This document shows positions 1 to 40,300 of a stretch of DNA of 40,300 nucleotides, piece after piece (positions within the stretch are counted from its first letter, which is position 1; each line of letters starts with the position of its first letter). A model generated the notes under the pieces. It was not told the origin of the DNA. It did not search any database and saw nothing but the letters and a program-made list of their open reading frames with translations. The translations under genes and the position numbers were made by a program. The stretch covers positions 1 to 40,300 of the forward strand of contig VFZY01000034.1 in the NCBI GenBank assembly GCA_016870915.1, in the 5' to 3' direction. Source of the stretch: Acidobacteriota bacterium. Lineage in GTDB: Bacteria > Acidobacteriota > Terriglobia > Bryobacterales > Bryobacteraceae.

Positions 1-1485
1 CGATGGTCGAAAGAAGCCATCCGCAGGCACTGGCCCGCCCTCGGAAAGGGGATTCTGATCAAATCCGGCACGGGAGTGAGGCGTTGGTGTATACTGTCGG
101 GGTCCGGGAGACCCAAAATGGAAATCCCGGTTGAGGATCTCCGGATCCTTTTCATCCGCCGCGAGAATTTCGTGGCACGCCGCGCAGTCCTGGCCGATCA
201 CCTTGCCGCCCGCAGCCTTGTGTTCTCCGTCGTGGCAGCGGAAGCAGCCGGGCGAGCTGGTGTGGCCGAGGTGGTTCGGGTAGTTGCCCCAGCCAAGTCT
301 CAATTCGGGGAAGACCTGGCGCGAATAGATCGCAACCAAGCCCGCAGCGGCGGCCTCAGCGTCGGGGCGGCCCGGGTAGGCAGAAGCGATGGCTTGTTTG
401 ATCGCGTTTGCCGCGGCGTCCTGGGAAGCGTAGCCGGCTTTCAAGAGTTCAAGGCCGCGTTTCTTGATACCGGGCAGAGCGGGTGAGATCTCGCCGGCGG
501 CCAGGGCTTGATCGAGCGCGACGTCCGGGTTGTCGAACTGGTGGCCGGCGCGGTTGTGGCAGTCAACGCACTGCATGGTAAAAGTGCCAGCGTTGGTGGC
601 AGGCTTGCCGGCGCCGGCACCCACGTATTCACGGGTTTCGCCGGTTCTTCTGTTACGCCAGTTGACCTTGGGTATGGTTTGACGCCCCGCATCCGTCGCG
701 GTGTAGGCGATTTCGAGATCCGGGTCCATGTGCGCACGGTGAATCCCTGAACCTCCGCCCACGCGCATCATCATGACCGTGTGGGAAGGGGAATTTCCCT
801 CGTCGTCCGCGAATCTAGTGAGCACCTTGATGCGCGGAACGGGTGAAAACTCACGGCGGTGGCAGCGCTCACAGGTTTCGACGGCGGGCATCAACCGGTC
901 CGACTCGAGGGCCGACGGGATGGGGCGCGGGTAGGAGTTCGTGGCGACCTCGACCAGTTGCCGCGTACCCGCCAACTTGGCGTCGATCCAGCCGGCGGCG
1001 CCACGGGCGACGTGACACTCGACGCATGCTACACTGCTGTGCCGCGAAACCGTATTGGTTCGGAACTGGGGCGCCATGACGTGGCAGGATTGGCCGCAGA
1101 AGGCTACGGTTTCCATGTGCTCGACCGCCTTGTAGGTGAATTGGCCGGCCAACAGTAGATTCGCCAACGTGGTGACGCTGAGGAAGATCGCCAAACGACG
1201 AACTGCCTTTCCGCGCTCCATCGGCACAGCGCTGATGTTCTGTCGAATCTGTTTCTTGGCCAGGAGGACCCCTACCGGCATTAATATGAGGCCGAAAAAG
1301 AACACCGCCGGAATGACAAGAAAAAGAAGAATGCCAACGTAGGGGTTCTCCGAGGCTTTGCCCGACGGGAAGGCCGCGACCAGCATCCAGGAGATGACAG
1401 ACGTGGTGACCAGGGCGGCGCCAGCGAGGCTGAGCCAGTGAGAGGCCAACAGCACCAGAACCGGATTGGAAGGTTTCGCAGTCAC
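1..1485 (-). CDS. Membrane-anchored multihaem cytochrome c (NapC/NirT-like N-terminus), 3' end outside window
   Basis: The frame reads leftward from a GTG at 1485 for 495 codons without a stop and leaves the window, so the C-terminus is missing. Hydrophobic segments lie at about residues 9-38, 50-75 and 95-112. The haem motifs are CGQSCH (130-135), CVECH (154-158), CERCH (205-209), CVDCH (306-310), CFRCH (414-418) and CAACH (434-438), so at least six haems. The first motif has three residues between its cysteines and is followed by VMAP, as in some NapC/NirT-like quinol-oxidising cytochromes. The likely role is electron transfer between membrane quinols and a periplasmic partner; this is inference. 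A second in-frame GTG at 1530 could be the true start. The CX3CH motif would keep simple CXXCH searches from counting all the haems. Confidence 0.85.
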   Translation of the reverse strand, partial: MTAKPSNPVLVLLASHWLSLAGAALVTTSVISWMLVAAFPSGKASENPYVGILLFLVIPAVFFFGLILMPVGVLLAKKQIRQNISAVPMERGKAVRRLAIFLSVTTLANLLLAGQFTYKAVEHMETVAFCGQSCHVMAPQFRTNTVSRHSSVACVECHVARGAAGWIDAKLAGTRQLVEVATNSYPRPIPSALESDRLMPAVETCERCHRREFSPVPRIKVLTRFADDEGNSPSHTVMMMRVGGGSGIHRAHMDPDLEIAYTATDAGRQTIPKVNWRNRRTGETREYVGAGAGKPATNAGTFTMQCVDCHNRAGHQFDNPDVALDQALAAGEISPALPGIKKRGLELLKAGYASQDAAANAIKQAIASAYPGRPDAEAAAAGLVAIYSRQVFPELRLGWGNYPNHLGHTSSPGCFRCHDGEHKAAGGKVIGQDCAACHEILAADEKDPEILNRDFHFGSPGPRQYTPTPHSRAGFDQNPLSEGGPVPADGFFRPS

Positions 1486-1782
1486 GGCAGCAGATTGCGT
1501 GACCCAGCAATTAGGCTTCCAAACTAGCACAGGGTCCGGTCCGGTTCGTGTCCCGGCGGAGGAGACGCTGTTTGTTCCGCTCCGCAGGCTGCCGCGAATG
1601 CTGAACTTCGCCGAGGGAACGAAGGCAACACTCGCGACAGGCCATGCGGAGCGGAACAACCGGCTGCGTCGCGGATCGAGGGTGCCGTCCTCGAACGCCG
1701 GGACGTCCCGGCGGACCAGCCGGATGCCAGGCCGTATCACCCGCATCGGTCAGGGTGCAACTTCAAAATCCGGATCGAAACT
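1486..1782. other. Intergenic region without a recognisable gene
   Basis: These 297 bases separate the start of the multihaem cytochrome from the stop of the upstream secreted protein, both on the minus strand. I see no convincing gene. The one clear structure is a perfect 15-bp inverted repeat, listed separately. The cytochrome promoter should lie here, but I cannot point to confident -35 and -10 boxes. Confidence 0.6.
1572..1659. repeat. Perfect 15-bp inverted repeat with 58-nt spacer
   Basis: The left arm TTGTTCCGCTCCGCA (1572-1586) is the exact reverse complement of the right arm at 1645-1659. The match stops abruptly at both ends. It could be a large hairpin in the leader of the cytochrome mRNA, the terminal repeats of a very short mobile-element remnant, or a looped operator. 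No U-run follows on either strand, so a simple terminator is unlikely. Confidence 0.7.
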
Positions 1783-2571
1783 CTACAGATCCTCCTCCCA
1801 GCGCTGTCCTGAGATTGCCTGGAATGGAGCGCCGCGATCGCGGACGCCCCATTCATTGGCGTGCTCGTTCTGCGTGGACCTGTTGAAGCGATAGCCGGTA
1901 TGACTGTTCCACCTGTCCGTGACATGCATCACCGCGCTCATCGAGATCGAGCAGGGGACCACCGTGTTGGCTACCGTTCCCCGCGCGATGCCCCGGAAGC
2001 GCGTGTCCACGTTCGTGCGGCCCGTATGCCGGAAAGCCAGCACGGAGCCCCGCACGTCAACGCGGGGAGACACCCGGCCTGAGTATGACAACCCGGCTGA
2101 TGGAGCATTGAGCGTGCGGGACTCCGTCCAGGCCGCGGCGGACGACAACTCCCGCGCCGTTGTGGCGGAGCGGAGGTTGCGGCCCCACGCGGTGGGAGAC
2201 CCGAAGTATTCCATGGTCCTGGTGGTGAAATTCACCCCGTCGCGGGAGTTCCGGCCATCATCAAGGCTCACCTTGGGCCGCCGCGTGGCATGCGCCGTAC
2301 GTCCGGCCGTGGTGAACTTCCGGACGGACGCCCAGTCGTGACTGGTGGTTAAGCGACGCAAGCCACTGGGGGCCGCCGCCGTTTTCGCCGCGTTCCCACC
2401 CGCATCCGTCAGGGCTTCGGCGCGGGCCTTGCCGCCGCCATGGCATCCTTCGCGAGCGCTGGAACTTCGCGCATGCACCGCCTTGTTGAAGGCCTCGGCG
2501 CACGGCGCCTGCCGCGGCGAAACGGATGCCGGGGCAATCACGATGCCGGCCGCTATCCCAGCGATCTTCAT
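1783..2571 (-). CDS. Secreted protein of unknown function
   Basis: This is a 262-codon frame starting at ATG 2571. Its N-terminus is hydrophobic and signal-like (MKIAGIAAGIVIAPASVS, with possible cleavage near residue 18 to 25). The rest is rich in Arg, Thr and Ser, with no domain I recognise. Third codon positions are mostly G or C, as in the neighbours, which supports real coding, but an open frame in the opposite direction covers part of it. No good Shine-Dalgarno sequence precedes the start. It lies downstream of and co-directional with the NtrC-like regulator, with a 132-bp gap that carries palindromes, so it probably has its own promoter. Function unknown; it may be a lineage-specific exported protein. 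Confidence 0.5.
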   Translation of the reverse strand: MKIAGIAAGIVIAPASVSPRQAPCAEAFNKAVHARSSSAREGCHGGGKARAEALTDAGGNAAKTAAAPSGLRRLTTSHDWASVRKFTTAGRTAHATRRPKVSLDDGRNSRDGVNFTTRTMEYFGSPTAWGRNLRSATTARELSSAAAWTESRTLNAPSAGLSYSGRVSPRVDVRGSVLAFRHTGRTNVDTRFRGIARGTVANTVVPCSISMSAVMHVTDRWNSHTGYRFNRSTQNEHANEWGVRDRGAPFQAISGQRWEEDL

Positions 2572-2673
2572 GACGCGGTTTCATGGGCACGATGGCCGCC
2601 AAATCCAACACGTTGGTTTTGTTCGGTCGAAACCGCCCGCCCGCGCGCTTCCGAGCACTTTCCTGCGTGCTGC

Positions 2674-2689
2674 CACCCAACATTGGGTG
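2674..2689. promoter_or_regulatory. Palindrome, possible operator
   Basis: CACCCAACATTGGGTG has 7-bp perfect arms around a 2-bp centre. It lies about 100 bp upstream of the secreted-protein start and just after the stop of the NtrC-like regulator gene. A second shorter palindrome, CCAAC-AC-GTTGG, lies nearby at about 2606-2617. These could be operator sites in the promoter of the secreted protein or a weak hairpin at the end of the regulator mRNA. The regulator is the nearest candidate binding protein, but nothing in the sequence proves this. Confidence 0.35.
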
Positions 2690-2703
2690 AGAACACCCAG
2701 ATG

Positions 2704-4092
2704 CTACAGCCCGTATTTCTTGATGCGGTAGCGCAGGGTATCGCGGCTGATACGAAGCAGCCGCGCCGCCTGGCTCTGATTTCCCTGCGACTGTTCGAGG
2801 GCCCGCACCAGAAGGGCCCGTTCGCTGTCTTCCAAGGTGAGCAACCCGGTCGCGGTATCGGGCGCCGCGGCCGCCACGGCGGAGGCGTCGTCCCGGTCCT
2901 CGCCTTCCACCAGGTAGGGTGGCAGGTCCACCACATCAATGGTGTCCCCCATCACCATCATGGCGGCGTGCCCGATCACGTTCTCCAATTCACGGACGTT
3001 GCCCGGCCAATGGTGCCTTCCCAGCACAATCTCGACGCGCCGCGTGATTCCCCGGATGGGCTTGTGGTACATCTCGGCGAAACGGGCCACGAAATGGCGC
3101 GTGAGGAGTGCCAGATCGCCCACCCGCTCCGCCAGTGGCGGCGCCGCGATCTCCACCATCGAAAGCCTGTAGAACAGATCTTCGCGGAACGTCCGCCCGG
3201 CCACAGCCTGCCGCAGGTCCCGGTGCGTGGCGGCAATGACGCGGACATCCACTTTCCGCGGCGCAAGCGACCCCAGCCGCTGCACCTCCTGATTCTGGAT
3301 CGCTCGCAGCAGCTTGGCCTGCGTGGCCATCGGCATGTCACCGATTTCGTCCAGAAACAGCGTCCCCTTGTGCGCATGTTCGAACAACCCCACCTTGTCC
3401 GATGCCGCACCCGTGAAGCTGCCCCGCACATGGCCGAACAACTCACTCTCAAACAGCGTCTCCACAACGGCGGAGCAGTTCAACACCACGAAATGCCCTT
3501 GGGCAACGGGGCTCAACTTGTGCAGCGCCTGCGCGATCAGGTCCTTGCCGGTGCCCGTCGCTCCCGTCACCAGCACGGTGCGGAAGTGCGGCGCTACACG
3601 CTCGACGCGCGAAAACAACTCCCACATCCTGGGGCTGTTGCCCACCAGGCCGAAAAACTCGCAACTGCGGGCCAGTTCCGTTTGCAGGTTCTGAGCCCGC
3701 AGGCGCCGGCGTACGCTCACCAGAATCTCGTCGATCCGCTTCCGGATTGAAGCCACCGGCACCGGCTTATTCCAGTAATCGGCCGCGCCCTTCTTGATGG
3801 CCTCCACGGCCGTCTCGGTGGAGTAGTGCGCGGTCATCAGGATCACTTCAATGGAAGGATCAAACGAAACGATGCGCTCCAGCACGTCAAGCCCGCTGAG
3901 CTTCGGCATGCGGAGATCGGTCAGCACAATGTGCGGATGCCGGGTATACACCAGGTCGAGCGCTTCCTCCGGATCGGGCGCAGTGAGGATCTCCAACTCC
4001 GGCCGGCGCAGCGCCGTGCTCAGAAGTTCCAGACTGCCGGCGTTGTCGTCGACGATCAGAAGTGTCACTGGCGCAGTGGTGGTGGGCTCCAT
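2704..4092 (-). CDS. NtrC-family sigma-54-dependent response regulator
   Basis: A protein of 462 residues with three parts. The receiver domain (about 1-125) has the D15-D16 pair, phospho-acceptor D59 in LTDLRMP, and the Lys of NKP. The AAA+ sigma-54 activation domain (about 145-375) has Walker A GATGTGKD and Walker B LFLDEIGD, plus WPGNVREL. The C-terminal Fis-type helix-turn-helix has NQSQAARLLRISRDTLRYRI. The sigma-54-contacting loop reads GSFTGA instead of the usual GAFTGA. I chose ATG 4092, which falls 17 nt after the kinase stop; a TTG at 4146 would overlap the kinase end. The kinase immediately upstream is almost certainly its partner. After phosphorylation it should activate transcription with sigma-54; the target genes are unknown. 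Confidence 0.93.
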   Translation of the reverse strand: MEPTTTAPVTLLIVDDNAGSLELLSTALRRPELEILTAPDPEEALDLVYTRHPHIVLTDLRMPKLSGLDVLERIVSFDPSIEVILMTAHYSTETAVEAIKKGAADYWNKPVPVASIRKRIDEILVSVRRRLRAQNLQTELARSCEFFGLVGNSPRMWELFSRVERVAPHFRTVLVTGATGTGKDLIAQALHKLSPVAQGHFVVLNCSAVVETLFESELFGHVRGSFTGAASDKVGLFEHAHKGTLFLDEIGDMPMATQAKLLRAIQNQEVQRLGSLAPRKVDVRVIAATHRDLRQAVAGRTFREDLFYRLSMVEIAAPPLAERVGDLALLTRHFVARFAEMYHKPIRGITRRVEIVLGRHHWPGNVRELENVIGHAAMMVMGDTIDVVDLPPYLVEGEDRDDASAVAAAAPDTATGLLTLEDSERALLVRALEQSQGNQSQAARLLRISRDTLRYRIKKYGL

Positions 4093-4108
4093 CAGGAATG
4101 TTCTAATT

Positions 4109-5665
4109 CTAACGGGACCTGAACCCTCCACCCAGCAGCCCTTCAAGCGCGCCCGTCAGCGCCCGCTTGCTCACTGGCTTGGTGAGTTGCACCGCCCCGC
4201 GGGGACGGGCGATTTTCTGGTCGGACGAGGAGACCACAACCACCCGGGGACCTGGATCAGCGTTTTCCGCTGCCGGAATGATCGCATCGATCACGCCTTC
4301 AACCGAGACCGGGTCCAAATCGAGCAGCAGAAGCTCCGGGTGTAACTCGCCGGTGAGCTTTCGCGCCCGTGCCGGCGAGGATGTGGCCACCACATCCACA
4401 CCCGCGGGACGAAGATATTCCGCAAGCAGTTCGGCCTCGCGGTATACCCCTTCCACCAGCACCGCCAGCGGCCGCGGCTCCGTGTCCATCACACCTTTGG
4501 CGGTGAACAGGAACGAACTTCCCAACCCCAGCCCGCTCTCCACCCAAAGATCGCCGCCCTGCTGGATCACCATCTGCGCCGCGATCGGGAGTCCCAATCC
4601 GGTGCCCTCGGGCAACCCGTGCGTCGTGGCACCCACTTGAAAGAACTTCTCGAAAATCGCCGGCTGGTTCTCCGGAGCAATCCCAATCCCGGAATCCGTC
4701 ACCCGCACCAGGGCCACCTGCCCGCGCACCGCCGCCGCGATCTGAATGCGCCCGGATTCCCTGGTGAACTTGATCGCGTTCGAGATGAGGTTGATCAGAA
4801 TCTGCTTGAATCGCAACCGGTCGGCTTCAATCCAGGAACCGGCCGGCACGGCGGTCTCCACGCGCAGGTCCTTGGCGGAAATCTGCAACTCCCAGGCTGC
4901 CACCACCTCATCCACCACTTCCGGCAGGCTGAAGCGCTCAGGGCGGTACTCCATGCGCCCGGATTCGATCCTGCTGATGTCGAGCAGGTCATTGATAATC
5001 GCCAGAAGGTGGCCTGAGTCGTCGCGAATGTTCGTTACGAACCGCTTCTGCCGGTCGTTCAGCGGACCCTCCAGTTCCTCCGCCAGCAGATCCGCAAAGC
5101 CAATGATGGTGTGCAGTGGCGACCGCAATTCGTGGCTGACGCTGGACAAGAACTCGGTCTTCAGCCGGCTGGACCTTTCCACGTCGGCGTTGCGCTGCTC
5201 AAGCTGGCGATTCCTCTCCTCAAGCTCCGCCGTGAACTGCTCGCGCAACTGCCGCATCTGTTCGGATGCCCTACGGCGCTCCGTCACATCTCGGACAATG
5301 GCGATCGTCAGTTTCTCCCCGTCGCATTCCACCGAGCTGAGAGAAATCTCCACCGGCAGAAGATGACCGTCTTTCCGCACGCCTTCGAGTTCCATGCCCA
5401 GGCCCATCGGCCGGTTGATTGGCCGGTTGCGATATCCGGCGAGGTGCCCTTCGTGAGCACGGCGCGCGGGGGCTGGAACCAGCATTTCCACATTCGCGCC
5501 CAGCAGTTCATCACGGCTATACCCGAACATCGCGACCGCAGTCGCGTTGGCAAAAACAATCCTCCCGGCCGCGTCCACCTGGAAAATCGCGTCGGGCGCC
5601 GCGTCCAGCAGTGCAACCATGCGGGCGGACTTACCCTCTGCACCTGGTGCCATGGATTCACTCAT
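4109..5665 (-). CDS. PAS sensor histidine kinase with C-terminal degenerate receiver domain
   Basis: A protein of 518 residues with no membrane segment, so probably cytoplasmic. It has a PAS domain (about 15-130), a short coiled coil (about 132-168), HisKA with H178 in SVSHELRSP, and HATPase with the N box NLISNAIKF (292-300), DSGIGI and GTGLGLP. A receiver-like fold follows at about 400-512. That last domain keeps D449 and the Lys of TKP (K496), but the usual acidic pair is replaced by E405-G406, so normal Mg-dependent phosphorylation is doubtful. It is the first gene of a two-gene minus-strand operon with the NtrC-like regulator, and is divergent from the Oar-like receptor gene across 80 bp. 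The start ATG 5665 has a GGAAG about 11 nt upstream; ATG 5653 is an alternative. Confidence 0.92.
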   Translation of the reverse strand: MSESMAPGAEGKSARMVALLDAAPDAIFQVDAAGRIVFANATAVAMFGYSRDELLGANVEMLVPAPARRAHEGHLAGYRNRPINRPMGLGMELEGVRKDGHLLPVEISLSSVECDGEKLTIAIVRDVTERRRASEQMRQLREQFTAELEERNRQLEQRNADVERSSRLKTEFLSSVSHELRSPLHTIIGFADLLAEELEGPLNDRQKRFVTNIRDDSGHLLAIINDLLDISRIESGRMEYRPERFSLPEVVDEVVAAWELQISAKDLRVETAVPAGSWIEADRLRFKQILINLISNAIKFTRESGRIQIAAAVRGQVALVRVTDSGIGIAPENQPAIFEKFFQVGATTHGLPEGTGLGLPIAAQMVIQQGGDLWVESGLGLGSSFLFTAKGVMDTEPRPLAVLVEGVYREAELLAEYLRPAGVDVVATSSPARARKLTGELHPELLLLDLDPVSVEGVIDAIIPAAENADPGPRVVVVSSSDQKIARPRGAVQLTKPVSKRALTGALEGLLGGGFRSR

Positions 5666-5745
5666 TGCAATTGAGCTTCCACTCTACCGCTCCGGGGAGT
5701 ATGGCTGACAGTTCGCTTGCTGGGTTACCCTGGAAGCAACTGGAC

Positions 5746-8532
5746 ATGAAGGCCACGGAGGTATTCTGCGCCCTGGCGGCCGCCTGCGCCGCCTTCGCTC
5801 AACCCGTGCCGCGCCCGGCCCCCCGACCCTCCACACCCGCCGGTGAACTGGCCAAGGCCGCGGACGAGTTTCGCACGGTGACGCGCAATCTGGGCCTGCG
5901 CCCGGACTCCCCGGCCACAGTTCGCACCACCAACATCAGCGGACCACGCTGGCACGGCCGGCTTTTCCACAACATTCGCAACAACTCCTTTGACGCCGTG
6001 CCGCATGAAGTCACCCAGCGAGGAGGCCAGCGCGGCCTTCTCCGCCGGAATCAGTTCGGATTCAACGCAAGCGGACCCTTGCCCTTCAAGGTCTTGAGCC
6101 AACCCACCTTCCTGACCGTTACCTTTGAAGGCATGCGCGAAAAGGCCGGCCGCGCGGATCTTCGCACAATCCCCACGGCACTGGAACGGACGGGAGACTG
6201 GTCGCGGGTGGTCGATCAGGCGGGCCGGCCGCTCCCGATCTTCGATCCCGCCTCAACGGCACCGAACCCGGCTTTTGACGCCGCGCGGCCGGTCACGGCT
6301 TCGAACCTTCAATTCAACCGAGCTCCCTTCCCGGGGAACATCATTCCCAGGCAGCAGCTCGATCCGCGGGCCCAGCAACTCCTGCGTCACTACCCGGCCC
6401 CGAACGCCGACGCCGGCCCGTTTGACCGCAACAACTTCTTCGCGTTCAACCCGGAGGTGAATTCCGCCAACGGCGTCATCCTCCGCGCCGATCAGCCCCT
6501 TACCAACCGGCACCGCCTGGGCTTCCACCTGAACTATTCGAACGGCCAGGACGGAGTGGCCGCCATCTTCAACACACCCGCCAACCCCAGTTCGGTGAGC
6601 CGCGACCGGCGCAACCGCGCGGGCACTCTGGAACACGTCTTCACCGTTTCGCCCCGCACGCTCAACACCGCCACCATCAGCGCCTCGTCCGATCAGTACC
6701 TCAACCGCCCCGAACTCGACGAATCGGGCAAGCCGTTCGGCAGCTACCGATTTCAGCCTTATCTCTCCATGGGACGCTCCTATCCCAACGCCCGCAACAT
6801 CCGCAACGTTTTCGCCGCCACCAACAGCCTGGGAACCCGGCGCGGCCGTCATCACTATCGCGTGATTGGCCAGCTGATCCGGGAACAGATCAACACGCTC
6901 TATCCTCAATACCCGGAGGGGCGTTTTCAATTCTCCGCCAACCTCACCAGCCTCCCGGGCATCGTCAATACCGGCCATGCTTTTGCCAGTTTCCTGCTGG
7001 GCGGCCCGGAGTACGCGGAACGCAGCATCGCGATTTCACCCTCCTATTTCCGCCGGTCCCGCTACTACTTTGGCCTGCGCGACCAGATCGAGTTGCGGAG
7101 CGGCCTTACGGTGAGCCTGGCTCTCAACATCGAAGGCGGCACCCCGCGTGTCGAGCGATACAACCGCCAGTCCACTATCTCCCTTTCCGCCATCAATCCG
7201 GTGAACGGCCTTCCCGGAGCCATGACCATCGCCGCGCACGACGGGAACGGCCGGGCGTTCCAGCCGACGGTCTGGAAGCCCGAGCCCTCGGCGTCTCTTG
7301 CCTGGAATCTTCTGGGCGACACCAAGAGCGTGCTGCGCGCCGGCTACTCACGGTCCTATTCGCCGCTGCCCATGTATTTCAGCCAGTGGGGCACCCAGGC
7401 GTTCAACGGCAACCCCACGTGGTATTCACAGAATCCGCAACTGGAGCCTGCCATCTGGCTGAACCGCGGCTTTCCGCCCCTGCAGCGCCCCTTCCCCGAC
7501 CTGCGTCCCGAATCCGCCAACGAAACCACGGCGGATCTTGCGGAGCCCCGCGGCCTGCAGCCCACCTATCAGTCCGCTTCGCTTTCCCTGGAACGCGAGT
7601 TGCCGGGCGCTATGCTGCTCACCATCGGGTGCGGACACCAGACCGGCCGCAACCTGTTTCTGAGCAATAGCGGATCGAACCCCAACCACATTCCCCCCTC
7701 CGCCCTTGTCCATCGCGACCGCCTGAATAGTGAAAGCTTCAAGCGCACTCTTCGGCCCTTCCCGCACTTTCAGCGTTTCGACGTCTACTCCTCATGGCCC
7801 GAAGGCCGGTACCAGCGCGATGCCGCGCAGCTTCGTCTGGAGAAGCGGACTTCAAACGGACTCTCGCTTGCCGCCTACTACGAGTTCTCAAAGCAGATGG
7901 ACAACTATTCCGGTCCATCCGGCGTGCAGGACTTTTCGAACCGCCAGAACGAATGGTCGCTCACCTCAAGCAATGCGCCCCATCGGGTTTCGCTGACGTA
8001 CCTCTATGAGCTGCCCTTCGGCGGCAATCGCGCCCTGTGGAATTACCAGGATTGGCGCCGGCATCTGGTGGACGGGTGGTCCGTGAGCGGGGCCACGTCG
8101 GTTGCGAGCGGCGAGCCCGTCGCGCTTCGCCCTCAGTTCAACAACACGGGCGGCATCATCGATGCGCTGAACGTAAACCCCGTGCCCGGGGCCGATCCGC
8201 ACGTTGCGAACCCTGGCCCGAATCGCTGGTTCAACCCCGCCGCATTCGTGCAGCCGCCCGATTTCACGCTTGGCGCGGCGTCGCGGACGCATCCTTCCCT
8301 GCGCATGCCCGGCGATCAGAACCACGATCTCTCGCTCAACAAACGGATCGGCCTGAGCGCCGAGCGCTCGATCGAGTTCACGGCCGTCGGCCTGAACTTC
8401 CTGAACCTTGCCAACTGGACGGACCCCGACACCACCATCGGCACCCTGAACGCGCCGAACGTCAACGCCGGCCGCATCATTGGGTCGCGCGGCGGGCGCG
8501 TCATTCAACTCGGACTGCGGTTTAGCTTCTGA
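5746..8532 (+). CDS. Oar-like TonB-dependent-receptor barrel protein lacking the usual N-terminal domains
   Basis: A protein of 928 residues with a signal peptide (MKATEVFCALAAACAAFA, cleavage near residue 18). After a short Pro-rich linker it enters the Oar-type pattern directly (WHGRLFHNIRNN, RRNQFGFNASGPLPF, FLTVTFEGMREKAGR), followed by long beta-barrel sequence ending in LGLRFSF, a typical outer-membrane terminal strand with final Phe. The carboxypeptidase-regulatory-like domain and most of the plug, present in the second Oar protein of this window, are missing. It may therefore be an outer-membrane barrel or surface protein that no longer works as a TonB-gated transporter. ATG 5746 follows TGGAAG by about 9 nt; ATG 5701 is in frame upstream. 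It is divergent from the kinase/NtrC pair, which may control it. Confidence 0.85.
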   Translation: MKATEVFCALAAACAAFAQPVPRPAPRPSTPAGELAKAADEFRTVTRNLGLRPDSPATVRTTNISGPRWHGRLFHNIRNNSFDAVPHEVTQRGGQRGLLRRNQFGFNASGPLPFKVLSQPTFLTVTFEGMREKAGRADLRTIPTALERTGDWSRVVDQAGRPLPIFDPASTAPNPAFDAARPVTASNLQFNRAPFPGNIIPRQQLDPRAQQLLRHYPAPNADAGPFDRNNFFAFNPEVNSANGVILRADQPLTNRHRLGFHLNYSNGQDGVAAIFNTPANPSSVSRDRRNRAGTLEHVFTVSPRTLNTATISASSDQYLNRPELDESGKPFGSYRFQPYLSMGRSYPNARNIRNVFAATNSLGTRRGRHHYRVIGQLIREQINTLYPQYPEGRFQFSANLTSLPGIVNTGHAFASFLLGGPEYAERSIAISPSYFRRSRYYFGLRDQIELRSGLTVSLALNIEGGTPRVERYNRQSTISLSAINPVNGLPGAMTIAAHDGNGRAFQPTVWKPEPSASLAWNLLGDTKSVLRAGYSRSYSPLPMYFSQWGTQAFNGNPTWYSQNPQLEPAIWLNRGFPPLQRPFPDLRPESANETTADLAEPRGLQPTYQSASLSLERELPGAMLLTIGCGHQTGRNLFLSNSGSNPNHIPPSALVHRDRLNSESFKRTLRPFPHFQRFDVYSSWPEGRYQRDAAQLRLEKRTSNGLSLAAYYEFSKQMDNYSGPSGVQDFSNRQNEWSLTSSNAPHRVSLTYLYELPFGGNRALWNYQDWRRHLVDGWSVSGATSVASGEPVALRPQFNNTGGIIDALNVNPVPGADPHVANPGPNRWFNPAAFVQPPDFTLGAASRTHPSLRMPGDQNHDLSLNKRIGLSAERSIEFTAVGLNFLNLANWTDPDTTIGTLNAPNVNAGRIIGSRGGRVIQLGLRFSF

Positions 8533-8536
8533 CGCG

Positions 8537-9472
8537 ATGACCGCCGCCCTCGCGTTTTTTGCCCTGCTTGCGCAGCCTGCGCCGCGCCAGCCTGCGCCGC
8601 GCCAGCCCGCGCCGCGCCAGCCTACACTCAAAGTGCCGTTCCGTCTGGAATCGGACGCTAAGGTGGATCGCGCCTCCGTCGCCGTTCGCATTAATGGAAA
8701 GGCGGTCCGGCTGCAGCGGCTCCTTGGGCCCTCGGACGGCCTTGTCCTGCTGGTGATCTCGGACCTGACGGGTGACATCGCGGCCGCCGACGCCGCGCGC
8801 CAAGCCCTGACCGCCGCGCTGGCCCCCCTTCCTCCCACGGTCTTCACCAGCCTGCTTCGCGCGCAGGATGGACTTACAGCACTCACGAATCCCTCATCCA
8901 ACCGCGACGCTCTGCGTACGGCTTTCGACACGATTCCGGTGACGGGCTACGCCGGCCTGCTCGATACGCTGGAAACGGCCGGGGCCCTGGCCGACGCGCT
9001 CTCCCACAAGGCGGCCGTCCGTACCGCGATTCTCTATATCACCGACAGCCTCATCTCCAACTACCGCACAGACTACACGAATCCCGTGGTCAACTCGTCC
9101 GACGCCGGCGACCTGAGCCGCCGCTTCCCCGAAGGGCTGATACGCGAAAAGATGGCCCAGCTTCAACGCGCCATCCGCGCCCGCCACACACCACTGTTCA
9201 TTCTGCACCTGCGCTATCAGACAGACCGCCTGAACGACGCCTATCAAACCGGCCTCCTCGACCTGGCCACGGCCACGGCCGGAGATGCCGCGTTCTGCCG
9301 CACCATCGCCGATGTGCCGGACAATCTCAACGCACTGCTGACGGCGGCACAAGCGCTCCACTTCGCTGAAGTGGAGGCGCCGGGATCGAAGGCCGAAGGC
9401 GACATCGCGATTGATGCCGGGGGTGTTTCCGTGAAGCACCGTGCGCACTACACGCGCCCGAGGAGCCGCTAA
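8537..9472 (+). CDS. Exported VWA-like protein, acidobacterial type
   Basis: A protein of 311 residues starting 4 nt after the Oar-like stop, so co-transcribed with it. A short signal-like N-terminus (MTAALAFFALLAQ) leads into three copies of QPAPR. The rest resembles the VWFA-related proteins common in Acidobacteria: a beta-rich lead-in (SVAVRINGKAVRL), then LVLLVISDLTGD where the family usually carries a DxSxS metal site, and later AILYITDS. The metal site looks degenerate because the serines are missing. The likely place is the periplasm or outer membrane surface, perhaps binding a partner of the upstream barrel; this is inference from co-transcription. It is convergent with the GntR regulator. 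Confidence 0.75.
   Translation: MTAALAFFALLAQPAPRQPAPRQPAPRQPTLKVPFRLESDAKVDRASVAVRINGKAVRLQRLLGPSDGLVLLVISDLTGDIAAADAARQALTAALAPLPPTVFTSLLRAQDGLTALTNPSSNRDALRTAFDTIPVTGYAGLLDTLETAGALADALSHKAAVRTAILYITDSLISNYRTDYTNPVVNSSDAGDLSRRFPEGLIREKMAQLQRAIRARHTPLFILHLRYQTDRLNDAYQTGLLDLATATAGDAAFCRTIADVPDNLNALLTAAQALHFAEVEAPGSKAEGDIAIDAGGVSVKHRAHYTRPRSR
8573..8617 (+). repeat. Three tandem 15-bp repeats coding for QPAPR
   Basis: Three copies of a unit close to CAGCCTGCGCCGCGC lie in a row (8573, 8588, 8603), with a partial fourth at 8618. The only difference is one T-to-C change in copy three. They encode a Pro-rich linker directly after the signal peptide of the VWA-like protein. Near identity at the DNA level suggests recent slippage, so copy number may vary between strains. 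Confidence 0.85.
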
Positions 9473-9476
9473 ACCC

Positions 9477-9510
9477 GGGCCTCGCTTCAGTACAAGCCTG
9501 GCTCAGGCCC
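9477..9510. terminator. Possible bidirectional hairpin between convergent genes
   Basis: GGGCCT (9477-9482) pairs with AGGCCC (9505-9510), with a further AGCC/GGCT pairing inside the loop. It sits between the VWA-like stop and the GntR-regulator stop and overlaps the latter. The stem is short and there is no T-run, so termination here is a weak suggestion. Confidence 0.25.
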
Positions 9511-10210
9511 CACCCAAATCCCGGCTTGACGACAAGATATGCGCCGCCATCGCCTGCCAGGCCTTCCCCGGGTCACGGGCCGCAATCGCACGCAGGATTC
9601 GCCCGTGCTCGGCGATCGACTTTCGGGCACGTTCCGGCGCCGGCCCCTGGGCCAGCGTCCGTGCGATCCACTCCTGTAAGTAGGCGCGCGTGGTGCTGAG
9701 CAGGCTCCTCAGGATGGAGTTATGGGTCGCCTGCGCCACCGCCTCGTGGAACAGGAGATCCTGTTCCAGGTACGCCGCCGGATCCGCCACCGCCGCCTTC
9801 ATCCCCTTGAGGGCCGCGGTCATGCGCGCGATATCTGCCGGTGACGCCTTCTCCGCCGCCAGCGACGCATTGCCCGATTCCAGCATCACGCGCGTCTCAA
9901 TGAGGTCCGCGGTCACCTTCGGGTCGAGCAGGAGACCCCATTGGAACACCCGCTGCGGATGCCGCCCACCGCCATCCAACACAAACGTGCCATCCCCGGC
10001 GCGAGCCTCCACCAGCCCCATCACCGCAAGCGATTTCAATGCCTCGCGCACCGAAGTCCGCCCCACGCCAAACTGGACACAAAGTTGTTTCTCCGCCGGC
10101 ATGCGGTCGCCGGGGCGCAGCGTTCCGCTGTCGATCAGCATCAGGATCTGGCGGACGATCCCGTCACTCAGCGAAGACCGCGGGACGGGCTTGAGCGCGG
10201 ATGGATTCAT
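9503..10210 (-). CDS. GntR-family transcriptional regulator, FadR/FCD subfamily
   Basis: A protein of 235 residues. The N-terminal winged helix (about 8-78) has the family pattern PAEKQLCVQFGVGRTSVREAL and a wing GDGTFV. The C-terminal all-helical FCD ligand domain (about 95-225) carries the usual metal or effector residues D151, H155, H202 and H224. Such regulators usually repress a neighbouring catabolic operon and release DNA when they bind a small organic acid. The gene is divergent from the corrinoid methyltransferase operon with only 52 bp between start codons, and two palindromes sit there. It is most likely the local regulator of that operon; the ligand cannot be read from the sequence. 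Confidence 0.92.
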   Translation of the reverse strand: MNPSALKPVPRSSLSDGIVRQILMLIDSGTLRPGDRMPAEKQLCVQFGVGRTSVREALKSLAVMGLVEARAGDGTFVLDGGGRHPQRVFQWGLLLDPKVTADLIETRVMLESGNASLAAEKASPADIARMTAALKGMKAAVADPAAYLEQDLLFHEAVAQATHNSILRSLLSTTRAYLQEWIARTLAQGPAPERARKSIAEHGRILRAIAARDPGKAWQAMAAHILSSSRDLGGA

Positions 10211-10221
10211 GGCGGGCGTGC

Positions 10222-10256
10222 TATCATCAGCTTGTCAGACAACCTGACAGGTGTCA
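10222..10256. promoter_or_regulatory. Divergent operator/promoter with two palindromes for the GntR regulator
   Basis: TTGTCAGACAA (10232-10242) fits the FadR-subfamily consensus TnGTnnnACnA exactly. Three bases later TGACAGGTGTCA (10245-10256) is a second palindrome with 5-bp arms. A TATCAT (10222-10227) could be the -10 box for the plus-strand operon, putting its transcription start inside the first palindrome. The AGGTG at 10249-10253, the probable ribosome binding site of the first operon gene, lies in the second. Binding would therefore block initiation. The site is seen directly; its use is inferred from its position and the family consensus. Confidence 0.65.
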
Positions 10257-10262
10257 AACAGC

Positions 10263-10898
10263 ATGGTGCACACGATGGCGCACACTCTCGACCTCGGCCG
10301 CCGCGTCGAACTGGTCTCAATGGATCCTCACGCCGGCGACATCTCCCTGGGGCTCTACCGCGAAGACTCGCCCGAAGGCCCCGGCTATCTCATCCACACC
10401 TATAGCGCCAACCCCGAAGCCGCCCGCAGGGTGGAGTTCCTCACCCGCGCCGCTGAAGTTCTGGGCGGCGCCCGCGGCGCGCCCGGGCAGCGCTTCCGTT
10501 TTCCCTGCCAGACCGGCCATCAGACCGCGGCCCGGCGCCTCTTTCTGGAAGCAGCCAAGCTGCCCACCGGCGACGAACTTCAACCCCGCCCGCTCACGGT
10601 TCACGACCGGAAGTCCGGCCAGGACCTCACCGTGGAACCGCTCGGCGCCGGCCGCTACCGCGTCACCACCAGCACCGCCGATGAAGCCCGCTGCGCCGTG
10701 CTGGCCAACGGACTCCGCAAGCTGGCCGAAATGGATGCCACCGAAGGGCAGCCGGTGGTGGCCTTTCCCTGCGGGCAGGACCATCATGAACTGGTCGGCC
10801 TGCTTCTGCCGCGTGCCTTGAACGTGCGCGCCGCACTCCGCGAGGAGGAGTCCGCCCTGTCGCGCGGACAGCTCAGCGCGCCAAGTTCCCAGAAGTGA
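10263..10898 (+). CDS. Unrecognised protein made of two similar halves, first gene of corrinoid operon
   Basis: A protein of 211 residues with no family I recognise, no signal peptide and no membrane segment. Two halves look like repeats of each other. Residues about 15-95 (RVELVSMDP, then SANPEAARRVEFLTRAAEVLG, then FRFPCQTGH) match about 103-185 (PLTVHDRKS, then STADEARCAVLANGLRKLAEM, then VAFPCGQDHH). Both halves carry an FPC motif with His residues nearby (C82 and C170), 88 residues apart. The start is taken as ATG 10263 because AGGTG lies 9 nt upstream; GTG 10251 and ATG 10275 are alternatives. Its place in front of the methyltransferase genes suggests a role in substrate binding, methyl transfer or corrinoid handling. 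That is a guess from context. Confidence 0.75.
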   Translation: MVHTMAHTLDLGRRVELVSMDPHAGDISLGLYREDSPEGPGYLIHTYSANPEAARRVEFLTRAAEVLGGARGAPGQRFRFPCQTGHQTAARRLFLEAAKLPTGDELQPRPLTVHDRKSGQDLTVEPLGAGRYRVTTSTADEARCAVLANGLRKLAEMDATEGQPVVAFPCGQDHHELVGLLLPRALNVRAALREEESALSRGQLSAPSSQK

Positions 10899-10908
10899 GA
10901 GAGGCAAC

Positions 10909-11967
10909 GTGGAAACTCAAGGTCATCTCCAGCCCGGTCCCATGAACAGCCGCCAGCGCGTGCTCGCCGCGCTCAACCGGCAGCCCGTCGATCGCACGCC
11001 GGTCTGCAACCCCACCTCCGTGGCCACCGTGGAACTCATGGACCTGGTGGATGCGCCGTTTCCGAACGCGAACCGGGAGCCGGAACGCATGGCGCGCCTG
11101 GCCGCCACCAGTTACACCGAACTGGGCTTTGACTCCATCATGCCGGTGTTCAGCATCATCCAGGAGTCCTCCGCGCTCGGCTGCAAGATCCAGTGGGAGC
11201 AGAAGGACAACTGGCCCACCGTGCGCATGCGGGAACCCATCTGGCAGACGGCGGATGATATCCGCGTGCCCGATGACTTCCTGGATCATCCGGACACCCG
11301 CTGCGTCACCGAGGCCATTCGCCTTCTGCGCCGCGAGTATGGCAACGAAGTGGCCATCATTGGCAAGACGATGGGGCCCTGGTCGCTGGGCTATCACTGC
11401 TTCGGCGTCGAGCCCTTTCTCCTTCTATCTCTCGACAACCCCGGACAGACCAAGCTCTGCCTTGATCGAATGAAGGAGGCCACCATCCGCTTCGGGCTGG
11501 CGCAGATTGAAGCGGGCGCCGATGCCCTTACGCTGCCCGACCACGCCACCGGCGATCTTGTCAGCGCCCAATACTACGCCCGCTACCTGCGCGACCTCCA
11601 CATCGAGTTCGCCGAGCGGCTCAAGGTGCCCATCATTCTCCACATCTGCGGCCGCACCGTCGACCGGATGCCGTACATCGCCGAAACCGGGATGGCCGCC
11701 TTTCACTACGATTCGAAGAACGGCCCCGAGGAGTCGATGGCCATCTGCCGCGATCGCGTCGCGCTGGTGGGCAATATCAACAACCCGGAAACGCTGTTTT
11801 CAAAAGGCCCGGAAGCGGTGCGCGCCGAGGTGGTCCGCAACCTCGAGGCCGGCGTCAACCTGGTGGGCCCCGAGTGCGCCATCCCGCTGCAGACGGCGAT
11901 TGAAAACCTGAAGGAGATTCCGCGCGCCGTGCGTGACTGGCACAACGATCGCGCGCGGATTAACTAG
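10909..11967 (+). CDS. UroD-like (MtaA/CmuA-type) corrinoid methyltransferase
   Basis: A protein of 352 residues of the uroporphyrinogen-decarboxylase fold family. It starts with the usual NSRQRVLAALNRQPVDRTPV and carries the zinc site of the methyltransferase branch: H245 and C247 in LHICGRT, and C323 in GPECAI. The zinc thiolate site separates it from true haem-pathway UroD. Such enzymes move a methyl group between a substrate and the cobalt of a corrinoid protein, which is encoded by the next gene. The start is a GTG with GAGAGG 4 nt upstream; ATG 10942 is an alternative and fits the family start better. The gene sits 10 nt after the two-repeat protein and 1 nt before the corrinoid gene. 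The substrate is unknown. Confidence 0.88.
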   Translation: METQGHLQPGPMNSRQRVLAALNRQPVDRTPVCNPTSVATVELMDLVDAPFPNANREPERMARLAATSYTELGFDSIMPVFSIIQESSALGCKIQWEQKDNWPTVRMREPIWQTADDIRVPDDFLDHPDTRCVTEAIRLLRREYGNEVAIIGKTMGPWSLGYHCFGVEPFLLLSLDNPGQTKLCLDRMKEATIRFGLAQIEAGADALTLPDHATGDLVSAQYYARYLRDLHIEFAERLKVPIILHICGRTVDRMPYIAETGMAAFHYDSKNGPEESMAICRDRVALVGNINNPETLFSKGPEAVRAEVVRNLEAGVNLVGPECAIPLQTAIENLKEIPRAVRDWHNDRARIN

Positions 11968-11968
11968 C

Positions 11969-12715
11969 ATGCCCGAACTGCACGACATCGCAAACGAGTT
12001 CATCCGCCAGGAAATCGACGAGTTCATTGAACGCCCCGATGAGCGTGCCCGCATCATCGGCCTCTTCGCCAAGGCATCGGAACAAATGCAGGCCATCGCC
12101 GCCGCGCTCATCGATGGCGATCACGAAACCGTCGACCGGCTCACCGCCGAGGCCATTGCCGCCGGTGTGCACGCGATGGAAGTGATGGATGACGGCCTCA
12201 TCGCGGGCATGGCCATTGTGGGCATCAAGTTCCGGCAGAACTTCATCTTCGTCCCCGAGGTTCTCTCCTGCGCCCGCGCCATGAAGGCCGGCATGGTTCA
12301 CATCGAGCCCATCCTTTCCGCCGCCGGAATCGAGAAGCTGGGCAAGGTGATCATGGGGACCGTCAAAGGCGACCTCCACGATATCGGCAAGAACCTTTGC
12401 ATCATGATGCTCCGCGGCGCCGGCTTTGAAGTGATCGATCTCGGCGTTGACACCTCGCAGGACCGCTTCATTGACGCCATCGAGGAACACGGCGCCAACA
12501 TTCTGGGCATGTCCGCGCTGCTGACCACCACCATGCCCAACATGGGCAAGACGATTGAAGCGTTCATCGACGCCGGACTCCGCGACGATATCCGCATCAT
12601 GGTGGGCGGAGCGCCGGTGACCCAGGATTTCGCCGACGAGATGGGCGCCGACGGCTATGGCAAGGACGCTCTGGCCTGTGTCTCGCTGGCCAAGCAGTTC
12701 GCTGGAAAGGCGTAG
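11969..12715 (+). CDS. Methyltransferase corrinoid (cobalamin-binding) protein
   Basis: A protein of 248 residues with an N-terminal helical cap (about 1-120, AMEVMDDGLIAGMAIVGIKF typical) and a Rossmann B12-binding domain (about 122-245). D135, H137 and G140 form the DxHxxG motif in GDLHDIGKN, so His replaces dimethylbenzimidazole as the lower cobalt ligand. SALLTTTM and GGAPVTQDFA are the other family signatures. It carries the methyl group between the UroD-like enzyme and the pterin-binding enzyme of the same operon. The start lies 1 nt after the preceding stop without its own good ribosome site, so translation is probably coupled. The N-terminal extension of about 30 residues (FIRQEIDEFIERPDE) is somewhat longer than in many MtaC/MtbC proteins. 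Confidence 0.93.
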   Translation: MPELHDIANEFIRQEIDEFIERPDERARIIGLFAKASEQMQAIAAALIDGDHETVDRLTAEAIAAGVHAMEVMDDGLIAGMAIVGIKFRQNFIFVPEVLSCARAMKAGMVHIEPILSAAGIEKLGKVIMGTVKGDLHDIGKNLCIMMLRGAGFEVIDLGVDTSQDRFIDAIEEHGANILGMSALLTTTMPNMGKTIEAFIDAGLRDDIRIMVGGAPVTQDFADEMGADGYGKDALACVSLAKQFAGKA

Positions 12716-12719
12716 ACCG

Positions 12720-12968
12720 GTGCCGGATCAACCGCCCATCACTCAGGCTGACTATCAGGAGCGGGTCGACCGGCTGATGGAGATCCTGGGCGGCATCATC
12801 TCCCATTCGGCCCGCCAAACCGCCTCCCGCTGCCCTTACAAGAACCGCCACAACTGCTGCACGGCCCAGTTCGGCTGCCGCAACAAGCGGAAACCGGAGG
12901 CCCCGGGCGAACTGCCCGTCTGCGCCGGCGATGACCGCATCGACTACCGCCCCGCCTGGCAAGCCTAG
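12720..12968 (+). CDS. Small Cys-rich protein of the corrinoid operon
   Basis: An 82-residue protein starting at GTG 12720, with GGAAAGG about 10 nt upstream. An amphipathic helix (about 9-35) is followed by a compact Cys cluster: C38, C46, C47, C53 and C68, in the order RCPYKNRHNCCTAQFGCRNK. The spacing suggests a metal or iron-sulfur site, but I know no family to assign. It lies between the corrinoid protein and its putative reactivase, 4 nt after the former. It may support low-potential electron delivery to cobalt or bind the corrinoid complex. Its amber stop is in the same frame as the reactivase that follows. Confidence 0.7.
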   Translation: MPDQPPITQADYQERVDRLMEILGGIISHSARQTASRCPYKNRHNCCTAQFGCRNKRKPEAPGELPVCAGDDRIDYRPAWQA

Positions 12969-12974
12969 TGTGCC

Positions 12975-14528
12975 ATGTCCACGCTTTTCGATCAGGCCGA
13001 TGCCCGCAACCTTCGCGTCCCCACAAGCTGCGGGCGGAGCGGCCTCTGCCACGAATGCATTGTCGAGGTCACCGGCGGCGCGGACAATCTTGAACCCCGC
13101 ACATCCGCCGAGGCCTTTCTTCGCGGCGAGTACCGCCTGGCTTGCCAGGCCCGTCTTCGTGATGAGAACACGGCGGTAGCGTTCGCGCCCCTTGTCCGCC
13201 GCCCGCGCATTCTCACCTCTTCGCCCGCCGTACCCACGGCAATCGATCCCCCCGGACGCGAAGGTCTCGGCCTGGCTCTCGATCTGGGCACCACCACCGT
13301 TGTCTTCGAACTGATCGAACTGAGCACTGGCGCACCGCGCCTCGCCGCGTCGTTCGAGAATCCACAACGCTTCGGGGGCAGCGATGTCATGCATCGCATC
13401 TCCTACGACGCGCGCCAGCCCGGTGAACTGGCCCGTGCCTTCCGCGCCGCGCTGAACCAGCGCCTCAAGGAGGCCTGCGCGACTCTGAACATCGATCGCC
13501 AACAGATCCGCGAAATGGTGGTTGCCGGTAACTCCACCATGCGCGATCTGTTCTTCGGGCTCGACGTTCAGTCCATTGGCCAGCGCCCCTACAAGTCGGT
13601 CACTGAACACGAGATGCTCGCCGGGCGCCGGGCCACCACGGCGCTGGAAGACCGCGCGCACGCGCTTGGCGTGCTCATCCATCCGCAAGCGCTGGTGTAT
13701 GGCGTCCCCCTCATTGCCAGTCATGTCGGGGGCGATGCCGCGGCCTGCCTTGCCGCCATCGGCTGGGATCACGCTCAGCCCGTGATGCTCGTCGATATCG
13801 GCACCAACACGGAGGTCATCGCAGGGTACGGCGATGAGTGGATCTGCGCCTCCTGCCCGGCCGGTCCGGCCTTTGAAGGCGGTCTGGTCCGCTATGGCAT
13901 GCCCGGGGCGGATGGCGCCATCGAACGCATTCGCCGCGTGGGCGAAGGCTGGGCCATCGATACCATCGGCAATGTCTCGCCGGAAGGTATCTGCGGCTCC
14001 GGTCTCATCGACCTGCTCGCCGAACTGAGCCGCCACCACCTGATGACCCCGAAGGGCGTCTTCCCCAATCGGGCCCGCGAAGTGGTCATCCATGCCGCCT
14101 CCGGCATCGGCCTTTCGCGCGAGGACGCCAGCAACCTGGCCCAGGCCAAGGCCGCCAACTATTGCGGCCAGTTCATTGTCCTGCGCACCGCGGGCATCGC
14201 CCCGGAAGATGTCTCCACGCTCTATCTGGCGGGCGGCTTCGCGCATCACATCGATACCGCCAACGCCGTCGAGATCGGTTTCCTCGCGCCCGTTCCCCTG
14301 GAACGCGTCGTGAAGCTGGGCAATGCCGCGCTGGCCGGAGCCCGCTGCCTGCTGCTTTCTCACGCGCTGCGGCGCCGCCTGGAAGCATTCGTTCCCCGCA
14401 TCCGCCACGTCGAACTGGAAACCACGCCGGACTTTTTCGAGCTCTTCGTCGAGGGCTGCCAGTTCAAACCATTTCCCAAGGAGTTTGTTGCATGCGCCCA
14501 GCCGGCCTCAACCGCGATTTCATCCTGA
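12975..14528 (+). CDS. RACo-like ATP-dependent corrinoid activating protein with N-terminal [2Fe-2S] domain
   Basis: A protein of 517 residues. C19, C25, C28 and C57 form a plant-type [2Fe-2S] pattern (TSCGRSGLCHEC and YRLACQ). An ASKHA-type ATPase part follows, with LGLALDLGTTTVVFEL (about 97), MVVAGNSTM, HVGGDAAAC, MLVDIGTNTEV, GPAFEGGL and LAGGFAHHID. It should reduce cobalt that has slipped to the inactive Co(II) state, using ATP-driven binding to the corrinoid protein. The ferredoxin part is short at its start: the two beta strands that usually precede the cluster loop are missing. The ribosome site is poor and the preceding amber stop is in frame only two codons upstream. The end overlaps the next gene by 37 nt. 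Confidence 0.9.
   Translation: MSTLFDQADARNLRVPTSCGRSGLCHECIVEVTGGADNLEPRTSAEAFLRGEYRLACQARLRDENTAVAFAPLVRRPRILTSSPAVPTAIDPPGREGLGLALDLGTTTVVFELIELSTGAPRLAASFENPQRFGGSDVMHRISYDARQPGELARAFRAALNQRLKEACATLNIDRQQIREMVVAGNSTMRDLFFGLDVQSIGQRPYKSVTEHEMLAGRRATTALEDRAHALGVLIHPQALVYGVPLIASHVGGDAAACLAAIGWDHAQPVMLVDIGTNTEVIAGYGDEWICASCPAGPAFEGGLVRYGMPGADGAIERIRRVGEGWAIDTIGNVSPEGICGSGLIDLLAELSRHHLMTPKGVFPNRAREVVIHAASGIGLSREDASNLAQAKAANYCGQFIVLRTAGIAPEDVSTLYLAGGFAHHIDTANAVEIGFLAPVPLERVVKLGNAALAGARCLLLSHALRRRLEAFVPRIRHVELETTPDFFELFVEGCQFKPFPKEFVACAQPASTAISS
14478..14483 (+). promoter_or_regulatory. Strong ribosome binding site inside the reactivase gene
   Basis: AAGGAG lies 8 nt before ATG 14492 and within the last codons of the RACo-like gene. 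It fixes the start of the pterin-binding methyltransferase and shows that the two genes overlap by 37 nt. Confidence 0.7.
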
Positions 14529-15526
14529 TCGGCGAGAACATCCATACCACGCGCGTGCTGCTGCGCAATGGCCGCCGTGTGGCCCCCTCGCCCGATGGTG
14601 TCGAAAGCGTCCTCTTCGAAAACAGCGCCGGGGAGACCGGTTACCTTCCCATTCCGGAGGAGTTGAAGAGGCGCCAGGACTACGAGGAGGGCCGCGTCAA
14701 GCACGTCATGATCGCGGTGCTCGGAGGCATGCGCGGCGACCCGCTGTCGCTCGATTATCTGCGCGTCATGGCCGCGCGCCAGATCGCCCGCGGCGCCGGG
14801 TATCTCGATCTCAACGTCGATGAGATCTCCCACCGCCTGCCCGAACAGATCGCCGCCATCCAGTGGCTGGTGCGCACCATTGAGGAGTTCTCCAGCGTGC
14901 CGCTCGCCATCGACTCATCGAATGTGGACATCATCCTTGCCGGGCTTGATGCCTGCCAGGGGCGCGCCGGCCGGCCGCTGCTCAACTCCGCCTCGCTGGA
15001 ACGCAGCGACGCGCTCGACGCCGCCGCCCGCCGCGGCATTCCGGTGATGGTCACCGCGGCCGGAGCCAGCGGCATGCCATCCAATGCCGCCGACCGGGTG
15101 AACAACGCCTCGCAAATGATCGACGCCGCGCTCGCCCGCGGGCTCGACGCCGCCTCCATCTTCGTCGACCCTCTCATGTTCCCAATCTCCGTCGACAGCG
15201 AATTCGGCAATCACTGCCTGGACGCCATCCGGGAGTTGCGCGCCCGCTACGGACCGGCCATCCACATCTCCGGCGGCCTCAGCAATGTCTCCTTTGGCTT
15301 GCCTGCCCGCAAGCTCATCAACGAGGTGTTCATCCGCCTAGCCGTCGAAGCCGGCGCCGATTCCGGTATCGTGGATCCTGTGGCCAATGACCTCCATGCG
15401 GTCTTCCAGGCGGACCGTTCCGCCCGCCCGCAACAGTTGGCCGAAGAGATGCTTCTGGGAAGGGACCGTGGCTGCAAGAACTTCCTTCGCGCCTACCGCA
15501 AGGGTGAACTCAGCGCTACTCTTTAG
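14492..15526 (+). CDS. Pterin-binding (DHPS-like) methyltetrahydrofolate:corrinoid methyltransferase
   Basis: A protein of 344 residues with the dihydropteroate-synthase-like TIM barrel of the AcsE/MtrH group. Signatures are ILIGENIHTTR at the start, GAGYLDLNVDE, PLAIDSSNVDIILAGL and PLLNSASLERSD, and a later IFVDPLMFPIS and ISGGLSNVSFGLP. It should accept the methyl group from the corrinoid protein onto tetrahydrofolate, or run the reverse reaction. The start ATG 14492 has an ideal Shine-Dalgarno site. It closes the set of methyl-transfer parts in this operon, although the peroxidase gene that follows overlaps its end by 23 nt and may be co-transcribed. Confidence 0.9.
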   Translation: MRPAGLNRDFILIGENIHTTRVLLRNGRRVAPSPDGVESVLFENSAGETGYLPIPEELKRRQDYEEGRVKHVMIAVLGGMRGDPLSLDYLRVMAARQIARGAGYLDLNVDEISHRLPEQIAAIQWLVRTIEEFSSVPLAIDSSNVDIILAGLDACQGRAGRPLLNSASLERSDALDAAARRGIPVMVTAAGASGMPSNAADRVNNASQMIDAALARGLDAASIFVDPLMFPISVDSEFGNHCLDAIRELRARYGPAIHISGGLSNVSFGLPARKLINEVFIRLAVEAGADSGIVDPVANDLHAVFQADRSARPQQLAEEMLLGRDRGCKNFLRAYRKGELSATL

Positions 15527-16424
15527 CGCCCTCGCCGGCGCCATGACCCTGGCCGCCCAGCCGGCGCCGCCGTTGGGTCTTGACGCCTTCATGCCCGGGC
15601 TCCACCTGCACCCGCTCACGCGCGAAAAGGTCACCCTGGGGCGCAAGCTTTTCTTCGATCAACGCCTGTCCCGCGACAACTCAATTGCGTGCTCCACCTG
15701 TCACGACCCGGCTTTTCAGTTCACGGACCGCCACCCCACCGCCCGAGGGATCGAAGGCCGCACGGGTGACCGCCGTACTCCGTCGCTTCTCAATCGCGGC
15801 TACGGCCTGTCGTTCTTCTGGGACGGCCGCGCCGCCACGCTCGAACAGCAGGTGCTCATGCCCATCGACAATCCCAAGGAGATGGATCTCGATGTGAATG
15901 AGGCCGCCCGGCGCACTGGCGTCTCCCGGGAGCAATTGGCCGAGGCCCTGGCGGCCTATGTCCGCACCATTCGTTCCGGCGGCTCCCCGTATGACAAATA
16001 CATTGCCGGCGATGCGAACGCCCTCAATCCCGCCGAACGCCGCGGCTTGGCGCTGTTTCGCGGCAGAGCTGGCTGCTCTGCCTGCCACATCGGCCCGAAC
16101 CTTACCGATGAGCGCTTCCACAACACCGGCATCGGCTCCGCGGAAGGCCGCTTTGCCGTGACCGGGCGCGAGTCCGACCGGGGTGCGTTCAAGACACCCA
16201 CGCTGCGCAACGCAGCCCTCCACCCGCCCTTCATGCACGATGGGAGTCTGGCCACCGTTGAAGCGGTGATCGACTTCTACGACAAAGGCGGCAACTCCAA
16301 TCCACGCCTGGACCCCGAGATGCTTCCTCTTCGCCTCACCGCCACCGAAAAGACCGATCTGGCGCTGTTTCTGCGCAGCCTGTCCGGCACCGTCGAGGAG
16401 GGCTGGGAGACCCCTCCCCGCTGA
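15504..16424 (+). CDS. Dihaem cytochrome c peroxidase (CcpA/MauG family)
   Basis: A periplasmic protein of 306 residues with a signal peptide (MNSALLFSALAGAMTLAAQ) and two haem sites: CSTCH (63-67) in the first half and CSACH (191-195) in the second. Family phrases are LGRKLFFDQRLSRD, FQFTDRHPTARG, PSLLNRGY, FFWDGRAATLEQQ, KTPTLRN and FMHDGSLATVEAVIDFYDKGG. It reduces hydrogen peroxide with electrons from small cytochromes, or modifies a partner protein as MauG does. GTG 15504 was chosen because it gives a clean signal peptide; it overlaps the methyltransferase end by 23 nt. An in-frame GTG at 15468 and an ATG at 15543 are alternatives. Confidence 0.9.
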   Translation: MNSALLFSALAGAMTLAAQPAPPLGLDAFMPGLHLHPLTREKVTLGRKLFFDQRLSRDNSIACSTCHDPAFQFTDRHPTARGIEGRTGDRRTPSLLNRGYGLSFFWDGRAATLEQQVLMPIDNPKEMDLDVNEAARRTGVSREQLAEALAAYVRTIRSGGSPYDKYIAGDANALNPAERRGLALFRGRAGCSACHIGPNLTDERFHNTGIGSAEGRFAVTGRESDRGAFKTPTLRNAALHPPFMHDGSLATVEAVIDFYDKGGNSNPRLDPEMLPLRLTATEKTDLALFLRSLSGTVEEGWETPPR

Positions 16425-16442
16425 GGTATTCTGAAGGCAACC

Positions 16443-16835
16443 ATGAGTACCGCACTCAGGTCGTTTCTGCTCGCCTGTGCCGCCGCGGTGACGCTTGCCG
16501 CTCAGCAGGGCCAGAAGCCCCCCGAGCCGCCCGAACCGCCGGAAGAAGACGAAGGTCTTCGCGAGAAAGAGTACTCTTTCAACCCACTCCAGGCGGAAAA
16601 GGAGTTCAAGATCGCAGGCTACTACCTGAAAAAGGGTAGTTTGCGCGCCGCCAGCCAGCGCTACATCGAGGCGACTCGGTGGAATCCCAGTCTGGCGGAG
16701 GCGTACCTGAAGCTGGGCGAAGTGCTTGAAAAATTGAAGGATACCAAGGGGTCGAAGGAAGCCTACGCCAAGTACCTGGAACTGGCGCCGGATGCCAAGA
16801 ATGCGGGTATGATCCGCCGAAAGCTCGGGCAGTGA
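16443..16835 (+). CDS. Exported TPR protein
   Basis: A protein of 130 residues with a signal peptide (MSTALRSFLLACAAAVTLA, cleavage near residue 20), a Pro/Glu-rich linker (about 24-40), then two TPR-like units (about 50-120: AGYYLKKGSLRAASQRYIEA and AYLKLGEVLEKLKDTKGSKE). TPR units bind other proteins. Its 18-nt distance from the peroxidase stop and a GAAGG before ATG 16443 suggest one transcript. It resembles the outer-membrane-assembly lipoproteins of BamD type only loosely and lacks a lipobox Cys, so I do not name it. Confidence 0.8.
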   Translation: MSTALRSFLLACAAAVTLAAQQGQKPPEPPEPPEEDEGLREKEYSFNPLQAEKEFKIAGYYLKKGSLRAASQRYIEATRWNPSLAEAYLKLGEVLEKLKDTKGSKEAYAKYLELAPDAKNAGMIRRKLGQ

Positions 16836-16900
16836 AATTGAACAATTTTAATTGGTGTTTAAGAGAATGTTCATGTTGGCGTGGCACTATTCTAGTGAAG

Positions 16901-16915
16901 GTGGCGCTACGCCAC
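16901..16915. other. Small perfect hairpin in an AT-richer gap
   Basis: GTGGCG-CTA-CGCCAC forms a 6-bp stem with a 3-nt loop, 26 nt before the start of the tiny exported protein. The surrounding gap (16836-16941) is richer in A and T than the rest of the window, as expected for a promoter or leader. It may regulate or protect the leader of the downstream small gene. Confidence 0.35.
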
Positions 16916-16941
16916 TCAATCCCATTAGGAGATTTCAGAGA

Positions 16942-17079
16942 ATGAAGAAGTTCATGACCGTTCTGCTGGGCCTGTCATTTGTGCTCGGCACCGCCACCGT
17001 TTCCTTCGCCGGCGACAACAAGGCCGACGACAAGAAGGAAGAGAAGAAGGGCAAGAAGAAGAAGGACCAAAAGCACTAA
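16942..17079 (+). CDS. Tiny exported Lys/Asp-rich protein
   Basis: A 45-residue protein from ATG 16942, with AGGAG about 10 nt upstream. It has a textbook signal peptide (MKKFMTVLLGLSFVLGTATVSFA, cleavage before GD) and a mature part of about 22 residues that is nearly all charged (runs of K, D and E). Such short exported basic peptides have no assigned function that I know. The good ribosome site, the signal peptide and the hairpin just after the stop all support a real gene. It may bind nucleic acid, phosphate or a cell-wall polymer, or act as a charged spacer; this is speculation. Confidence 0.75.
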   Translation: MKKFMTVLLGLSFVLGTATVSFAGDNKADDKKEEKKGKKKKDQKH

Positions 17080-17114
17080 GCTTTTCCCGTTCGCGAGACC
17101 TCAAGGTTATCGCA

Positions 17115-17164
17115 AATCGCCGCGTTGGTTGCCCACCCCGGGCTCCACGCGGCGATTGCCTTTT
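17115..17164 (+). terminator. Hairpin terminator after the small exported gene
   Basis: AATCGCCGCGT (17115-17125) pairs perfectly with ACGCGGCGATT (17147-17157), an 11-bp stem with a 21-nt loop, followed by GCCTTTT. It lies 36 nt after the stop and fits a Rho-independent terminator with a short T-run. Confidence 0.55.
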
Positions 17165-17226
17165 GGGGAGGGCCCGGCGCAAGGGCACCAGGCTCACCCG
17201 AAACCGCCAGGGCAGAATGGGCCCCC

Positions 17227-17255
17227 TTGAACACCGCCCCGGATCGGGATAAACT
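17227..17255 (+). promoter_or_regulatory. Candidate sigma-70 promoter of the PSD1/DUF1501 operon
   Basis: TTGAAC (17227-17232), a 17-nt spacer and TAAACT (17250-17255) lie upstream of the PSD1 start at 17319. Just after it ACTATC (17253-17258) and GATAGT (17272-17277) form an inverted repeat that overlaps the -10 box and the likely start site, so an operator is possible. A GATAAT at 17264 is an alternative -10 box. Confidence 0.4.
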
Positions 17256-17318
17256 ATCGTTCAGATAATGGGATAGTGGCGTCCCAGGAAATTCGTGTAT
17301 CCCGAAAGGCGATGGACT

Positions 17319-20171
17319 ATGGCAGTACACCTCGTTTGGCGGACCGGGCTCTTCACCTGGATCAGGCGCGCGGCCCCCGCAATCGCCGTGGGACTCGGCG
17401 GAGCCGCCCTGCTCACCACTGTTCTTACCGCGCAGAAGGCCCCCGCCACCGGCGCCGAAGTCCGCGCCATTCTTGAAAAGAAATGCTCTCAATGCCATAG
17501 CCAGGCCCTGCAGATGGGAGGCCTGGATCTCAGCACCCGCGAAGCGATGCTCAAGGGCGGCGCCAAGGGCCCGGCCATCGCCCCGGGTAACGCCGGCGCC
17601 AGCACCCTGATCCACCGCGTCACCGGCCGTGTCGCACCCAAGATGCCCATGGCGCCGCTGCCGCCTCTCACCGATGCCGAAGTAGCCGCTCTCACCGAAT
17701 GGATCAACGCCGGTGCCCACTGGGACCCCGCCGCGTCAGCCGCTCCCCAAGCCAAGACCGCCCCCACCCCGGCCGGCTACTCGAACGAACTCAGGGAACG
17801 CGCCTTCACCGAAACGGAGACCAAGTGGTGGGCTTTCCAGCCGCCCGTGCGCCGCACTCCGCCCGCCATGCGCGAGGAACGTTGGGCGCACAACCCCATC
17901 GATCAGTTCATCAAAGCCTCCCTCGACGCCAAGGGACTGAGGCCCGCGCCCAAGGCCGACCGCTCCACCCTCATCCGCCGCGCCACACTCGACCTCACGG
18001 GCCTGCTCCCTACGCCTGCCGAAGTTCAGGCTTTCGTCAGCGATCAATCGCCCGACGCTTACCGCAACCTCATCGAACGTCTCCTCGGCTCCTCCCACTA
18101 TGGCGAGCGTTGGGGCCGCAACTGGCTGGATGTTGTCCGCTACGCCGACAGCTCCGGTTTTGAGCATGATCGCGATCTCGCTACCGCCTGGCGCTTCCGC
18201 GACTACGTCATTCGCTCCTTCAACAACGACAAGCCCTTCAACCGCTTCCTCGTCGAACACCTGGCCGGCGATGAACTTCCCGGCGACGACCTGGATGCCA
18301 AGATCGCCACCGCCTTCTACCGCATTGGCCCCCGCGTGCGCTTCCGCGAGAAGGACAACCCGTTCTACCGCTACGAGTACCTGGACGACATCATCCGCAC
18401 CACCTTCCAGGGTTTCATGGGCATCTCAGTCCACTGCGCACGCTGCCACGATCACAAATTCGACCCCATCACCCGGGCCGACTACTACCGTTCCATGGGC
18501 ATGTTCTTCGGCTTCGTCAACTATGACCACCCATTGATGCCTGAAGACAAAGTTCGTGAATGGGAACGCAAGACCTCCGAAGTGATGCGGGCCGCTCTCC
18601 CGTTGAAGCAGGAAGTGGCGAAGATTGAAGCCCCATACCGCAAGGCCCTGTTCGACGCCGGTCTCGCCAAGCTTCCCGATGAGGTTCAGGCGGCCATCCG
18701 AGTGCCCGCCGAGATGCGCACGCCCGGCCAAAAGCTCCTTGCCGCGCAGTTCGAGCGTCCCGCCACCGGTGACGGCGACCCCAACTTCATGGGCGACGAC
18801 CCCGTCCTTGCCCAGATCACCACCGCCGGCCAGCGCGCCCCCAACCTCATTGAAGGGCCGCGTACTGGCGGCGCTATGCGGCGCGGCCCCGAACTCGTCA
18901 AGGTGAACGAAGCCGACCACGCCCGTCGCGCTGCTCTTCTTGCCCGCATCGCCGAGATCGAAAAGCAGATGCCACCCACGCCACACGCCGTGGAAGGCGT
19001 GCGCGATGGCGATTACCGTCTGGCCCCGGACGGTCCCGGCGACGAGCCCTCGCCCGGCAAGACTTACCGCCCCGATTACCCGGACCTCGGCAAAGCCTAT
19101 CTCCCCGAACCAGGCTCGAAGTACGAGGTGCCGTGGGTCCGTTTCGGCGCCAACGGTCTGGTTGTCGAAGACGACAACAAAGCTCCCGTGGTCCCCGCCG
19201 GTTACCTCCGCGTGCTCACCAAGGACCGGCAACTCATGCTTGCCAAGCCATTGCGGCCTGATTACACGAGCGGCGGCCGCCGCTGGGCGCTCGCTGAATT
19301 CATCGCCTCCCCGGACAACCCGCTCACATCGCGGGTTATCGTCAACCGTGTCTGGTATTGGCACTTCGGCCGCGGCATTGTCGCCACACCGGGCAACCTC
19401 GGCAAGATGGGCACGGCGCCGTCCCACCCCGAACTTCTCGATTGGCTGGCCACGGAGTTCATCCGCCAGGGCTGGAGCATCAAGCAGATCCATCGCCTGA
19501 TCATGAACTCGGAGACCTACCAGCAGGCCTCCGCCCACTACGATTCCGAAAGCGCCAACAAGGACCCGGACAACATTCACCTCTGGCGATTCCCGGTGCG
19601 GCGCCTTGAAGCCGAGGCCATCCGCGACGTTATCCTCTCGGCCAGCGGCAAGCTCAACCTTGAAGCGGGCGGCCCCCCGTTCTTCCCCTCCATCCCGCCC
19701 AGCGTGCGCGAAGGTTACCGCCAGGGCAAGTGGCTGCTCACCAAGGAAGAGCCCGCCACCTGGCGCCGCGGCATCTATTCGTATTGGAAGCGCGGCATGA
19801 AGTACCCCATGTTTGAGGTGCATGATCAGCCGGACCAGAACGTCACCGCCGAAAAGCGTAACATCACCACCGTCCCCACGCAGGCGCTCACGCTGCTCAA
19901 CAATGAGTTCGTGCTGATCCAGGCCAGACACCTGGCCGAGCGCGTCGTCCGCGATTCGGCCGGCGCCACGGATGAGGACCGCATCCGGGCCCTCTACCGC
20001 ATCGCGCTGAGCCGCGATCCGAACCCGCGTGAACTCGAACGCCAGGCGGCTTTTCTGGCCGCCCAGCGCGGCTTCCAGGCCACGCAATCCCGCCCTGACC
20101 CGGCCCTCGCGGCCCTCACGGACCTCGCGCACGTCATGCTGAACGCCAACGAGTTCGTCTACATCAACTGA
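17319..20171 (+). CDS. PSD1-type cytochrome with DUF1549 and DUF1553 domains
   Basis: A protein of 950 residues. A Sec or membrane-anchor segment (about 16-37) comes first, then a planctomycete-type cytochrome c domain with CSQCH (56-60) and a possible Met ligand in KMPMAPLPPL, then DUF1549 (about 165-380: NPIDQFIKASLDAKGL, RRATLDLTGLLPTP, HYGERWGRNWLDVVRYADS) and DUF1553 at the C-terminal part (FIASPDNPLTSRVIVNRVWYWHFGRG). Such proteins occur mainly in Planctomycetes, Verrucomicrobia and Acidobacteria, nearly always next to DUF1501 proteins. They are thought to act in the periplasm on polymers, but no reaction is established. ATG 17319 follows GAAAGG by 9 nt. It is the first gene of a long plus-strand series. 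Confidence 0.92.
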   Translation: MAVHLVWRTGLFTWIRRAAPAIAVGLGGAALLTTVLTAQKAPATGAEVRAILEKKCSQCHSQALQMGGLDLSTREAMLKGGAKGPAIAPGNAGASTLIHRVTGRVAPKMPMAPLPPLTDAEVAALTEWINAGAHWDPAASAAPQAKTAPTPAGYSNELRERAFTETETKWWAFQPPVRRTPPAMREERWAHNPIDQFIKASLDAKGLRPAPKADRSTLIRRATLDLTGLLPTPAEVQAFVSDQSPDAYRNLIERLLGSSHYGERWGRNWLDVVRYADSSGFEHDRDLATAWRFRDYVIRSFNNDKPFNRFLVEHLAGDELPGDDLDAKIATAFYRIGPRVRFREKDNPFYRYEYLDDIIRTTFQGFMGISVHCARCHDHKFDPITRADYYRSMGMFFGFVNYDHPLMPEDKVREWERKTSEVMRAALPLKQEVAKIEAPYRKALFDAGLAKLPDEVQAAIRVPAEMRTPGQKLLAAQFERPATGDGDPNFMGDDPVLAQITTAGQRAPNLIEGPRTGGAMRRGPELVKVNEADHARRAALLARIAEIEKQMPPTPHAVEGVRDGDYRLAPDGPGDEPSPGKTYRPDYPDLGKAYLPEPGSKYEVPWVRFGANGLVVEDDNKAPVVPAGYLRVLTKDRQLMLAKPLRPDYTSGGRRWALAEFIASPDNPLTSRVIVNRVWYWHFGRGIVATPGNLGKMGTAPSHPELLDWLATEFIRQGWSIKQIHRLIMNSETYQQASAHYDSESANKDPDNIHLWRFPVRRLEAEAIRDVILSASGKLNLEAGGPPFFPSIPPSVREGYRQGKWLLTKEEPATWRRGIYSYWKRGMKYPMFEVHDQPDQNVTAEKRNITTVPTQALTLLNNEFVLIQARHLAERVVRDSAGATDEDRIRALYRIALSRDPNPRELERQAAFLAAQRGFQATQSRPDPALAALTDLAHVMLNANEFVYIN

Positions 20172-20191
20172 CCGCACCCAGGGGATTTACC

Positions 20192-21718
20192 ATGACACCG
20201 CTCTGCGACAATCGCGAATCGAACCGGCTGGAAGGCCACCGCCAGGGCGGCCGCCGCTTCATATCCCGCCGCGACTTCTGGTTCAACGCCGGCATGGGCC
20301 TGGGCGGCCTCGCCCTCGTCGATCTCCTGAGCCGTGACAATCTTCTCGCCGCCCCGCCGCCCACCACAGCCGGCCAGCCCGCCTGCGGCGGACAGCCCAT
20401 TCAGGATTCGCCCTACCTCGCCAAGAAGCCGCACTTCAAGCCCCGCGCCAAGCAGGTGATTCACCTGTTCATGAGCGGCGGCGTCAGCCAGGTGGATACC
20501 TTCGACTACAAGCCGGATCTCTGGAAGTACCACGGCGTCGCCCTGGAAGGAAAAGGCGAAATCCGCGTGCGCCAGGGCTATCCCGGCCCCCTCATGAAGA
20601 GCCCCTTCGAGTTCAAGCAGTACGGCCAGTCCGGCTCCTGGGTGTCCAGCCTCTTCCCCAACCTCGCCACGATCGTTGACGATCTCGCCTTCATCCACTC
20701 AGCCGTCGGCAAGTCCAACGATCACGTGCTTTCGCACTATGAGTGGAACACCGGCTCCATCCTCATGGGCTTCCCCAGCGTCGGCGCCTGGGTCACCTAC
20801 GGTCTCGGCAGTGAAAACGGCAACCTCCCCTCCTACGTCGTCATCTACGACCGCCGTGGAGGCCCCTTCAGCGGCCCCACCAACTGGCACGCCGGCTTCC
20901 TCCCCGCCTCCTACCAGGGCACCGTTTTCCGCTCTGTCGGCGACCCCATCCTCGACCTCTCCGCCCCGCCCCAGCACATGTCCGCCGCCGAGGAGCGCCG
21001 CCGTCTCGACCAGCTCAACTGGATGAATCAGAACCACGCCGAACAGCACCCCGGCGTCTCTGACCTGTCGGCCCGCATCGCCTCCTACGAACTCGCCTAC
21101 CGCATGCAGTCCTGCGCGCCCGAAGCAGTCGACCTGTCAAGCGAAAGCGATGAGACCAAGGCCCTCTACGGCCTTGATAACCCGGTCACCGAACCCTTCG
21201 GCCGCCAGTGCATCCTGGCCCGGCGCATGATCGAACGCGGGGTCCGCTTCGTCCAGCTCTACTCGGGCTCCATCGTCAACCAGAACATCGATACCTGGGA
21301 TGCTCACTCCAGTATCAAGGACAACCACACCATGCACGCCGCCGAGGTCGACAAGCCCATCACGGGACTGATCACGGACCTCAAACGCCGTGGCCTGCTC
21401 GATGAAACCGCCGTCCTCTGGCAATCCGAGTTCGGCCGCATGCCCATCTCCCAGCGCGCCCTGGGCCGCGATCACAACCCCGGCTGCCAGACCCTCTGGA
21501 TGTGCGGTGCCGGAATCCAGGGCGGCCAGCACATCGGCGCAAGCGACGAGGTCGGCTACAAAGCCGCGGACCAGATCGTCTGGAACCACGATGTCCACGC
21601 CACCCTTCTCCACCTGCTTGGCATGGACCACAAACGCCTCACCTACTACTTCAACGGCCGCCACATGCGTCTCACCGACGTCCACGGGGAACTCATCCCG
21701 CAACTGGTTAAGGCGTAA
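20192..21718 (+). CDS. DUF1501 protein, Tat-exported
   Basis: A protein of 508 residues with a Tat signal (SRRDFWFNAGMGLGGLALVDLL, about 25-46) and the alkaline-phosphatase/sulfatase-like DUF1501 fold. Signatures are VIHLFMSGGVSQVDTFDYKP, HSAVGKSNDH, RRMIERGVRFVQLYSG-type text, WDAHSSIKDNH, LWQSEFGRMP, GRDHNP and a C-terminal NGRHMRLTD. The Asp, His and Asn sites resemble metal-dependent hydrolases, but no substrate is known for the family. ATG 20192 has AGGGG 8 nt upstream. It follows the PSD1 gene by 20 nt, the standard pairing, so the two probably act together in the periplasm. Confidence 0.92.
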   Translation: MTPLCDNRESNRLEGHRQGGRRFISRRDFWFNAGMGLGGLALVDLLSRDNLLAAPPPTTAGQPACGGQPIQDSPYLAKKPHFKPRAKQVIHLFMSGGVSQVDTFDYKPDLWKYHGVALEGKGEIRVRQGYPGPLMKSPFEFKQYGQSGSWVSSLFPNLATIVDDLAFIHSAVGKSNDHVLSHYEWNTGSILMGFPSVGAWVTYGLGSENGNLPSYVVIYDRRGGPFSGPTNWHAGFLPASYQGTVFRSVGDPILDLSAPPQHMSAAEERRRLDQLNWMNQNHAEQHPGVSDLSARIASYELAYRMQSCAPEAVDLSSESDETKALYGLDNPVTEPFGRQCILARRMIERGVRFVQLYSGSIVNQNIDTWDAHSSIKDNHTMHAAEVDKPITGLITDLKRRGLLDETAVLWQSEFGRMPISQRALGRDHNPGCQTLWMCGAGIQGGQHIGASDEVGYKAADQIVWNHDVHATLLHLLGMDHKRLTYYFNGRHMRLTDVHGELIPQLVKA

Positions 21719-21724
21719 GTTCAC

Positions 21725-22480
21725 ATGTTCGTCCGCCGCCGCGATCTCTGGGGCCTCCCCATCACATTGTCGCCTGCCTTCGCCGAAACCGCCTCGCTCC
21801 CGGCACACTTTCCTTCCCACGCCCCCGAACTCGCCCGTGAGATGGTCGGGGTCTCCCACGGCAATTTCAAACGCGTCCGCGAACTGGCCGATCAACACCC
21901 CGCGCTCGCCCGCGCCGCCGTTGACCACGGCTTCGGCGACTGGGAAGACGCCCTGGGCGCCGCCAGCCATGTCGGCAATCGCGAAATCGCCGAATTCCTC
22001 ATCTCCCGCGGGGCCCGTCCCACCCTATTCTCGGCCGCGATGCTCGGCCAGCTCGATGTCGTCAAAGCCTTCGTCGCCGCCCAACCCGGCGTCCAGCGCA
22101 TTCCCGGACCCCACAGCATTCCGCTCCTCGCCCACGCCCGCTTCGGCGGCAAACCGGCCGAGCCCGTTCTGCGTTACCTCGAGTCCCTCGGGGACGCCGG
22201 CGCACCGCCCACGGCCGCGCTCACACCGGAAGAGACCAAGGCCTTTTCCGGCGCCTACATACTCAGCGGCGACGCCGGCCGTCTCGAAGTCTCGCTGCAG
22301 AACGGATTCCTGCTACTCGCACGCCCCGGCAAGGCCGGCCACCGCCTGTTGCCCCTCGGCGGCGGCGAATTCCACCCTGCCGGCGCCCGCGACGCCCGTG
22401 TCCGTTTCACCGCGGATGGAGCTTCCCTCACGGTCCACGATGGCCCTATCATCTTCACCGCCCGCCGCGCCGCACAGTAA
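21725..22480 (+). CDS. Ankyrin-repeat protein
   Basis: A protein of 251 residues, 6 nt after DUF1501. The N-terminus (MFVRRRDLWGLPITLSPAFA) could be a weak export signal. Ankyrin-like repeats occupy about residues 48-155 (ALGAASHVGNREIAEFLISRGA, LFSAAMLGQLDVVKAFVAAQPG). The C-terminal 80 residues are beta-rich (FSGAYILSG, GRLEVSLQNGFLLLARPG, HRLLPLGGGEF, RVRFTADGAS), as in small lipocalin-like or carbohydrate-esterase-associated tails. It should bind another protein, probably a product of this operon. Export is uncertain. Confidence 0.8.
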   Translation: MFVRRRDLWGLPITLSPAFAETASLPAHFPSHAPELAREMVGVSHGNFKRVRELADQHPALARAAVDHGFGDWEDALGAASHVGNREIAEFLISRGARPTLFSAAMLGQLDVVKAFVAAQPGVQRIPGPHSIPLLAHARFGGKPAEPVLRYLESLGDAGAPPTAALTPEETKAFSGAYILSGDAGRLEVSLQNGFLLLARPGKAGHRLLPLGGGEFHPAGARDARVRFTADGASLTVHDGPIIFTARRAAQ

Positions 22481-22528
22481 TCCGTTCCACCCGCCAAGTC
22501 TCCCGTTCTGGTGCTAAACTCAGGGCCA

Positions 22529-25500
22529 ATGATCAGGATCTGGTTCGCGCTCCTTCTCGCCGCCTCCTCGCTTCCGGCGCAGAACTCCTACGGCCGTGTC
22601 ACCGGCCGCGTCGCCGATGACTCCGGCGCCGTCATCGCCGGAGCCGCCATCCAGGCCGTTCAACTCTCCACCAACATCACAACCACCGCCGCGTCCAATC
22701 ACGAAGGCGTTTACGAACTGCTGAATCTTCTCCCTGGGGTCTACCGCCTCACCGCGCAGACCGCCGGGTTCAAGCGCACCGAACGCGGTCCCATCGATGT
22801 CCGCGTCGGCGATATTGTCACCATCGATTTCGCGCTCCAGGTGGGCGCCGTCACCGAAAGCGTCGAAGTCCGCGACGAAGCCCCGCTCATCGACACCGCC
22901 ACCGCCTCCACCGGCCAGGTCATCGATCAGAAACTTATCAACGAAATGCCCCTCCCCGGCGGTGCCGTCACTTACCTCATGCAACTCTCCCCGGGCGTGG
23001 TGTCCCTCAACGCGCCCACACACGGCTGGCTCCCCCAAGCCCGCGACTCCATCGCCAACCTCGCCGTGGGCGGTTCCCGCGCCAAATCCAGCGAATTCCA
23101 GCTCGACGGCATGCCCAACATGGGCCAGGGCGGCAACCTCGGCTTCAGCCCGCCCCCCGAGATGATCCAGGAGTTCCGCATCCAGACCAACGCCTACGAC
23201 GCCACCGTGGGCCGCTTCACCGGAGCCCAGGTCAACATGGTGCCCAAGGCTGGCGCCAATGACTTCCACGGCACCCTCTGGTTCTCACACCTCAGCCGCC
23301 CCCTGATGACCCACCCCTTCTTCATCAATCGCCAACTCTACGACACCGCCACCGGACCTCCGACACGCGAAAAACGCAGCCGCCTCTGGCCCGCCACCAA
23401 GACCAATCGCTACCGCATCTCCGTCACGGGACCCGTTGAGATCCCCCGCCTCTACCACGGCCGCAACCGCACCTTCTTTTCCTACGGCAATGACTTCATG
23501 CTCCGAACCTTTGCCGGCCAGATCAACCAGACCGTGCCCACCGCCGAACAACGCACCGGCGACTTCTCGCGCCTCCTCGCCCTCGGGGCCCCCTACCAGA
23601 TCTACGATCCCGCCACCATCCGGGCCACTCCTGGCGGCTTCTCGCGCCAGCCCATCCCCGGCAACCGCATCCCCGCCAGCCGCCTGGATCCCGCCGCCCA
23701 GCGCCTGCTCCAGTTCTACCCGCAACCCAACACCCCCGGCACCGCCGATTTCCGCAACAACCTCATCGGAGCCAACTTCTCGCGCATCGATTACCAGGCC
23801 CACATGGCCCGCATCGATCACGTCCTCGGCGAAAAACACCGTCTCTATCTCTCCGGCAACGGCGTGTCAGTCCAGGGCGATCAGGGCCGCAACCTGAACA
23901 ACGACGCCAACGGCAACCTCAGCGACGGCCAGACCCGCTCCGCCGTTCTCGACGACGTCTACATGTTCTCACCCACCCTGGTGCTCAACACCCGCTACGG
24001 CGTCTCCCGCATCGTCAACGCGTCCCGCCCGCCCACCATGGGCTTCGATCTCGCCACCCTTGGCTGGAACCAGGCCCTTCTCAGCCAGACCGAGCGCGCC
24101 GCCTGGCACCTGCCCCAAATCGACATCGATTCCTACGCCACCATTGGCTCCAATCTGCCCAGCAACACCGCCACGCTCTATCACTTCTTCTCCTCCACCG
24201 CCACTGCCGTTCGCGGCAAGCACTCCGTGCGTTTCGGCTTCGATTACCGGATCCTCCAGGAACACGGCTACAATCCGGGCAACTACGTCGGCAACCTCGG
24301 CTTCTCTTCCAACTGGACCCGCGGCCCCCTCGACACCTCGCCCGTGGCCCCCATCGGCCAGGGCCTCGCCAGTTTCCTCCTGGGCATCCCGACCGGCGGC
24401 GGCATTGACCGCAACGCCGCCCTCTCTCAACAGTCCTCCTATGCCGCTCTCTTTATCCACGACGACTTCAAGGTCTCCCGCAAGCTCACGCTCAATCTGG
24501 GCCTCCGCTGGGAATACGAACTCCCCATCACCGAACGCTTCAACCGCGCCAACCGCGGCTGGGATTTCAACACGCCCAGCCCCATCTCCGCCGCCGCGCT
24601 CGCCAATTACGCCCGCTCCCCGATACCCGATCTGCCCCCTTCCGCTTTCCGAACCCTCGGCGGCATCGGCTTCGCCGGCGTCAACGGAGCCCCGCGCGGC
24701 ATCTGGCGCCCCGATCGCAATAACTACTCCCCCCGCATCGGCTTCGCTTACCTGCTGCGCCCGAAGACCGTCTTCCGGGCCGGCTACGGCATCTTCTACG
24801 AAACCTTCGGAACGGACCGCGTCGACGCCGGCCAGGTCGGCTTCGACCAGCGCACTTCTCTGGTGCCCTCATTCGATAACGGCCAATCCTTCGCCGCCGG
24901 CCTTCGCAACCCCTTCCCCGGCGGCCTCCTCGCTGCCCAGGGAGCCGCCGGCGGGCTCAACACGTTCCTCGGCCGCGCGCCCTCGTACTTCGATGTGGAT
25001 CGCCGGATGGGCTATCTCCAGCGCTGGAGCGCCAACCTCCAGCAGGAACTCCCCGGACGCATGATGGTCGAAATCGGCTACGCCGCCAGCCGCGGCGCCG
25101 GCCTCGGCCTAGGCCGCAATCTCAACGCCGTCCCGAATTCCCATCTCTCCACTTCACGCGAACGCGATCAGGCGGCGATTGACCTGCTCACTCGCGCCAA
25201 CCTCCAGAACCCGTTCTTCGGCCTCCCCGAATTCAATGGCACCGGCCTGCAGGGACGCCTGGTTTCCCGCAACCAACTCGTCGTTCCGTATCCCCACTTC
25301 GCTTCCATCAACACCACCACCGGCCAGGGCTACTCCTGGTATCATGCGGGCCACCTCCGCTTTGACCGCCGCTTTGGCTCCGGCTATCTGGTGGGCGCCT
25401 CATACACCTGGTCCAAGTTCATGGAGGCGGTGGAACTGCTCAACGCGGCTGACCCCATGCCCCACCGCGTCATCAGCCCCCAGGACCGTCCTCACCACCT

Positions 25501-25984
25501 CGTCGTCCACTTCCAGGCCGAACTTCCCTGGGCCAGGAACCGCTGGTTCGGCGGCTGGTCCACCCAGGCCATTTACCAGTGGCAGTCCGGACCCCCCATC
25601 GGCTTTGGCAACGCCATCTACCGCGGCGACTGGTCCAACATCACGCTCCCTTACGCCGATCGCACCGTCGAGCGCTGGTTCAACACCGCCGGCTTTGAAC
25701 AGAACCCCCAGCGCCAGCTCGGCTCGAACGTCCGAACCCTGCCTCTCCGTTTCTCCGGACTCCGCGCCGACGGCTGGAACAACTGGGATCTCTCCTTCTT
25801 CAAGAACTTCCGCTTCCGCGAAAGGGCCACGCTCCAGCTCCGCGTCGAAGCTCAGGACGCTCTCAACCACGCCATGTTCGCCGCCCCGAACACGGCCCCC
25901 ACCAACACGCTGTTCGGCCAGGTCACCGCCACCATCTGGAGCGAGCAGCGCAAAGCCAGCGTCGCCGCAAAAATCCTGTGGTAG
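22529..25984 (+). CDS. Oar-like TonB-dependent outer-membrane receptor, full length
   Basis: A protein of 1151 residues. It has a signal peptide (MIRIWFALLLAASSLPAQ), a carboxypeptidase-regulatory-like Ig domain (about 23-105: GRVTGRVADDSGAVIAGA, GVYELLNLLPGVYRL), a plug (about 110-235: TVGRFTGAQVNMVPKAGANDFHG) and a large barrel to the end. A single-strand pattern ending in SVAAKILW closes the barrel. This is the common Oar/SusC-like layout of acidobacterial receptors that take up large or surface-bound substrates using TonB energy. ATG 22529 is preceded by CAGGG. It sits 48 nt after the ankyrin gene and 23 nt before the hydrolase gene, so substrate uptake and hydrolysis may be linked. Confidence 0.92.
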   Translation: MIRIWFALLLAASSLPAQNSYGRVTGRVADDSGAVIAGAAIQAVQLSTNITTTAASNHEGVYELLNLLPGVYRLTAQTAGFKRTERGPIDVRVGDIVTIDFALQVGAVTESVEVRDEAPLIDTATASTGQVIDQKLINEMPLPGGAVTYLMQLSPGVVSLNAPTHGWLPQARDSIANLAVGGSRAKSSEFQLDGMPNMGQGGNLGFSPPPEMIQEFRIQTNAYDATVGRFTGAQVNMVPKAGANDFHGTLWFSHLSRPLMTHPFFINRQLYDTATGPPTREKRSRLWPATKTNRYRISVTGPVEIPRLYHGRNRTFFSYGNDFMLRTFAGQINQTVPTAEQRTGDFSRLLALGAPYQIYDPATIRATPGGFSRQPIPGNRIPASRLDPAAQRLLQFYPQPNTPGTADFRNNLIGANFSRIDYQAHMARIDHVLGEKHRLYLSGNGVSVQGDQGRNLNNDANGNLSDGQTRSAVLDDVYMFSPTLVLNTRYGVSRIVNASRPPTMGFDLATLGWNQALLSQTERAAWHLPQIDIDSYATIGSNLPSNTATLYHFFSSTATAVRGKHSVRFGFDYRILQEHGYNPGNYVGNLGFSSNWTRGPLDTSPVAPIGQGLASFLLGIPTGGGIDRNAALSQQSSYAALFIHDDFKVSRKLTLNLGLRWEYELPITERFNRANRGWDFNTPSPISAAALANYARSPIPDLPPSAFRTLGGIGFAGVNGAPRGIWRPDRNNYSPRIGFAYLLRPKTVFRAGYGIFYETFGTDRVDAGQVGFDQRTSLVPSFDNGQSFAAGLRNPFPGGLLAAQGAAGGLNTFLGRAPSYFDVDRRMGYLQRWSANLQQELPGRMMVEIGYAASRGAGLGLGRNLNAVPNSHLSTSRERDQAAIDLLTRANLQNPFFGLPEFNGTGLQGRLVSRNQLVVPYPHFASINTTTGQGYSWYHAGHLRFDRRFGSGYLVGASYTWSKFMEAVELLNAADPMPHRVISPQDRPHHLVVHFQAELPWARNRWFGGWSTQAIYQWQSGPPIGFGNAIYRGDWSNITLPYADRTVERWFNTAGFEQNPQRQLGSNVRTLPLRFSGLRADGWNNWDLSFFKNFRFRERATLQLRVEAQDALNHAMFAAPNTAPTNTLFGQVTATIWSEQRKASVAAKILW

Positions 25985-26007
25985 CGCGAAACAGACGATA
26001 GAGGAAC

Positions 26008-27432
26008 ATGGAAGGAACTCTTGTCCGAACTCTGATTCTCGCCACCGCCGCCACGGCCCTCTGGGCCGCCGGGCCCGTGCGCGACCTCGCCTCGCACCCG
26101 CGCCTCGGCAAAGGCTGGCGCGGAGAAATCCGCAACGGCTGGATCCCGGTCCATCTGGAGGGCCCGCCCGCGCAGCTCGGGTTCCAGAACGGCTACCTCC
26201 TTGCCGAAGAGACCGAGGACCTGTTCCGCACCGTGGTCAAGTCCACCCAACACGACGCCCGGAAGAAATGGGCCTTCTACCGCACTGCCGCGCAGCACAT
26301 CCTCTGGCCACGCATCGAAGCCGAGTACCGGGAGGAACTCCAGGGTATTGTCGACGGCCTCGCCGCCCGCGGCGCCCGCCTGGACCTCTGGGATGTCGTC
26401 GCCCTCAACGCTTTCCTCGAACTGGTGCCCTATTACACGCCCTGGTATCAACGGAACAAGGGCCGCCGGAACGCCTTCATCCCGTTGCCCGAACGCTGCA
26501 GCGCTTTTGTCGCCACCGGTTCCTACACCCGCGACGGCCGCCCCGTCATCGCCCACAACGCCTGGACCGACTATCACGTCGGCTCCCGCTGGAACATCAT
26601 CTTTGACGTCGCGCCGGCCCGCGGCCACCGCTTTATCATGGATGGCCTTCCGGGCGTGATTCACTCCGGTGATGACTTCGGAATCAATGCCGCCGGCATC
26701 ATGATCACCGAAACCACCATCAGTGCCTTCCGCGGTTTTGACCCCAACGGCATCGCCGAGTTCGTCCGCGCCCGGAAAGCCATGCAGTACTCGTCCTCCA
26801 TCGACGACTTCGACCGCATCATGCGCCAGGGGAACAACGGCGGCTATGCCAACAACTGGCTTGTCGCCGACAGCAAGACCGGCGAAATCGCCTCGCTCGA
26901 ACTCGGCCTGAGGAACGTGATCCTGAAGCGCACCCGCGACGGCTACTTCGCCGGCGCCAACTTCCCGGTGGATGAAAAGCTCCGCGCCGAAGAGACGGAC
27001 TTTGACCCCAATAACACCGGCAACAGCGCCAACGCGCGCCGCGCCCGCTGGGATCAGCTGATGGCCAAGCACAAGGGCAGCATCGACACCATGCTCGCCC
27101 GGCAGTTCCTCGCCGACCACTTCGACACCCACGACCGCCGCGAACAACCCAACGAACGCACCCTCTGCGGCCACATCGACCTCTCACCGCGCGGCCTTCG
27201 CGGCTGGCAGTACCGGCACGGGCCCGCCGGCGCCGTTCAGAACAAGGTGGCCGACGCCGCCATGGCCGGCCGTCTCGCCCTCGACGCGGCCATGGGCCAC
27301 GCCTGCGGCCGCAACTTCGACGCGGCCGATCACCTCGCCAAGTACCGCCGCTTCCGTTGGCAAAAGGATATCCTGCGCGACCTCCCCGCCAGCCCCTGGA
27401 CCACGTTCGAGGCAGCCCCGGCGAATCCCTGA
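26008..27432 (+). CDS. C45-type/phospholipase-B-like Ntn hydrolase, exported
   Basis: A protein of 474 residues with a signal peptide (LVRTLILATAATALWAA). The motif ERCSAFVATGSYTRDGRP places C164 where C45 and phospholipase-B-like enzymes cut themselves and expose the Cys as N-terminal nucleophile. Further family features are AHNAWTDYH, GINAAGIMITETT, NNWLVADSKTGEIASLEL and NARRARWDQLM. Such enzymes hydrolyse or transfer acyl groups of amides (penicillin side chains, N-acyl lipids, peptides). It is probably a periplasmic amidohydrolase acting on the substrate of the upstream Oar receptor. ATG 26008 follows AGAGGAAC closely; TTG 26023 would give a tighter signal peptide. Confidence 0.85.
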   Translation: MEGTLVRTLILATAATALWAAGPVRDLASHPRLGKGWRGEIRNGWIPVHLEGPPAQLGFQNGYLLAEETEDLFRTVVKSTQHDARKKWAFYRTAAQHILWPRIEAEYREELQGIVDGLAARGARLDLWDVVALNAFLELVPYYTPWYQRNKGRRNAFIPLPERCSAFVATGSYTRDGRPVIAHNAWTDYHVGSRWNIIFDVAPARGHRFIMDGLPGVIHSGDDFGINAAGIMITETTISAFRGFDPNGIAEFVRARKAMQYSSSIDDFDRIMRQGNNGGYANNWLVADSKTGEIASLELGLRNVILKRTRDGYFAGANFPVDEKLRAEETDFDPNNTGNSANARRARWDQLMAKHKGSIDTMLARQFLADHFDTHDRREQPNERTLCGHIDLSPRGLRGWQYRHGPAGAVQNKVADAAMAGRLALDAAMGHACGRNFDAADHLAKYRRFRWQKDILRDLPASPWTTFEAAPANP

Positions 27433-27453
27433 ACCAGAACTGGCGGCCTTGCG

Positions 27454-28002
27454 ATGAAAACAACCACCGAGCACGGGCAGTTGCTGGAAATCCTCAGGGC
27501 CCGTTTCGAGAAGAACACGAAACGGCACCCTGGTATCCCGTGGGAGCACGTCGAAACCAGGCTCCGGGCTCATCCGGAGAAGCTCCGCTGCCTGCACGAA
27601 ATGGAGCAGACCGGGGGCGAGCCAGACGTCGTTGGCCCCCCGGACGATAGCGGCGCTTTCCTGTTCATCGATTGCGCGGCGGAAAGCCCGGCCGGCCGCC
27701 GGAGTCTCTGCTACGATGAGGCGGCTTTGGAGGCGAGACGCCAGAACAAGCCGGCAGGCAGCGCGCTCGGCATGGCCGCCGCAATGGGTGTCGACATCCT
27801 GACCGAAGCCCGCTATCGCGAATTGCAGAAACTCGGCGCGTTCGACACGAAGACCTCAAGCTGGATCAAAACGCCTGAGCCGGTCCGGAACCTGGGCGGC
27901 GCGCTCTTCTGCGACCGGCGCTATGACGCCGTCTTCGTCTATCACAACGGCGCCGAATCCTACTATGCCGCCAGAGGGTTTCGCGCCGCGGTCAAGGTTT
28001 GA
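27454..28002 (+). CDS. DUF4256 protein
   Basis: A cytoplasmic protein of 182 residues that matches the DUF4256 family along its full length: LLEILRARFEKN, HEMEQTGGEPDVVG, ESPAGRRSLCYDEAALEAR, MAAAMGVDILTEARYRELQKLG, DTKTSSWIKTPEPVRNLGGALF, and VYHNGAESYYAARGFR. The family is widespread and very conserved but has no known role. It lies 21 nt after the hydrolase in the same direction, but its phylogenetic spread suggests it is not part of that function. No strong ribosome site is seen. It is convergent with the minus-strand DinB genes. Confidence 0.92.
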   Translation: MKTTTEHGQLLEILRARFEKNTKRHPGIPWEHVETRLRAHPEKLRCLHEMEQTGGEPDVVGPPDDSGAFLFIDCAAESPAGRRSLCYDEAALEARRQNKPAGSALGMAAAMGVDILTEARYRELQKLGAFDTKTSSWIKTPEPVRNLGGALFCDRRYDAVFVYHNGAESYYAARGFRAAVKV

Positions 28003-28041
28003 ACCACCGGCCGCCAGGGCACCGGGCCAACAGCGGCAAGT

Positions 28042-28560
28042 CTAGCCCGGCAGCGGAGCGCGCTCGATATGGGCCGTGTGGTGCCGCGAATGCCAGCAAT
28101 ACAGGGCAAGCTGCTGTTCAAGAGACGTCACTCCATTGGCCGGATGAAAGAACGTCCGCGTGAACTGCTCCGGCGTAAGGGACCGGAACATCGTCACCCA
28201 GCGCCGATGCAGACCTTCGAGCAGCCCCAGCGAAACCTCCACCGGCAACGCCCGCCCGTCGGCCATCTCCGCCCACGCCACTTCGTCGTACGGCATGATC
28301 GTGGGGTTATCCTCGGTCAAGGCAAACTTTGACCTCAGGTAGGCGTTCATGTGGCTATCGGCCAGATGGTGCACCACTTGCCGCACAGTCCACCCACCCG
28401 GGCGGTAGGGCGTGTCGAGGGCCGCATCATTCAACCCCGCGGTCAGCTCCCGCAAACGCCCGGGCAACTGCTCCAGGTGGCCAATCCAGCGTTCGCGATC
28501 TTCGGCCGAAATCGCCGCCGGCGTCTGGTGCCCTCCAATCGGATATCGCAGATGATCCAT
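28042..28560 (-). CDS. YfiT/BstA-type DinB-fold metal-dependent hydrolase or thiol transferase
   Basis: A protein of 172 residues of the YfiT branch of the DinB four-helix fold. It opens with LRYPIGGH, has GGWTVRQVVHHLADSHMN with H65, and WHSRHHTAHI with H160 and H164, giving the three-His metal site at the spacing known from Bacillus YfiT/BstA. Those relatives transfer thiols onto electrophiles. It is the last gene of the minus-strand PSD1/DUF1501 operon, 6 nt after the other DinB gene. Neither bacillithiol synthesis nor a thiol partner can be seen here, so the co-substrate stays open. Confidence 0.88.
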   Translation of the reverse strand: MDHLRYPIGGHQTPAAISAEDRERWIGHLEQLPGRLRELTAGLNDAALDTPYRPGGWTVRQVVHHLADSHMNAYLRSKFALTEDNPTIMPYDEVAWAEMADGRALPVEVSLGLLEGLHRRWVTMFRSLTPEQFTRTFFHPANGVTSLEQQLALYCWHSRHHTAHIERAPLPG

Positions 28561-28566
28561 GAAGCC

Positions 28567-29145
28567 TCAGCGTGCGGCGGCCCGGGAAGCGCCAATGTCG
28601 CGTTTCACGTTTTCCGCCTGAAACAGGTGGCGCCGCTCGTGGGCCGTGAACAACTCGAAAGCCGAACCCAGCGGGTACTTAATCCAACTGGCGAACGGCG
28701 ATTGTACCCGGGCGTTCGCATCCACAACGCGGCTGCGTTCCAGGCGCTCCCGCGTCCCATCGTGCATCGCCTGAAACCGCGCCCGGGCCTCCTGCCGCGT
28801 TCGCAGCGCAGCCGGTTCGAATGCCGGGGGTGTCTTCCCCTTCCCCCGGCTGTAGGGTGGTTCAAGAAACGCGATGAACTTTCGCACCCACCAGGGGTGC
28901 TTTACCGCCGCCGCGCCCGGCCGGGCCACGGCCAGAGCCGCATCCCATTCCTTGATCATGCCCTGCCCCGTCAGGTCAAGGTGCTCCAGACACTTGGCGA
29001 TCGACCAGCCTCCGTTGGAGGCGGGCGTGTGAAACTGCTCCTCGGTCAAACCGTCAAGCAGCCGGTCCAACTCCTGTTCCAGGGCGGTAAGCTGGGCCAG
29101 CACGCCGTCCTGATCGAACTGTGCGCTCGGAGGCTGAGTTAACAT
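28567..29145 (-). CDS. DinB-fold protein
   Basis: A protein of 192 residues with DinB features: NGGWSIAKCLEHLDLTG (H55) and TAHERRHLFQAENV (H169, H173), the usual metal His triad. A longer central loop (about 72-110, WWVRKFIAFLEPPYSRGKGK) is basic and may touch a membrane or a partner. Its ATG shares a base with the DUF1501 stop (TGATG), so translation is coupled. Two DinB proteins of different subfamilies following a DUF1501 gene suggests detoxification linked to the periplasmic reaction; this is inference from gene order. Confidence 0.85.
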   Translation of the reverse strand: MLTQPPSAQFDQDGVLAQLTALEQELDRLLDGLTEEQFHTPASNGGWSIAKCLEHLDLTGQGMIKEWDAALAVARPGAAAVKHPWWVRKFIAFLEPPYSRGKGKTPPAFEPAALRTRQEARARFQAMHDGTRERLERSRVVDANARVQSPFASWIKYPLGSAFELFTAHERRHLFQAENVKRDIGASRAAAR

Positions 29146-30563
29146 CAGTCGACAATCTCCTTAATCACCTGGCCTTCCACATCCGTCAGCCGCATGTTCC
29201 TGCCGTTGTGGAAATAGGTAAGCTTCTCATGATCCATGCCCATGCAATGCAGCATCGTGGCATGCACATCGTTGATCGACTTCTTGTTCTCCTCAGCCGC
29301 GTAGCCGTATTCGTCCGTCGTGCCCACAATCTGCCCGCCTTTGATACCGCCGCCGGCCAGCCAGATGGTGAAGCCATACGGATTGTGATCGCGTCCGTTC
29401 ATCCTCTGCGAGATGGGAAGGCGCCCGAACTCACCATGCCAGATCACCAGCGTGTCATCCAGCATGCCCCGGCCCTTTAAGTCCGTCAGCAGGCCGGCGA
29501 TGGGCAGATCGGTCTCCGCGCAGTGCATCTCATGATTTTCCTTCAGGTCCCAGTGCGCGTCCCAGCTCTCCTGAAAGTTCCCGCCGCCGGAATACACCTG
29601 CACGAACCGGACGCCGCGCTCCACCAGCCGCCGGGCCATCAGCAACTGCCGTCCCACGTAGTCCGTCTGCTTCCCGCCAACGCCATACAACTTCCGGGTC
29701 GCCTCGGATTCGGCGCCCAACCCGACGGCTTCCGTGGCGTGCGTCTGCATCCGGAAGGCCAGTTCGTAGCTCGCCACACGGGCCGAAAGCTCCGTATCGG
29801 CCGGGTTGCGCCGCCGGTGATCCTCATTCAACTGCTGCACGAAGTCCAGCCAGCGCCGCTGGCGCTCCGGCGACCGGTCCGATGGCGGCTTCAGGTCCAC
29901 AATCGGATCCCCTTGCGACCGGAACGGCGTGCCCTGATAGGCAGCCGGCATGAACCCATTCGACCAGTTGGGCGCCCCGCCAATCGGGCCCCCGCGCCAA
30001 TCAGTGAACACCACAAAACCCGGCAGATTCTGGTTCTCGCTGCCCAGGCCGTAGGTGAGCCAGCTCCCCATGCTGGGATAGCCCGCGGTGACGAATCCGG
30101 TGTTCATCTGGAACAGCGCCGGGCCATGGTCATTGCTCTTCGACACCATGGACCGGATGAAGGCCAGGTCATCCACGTGGCCGGCGATGTGCGGAAACAA
30201 CTCCGAGACGTCCATGCCGCACTGGCCATGCTTCTTGAACTTCCAGGGCGACGGCATCAGGCCGCCGGGATGGCCCTGGCTGGGCACCACCGGCCCCTTG
30301 CCCGTCAACGCCTCACCGGCCCGCTGGGCCAGCAGAGGCTTCGGATCGAACGTGTCCATGTGGCTCACGCCGCCGTAGCAGAAGATCGAAATGACGCTTT
30401 TCGCCTTGGCAGTGAAATGAGGCTGGCGCGGCGCCAGAGGTGACAACACCTGTCCCGCCGTGACCGCGGGCGCCGCACTCAACAGATCCGCGAACCCCAG
30501 CCCCGCGATGCCGCCCCCGGCGCGCCACAACAGTTCGCGCCGCGAATAGAAACGTTGGCTCAT
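29145..30563 (-). CDS. DUF1501 protein, Tat-exported (second copy)
   Basis: A protein of 472 residues with a Tat signal (SRRELLWRAGGGIAGLGFADLL) and the DUF1501 phrases VISIFCYGGVSHMDTFDPKP, SMVSKSNDHG, RRLVERGVRFVQVYSGG, WDAHWDLKENHEMH, WHGEFGRLP, GRDHNP and NGRNMRLTD. The same Asp/His/Asn positions as in the plus-strand copy are kept, so both should be active. ATG 30563 was chosen because GGGAGA lies 7 nt upstream; ATG 30578 is in frame. It follows the PSD1 gene by 22 nt and is joined to the DinB gene by a one-base overlap. Confidence 0.92.
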   Translation of the reverse strand: MSQRFYSRRELLWRAGGGIAGLGFADLLSAAPAVTAGQVLSPLAPRQPHFTAKAKSVISIFCYGGVSHMDTFDPKPLLAQRAGEALTGKGPVVPSQGHPGGLMPSPWKFKKHGQCGMDVSELFPHIAGHVDDLAFIRSMVSKSNDHGPALFQMNTGFVTAGYPSMGSWLTYGLGSENQNLPGFVVFTDWRGGPIGGAPNWSNGFMPAAYQGTPFRSQGDPIVDLKPPSDRSPERQRRWLDFVQQLNEDHRRRNPADTELSARVASYELAFRMQTHATEAVGLGAESEATRKLYGVGGKQTDYVGRQLLMARRLVERGVRFVQVYSGGGNFQESWDAHWDLKENHEMHCAETDLPIAGLLTDLKGRGMLDDTLVIWHGEFGRLPISQRMNGRDHNPYGFTIWLAGGGIKGGQIVGTTDEYGYAAEENKKSINDVHATMLHCMGMDHEKLTYFHNGRNMRLTDVEGQVIKEIVD

Positions 30564-30585
30564 CGTATGGTCTCCCATGTTTGCC

Positions 30586-33051
30586 TCAAGGAACGAACAC
30601 GAACTCGTTGCTGTTCACCAGCGCCTGGCAAAAATCCACCAGCCCGTTTGGTCCCGCGTCCGCAAACGAGGCGGCGCGGGCCAGTTCGCTCGCTCCCGGC
30701 GGACGCCCCAGCGCCAACTCGTAGCCCAACCGGATCTGATCGTTCAGACCCGGCCCGGCTTCCTTCCGCAAACGCTCCGCGAACCGGCCGGCGTGCAAAA
30801 GCACCGACGCATTGTTCATCAGGATCAAAGCCTGCGGCGCGATGATGCTGCGGTTGCGCCGTGCGCAGTGCGCCATGCCGTCCGGCTTGTCGAACACCTC
30901 GAACATCGGATAGCCGATGGTCCGTTTGTTGAATACGTACAGGCTGCGGCGCCACGTGGAGGGATCCGTGTCCGGCTTGCCTGGCCAGGTTCGCTTGGAC
31001 GAGGACTGGAACAGATCCGGGTCAATGTAGGGATGCACGGCGGGCCCGCCCACGGTGCGGTCCAGTGACCCGGCCACGGCCAGAATGCCGTCGCGGATGA
31101 TCTCCGCCTCCAGCCGCTTGCGGGGCATGCGCCACAGGAAGCGGTTCCCGGGGTCCTTCGCCAGATTGGCTTCGATATCGTCACTCGCCATCCGGTAAGC
31201 CTGCGAGTTCAGGATGAGCCGCTGGATGTGCTTCACGCTCCAACCGCTCTGCACAAACTCGACCGCCAGCCAGTCGAGCAGTTCCGGATGCGTCGGCCGT
31301 TCGCCCATCTTCCCGAAGTTCGACGGCGTCCGGACCAGGCCCTCGCCGAAATGCTGCGACCAGATCCGGTTCACGGCCACACGCGAGGTCAACGGATTAT
31401 CCGCCGACACCACCCACTCGGCGAAACCGCGCCGCCGGTGGCTCGACGTTGCGCCGGCCGGAGGCTCCGGGTACCGCCAGTCTTCCGTACGCGTCACCGA
31501 AAGAATCCCCGGCTTCATCAGGCTGCCATGCTGTCCAGTGGCGCCGCGAATCAGGAAGTGCGATGGGGGAGCCACGGAACCAGGCTCCTCCACCGTCATC
31601 GCGTGGGCCAGTTCGGCCGGGCGGTCCTGTTCAATCCCCTTGATCTGGTCCAGCAGTTCCTTGCGGCGGGCCGTATCCCCGGCCGAGAGCGCCGCATCCA
31701 ACTCGTCCGGCAGAACGTTCAGAGTCTTTTCCACCTGCAGCGCGTTCAAACGCTGCCCCTCGGTGCGCTTCTCGGGCGGGGTCGCCAGAGCCAGTTTCAC
31801 ATAGGGCGCCAGCCGGTCCTTCTTCGCATCCATGATCCGGTCGCGGTAAGGCTTCTCAATCGCCATGATCTGCTTCCGCACGGGCTTGACGCGCTCCTCC
31901 ACCGCCTCCACCGCGGCCTTCCAACGGGCTTGCTCTTCGGCCGGAACAATCGGCACATCCTTGCCTTTGAACGGGAAGAACACCGCCTGAATACGGTAAT
32001 AGTCTTTCTGCGGAATCGGATCGAACTTGTGGTTGTGGCAGCGCGCGCACTGCACGGTCATGCCCAGCAGGCCCTGCACCGTCGTCGCCACCACGTCGTC
32101 CAGTTCGTCCAGGCGCGTCTGCTCGCTCTTCACGTTGTTCTCAGCGCCCAGCCGGAGGTAGGTGGTCGCCACCAGGGAATCCGGCGATGCGTCGTACTCG
32201 TCGCCCGCAAGTTGCAGCCGCACGAACTTGTCGAACGGCATGTCTTCGTTGTGCGCCTTCACCACCCAGTCCCGGTACCGGAAGGCATGGCTGCGATCGC
32301 GGTCATATTCGTAACCGCCGGAATCGGCGTAGCGCACCAGGTCAAGCCAATGCCGGCCCCACCGCTCACCGTAGTGCCTGGAAGCGAGCAGCCGCTCCAC
32401 CAGGTTTTCCCACGCCTTGGGCGAGCGGTCTTGAACGAATGCCTCCACCTCCTTGGGGGTGGGAGGAAGTCCCAGCAGGTTCAGCGAAGCACGCCGGATC
32501 AGCGTGCGGCGGTCCGCCTCCCGCGAAGGCGTCAACCCATTGGCCCGGTGGGCGGCCGCCAAGAACGCATCCACCGCGTTGCCACCGGGACGATTGCCTG
32601 AGGGCACGGCCGCTCGAACCGGCTTCCGGAACGCCCACCAATCGCGCTCCGCCGCCGTGATGGGGCGCTCTTCCAGCTTTGCCAGAGCCGCCGCCTTATC
32701 GTCCTGAACGCCTTGAACCGGCAGGTTTGCTCCGGCATCGATCCAGCGTTTCAGAACGTCCAGATCGGCCGCTGCCAGCTTTTTCCCGGGCGGCATGGAC
32801 GGCTGATCCAGCCCCGCCGCGAAGCGGTACAGCCGGGACGCCGCATGATTCCCAGGCGTGACCGCGGGGCCTTTTTCGCCCCCTGTAAGCACGGACTCAC
32901 GGGTCCTCAAATCGAGTTTCGAAAGCTTGGAAGCGGCCCCGTGGCAAGCCGTGCAGTTATCCTTGAGAACCCGTGCCGCCTCCTCTTCAAGCGAGGCGGC
33001 GGCCATGGGCCACGCTGCGCACAAGAGCAGCCAAACAGCGCTGAGTTTCAT
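30586..33051 (-). CDS. PSD1-type cytochrome with DUF1549 and DUF1553 domains (second copy)
   Basis: A protein of 821 residues with a signal peptide (MKLSAVWLLLCAAWPMAAA), a cytochrome c domain with CTACH (33-37) and a possible Met ligand in SMPPGKKL, DUF1549 (about 140-350: NAVDAFLAAAHRANGL, RRASLNLLGLPPTP, HYGERWGRHWLDLVRYADS) and DUF1553 (SADNPLTSRVAVNRIWSQHFGEG, HPELLDWLAVEF). It is about 130 residues shorter than the plus-strand copy, mainly in the middle. No Shine-Dalgarno sequence precedes ATG 33051; instead TACAAT ends 7 nt before it, which suggests a leaderless mRNA. First gene of a four-gene minus-strand operon. Confidence 0.92.
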   Translation of the reverse strand: MKLSAVWLLLCAAWPMAAASLEEEAARVLKDNCTACHGAASKLSKLDLRTRESVLTGGEKGPAVTPGNHAASRLYRFAAGLDQPSMPPGKKLAAADLDVLKRWIDAGANLPVQGVQDDKAAALAKLEERPITAAERDWWAFRKPVRAAVPSGNRPGGNAVDAFLAAAHRANGLTPSREADRRTLIRRASLNLLGLPPTPKEVEAFVQDRSPKAWENLVERLLASRHYGERWGRHWLDLVRYADSGGYEYDRDRSHAFRYRDWVVKAHNEDMPFDKFVRLQLAGDEYDASPDSLVATTYLRLGAENNVKSEQTRLDELDDVVATTVQGLLGMTVQCARCHNHKFDPIPQKDYYRIQAVFFPFKGKDVPIVPAEEQARWKAAVEAVEERVKPVRKQIMAIEKPYRDRIMDAKKDRLAPYVKLALATPPEKRTEGQRLNALQVEKTLNVLPDELDAALSAGDTARRKELLDQIKGIEQDRPAELAHAMTVEEPGSVAPPSHFLIRGATGQHGSLMKPGILSVTRTEDWRYPEPPAGATSSHRRRGFAEWVVSADNPLTSRVAVNRIWSQHFGEGLVRTPSNFGKMGERPTHPELLDWLAVEFVQSGWSVKHIQRLILNSQAYRMASDDIEANLAKDPGNRFLWRMPRKRLEAEIIRDGILAVAGSLDRTVGGPAVHPYIDPDLFQSSSKRTWPGKPDTDPSTWRRSLYVFNKRTIGYPMFEVFDKPDGMAHCARRNRSIIAPQALILMNNASVLLHAGRFAERLRKEAGPGLNDQIRLGYELALGRPPGASELARAASFADAGPNGLVDFCQALVNSNEFVFVP

Positions 33052-33094
33052 TGCATTTATTGTAGTACGCGCCCCCCAAGTGGTATGGTATGGC
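33052..33094. promoter_or_regulatory. 43-bp divergent promoter with likely leaderless starts on both sides
   Basis: Only 43 bp separate the starts of the PSD1 gene (minus) and the TIM-barrel gene (plus). On the minus strand TACAAT occupies 33064-33059 with 7 nt to the ATG. On the plus strand TATGGT occupies 33084-33089 with 5 nt to the ATG. Neither gene has a Shine-Dalgarno site. The two -10 elements face away from each other across 19 bp, so one protein could control both. -35 boxes are poor. Confidence 0.4.
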
Positions 33095-33976
33095 ATGTCC
33101 AGCCGCCGCGATTTTCTGGGAATGATACTGGCCGCACCGGCCATCGCCGCCAAAGGCCGTGTCCACCTGGCCATGCATCAGACCACAATGGCCGGGGCCG
33201 GGTTCCGCCGGTCTCTGGAAGCCTGCGCCAAGGCGGGCATCCGGTCAGTCGAGGTGATTCCCGCTCACACCGACGAATTCATCGCGAAAGAGGGCGTCGC
33301 CGCCGCCCGCCGCCTGCTGGGCGACCTGGGGATCAAGGCCGTCTCCAGTGGTGGTGTCCGGGGCCTTGCGGAGCCCGGCCCCGGCCGCCCCAAAGCCATC
33401 GAAGAACTCAAGTTCCGTGCCAACCGTGTGGCTGAACTGGGCGTGGATCGTATGGTGTGCCCTTGCGGCGCAACCGCCAAATACACCCCGGACGATTACG
33501 AACGGGGTGTCGAGAACCTGCGCGAAGTGGGCGAGATCGCCAAGGGGTCCGGCGTGGTCGCCATGCTCGAATTCATGCGCGGTTCAACCTTCATCGGCTC
33601 CCTGCCGACGGCGCTCGAAATGACACGCAAGGCCAACCACCCCAACCTGAAGCCGATGCTCGATTTCTACCACTTCTGGGCGGGCCTCAGTAAGCTCGAT
33701 GATCTGGCGCTCATCCGCCCCGGCGAGATTCACCATGTCCACTACCAGGACGTGCCCCGCATGCCCCGGGAACTGCTCGACAACTCGACCCGCGACATCC
33801 CCGGGGATGGCGGAGCGCCCGTGGAAGAGATGCTTCGCCGCGTCGCGAAAGTGTATCAGGGGCCCCTCTCCGTCGAACTGTTCTACCCAAGGCTCCAGAA
33901 TGGCGATCCCCTGGCTGTGGCCCAAGAGATTCGCAGCAAGTCGGAAACCGTGATGCGCCGCGCCGGAGTCCTGTAG
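33095..33976 (+). CDS. Exported sugar-phosphate isomerase/epimerase-like TIM-barrel protein
   Basis: A protein of 293 residues with a Tat-type N-terminus (SSRRDFLGMILAAPAIAA) and an AP-endonuclease-2/xylose-isomerase-like barrel (KAGIRSVEVIPAHT, LGDLGIKAVSSGG, VAMLEFMRGSTF, LKPMLDFYHFWAGL, IHHVHYQDVPR, GPLSVELFY). Glu, Asp, His and Glu at the ends of these strands match the usual divalent-metal site. These proteins isomerise or epimerise sugars and related polyols; export is common in this group in Acidobacteria and Planctomycetes. Divergent with the PSD1 operon and convergent with the CHASE2-kinase regulator, leaving a 9-nt gap. The sugar is unknown. Confidence 0.87.
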   Translation: MSSRRDFLGMILAAPAIAAKGRVHLAMHQTTMAGAGFRRSLEACAKAGIRSVEVIPAHTDEFIAKEGVAAARRLLGDLGIKAVSSGGVRGLAEPGPGRPKAIEELKFRANRVAELGVDRMVCPCGATAKYTPDDYERGVENLREVGEIAKGSGVVAMLEFMRGSTFIGSLPTALEMTRKANHPNLKPMLDFYHFWAGLSKLDDLALIRPGEIHHVHYQDVPRMPRELLDNSTRDIPGDGGAPVEEMLRRVAKVYQGPLSVELFYPRLQNGDPLAVAQEIRSKSETVMRRAGVL

Positions 33977-33985
33977 GCAGCCCCG

Positions 33986-35308
33986 CTACAGGCCCATTCG
34001 TTCCAGCTTGCGGTACAGCGTCTTTCGCTCGATACCCAGAATCTTCGCGGCCCGGCTCTTGTTGTTGTTCACCGCGGCCATCACCTTCCGGATCTGCTCC
34101 GCCTCGGTATCCGCAAGCGACTCGGTCACGCCCTCCCGCGGGTTCATGTCCTCAATCGCCTGCAGCACCGAATCCATGTCAATGCGGCCCCCGGCGGAAA
34201 GAATCGCCAGCCGCTCCATCATGTGTTGAAGCTGCCGGACGTTGCCCGGCCATGTGTACTCTTCAAGAGCCTTAAGTCCGCTCTCGGTGAGACGCGCCGC
34301 CAGATTGTAGCGCTCGTTGTACTTGCGCAGGAAAGCGTGCGCCAGCAGGTTGACGTCGCCCGCGCGCTCGCGAAGCGGCGGCAGCCGCAAACGGAACGTA
34401 TTGATGCGGAACCAGAGATCCTGCCGGAACCTGCCCTCGTCCACCATCTTCTGCAGATCGCGATTGGTGGCGCAGACCACACGCACATCCACTTTGCGCG
34501 ATCGCGCCGCGCCCACCGGACGCACTTCATGTTCCTGCAGGAACCGCAGCAGCGAAAGCTGGAAGTTGAAATCAATCTCGCCGATCTCGTCCAGGAATAC
34601 AGTGCCCCGGTTGGCCGACTCGAACACACCCGTACGGTCCCGGTCGGCGCCCGTGTAGGCGCCTCGCATCGCGCCGAACAGTTCGCTCTCCAGCAGTGAA
34701 GGCGCAATGGCCCCGCAATCCACCGGAACGAACGGACTGTCAAACCGGCGGCTGTGCCGGTGAATCATGCGCGCGATCAGTTCCTTGCCGGTGCCCGTTT
34801 CGCCTTCGATCAGCACCGTGGCATCGGTGGGCGCCACCCGGGAGATCACCTTGTAGACCTCCACCATCGGCGCGGAACTGGCGATCACCTCGGAATCGGG
34901 AATGTTGTCGACATCCGTTTCTTCATCGCCCTCGGAGGCGGCCAAAGCCGACTCGGCCCGCCGGATCTTCTCCAGCATGTCGTCGAAATCGAACGGCTTG
35001 GCAACGTAGTCAAAAGCGCCGCCGCGCGTCGCCGCCATCACCGTTTCCATCGACGCCCGGGCCGTCATCAGAATCACGGCGCAGGAGGGGTTCGACCGCC
35101 GGGCCGCTTCCAGTACATCCAGCCCGGTCTTCTCGTCAATGTAGATATCCGACAGAACGATGGGATAGCATTCGCCGGTCAGGCGCGCCATCGCCTCACG
35201 CGTCGAAGCCACCGCATCGACGCTATACCCCTCGCAATCGAGGAACGCCGTGATGGTGGCGCGGACCGAAGAGTCGTCCTCAACCACCAGAAGTCTCGTA
35301 GGGCTCAT
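33986..35308 (-). CDS. NtrC-family sigma-54-dependent response regulator
   Basis: A protein of 440 residues. The receiver (about 1-120) has the D11-D12 pair, phospho-acceptor D54 in LSDIYI and the Lys of AKPF. The AAA+ domain (about 140-370) has Walker A GETGTGKE, Walker B VFLDEIGE, and TWPGNVRQLQ; the sigma-54 loop reads GAYTGA, a common accepted variant. The Fis-like DNA-binding end carries NNNKSRAAKILGIERKTLYRKL. Its ATG overlaps the kinase stop by four bases (ATGA), so the two proteins are made in step. It should activate sigma-54 promoters when the CHASE2 kinase signals. Targets unknown. Confidence 0.94.
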   Translation of the reverse strand: MSPTRLLVVEDDSSVRATITAFLDCEGYSVDAVASTREAMARLTGECYPIVLSDIYIDEKTGLDVLEAARRSNPSCAVILMTARASMETVMAATRGGAFDYVAKPFDFDDMLEKIRRAESALAASEGDEETDVDNIPDSEVIASSAPMVEVYKVISRVAPTDATVLIEGETGTGKELIARMIHRHSRRFDSPFVPVDCGAIAPSLLESELFGAMRGAYTGADRDRTGVFESANRGTVFLDEIGEIDFNFQLSLLRFLQEHEVRPVGAARSRKVDVRVVCATNRDLQKMVDEGRFRQDLWFRINTFRLRLPPLRERAGDVNLLAHAFLRKYNERYNLAARLTESGLKALEEYTWPGNVRQLQHMMERLAILSAGGRIDMDSVLQAIEDMNPREGVTESLADTEAEQIRKVMAAVNNNKSRAAKILGIERKTLYRKLERMGL

Positions 35309-37146
35309 GCCGCCGCCTCGTGAACCGGAAGAACCACCGTGAAGCACGAACCGGCGCCAGGCGTGCTGGCCACCGTGATGCTCCCCCGGTGGACCTGGAC
35401 AATCTGCTCGACGATGGAAAGCCCGATGCCGGTGCCGGCCACGCCGGAGGCCTCGGCCTTGGACGTGCGATAGAACTTGGTGAAGATGCTCTTCAACTCC
35501 TTTTCGTCCATTCCGATCCCTTGATCGGTAACTGAAAGACGCAAGCCGCCGTTGTCGCGTTTCGCCGCCACCGTCACCTCGGTTTCGGCGGGGGAGTACT
35601 TCACGGCATTGGTCAGCAGGTTGTACACGGCGTACTCCATCAATTCGCGGTCTCCCAGCAGAACGGCTTCTTCCATTGTCCCGTAACTCAGCCGGATTTT
35701 CTTCTGCTCCGCCAGCGGCAGCGCCCGCGCCGCGCAAGCCTCGATCACGGCGGTGGATGAAAACGGCTCCCGTTTCAGGTCGATCTGGCCCTCGGAAAGC
35801 CGCTCCACATCAAGAAATGTCTGGATCATGCCCGCCAGCCTCTTCGATTCGGCGTTGATCATGCGAGCCATCTCCCGGCGCTTCTCCTCGTTCAGGTTGT
35901 AGCGGCCCATCAATTCGCTTGAACCCTGAATCGCGGTCAAAGGTGTGCGCATTTCGTGCGTCACAAAGTGGATCGCCTGCCGGTACCGGTCCTTGTCGCG
36001 CCGCGTGCGGCCCAGTTCCGCCCGCACCGTGAAGTACTGGTACGCCGCCGCGCCCGCCGCGCTCAGCCAGGCCGCTGACACCGTGGCGAAGTACGGAAAC
36101 ACCACGTCATTCAGGAAGGCGGCATGAGGCGTGGCGTGCGCCGCGGCAAGCAGCACACCCGCCGCCACGTAGGCCCTCCAGCCAGCCAGAAAGTGGAAAA
36201 TCACTCCGTTCAGCACCGCAAGAACAAGACAAACGGCGGCCACGGTCCACGGCGGGGCATCGCGGAGGAAGACGCCTCGGGCCAGGGTTTCAAACGTCTG
36301 GGCGTGAATCTCCACGCCCATCATCATCGAATCCAACGGCGTCATCAGACGATCGCGGGCAGCCGACTGCGCCGTCACCCCCACGAACAGAATCTTGCCC
36401 GCCAGCTTCAAGTGAATGTTCGGGTCCCGCGTCACCTCGATCAGCGGGATCACCGGCGGCGCCCCCGGCGGCCGCTGGTAGCGCACTCGCACGGCCCGCG
36501 CCGTTTCACGGGCGGCGGGAATCAGCCGGGACTGCCCGCCCTCCATCACCACCTCAAGGGCATCGGGAAGCTCCACCACCTTGGGCCCCCCGGCGGCAAT
36601 CCTCCAGGCCTCAAAGGAAAGGGCCCAGAATCGTTTCTGCTTTGCCGCCTTCTCCATCGGAACCCGCCGGTTCACCGGGTCCGGGTCGGCATAGACGTGC
36701 CCCGTGGCGCGGGCATGTTTCGCAAAGCGCGGCAATGGCTCCTGCCAGCCGTCGCCCGCCGGCATCAGTTCGATTGGAAGAATCAGGTTCGGCGTCCGTG
36801 AGAACACGCGTTCCAGCCTGGCATCGATATCTTTGTCCTGGGCATCGGGAAGCGTGATGTCGATGGCCACGGCCGCGGGATGCGCCAGCGCCGCCTTCTC
36901 CAGTGCGTCGGCCAGCGTGGCCCGGATCCGCGGCATGCCCCCCGTCAAGGCGAGCGTCTGTTCGTCCACGGCCAGCACCACGGATTGCGTGGGCCCGGCC
37001 GCTTCCGGATGAAGCCGGAAAAGCCAGTCGTAGGCGTAGCGATCAATGCTTTCGGCCAGCGGCGTGAACGAGACGGCAAGAGCCACCATCGCCGCGGCCG
37101 CCAGCACGGCGAGATAAGGAACCGGAATGTCAAGCCGGCGCGGCAT
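35305..37146 (-). CDS. CHASE2-domain sensor histidine kinase
   Basis: A membrane protein of 613 residues. TM1 (about 9-29) leads to a large periplasmic CHASE2 sensor domain (about 35-295: YDWLFRLHPEAAG, VVLAVDEQTLALTGG, DITLPDAQDKDIDARL, GHVYADPDPVNRRVP, KILFVGVTAQSAARDRLMTP). Three membrane segments follow (about 300-320, 325-340, 348-372), then HisKA with H397 in FVTHEMRTPL and HATPase (NLLTNAVKYSP, DQGIGMDEKE, GTGIGLSIVEQ). The ligand of CHASE2 is unknown. The ATG at 37146 shares a base with the peptidase stop (TGATG); a GTG at 37149 is an alternative. It forms a coupled trio with the peptidase upstream and the NtrC-like regulator downstream. Confidence 0.93.
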   Translation of the reverse strand: MPRRLDIPVPYLAVLAAAAMVALAVSFTPLAESIDRYAYDWLFRLHPEAAGPTQSVVLAVDEQTLALTGGMPRIRATLADALEKAALAHPAAVAIDITLPDAQDKDIDARLERVFSRTPNLILPIELMPAGDGWQEPLPRFAKHARATGHVYADPDPVNRRVPMEKAAKQKRFWALSFEAWRIAAGGPKVVELPDALEVVMEGGQSRLIPAARETARAVRVRYQRPPGAPPVIPLIEVTRDPNIHLKLAGKILFVGVTAQSAARDRLMTPLDSMMMGVEIHAQTFETLARGVFLRDAPPWTVAAVCLVLAVLNGVIFHFLAGWRAYVAAGVLLAAAHATPHAAFLNDVVFPYFATVSAAWLSAAGAAAYQYFTVRAELGRTRRDKDRYRQAIHFVTHEMRTPLTAIQGSSELMGRYNLNEEKRREMARMINAESKRLAGMIQTFLDVERLSEGQIDLKREPFSSTAVIEACAARALPLAEQKKIRLSYGTMEEAVLLGDRELMEYAVYNLLTNAVKYSPAETEVTVAAKRDNGGLRLSVTDQGIGMDEKELKSIFTKFYRTSKAEASGVAGTGIGLSIVEQIVQVHRGSITVASTPGAGSCFTVVLPVHEAAA

Positions 37147-38396
37147 CACCTGGGCTTTCGGCTCATCACCTGTTCCACCGCCGACGGCGCGCGGGGCAGA
37201 TGCCCGGTGAGCAGTTTGCCGCCGGTGGCTGTGACCAGCACCATGTCTTCCAGACGCACACCCAGATTCTCTTCGGGGATGTAGAGGCCGGGCTCAATCG
37301 TTACGATCATGCCCTCAGCCAGCGGTAGCGTGGCATCGAAAGCGTCATGGACGTCCAGACCCACATGGTGGCCCAATCCGTGGTTAAAATACTCGCCCAT
37401 CGGCTTGCCTAAACGAGCCTTGCCCTGGCTATCGAAGAAATCCTTCACCAGCGTGTGCAGCGAGTTGGCCATGCCGCGGCCCAGGGTCACACCCGGCTTC
37501 ACGGCATCAATGGCCACCTGTTGGGCATCCAGCACCAGTTGATAGACCTCGCGCTGACGCTGCGTGAACCGGCCATTCACCGGCACCGTGCGCGTGATAT
37601 CGGCTGCGTAACCGCCGCACTGCGCGCCCACGTCCATCAACAGCACCTCACCCGAATCCATCCGCCGCGAGTTGTGGAAGTAGTGGAGCGCCACCGAGTT
37701 CGGGCCCGCACCCACAATCGGCGGATAGGCGTCCATCTCGCACCCGCGATCGTTGTACGTCTTTCGCATGAGGCCGGCAACCTGATACTCGAACAGTCCC
37801 GGCGCGATGGCTCGCCAGGCCGCGCGGTGCGCTTCCACGGAAGCTTCCAGCGCACGTGTGATCGCCTCCTGCTCGGCCGCCGACTTCACCATCCGCAGCC
37901 GGGCGATGGCGTTGCGGGCGTCACCAAACGTGCGCACGGGAAGCAGCGCGCGAAGCTTCTGGTCCAACGGCGTGGCGGAAATCGTGTAGATGCGCGGCGC
38001 GCCCTCAATCAACTTGGGCAGCCGCGATTCGAACGTCTCGATGGGCTCAACGGCCGCGAAACCCGTCCGTGCCGGGGCGTCGGCGTCCTCGGGGGCAAGG
38101 CGGCGGCCGTGCCACTTCTCGTAGTTCTTGTCGCGGCGCGGCAGGAACAGGATCTCGCCGCCGGGCAGGCTGGCGCCAATGGCCACCATCCCGCCCGGAT
38201 CGCTCTGGCCCGTCAGGTAAAGGTAATTGGTGTCCTGAAGATAGATGGAACGACTGTTGTCGGGCAATTCGGCGGCCGCCGCGGCCACAACAATACCGTC
38301 CGGAAGCGCCTTGCGAAGCGCTTCGCGCCGCTGGGCATAATCGGCGGCGGGAACCTGGGCCAGGACGGCTAAAATCGCGGGGAGGAGCATTTTCAT
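37146..38396 (-). CDS. Exported Xaa-Pro aminopeptidase, M24 family
   Basis: A protein of 416 residues with a signal peptide (MKMLLPAILAVLAQVPA), a creatinase-like N-terminal domain (about 20-160) and the M24 pita-bread domain (about 175-405). The metal ligands are visible in order: Asp in LLMDVGA, Asp in ADITRTV, His in HGLGHHVGLDVHD, Glu in TIEPGLY and Glu in RLEDMVLV. It should cut an amino acid from the N-terminus of Xaa-Pro peptides in the periplasm. No Shine-Dalgarno site precedes the start, but TATACT ends 2 nt before ATG 38396 and 8 nt before the next in-frame ATG (38390), so a leaderless mRNA starting at 38390 is possible. First gene of the peptidase/kinase/regulator operon. Confidence 0.93.
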   Translation of the reverse strand: MKMLLPAILAVLAQVPAADYAQRREALRKALPDGIVVAAAAAELPDNSRSIYLQDTNYLYLTGQSDPGGMVAIGASLPGGEILFLPRRDKNYEKWHGRRLAPEDADAPARTGFAAVEPIETFESRLPKLIEGAPRIYTISATPLDQKLRALLPVRTFGDARNAIARLRMVKSAAEQEAITRALEASVEAHRAAWRAIAPGLFEYQVAGLMRKTYNDRGCEMDAYPPIVGAGPNSVALHYFHNSRRMDSGEVLLMDVGAQCGGYAADITRTVPVNGRFTQRQREVYQLVLDAQQVAIDAVKPGVTLGRGMANSLHTLVKDFFDSQGKARLGKPMGEYFNHGLGHHVGLDVHDAFDATLPLAEGMIVTIEPGLYIPEENLGVRLEDMVLVTATGGKLLTGHLPRAPSAVEQVMSRKPR

Positions 38397-38484
38397 TGAG
38401 TATAGACGCGCCACGCGGCGCTTGGGTGGTGACGGACCCGTAATGCTAAAGTGGAGGCTCGGGCAGGAGTGAACGTAAACGACC

Positions 38485-38832
38485 ATGAGCTTTTCGGTGA
38501 CGGTGAAAGAGGCTGGCGCGGTAACGGTGGTGACGGCTGAGGGGCGAATCACAATCGGCGGCGGGTCCGACGCCCTGAACAAGGCCATGAACGGCAGGCT
38601 GGGCGAAGGCCAAACCCGCTTTCTCCTCGCGCTGGGCGGGGTCAGCTACATGGATAGCGCCGGCTTGGGTGTCATCACCGGCATGCTGGCCTCATGCATG
38701 AACCGTGGCGGTGAGTTGAAACTGGTCACCCCCAGCCTGAAGGTTCGCGCTCTGCTCGAAGTCACCAACCTGTGGCCGACCTTCGAGGTCCACGCGTCGG
38801 AACAGGAAGGCGTCGCCAGCTTCGGAGGCTGA
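38485..38832 (+). CDS. STAS-domain anti-sigma factor antagonist
   Basis: A cytoplasmic protein of 115 residues that is a single STAS domain, with the phospho-Ser motif YMDSAGLGV (S58). In the known systems an anti-sigma kinase phosphorylates this Ser to set partner binding; a phosphatase reverses it. The start ATG 38485 has GGAG about 16 nt upstream, which is far. It is divergent from the peptidase with an 88-bp gap and 60 bp ahead of the DRHyd/TPR gene. No kinase or sigma factor partner is next to it, so the partner must be encoded elsewhere. Confidence 0.92.
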   Translation: MSFSVTVKEAGAVTVVTAEGRITIGGGSDALNKAMNGRLGEGQTRFLLALGGVSYMDSAGLGVITGMLASCMNRGGELKLVTPSLKVRALLEVTNLWPTFEVHASEQEGVASFGG

Positions 38833-38852
38833 CCGCTGATTTTGACCGCCAT

Positions 38853-38882
38853 TTGACGCCAGTTACGGGCAGTTAGTAGGAT
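38853..38882 (+). promoter_or_regulatory. Candidate promoter of the DRHyd/TPR gene
   Basis: TTGACG (38853-38858), an 18-nt spacer and TAGGAT (38877-38882) lie directly before ATG 38893. The start would then be nearly leaderless. A second TTGACC lies at 38842. Confidence 0.4.
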
Positions 38883-38892
38883 AGCTGCTGCC

Positions 38893-40173
38893 ATGACTCC
38901 CTCCAACGATACCCGAAAACGCTGTTTCGTGATCATGGGATTCGGCCAGAAAACCGATCCCTCTACCGGACGGACTCTCGACCTCGATTCCACCTACGAT
39001 GAACTGATCAAGCCCGCCGTTGAGCAGGCCGGGCTTGAATGCAAACGGGCCGACGAGATTCAGCATTCCGGGTCCATCGACGCCCGGATGTACGAGGAGC
39101 TCCTGCAGGCCGACCTCGTCATCGCGGACATCTCCACTCTGAATGCGAACGCGCTCTATGAGCTGGGCGTCCGCCACGCCTTGAGACCCAGAACCACCAT
39201 CGTCATCGCCGAACAAGAACTTCGCTATCCCTTCGACCTGAACCACATCCTGATTGAATCGTACAAACACAGCGGCGAAGGCATTCTGCATAAGGAAGTG
39301 GTGCGGTTCAAGCAACTGCTGGCGGGGAAGATCCAGGCCGTCCTGAGTTCCGAAGCAGTCGACAGCCCCGTCTACACCTACGTTCAGAACCTCCGGCAGC
39401 CGAAGCGCGCGCCGGTGGTTCGCCGTGGACGTGCGGAGGATCTGGGTGAAGCCGCCGCCCCGCTGCCCGGAGGCCTTGCGCTACTGCGGGCAGCCCGGCA
39501 GCAAATTCGCGAGCTGAACTTCGGCGAAGCGCGCGAATCTCTGCTGAAAGCCAGGGACCTGCTGCCCGGCAACGTCAGCGTCGTGCAGCAACTCGCTCTG
39601 GCCACCTACCGCCACAAACAACCCTCAACGGAAGAGGCTCTGCTCGAAGCCCGCGGCGTCCTCCAAACCATCGACCCTCTGCAATCCCGCGACCCGCAGA
39701 CCCTCGCCCTCTGGGGCGCCGTGCATCGCCGCCTCTGGCTCCTGCAAAAAGACCAGGCTCATCTTGATCAAGCTATCCTGGCCTACGAGCGCGGCTTCCG
39801 CGTACGCAATGATCACCGCAGCGGCATCAACGCCGCACTCCTCTACAATGCCCGTGCCGTCCTGCCAGGCAGAACGCCCGAGGAAGCAATCACCGACTAT
39901 CACACGGCACGCAAAATCCGCACCGAAGTCCGCGATCTTTGCCGCCTCATGGTAGACTCCGACGACGGCGCCAGCTACTGGGTGCACGCCTCCCTCGCCG
40001 AGGCCCTGGTGGGCCTGGGCGACGAAGACGCCGGGCGCCGGGTGATCGAGACCGCCGAGCCCGCCGCCGAGCCCGAAGACTGGATGGCGGCCACCACCGA
40101 GGAGCGTCTGCGTGAGCTCCACACGTACCTGAATGCCTTCAACGGGAAGGCCCACACAGCCGGTGCCGATTAG
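38893..40173 (+). CDS. DRHyd-like nucleotide-cleaving domain fused to TPR/TRAFs-binding region (ASK1-like)
   Basis: A cytoplasmic protein of 426 residues. The N-terminal part (about 8-150) has the nucleoside-deoxyribosyltransferase/TIR-like pattern CFVIMGFG, TYDELIKPAVEQAGLEC, ADEIQHSGSID, and ADISTLNANALYELGVRHAL, in which D79 and E90 are the likely active-site acids. A linker follows and then TPR-like helical repeats (about 190-426). This order matches the bacterial proteins related to the N-terminal half of animal ASK (MAP3K5) kinases, known as DRHyd plus TRAFs-binding/DUF4071. Such proteins are predicted to cleave a nucleotide or NAD-like molecule in signalling or defence, but a reaction has not been shown that I know. 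The enzyme part appears intact. No kinase domain is present. Confidence 0.82.
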   Translation: MTPSNDTRKRCFVIMGFGQKTDPSTGRTLDLDSTYDELIKPAVEQAGLECKRADEIQHSGSIDARMYEELLQADLVIADISTLNANALYELGVRHALRPRTTIVIAEQELRYPFDLNHILIESYKHSGEGILHKEVVRFKQLLAGKIQAVLSSEAVDSPVYTYVQNLRQPKRAPVVRRGRAEDLGEAAAPLPGGLALLRAARQQIRELNFGEARESLLKARDLLPGNVSVVQQLALATYRHKQPSTEEALLEARGVLQTIDPLQSRDPQTLALWGAVHRRLWLLQKDQAHLDQAILAYERGFRVRNDHRSGINAALLYNARAVLPGRTPEEAITDYHTARKIRTEVRDLCRLMVDSDDGASYWVHASLAEALVGLGDEDAGRRVIETAEPAAEPEDWMAATTEERLRELHTYLNAFNGKAHTAGAD

Positions 40174-40197
40174 TCAGTCACAATGAAACGACCAACC

Positions 40198-40256
40198 CCT
40201 GACCTGGGACGCGGGTTACGCTGGGGTCAGGAAAACCAAACGCGGCGCAGAGCCGC
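40198..40256 (+). other. Two hairpins in the leader of the gene cut by the right edge
   Basis: CCTGACC (40198-40204) pairs with GGTCAGG (40225-40231), 20-nt loop. GCGGC (40242-40246) pairs with GCCGC (40252-40256), 5-nt loop. Both lie between the DRHyd/TPR stop and the next start. No T-run follows the first stem, so it is not a standard terminator. The region could be a structured 5' leader, or the non-coding end of an insertion sequence if the next gene is a transposase. Confidence 0.35.
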
Positions 40257-40276
40257 AAAGGACAAGGAGTTGGTCT

Positions 40277-40300
40277 ATGAAAACTATACTGTACGTGGGA
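40277..40300 (+). CDS. Start of a further gene (only 8 codons in window), possibly an IS110-type transposase
   Basis: ATG 40277 with AAGGAG 7 nt upstream opens MKTILYVG and runs off the window. The good ribosome site makes a real gene very likely. Many IS110-family transposases begin with a stretch like YVG followed by I/LD, where the Asp is the first catalytic acid, so this could be one, but eight residues cannot decide it. The hairpins just upstream would fit the non-coding end of such an element. Confidence 0.5.

Follow-up and report, generated by a model that had tools for sequence, protein, structure and literature searches.

Gene X, the first gene of a corrinoid methyltransferase operon in an Acidobacteriota bacterium (family Bryobacteraceae), encodes a new protein family that is tied to one type of corrinoid methyltransferase and is accompanied by a second unclassified partner, ORF103. 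The window, a stretch of 40,300 nucleotides (GenBank assembly GCA_016870915.1, contig VFZY01000034.1, positions 1 to 40,300), encodes together at 10942-15526 all four parts with which corrinoid methyltransferase systems are described in the accounts consulted, namely two methyltransferases (MT I and MT II), a corrinoid protein, and an activase. X is almost certainly a dedicated component of this corrinoid methyl-transfer system. The features of the operon and its upstream region are as follows.

9503 to 10210, minus strand: GntR/FCD regulator (Pfam), divergent from X
10232 to 10242, no strand assigned: palindrome TTGTCAGACAA, probable GntR operator, between the GntR gene and X
10275 to 10898, plus strand: gene X, two-repeat protein of 207 aa (residues are numbered from the ATG at 10263)
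10296 to 10568, plus strand: repeat 1 of X, about residues 12-102, with FPC-x3-H at C82/H86
10581 to 10850, plus strand: repeat 2 of X, about residues 107-196, with FPC-x3-H at C170/H174
10942 to 11967, plus strand: UroD/MtaA-family methyltransferase (UroD) with His-Cys-Cys zinc ligands (LHICGR ... GPECAIP), start taken from homologues
11969 to 12715, plus strand: corrinoid protein with cap and B12-binding domains, start judged from homologues
12717 to 12968, plus strand: ORF103, unclassified, about 80 aa with four conserved Cys, exact start uncertain
12975 to 14528, plus strand: RACo-type corrinoid reductive activase with Fer2, RACo middle, and C-terminal domains
14492 to 15526, plus strand: MeTr, of the pterin-binding methyl-H4folate:corrinoid methyltransferase family, inferred start

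A preliminary description of gene X had placed it at 10263-10898 and outside known families. The open reading frame is present in the window at those positions, but the start did not stand: the in-frame ATG at 10263 is probably 12 bases too early, because many homologues begin at the position that corresponds to the ATG at 10275 (MAHTLDLG). The family status proved correct. Neither Pfam nor NCBIfam returned a match for X itself at E values up to 1, and searches up to E 10 with 10 members of alignment A1 against Pfam (best E 0.089) and with the 20 members of alignment A3 against NCBIfam (best E 0.013) returned isolated, insignificant matches. Nothing significant was found in PHROGs (best E 0.084 for the A3 members, 0.14 for X itself), nor among PDB sequences in profile searches with the X family, where the best match (E 0.012) was an ankyrin-repeat chain. 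An ankyrin-repeat identity was rejected, the PDB matches being short and restricted to the surroundings of H-x-x-L-V-x-L-L. An assignment to DUF1638 (PF07796) was likewise rejected, with no PF07796 match for X (to E 1) or for 10 A1 members (to E 10) and an hhalign probability of 0.2%, as was homology between X and ORF103, by profile comparison. Neither X nor ORF103 was described in the titles and abstract openings among the matches listed from the open-licence PMC literature.

X is a true internal duplication, far beyond chance. When alignment A3 was split, half 1 and half 2 aligned over 69 columns in hhalign (probability 97.5%, E 5e-12, score 64.9), compared to a best score of 20.6 among 100 column-shuffled versions of half 2. 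The duplicated halves of the preliminary description are thereby confirmed, as are the two helices it had matched to one another, both of which are aligned, and its pairing of FPCQTGH with FPCGQDHH at a distance of 88 residues, which is the spacing of C82 and C170. Both motifs take the form C-x3-H, and the Cys/His site that had been noted in each half is invariant: D21, C82, H86, D115, C170, and H174 are each kept in 20/20 homologues, along with R56 (20/20) and, in most, R143 (17/20). In an alignment of individual repeats (26 rows from 13 of the 20 X proteins) the Asp, Cys, and His are invariant, and one Arg and two Leu nearly so. The pairing of D21 with D115 is held less firmly than that of the two C-x3-H motifs; it derives from the 26-row MAFFT alignment, both Asp lie outside the columns aligned by hhalign, and in a smaller alignment the two stand three columns apart.

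Folding repeat 2 with repeat 1 supplied as extra alignment rows gave a confident single-repeat model (pLDDT 84.5, pTM 0.73) with a beta-beta-beta-alpha-beta-alpha order, in which the Cys lies in a loop behind the last strand and the His immediately ahead of the last helix. A full-length model built from two alignment rows (window and L008) was unusable (pLDDT 39). Compared against the PDB with Foldseek, the single-repeat model had 293 matches at E ≤10, none of them at 0.001 (best E 0.85), while with VIA-align 2 it reached Z ≥2 with 197 of 997 chains and Z ≥5 with none (best Z 4.3). A likeness to histidine-triad proteins in the latter comparison (Z 4.1–4.2) was set aside, as an unrelated transaminase ties with them. 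The two repeats probably pack as a pseudo-dimer, and each Asp/Cys/His set probably forms a site for a metal (Zn) or for a metal plus a thiol.

Homologues of X span two phyla, that of the window and that of a metagenome-assembled genome (MAG) recorded as Thermoleophilia. A profile search found X in 13 of 257 genomes of the window's order. X was also found in 4/38 genomes of another class of the window's phylum, the one to which G381 belongs, in 3/249 genomes from the same class as the Thermoleophilia MAG, and in 1/346 of that MAG's phylum. Matches were also returned by six of 61 genomes comprising the window's own and its relatives, and by six of 396 in a phylum-wide sample; one match in each set (G059, E 7.8e-4, and G297, E 3.8e-4, respectively) was a single-sequence match without support from the family and repeat profiles on the stretches concerned and was dropped as chance, as was a second place in G000 (E 0.10) on the same grounds. 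Phyla beyond those two were covered solely by a short exact-peptide scan of genome contigs, which yielded one X relative, that of the Thermoleophilia MAG (L008), among 210 candidate stretches. X was found neither in plasmids (E up to 0.1) nor in viral contigs. Alignment A3 holds X from 20 genomes, the window's and 19 others with 29–56% identity to it. The protein is under purifying selection (dN/dS 0.10–0.26, five X pairs), at values above those of UroD (0.03–0.13, four pairs) in each of the four pairs compared, and identity to the L019 protein is 34% for X versus 66% for UroD.

The neighbourhood of X was counted with tblastn of the window proteins against all 20 X loci, and it agrees with the preliminary placement of X in a corrinoid operon. 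UroD lies directly downstream of X in 19/19 testable loci (the contig of L020 ends at X), and the corrinoid protein and ORF103 accompany X in 16/16; L009, L020, L022, and L040 end before these two genes, which in G003 are on another contig (L075). RACo is beside X in 14 of 16 testable loci, being absent from stretches L010 and L011. MeTr is part of the locus in 10 of 14, the window's included, and absent from L010, L011, L012, and L047, while L048 and L049 end in RACo and fall outside this count. X is therefore retained where RACo or MeTr is locally absent, and among testable loci it was never seen without UroD and the corrinoid protein. In L019 and L021, from a distant family, the order is X-UroD-MeTr-Corr-ORF103-RACo, with X-UroD and Corr-ORF103-RACo each staying together. 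Genome-wide, an orthologous corrinoid protein occurs in 13 of the 257 genomes of the order, exactly the 13 that have X. In the 12 besides the window's genome it is 72–80% identical to the window protein, and the next-best relative reaches 52%. Corrinoid relatives at E 1e-40 occur in 101 of the 257, and the 88 genomes that hold only more distant ones are without X. ORF103 has no Pfam match at E 0.01 and carries the pattern RCPYKNR...CTA.FGCRN ... C.GDD.LDYR.AW, with four Cys kept in 17/17 sequences; where a locus has both the corrinoid protein and RACo, ORF103 is placed between them, and it may be a small Fe-S or Zn protein that partners the activase.

The palindrome upstream of X is the probable operator of the divergent GntR regulator. 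An exact TTGTC[A/T]GACAA lies 30–72 bases upstream of X in 10/10 loci of the window's family, all with a divergent GntR gene, and was not found within 220 bases upstream in the other 10 X loci, even allowing two mismatches. Within the window TTGTCAGACAA is the sole exact match, and allowing one mismatch gives 2 matches versus 0.72 expected by chance. X would thus be the first gene of a probably regulated operon, because of the operator and the divergent regulator. Three Thermoleophilia-class loci have GTTAACAGTTAAC or a one-base variant at the corresponding place, read by eye, just upstream of X (L050 near 10257, L040 near 1190, L041 near 8189), and a more distant GntR relative is located near X in the same three. 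In L046 (10503-12885), FAA-hydrolase-type and aldehyde dehydrogenase genes lie behind GntR, a possible hint to the metabolite that is sensed.

Several other genes surround these operons. In the window, a di-haem cytochrome c peroxidase gene (15387-16424) is situated right behind MeTr, a large outer-membrane beta-barrel gene occupies 5419-8532, and a PSCyt/DUF1549/DUF1553 and DUF1501 pair occupies 17295-21718. A gene of the XdhC/CoxI family is near X in 4/4 distant-family loci (L021:10164-11102, L019:7665-8558, and relatives in L020 and L022); the family call is by Pfam on L021 only, and the gene is divergent from X in the two loci with strands listed. MTHFR genes flank the operon at L041:2122-3786, L050:4409-5971, and L019:14996-16324, with a DUF5981 C-terminal domain in L041 and L050.

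Among solved proteins, the window UroD is nearest to MtaA (4ay7, E 3.7e-50); it passes the NF004889 model (247.9 against a cut-off of 244) and falls just below the cut-off of the mtaA_cmuA model (232.6 against 235.4). Its H-x-C and second C align with those of MtaA 4ay7, and each of the 16 X-linked UroDs with coverage of the two regions retains the His-Cys-Cys set. According to the consulted part of PMC10418091, zinc ligation separates the S/Se from the O methyltransferases of the UroD superfamily, with His-Cys-Cys marking S-methyltransferases and one or both Cys being replaced, by carboxylate or non-coordinating residues, in O-methyltransferases. The ligands of the X-linked UroDs therefore predict a methyl-sulfur or methyl-selenium donor over an aromatic methyl ether, and such a compound is most likely the methyl donor. 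An aromatic O-demethylase of the MtvB/OdmB/VdmB type was first thought likely; the retention of both Cys in the zinc site argues against it. Methyl flow would run from donor to H4folate, an acceptor pool suggested by the presence of MeTr and by the MTHFR genes in L041, L050, and L019, and corrinoid-dependent demethylation is a plausible activity for the system because MeTr is present in most testable loci and MTHFR genes in some. UroD relatives at E <1e-90 occur in 17 of the 257 genomes of the order, four of which (G037, G774, G019, and G796) are without X. These four orphan UroDs are 63–73% identical, with an identical zinc motif that retains His-Cys-Cys (L068:3595-4629, L069:6690-7748, L070:3-1388, L071:2220-3230), so a need for X may not be universal in this UroD subfamily. 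No relatives of the corrinoid protein, RACo, or MeTr were found on the orphan stretches, three of the four contigs being short (4.5–12 kb), and a UroD tree with outgroups that were too distant did not place the orphans or order the gain or loss of X.

Known systems share parts of this arrangement, as far as the sections of the cited papers that were consulted describe them. The Type 1 mlp clusters of MtaA-like proteins (Kountz and Balskus) have the same His-Cys-Cys zinc ligands as the X-linked UroDs, but encode at least Mlp2 and Mlp3 together, whereas the window operon has one UroD-family gene (PMC10418091). Further, the Type 1 clusters described lack an H4folate methyltransferase, unlike most testable X loci, and no extra unclassified proteins such as X and ORF103 are described for them (PMC10418091); a word search of the available text of that paper gave no mention of hypothetical, unknown-function, DUF, or small proteins. 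The acetogen O-demethylases (MtvABC, Odm, Vdm, with activase) and archaeal Mto share with the X system a UroD-superfamily MT I, a corrinoid protein, and an activase, and likewise an MT II, of H4folate or H4MPT type (PMC8630106, PMC13222342). By the criterion of PMC10418091, the zinc ligation of UroD in these O-demethylases and Mto is of another class, and the components that the consulted text names for them do not include X or ORF103 (PMC8630106, PMC13222342). CmuA/CmuB, CdmBCA, and the mec cassette also have a UroD-superfamily MT I, a corrinoid protein, and an H4folate MT II in common with the X system, though CmuA is both MT I and corrinoid protein, and Cdm is without zinc (PMC13222342). 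For these chloromethane and dichloromethane systems no X-like component is mentioned in the parts seen of PMC13222342 and PMC9768040, a comparison that leaves aside the DUF proteins of mec. Plasmid relatives are distant, with UroD identities of only 24–27% (best 15 of 19 records) and MeTr identities of up to 32% (best 15 of 121 matches). DUF1638 is a small protein with an unsolved mechanism that is tied to corrinoid systems with a RamA- or RACo-like activase (PMC5764234, PMC12478193, as consulted), and it lies outside the X operon in genomes that have both. It is beside other corrinoid genes in L117-L119 (by coordinates) and L121 (by eye), the remaining places being L116, L120, and L122; in L121 it is on the contig of X, about 11 kb away.

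The best explanation for X, one that we hold tentatively and at somewhat less than even confidence, is an accessory subunit on the UroD/corrinoid side. The methyl group would pass from its donor through the zinc-containing UroD to Co(I) of the corrinoid protein, and the methylated corrinoid protein would pass it to MeTr to form CH3-H4folate, with RACo restoring the corrinoid protein to Co(I). X would bind UroD or the complex of UroD and corrinoid protein, where it may assist in binding, orienting, or releasing the thiol leaving group, or in loading or guarding the UroD zinc site. A metal- or thiol-binding accessory, rather than an enzyme, is suggested because X follows UroD and the corrinoid protein and not RACo or MeTr, and because it evolves faster than UroD yet keeps its D, C, and H twice. 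A rate above that of UroD would be odd for a catalytic part, which counts against the best explanation, as do the four orphan UroDs in genomes without X; the required parts of known corrinoid systems, as listed in the accounts consulted, include no X-like protein. A more specific proposal, in which both repeats would carry a Zn-thiolate site (Asp/Cys/His) and would together take up or present the thiol, or perhaps the methyl group itself on Cys, between the donor and Zn-UroD, is quite unlikely. If it were true, X and the four-Cys ORF103, the latter as a redox or docking partner beside RACo, would make this a six-part corrinoid system for methyl-sulfur or methyl-selenium donors.

The strongest alternative, though rather unlikely, is a reactivation helper resembling DUF1638: X would partner RACo in DUF1638's place, keeping or restoring Co(I), with its Cys and His serving electron transfer or docking. 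In Phaeobacter, DUF1638 mutants resemble mutants of a RamA-like activase, and both genes co-occur across the alpha-Proteobacteria (PMC5764234; also PMC12478193; both as consulted); DUF1638 was not found in 14 of the 20 X genomes, the window's own included, and in the other six, four of its seven places adjoin other corrinoid genes and none is in the X operon. However, those six genomes have DUF1638 as well as X, X is kept where RACo is missing from the stretch (L010 and L011), the hhalign comparison with DUF1638 gives almost no probability of kinship, and it is ORF103, not X, that sits between the corrinoid protein and RACo, making ORF103 the better candidate for such a role. It is unlikely that X is instead a metallochaperone or insertase that loads zinc into UroD, or that puts the corrinoid into its carrier protein or protects it there. 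The paired Cys/His/Asp sites, the strict linkage to a His-Cys-Cys UroD and corrinoid protein, and a rate of evolution that is expected of a helper all fit this role, which is opposed by the four orphan UroDs, whose identical ligands occur in genomes without X.

Two functions outside this accessory role were also weighed. The position of X as the first gene behind a probable GntR operator, together with its Cys/His sites, would suit a cytoplasmic protein outside the catalytic path that acts on the operon as a sensor or anti-regulator in response to thiol, metal, or redox state. Such a role is very unlikely: a divergent GntR gene is already beside X in the 10 same-family loci, X persists in loci where no GntR relative adjoins it (L010-L012 and L019-L022), and no DNA-binding or signalling domain is recognised in X. 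There is similarly little probability that X is itself the donor-specific methyltransferase (MT I), with UroD performing the second transfer as MtaA does for coenzyme M. The nearness of UroD to MtaA, its passing of NF004889, and the invariant Cys and His of X are consistent with that division of labour, but X is a small protein that matches none of the methyltransferase families and evolves faster than UroD, and the second transfer is already covered by MeTr where that gene is present. An accessory subunit beside UroD and the corrinoid protein remains the favoured, tentative explanation.

Within one lineage of corrinoid systems that spans two phyla, X and ORF103 are kept as strictly as UroD and the corrinoid protein. 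The pair offers a handle on accessory functions in corrinoid systems, DUF1638 being a further unsolved example, and the X operon is a candidate pathway for methyl-sulfur or methyl-selenium compounds.
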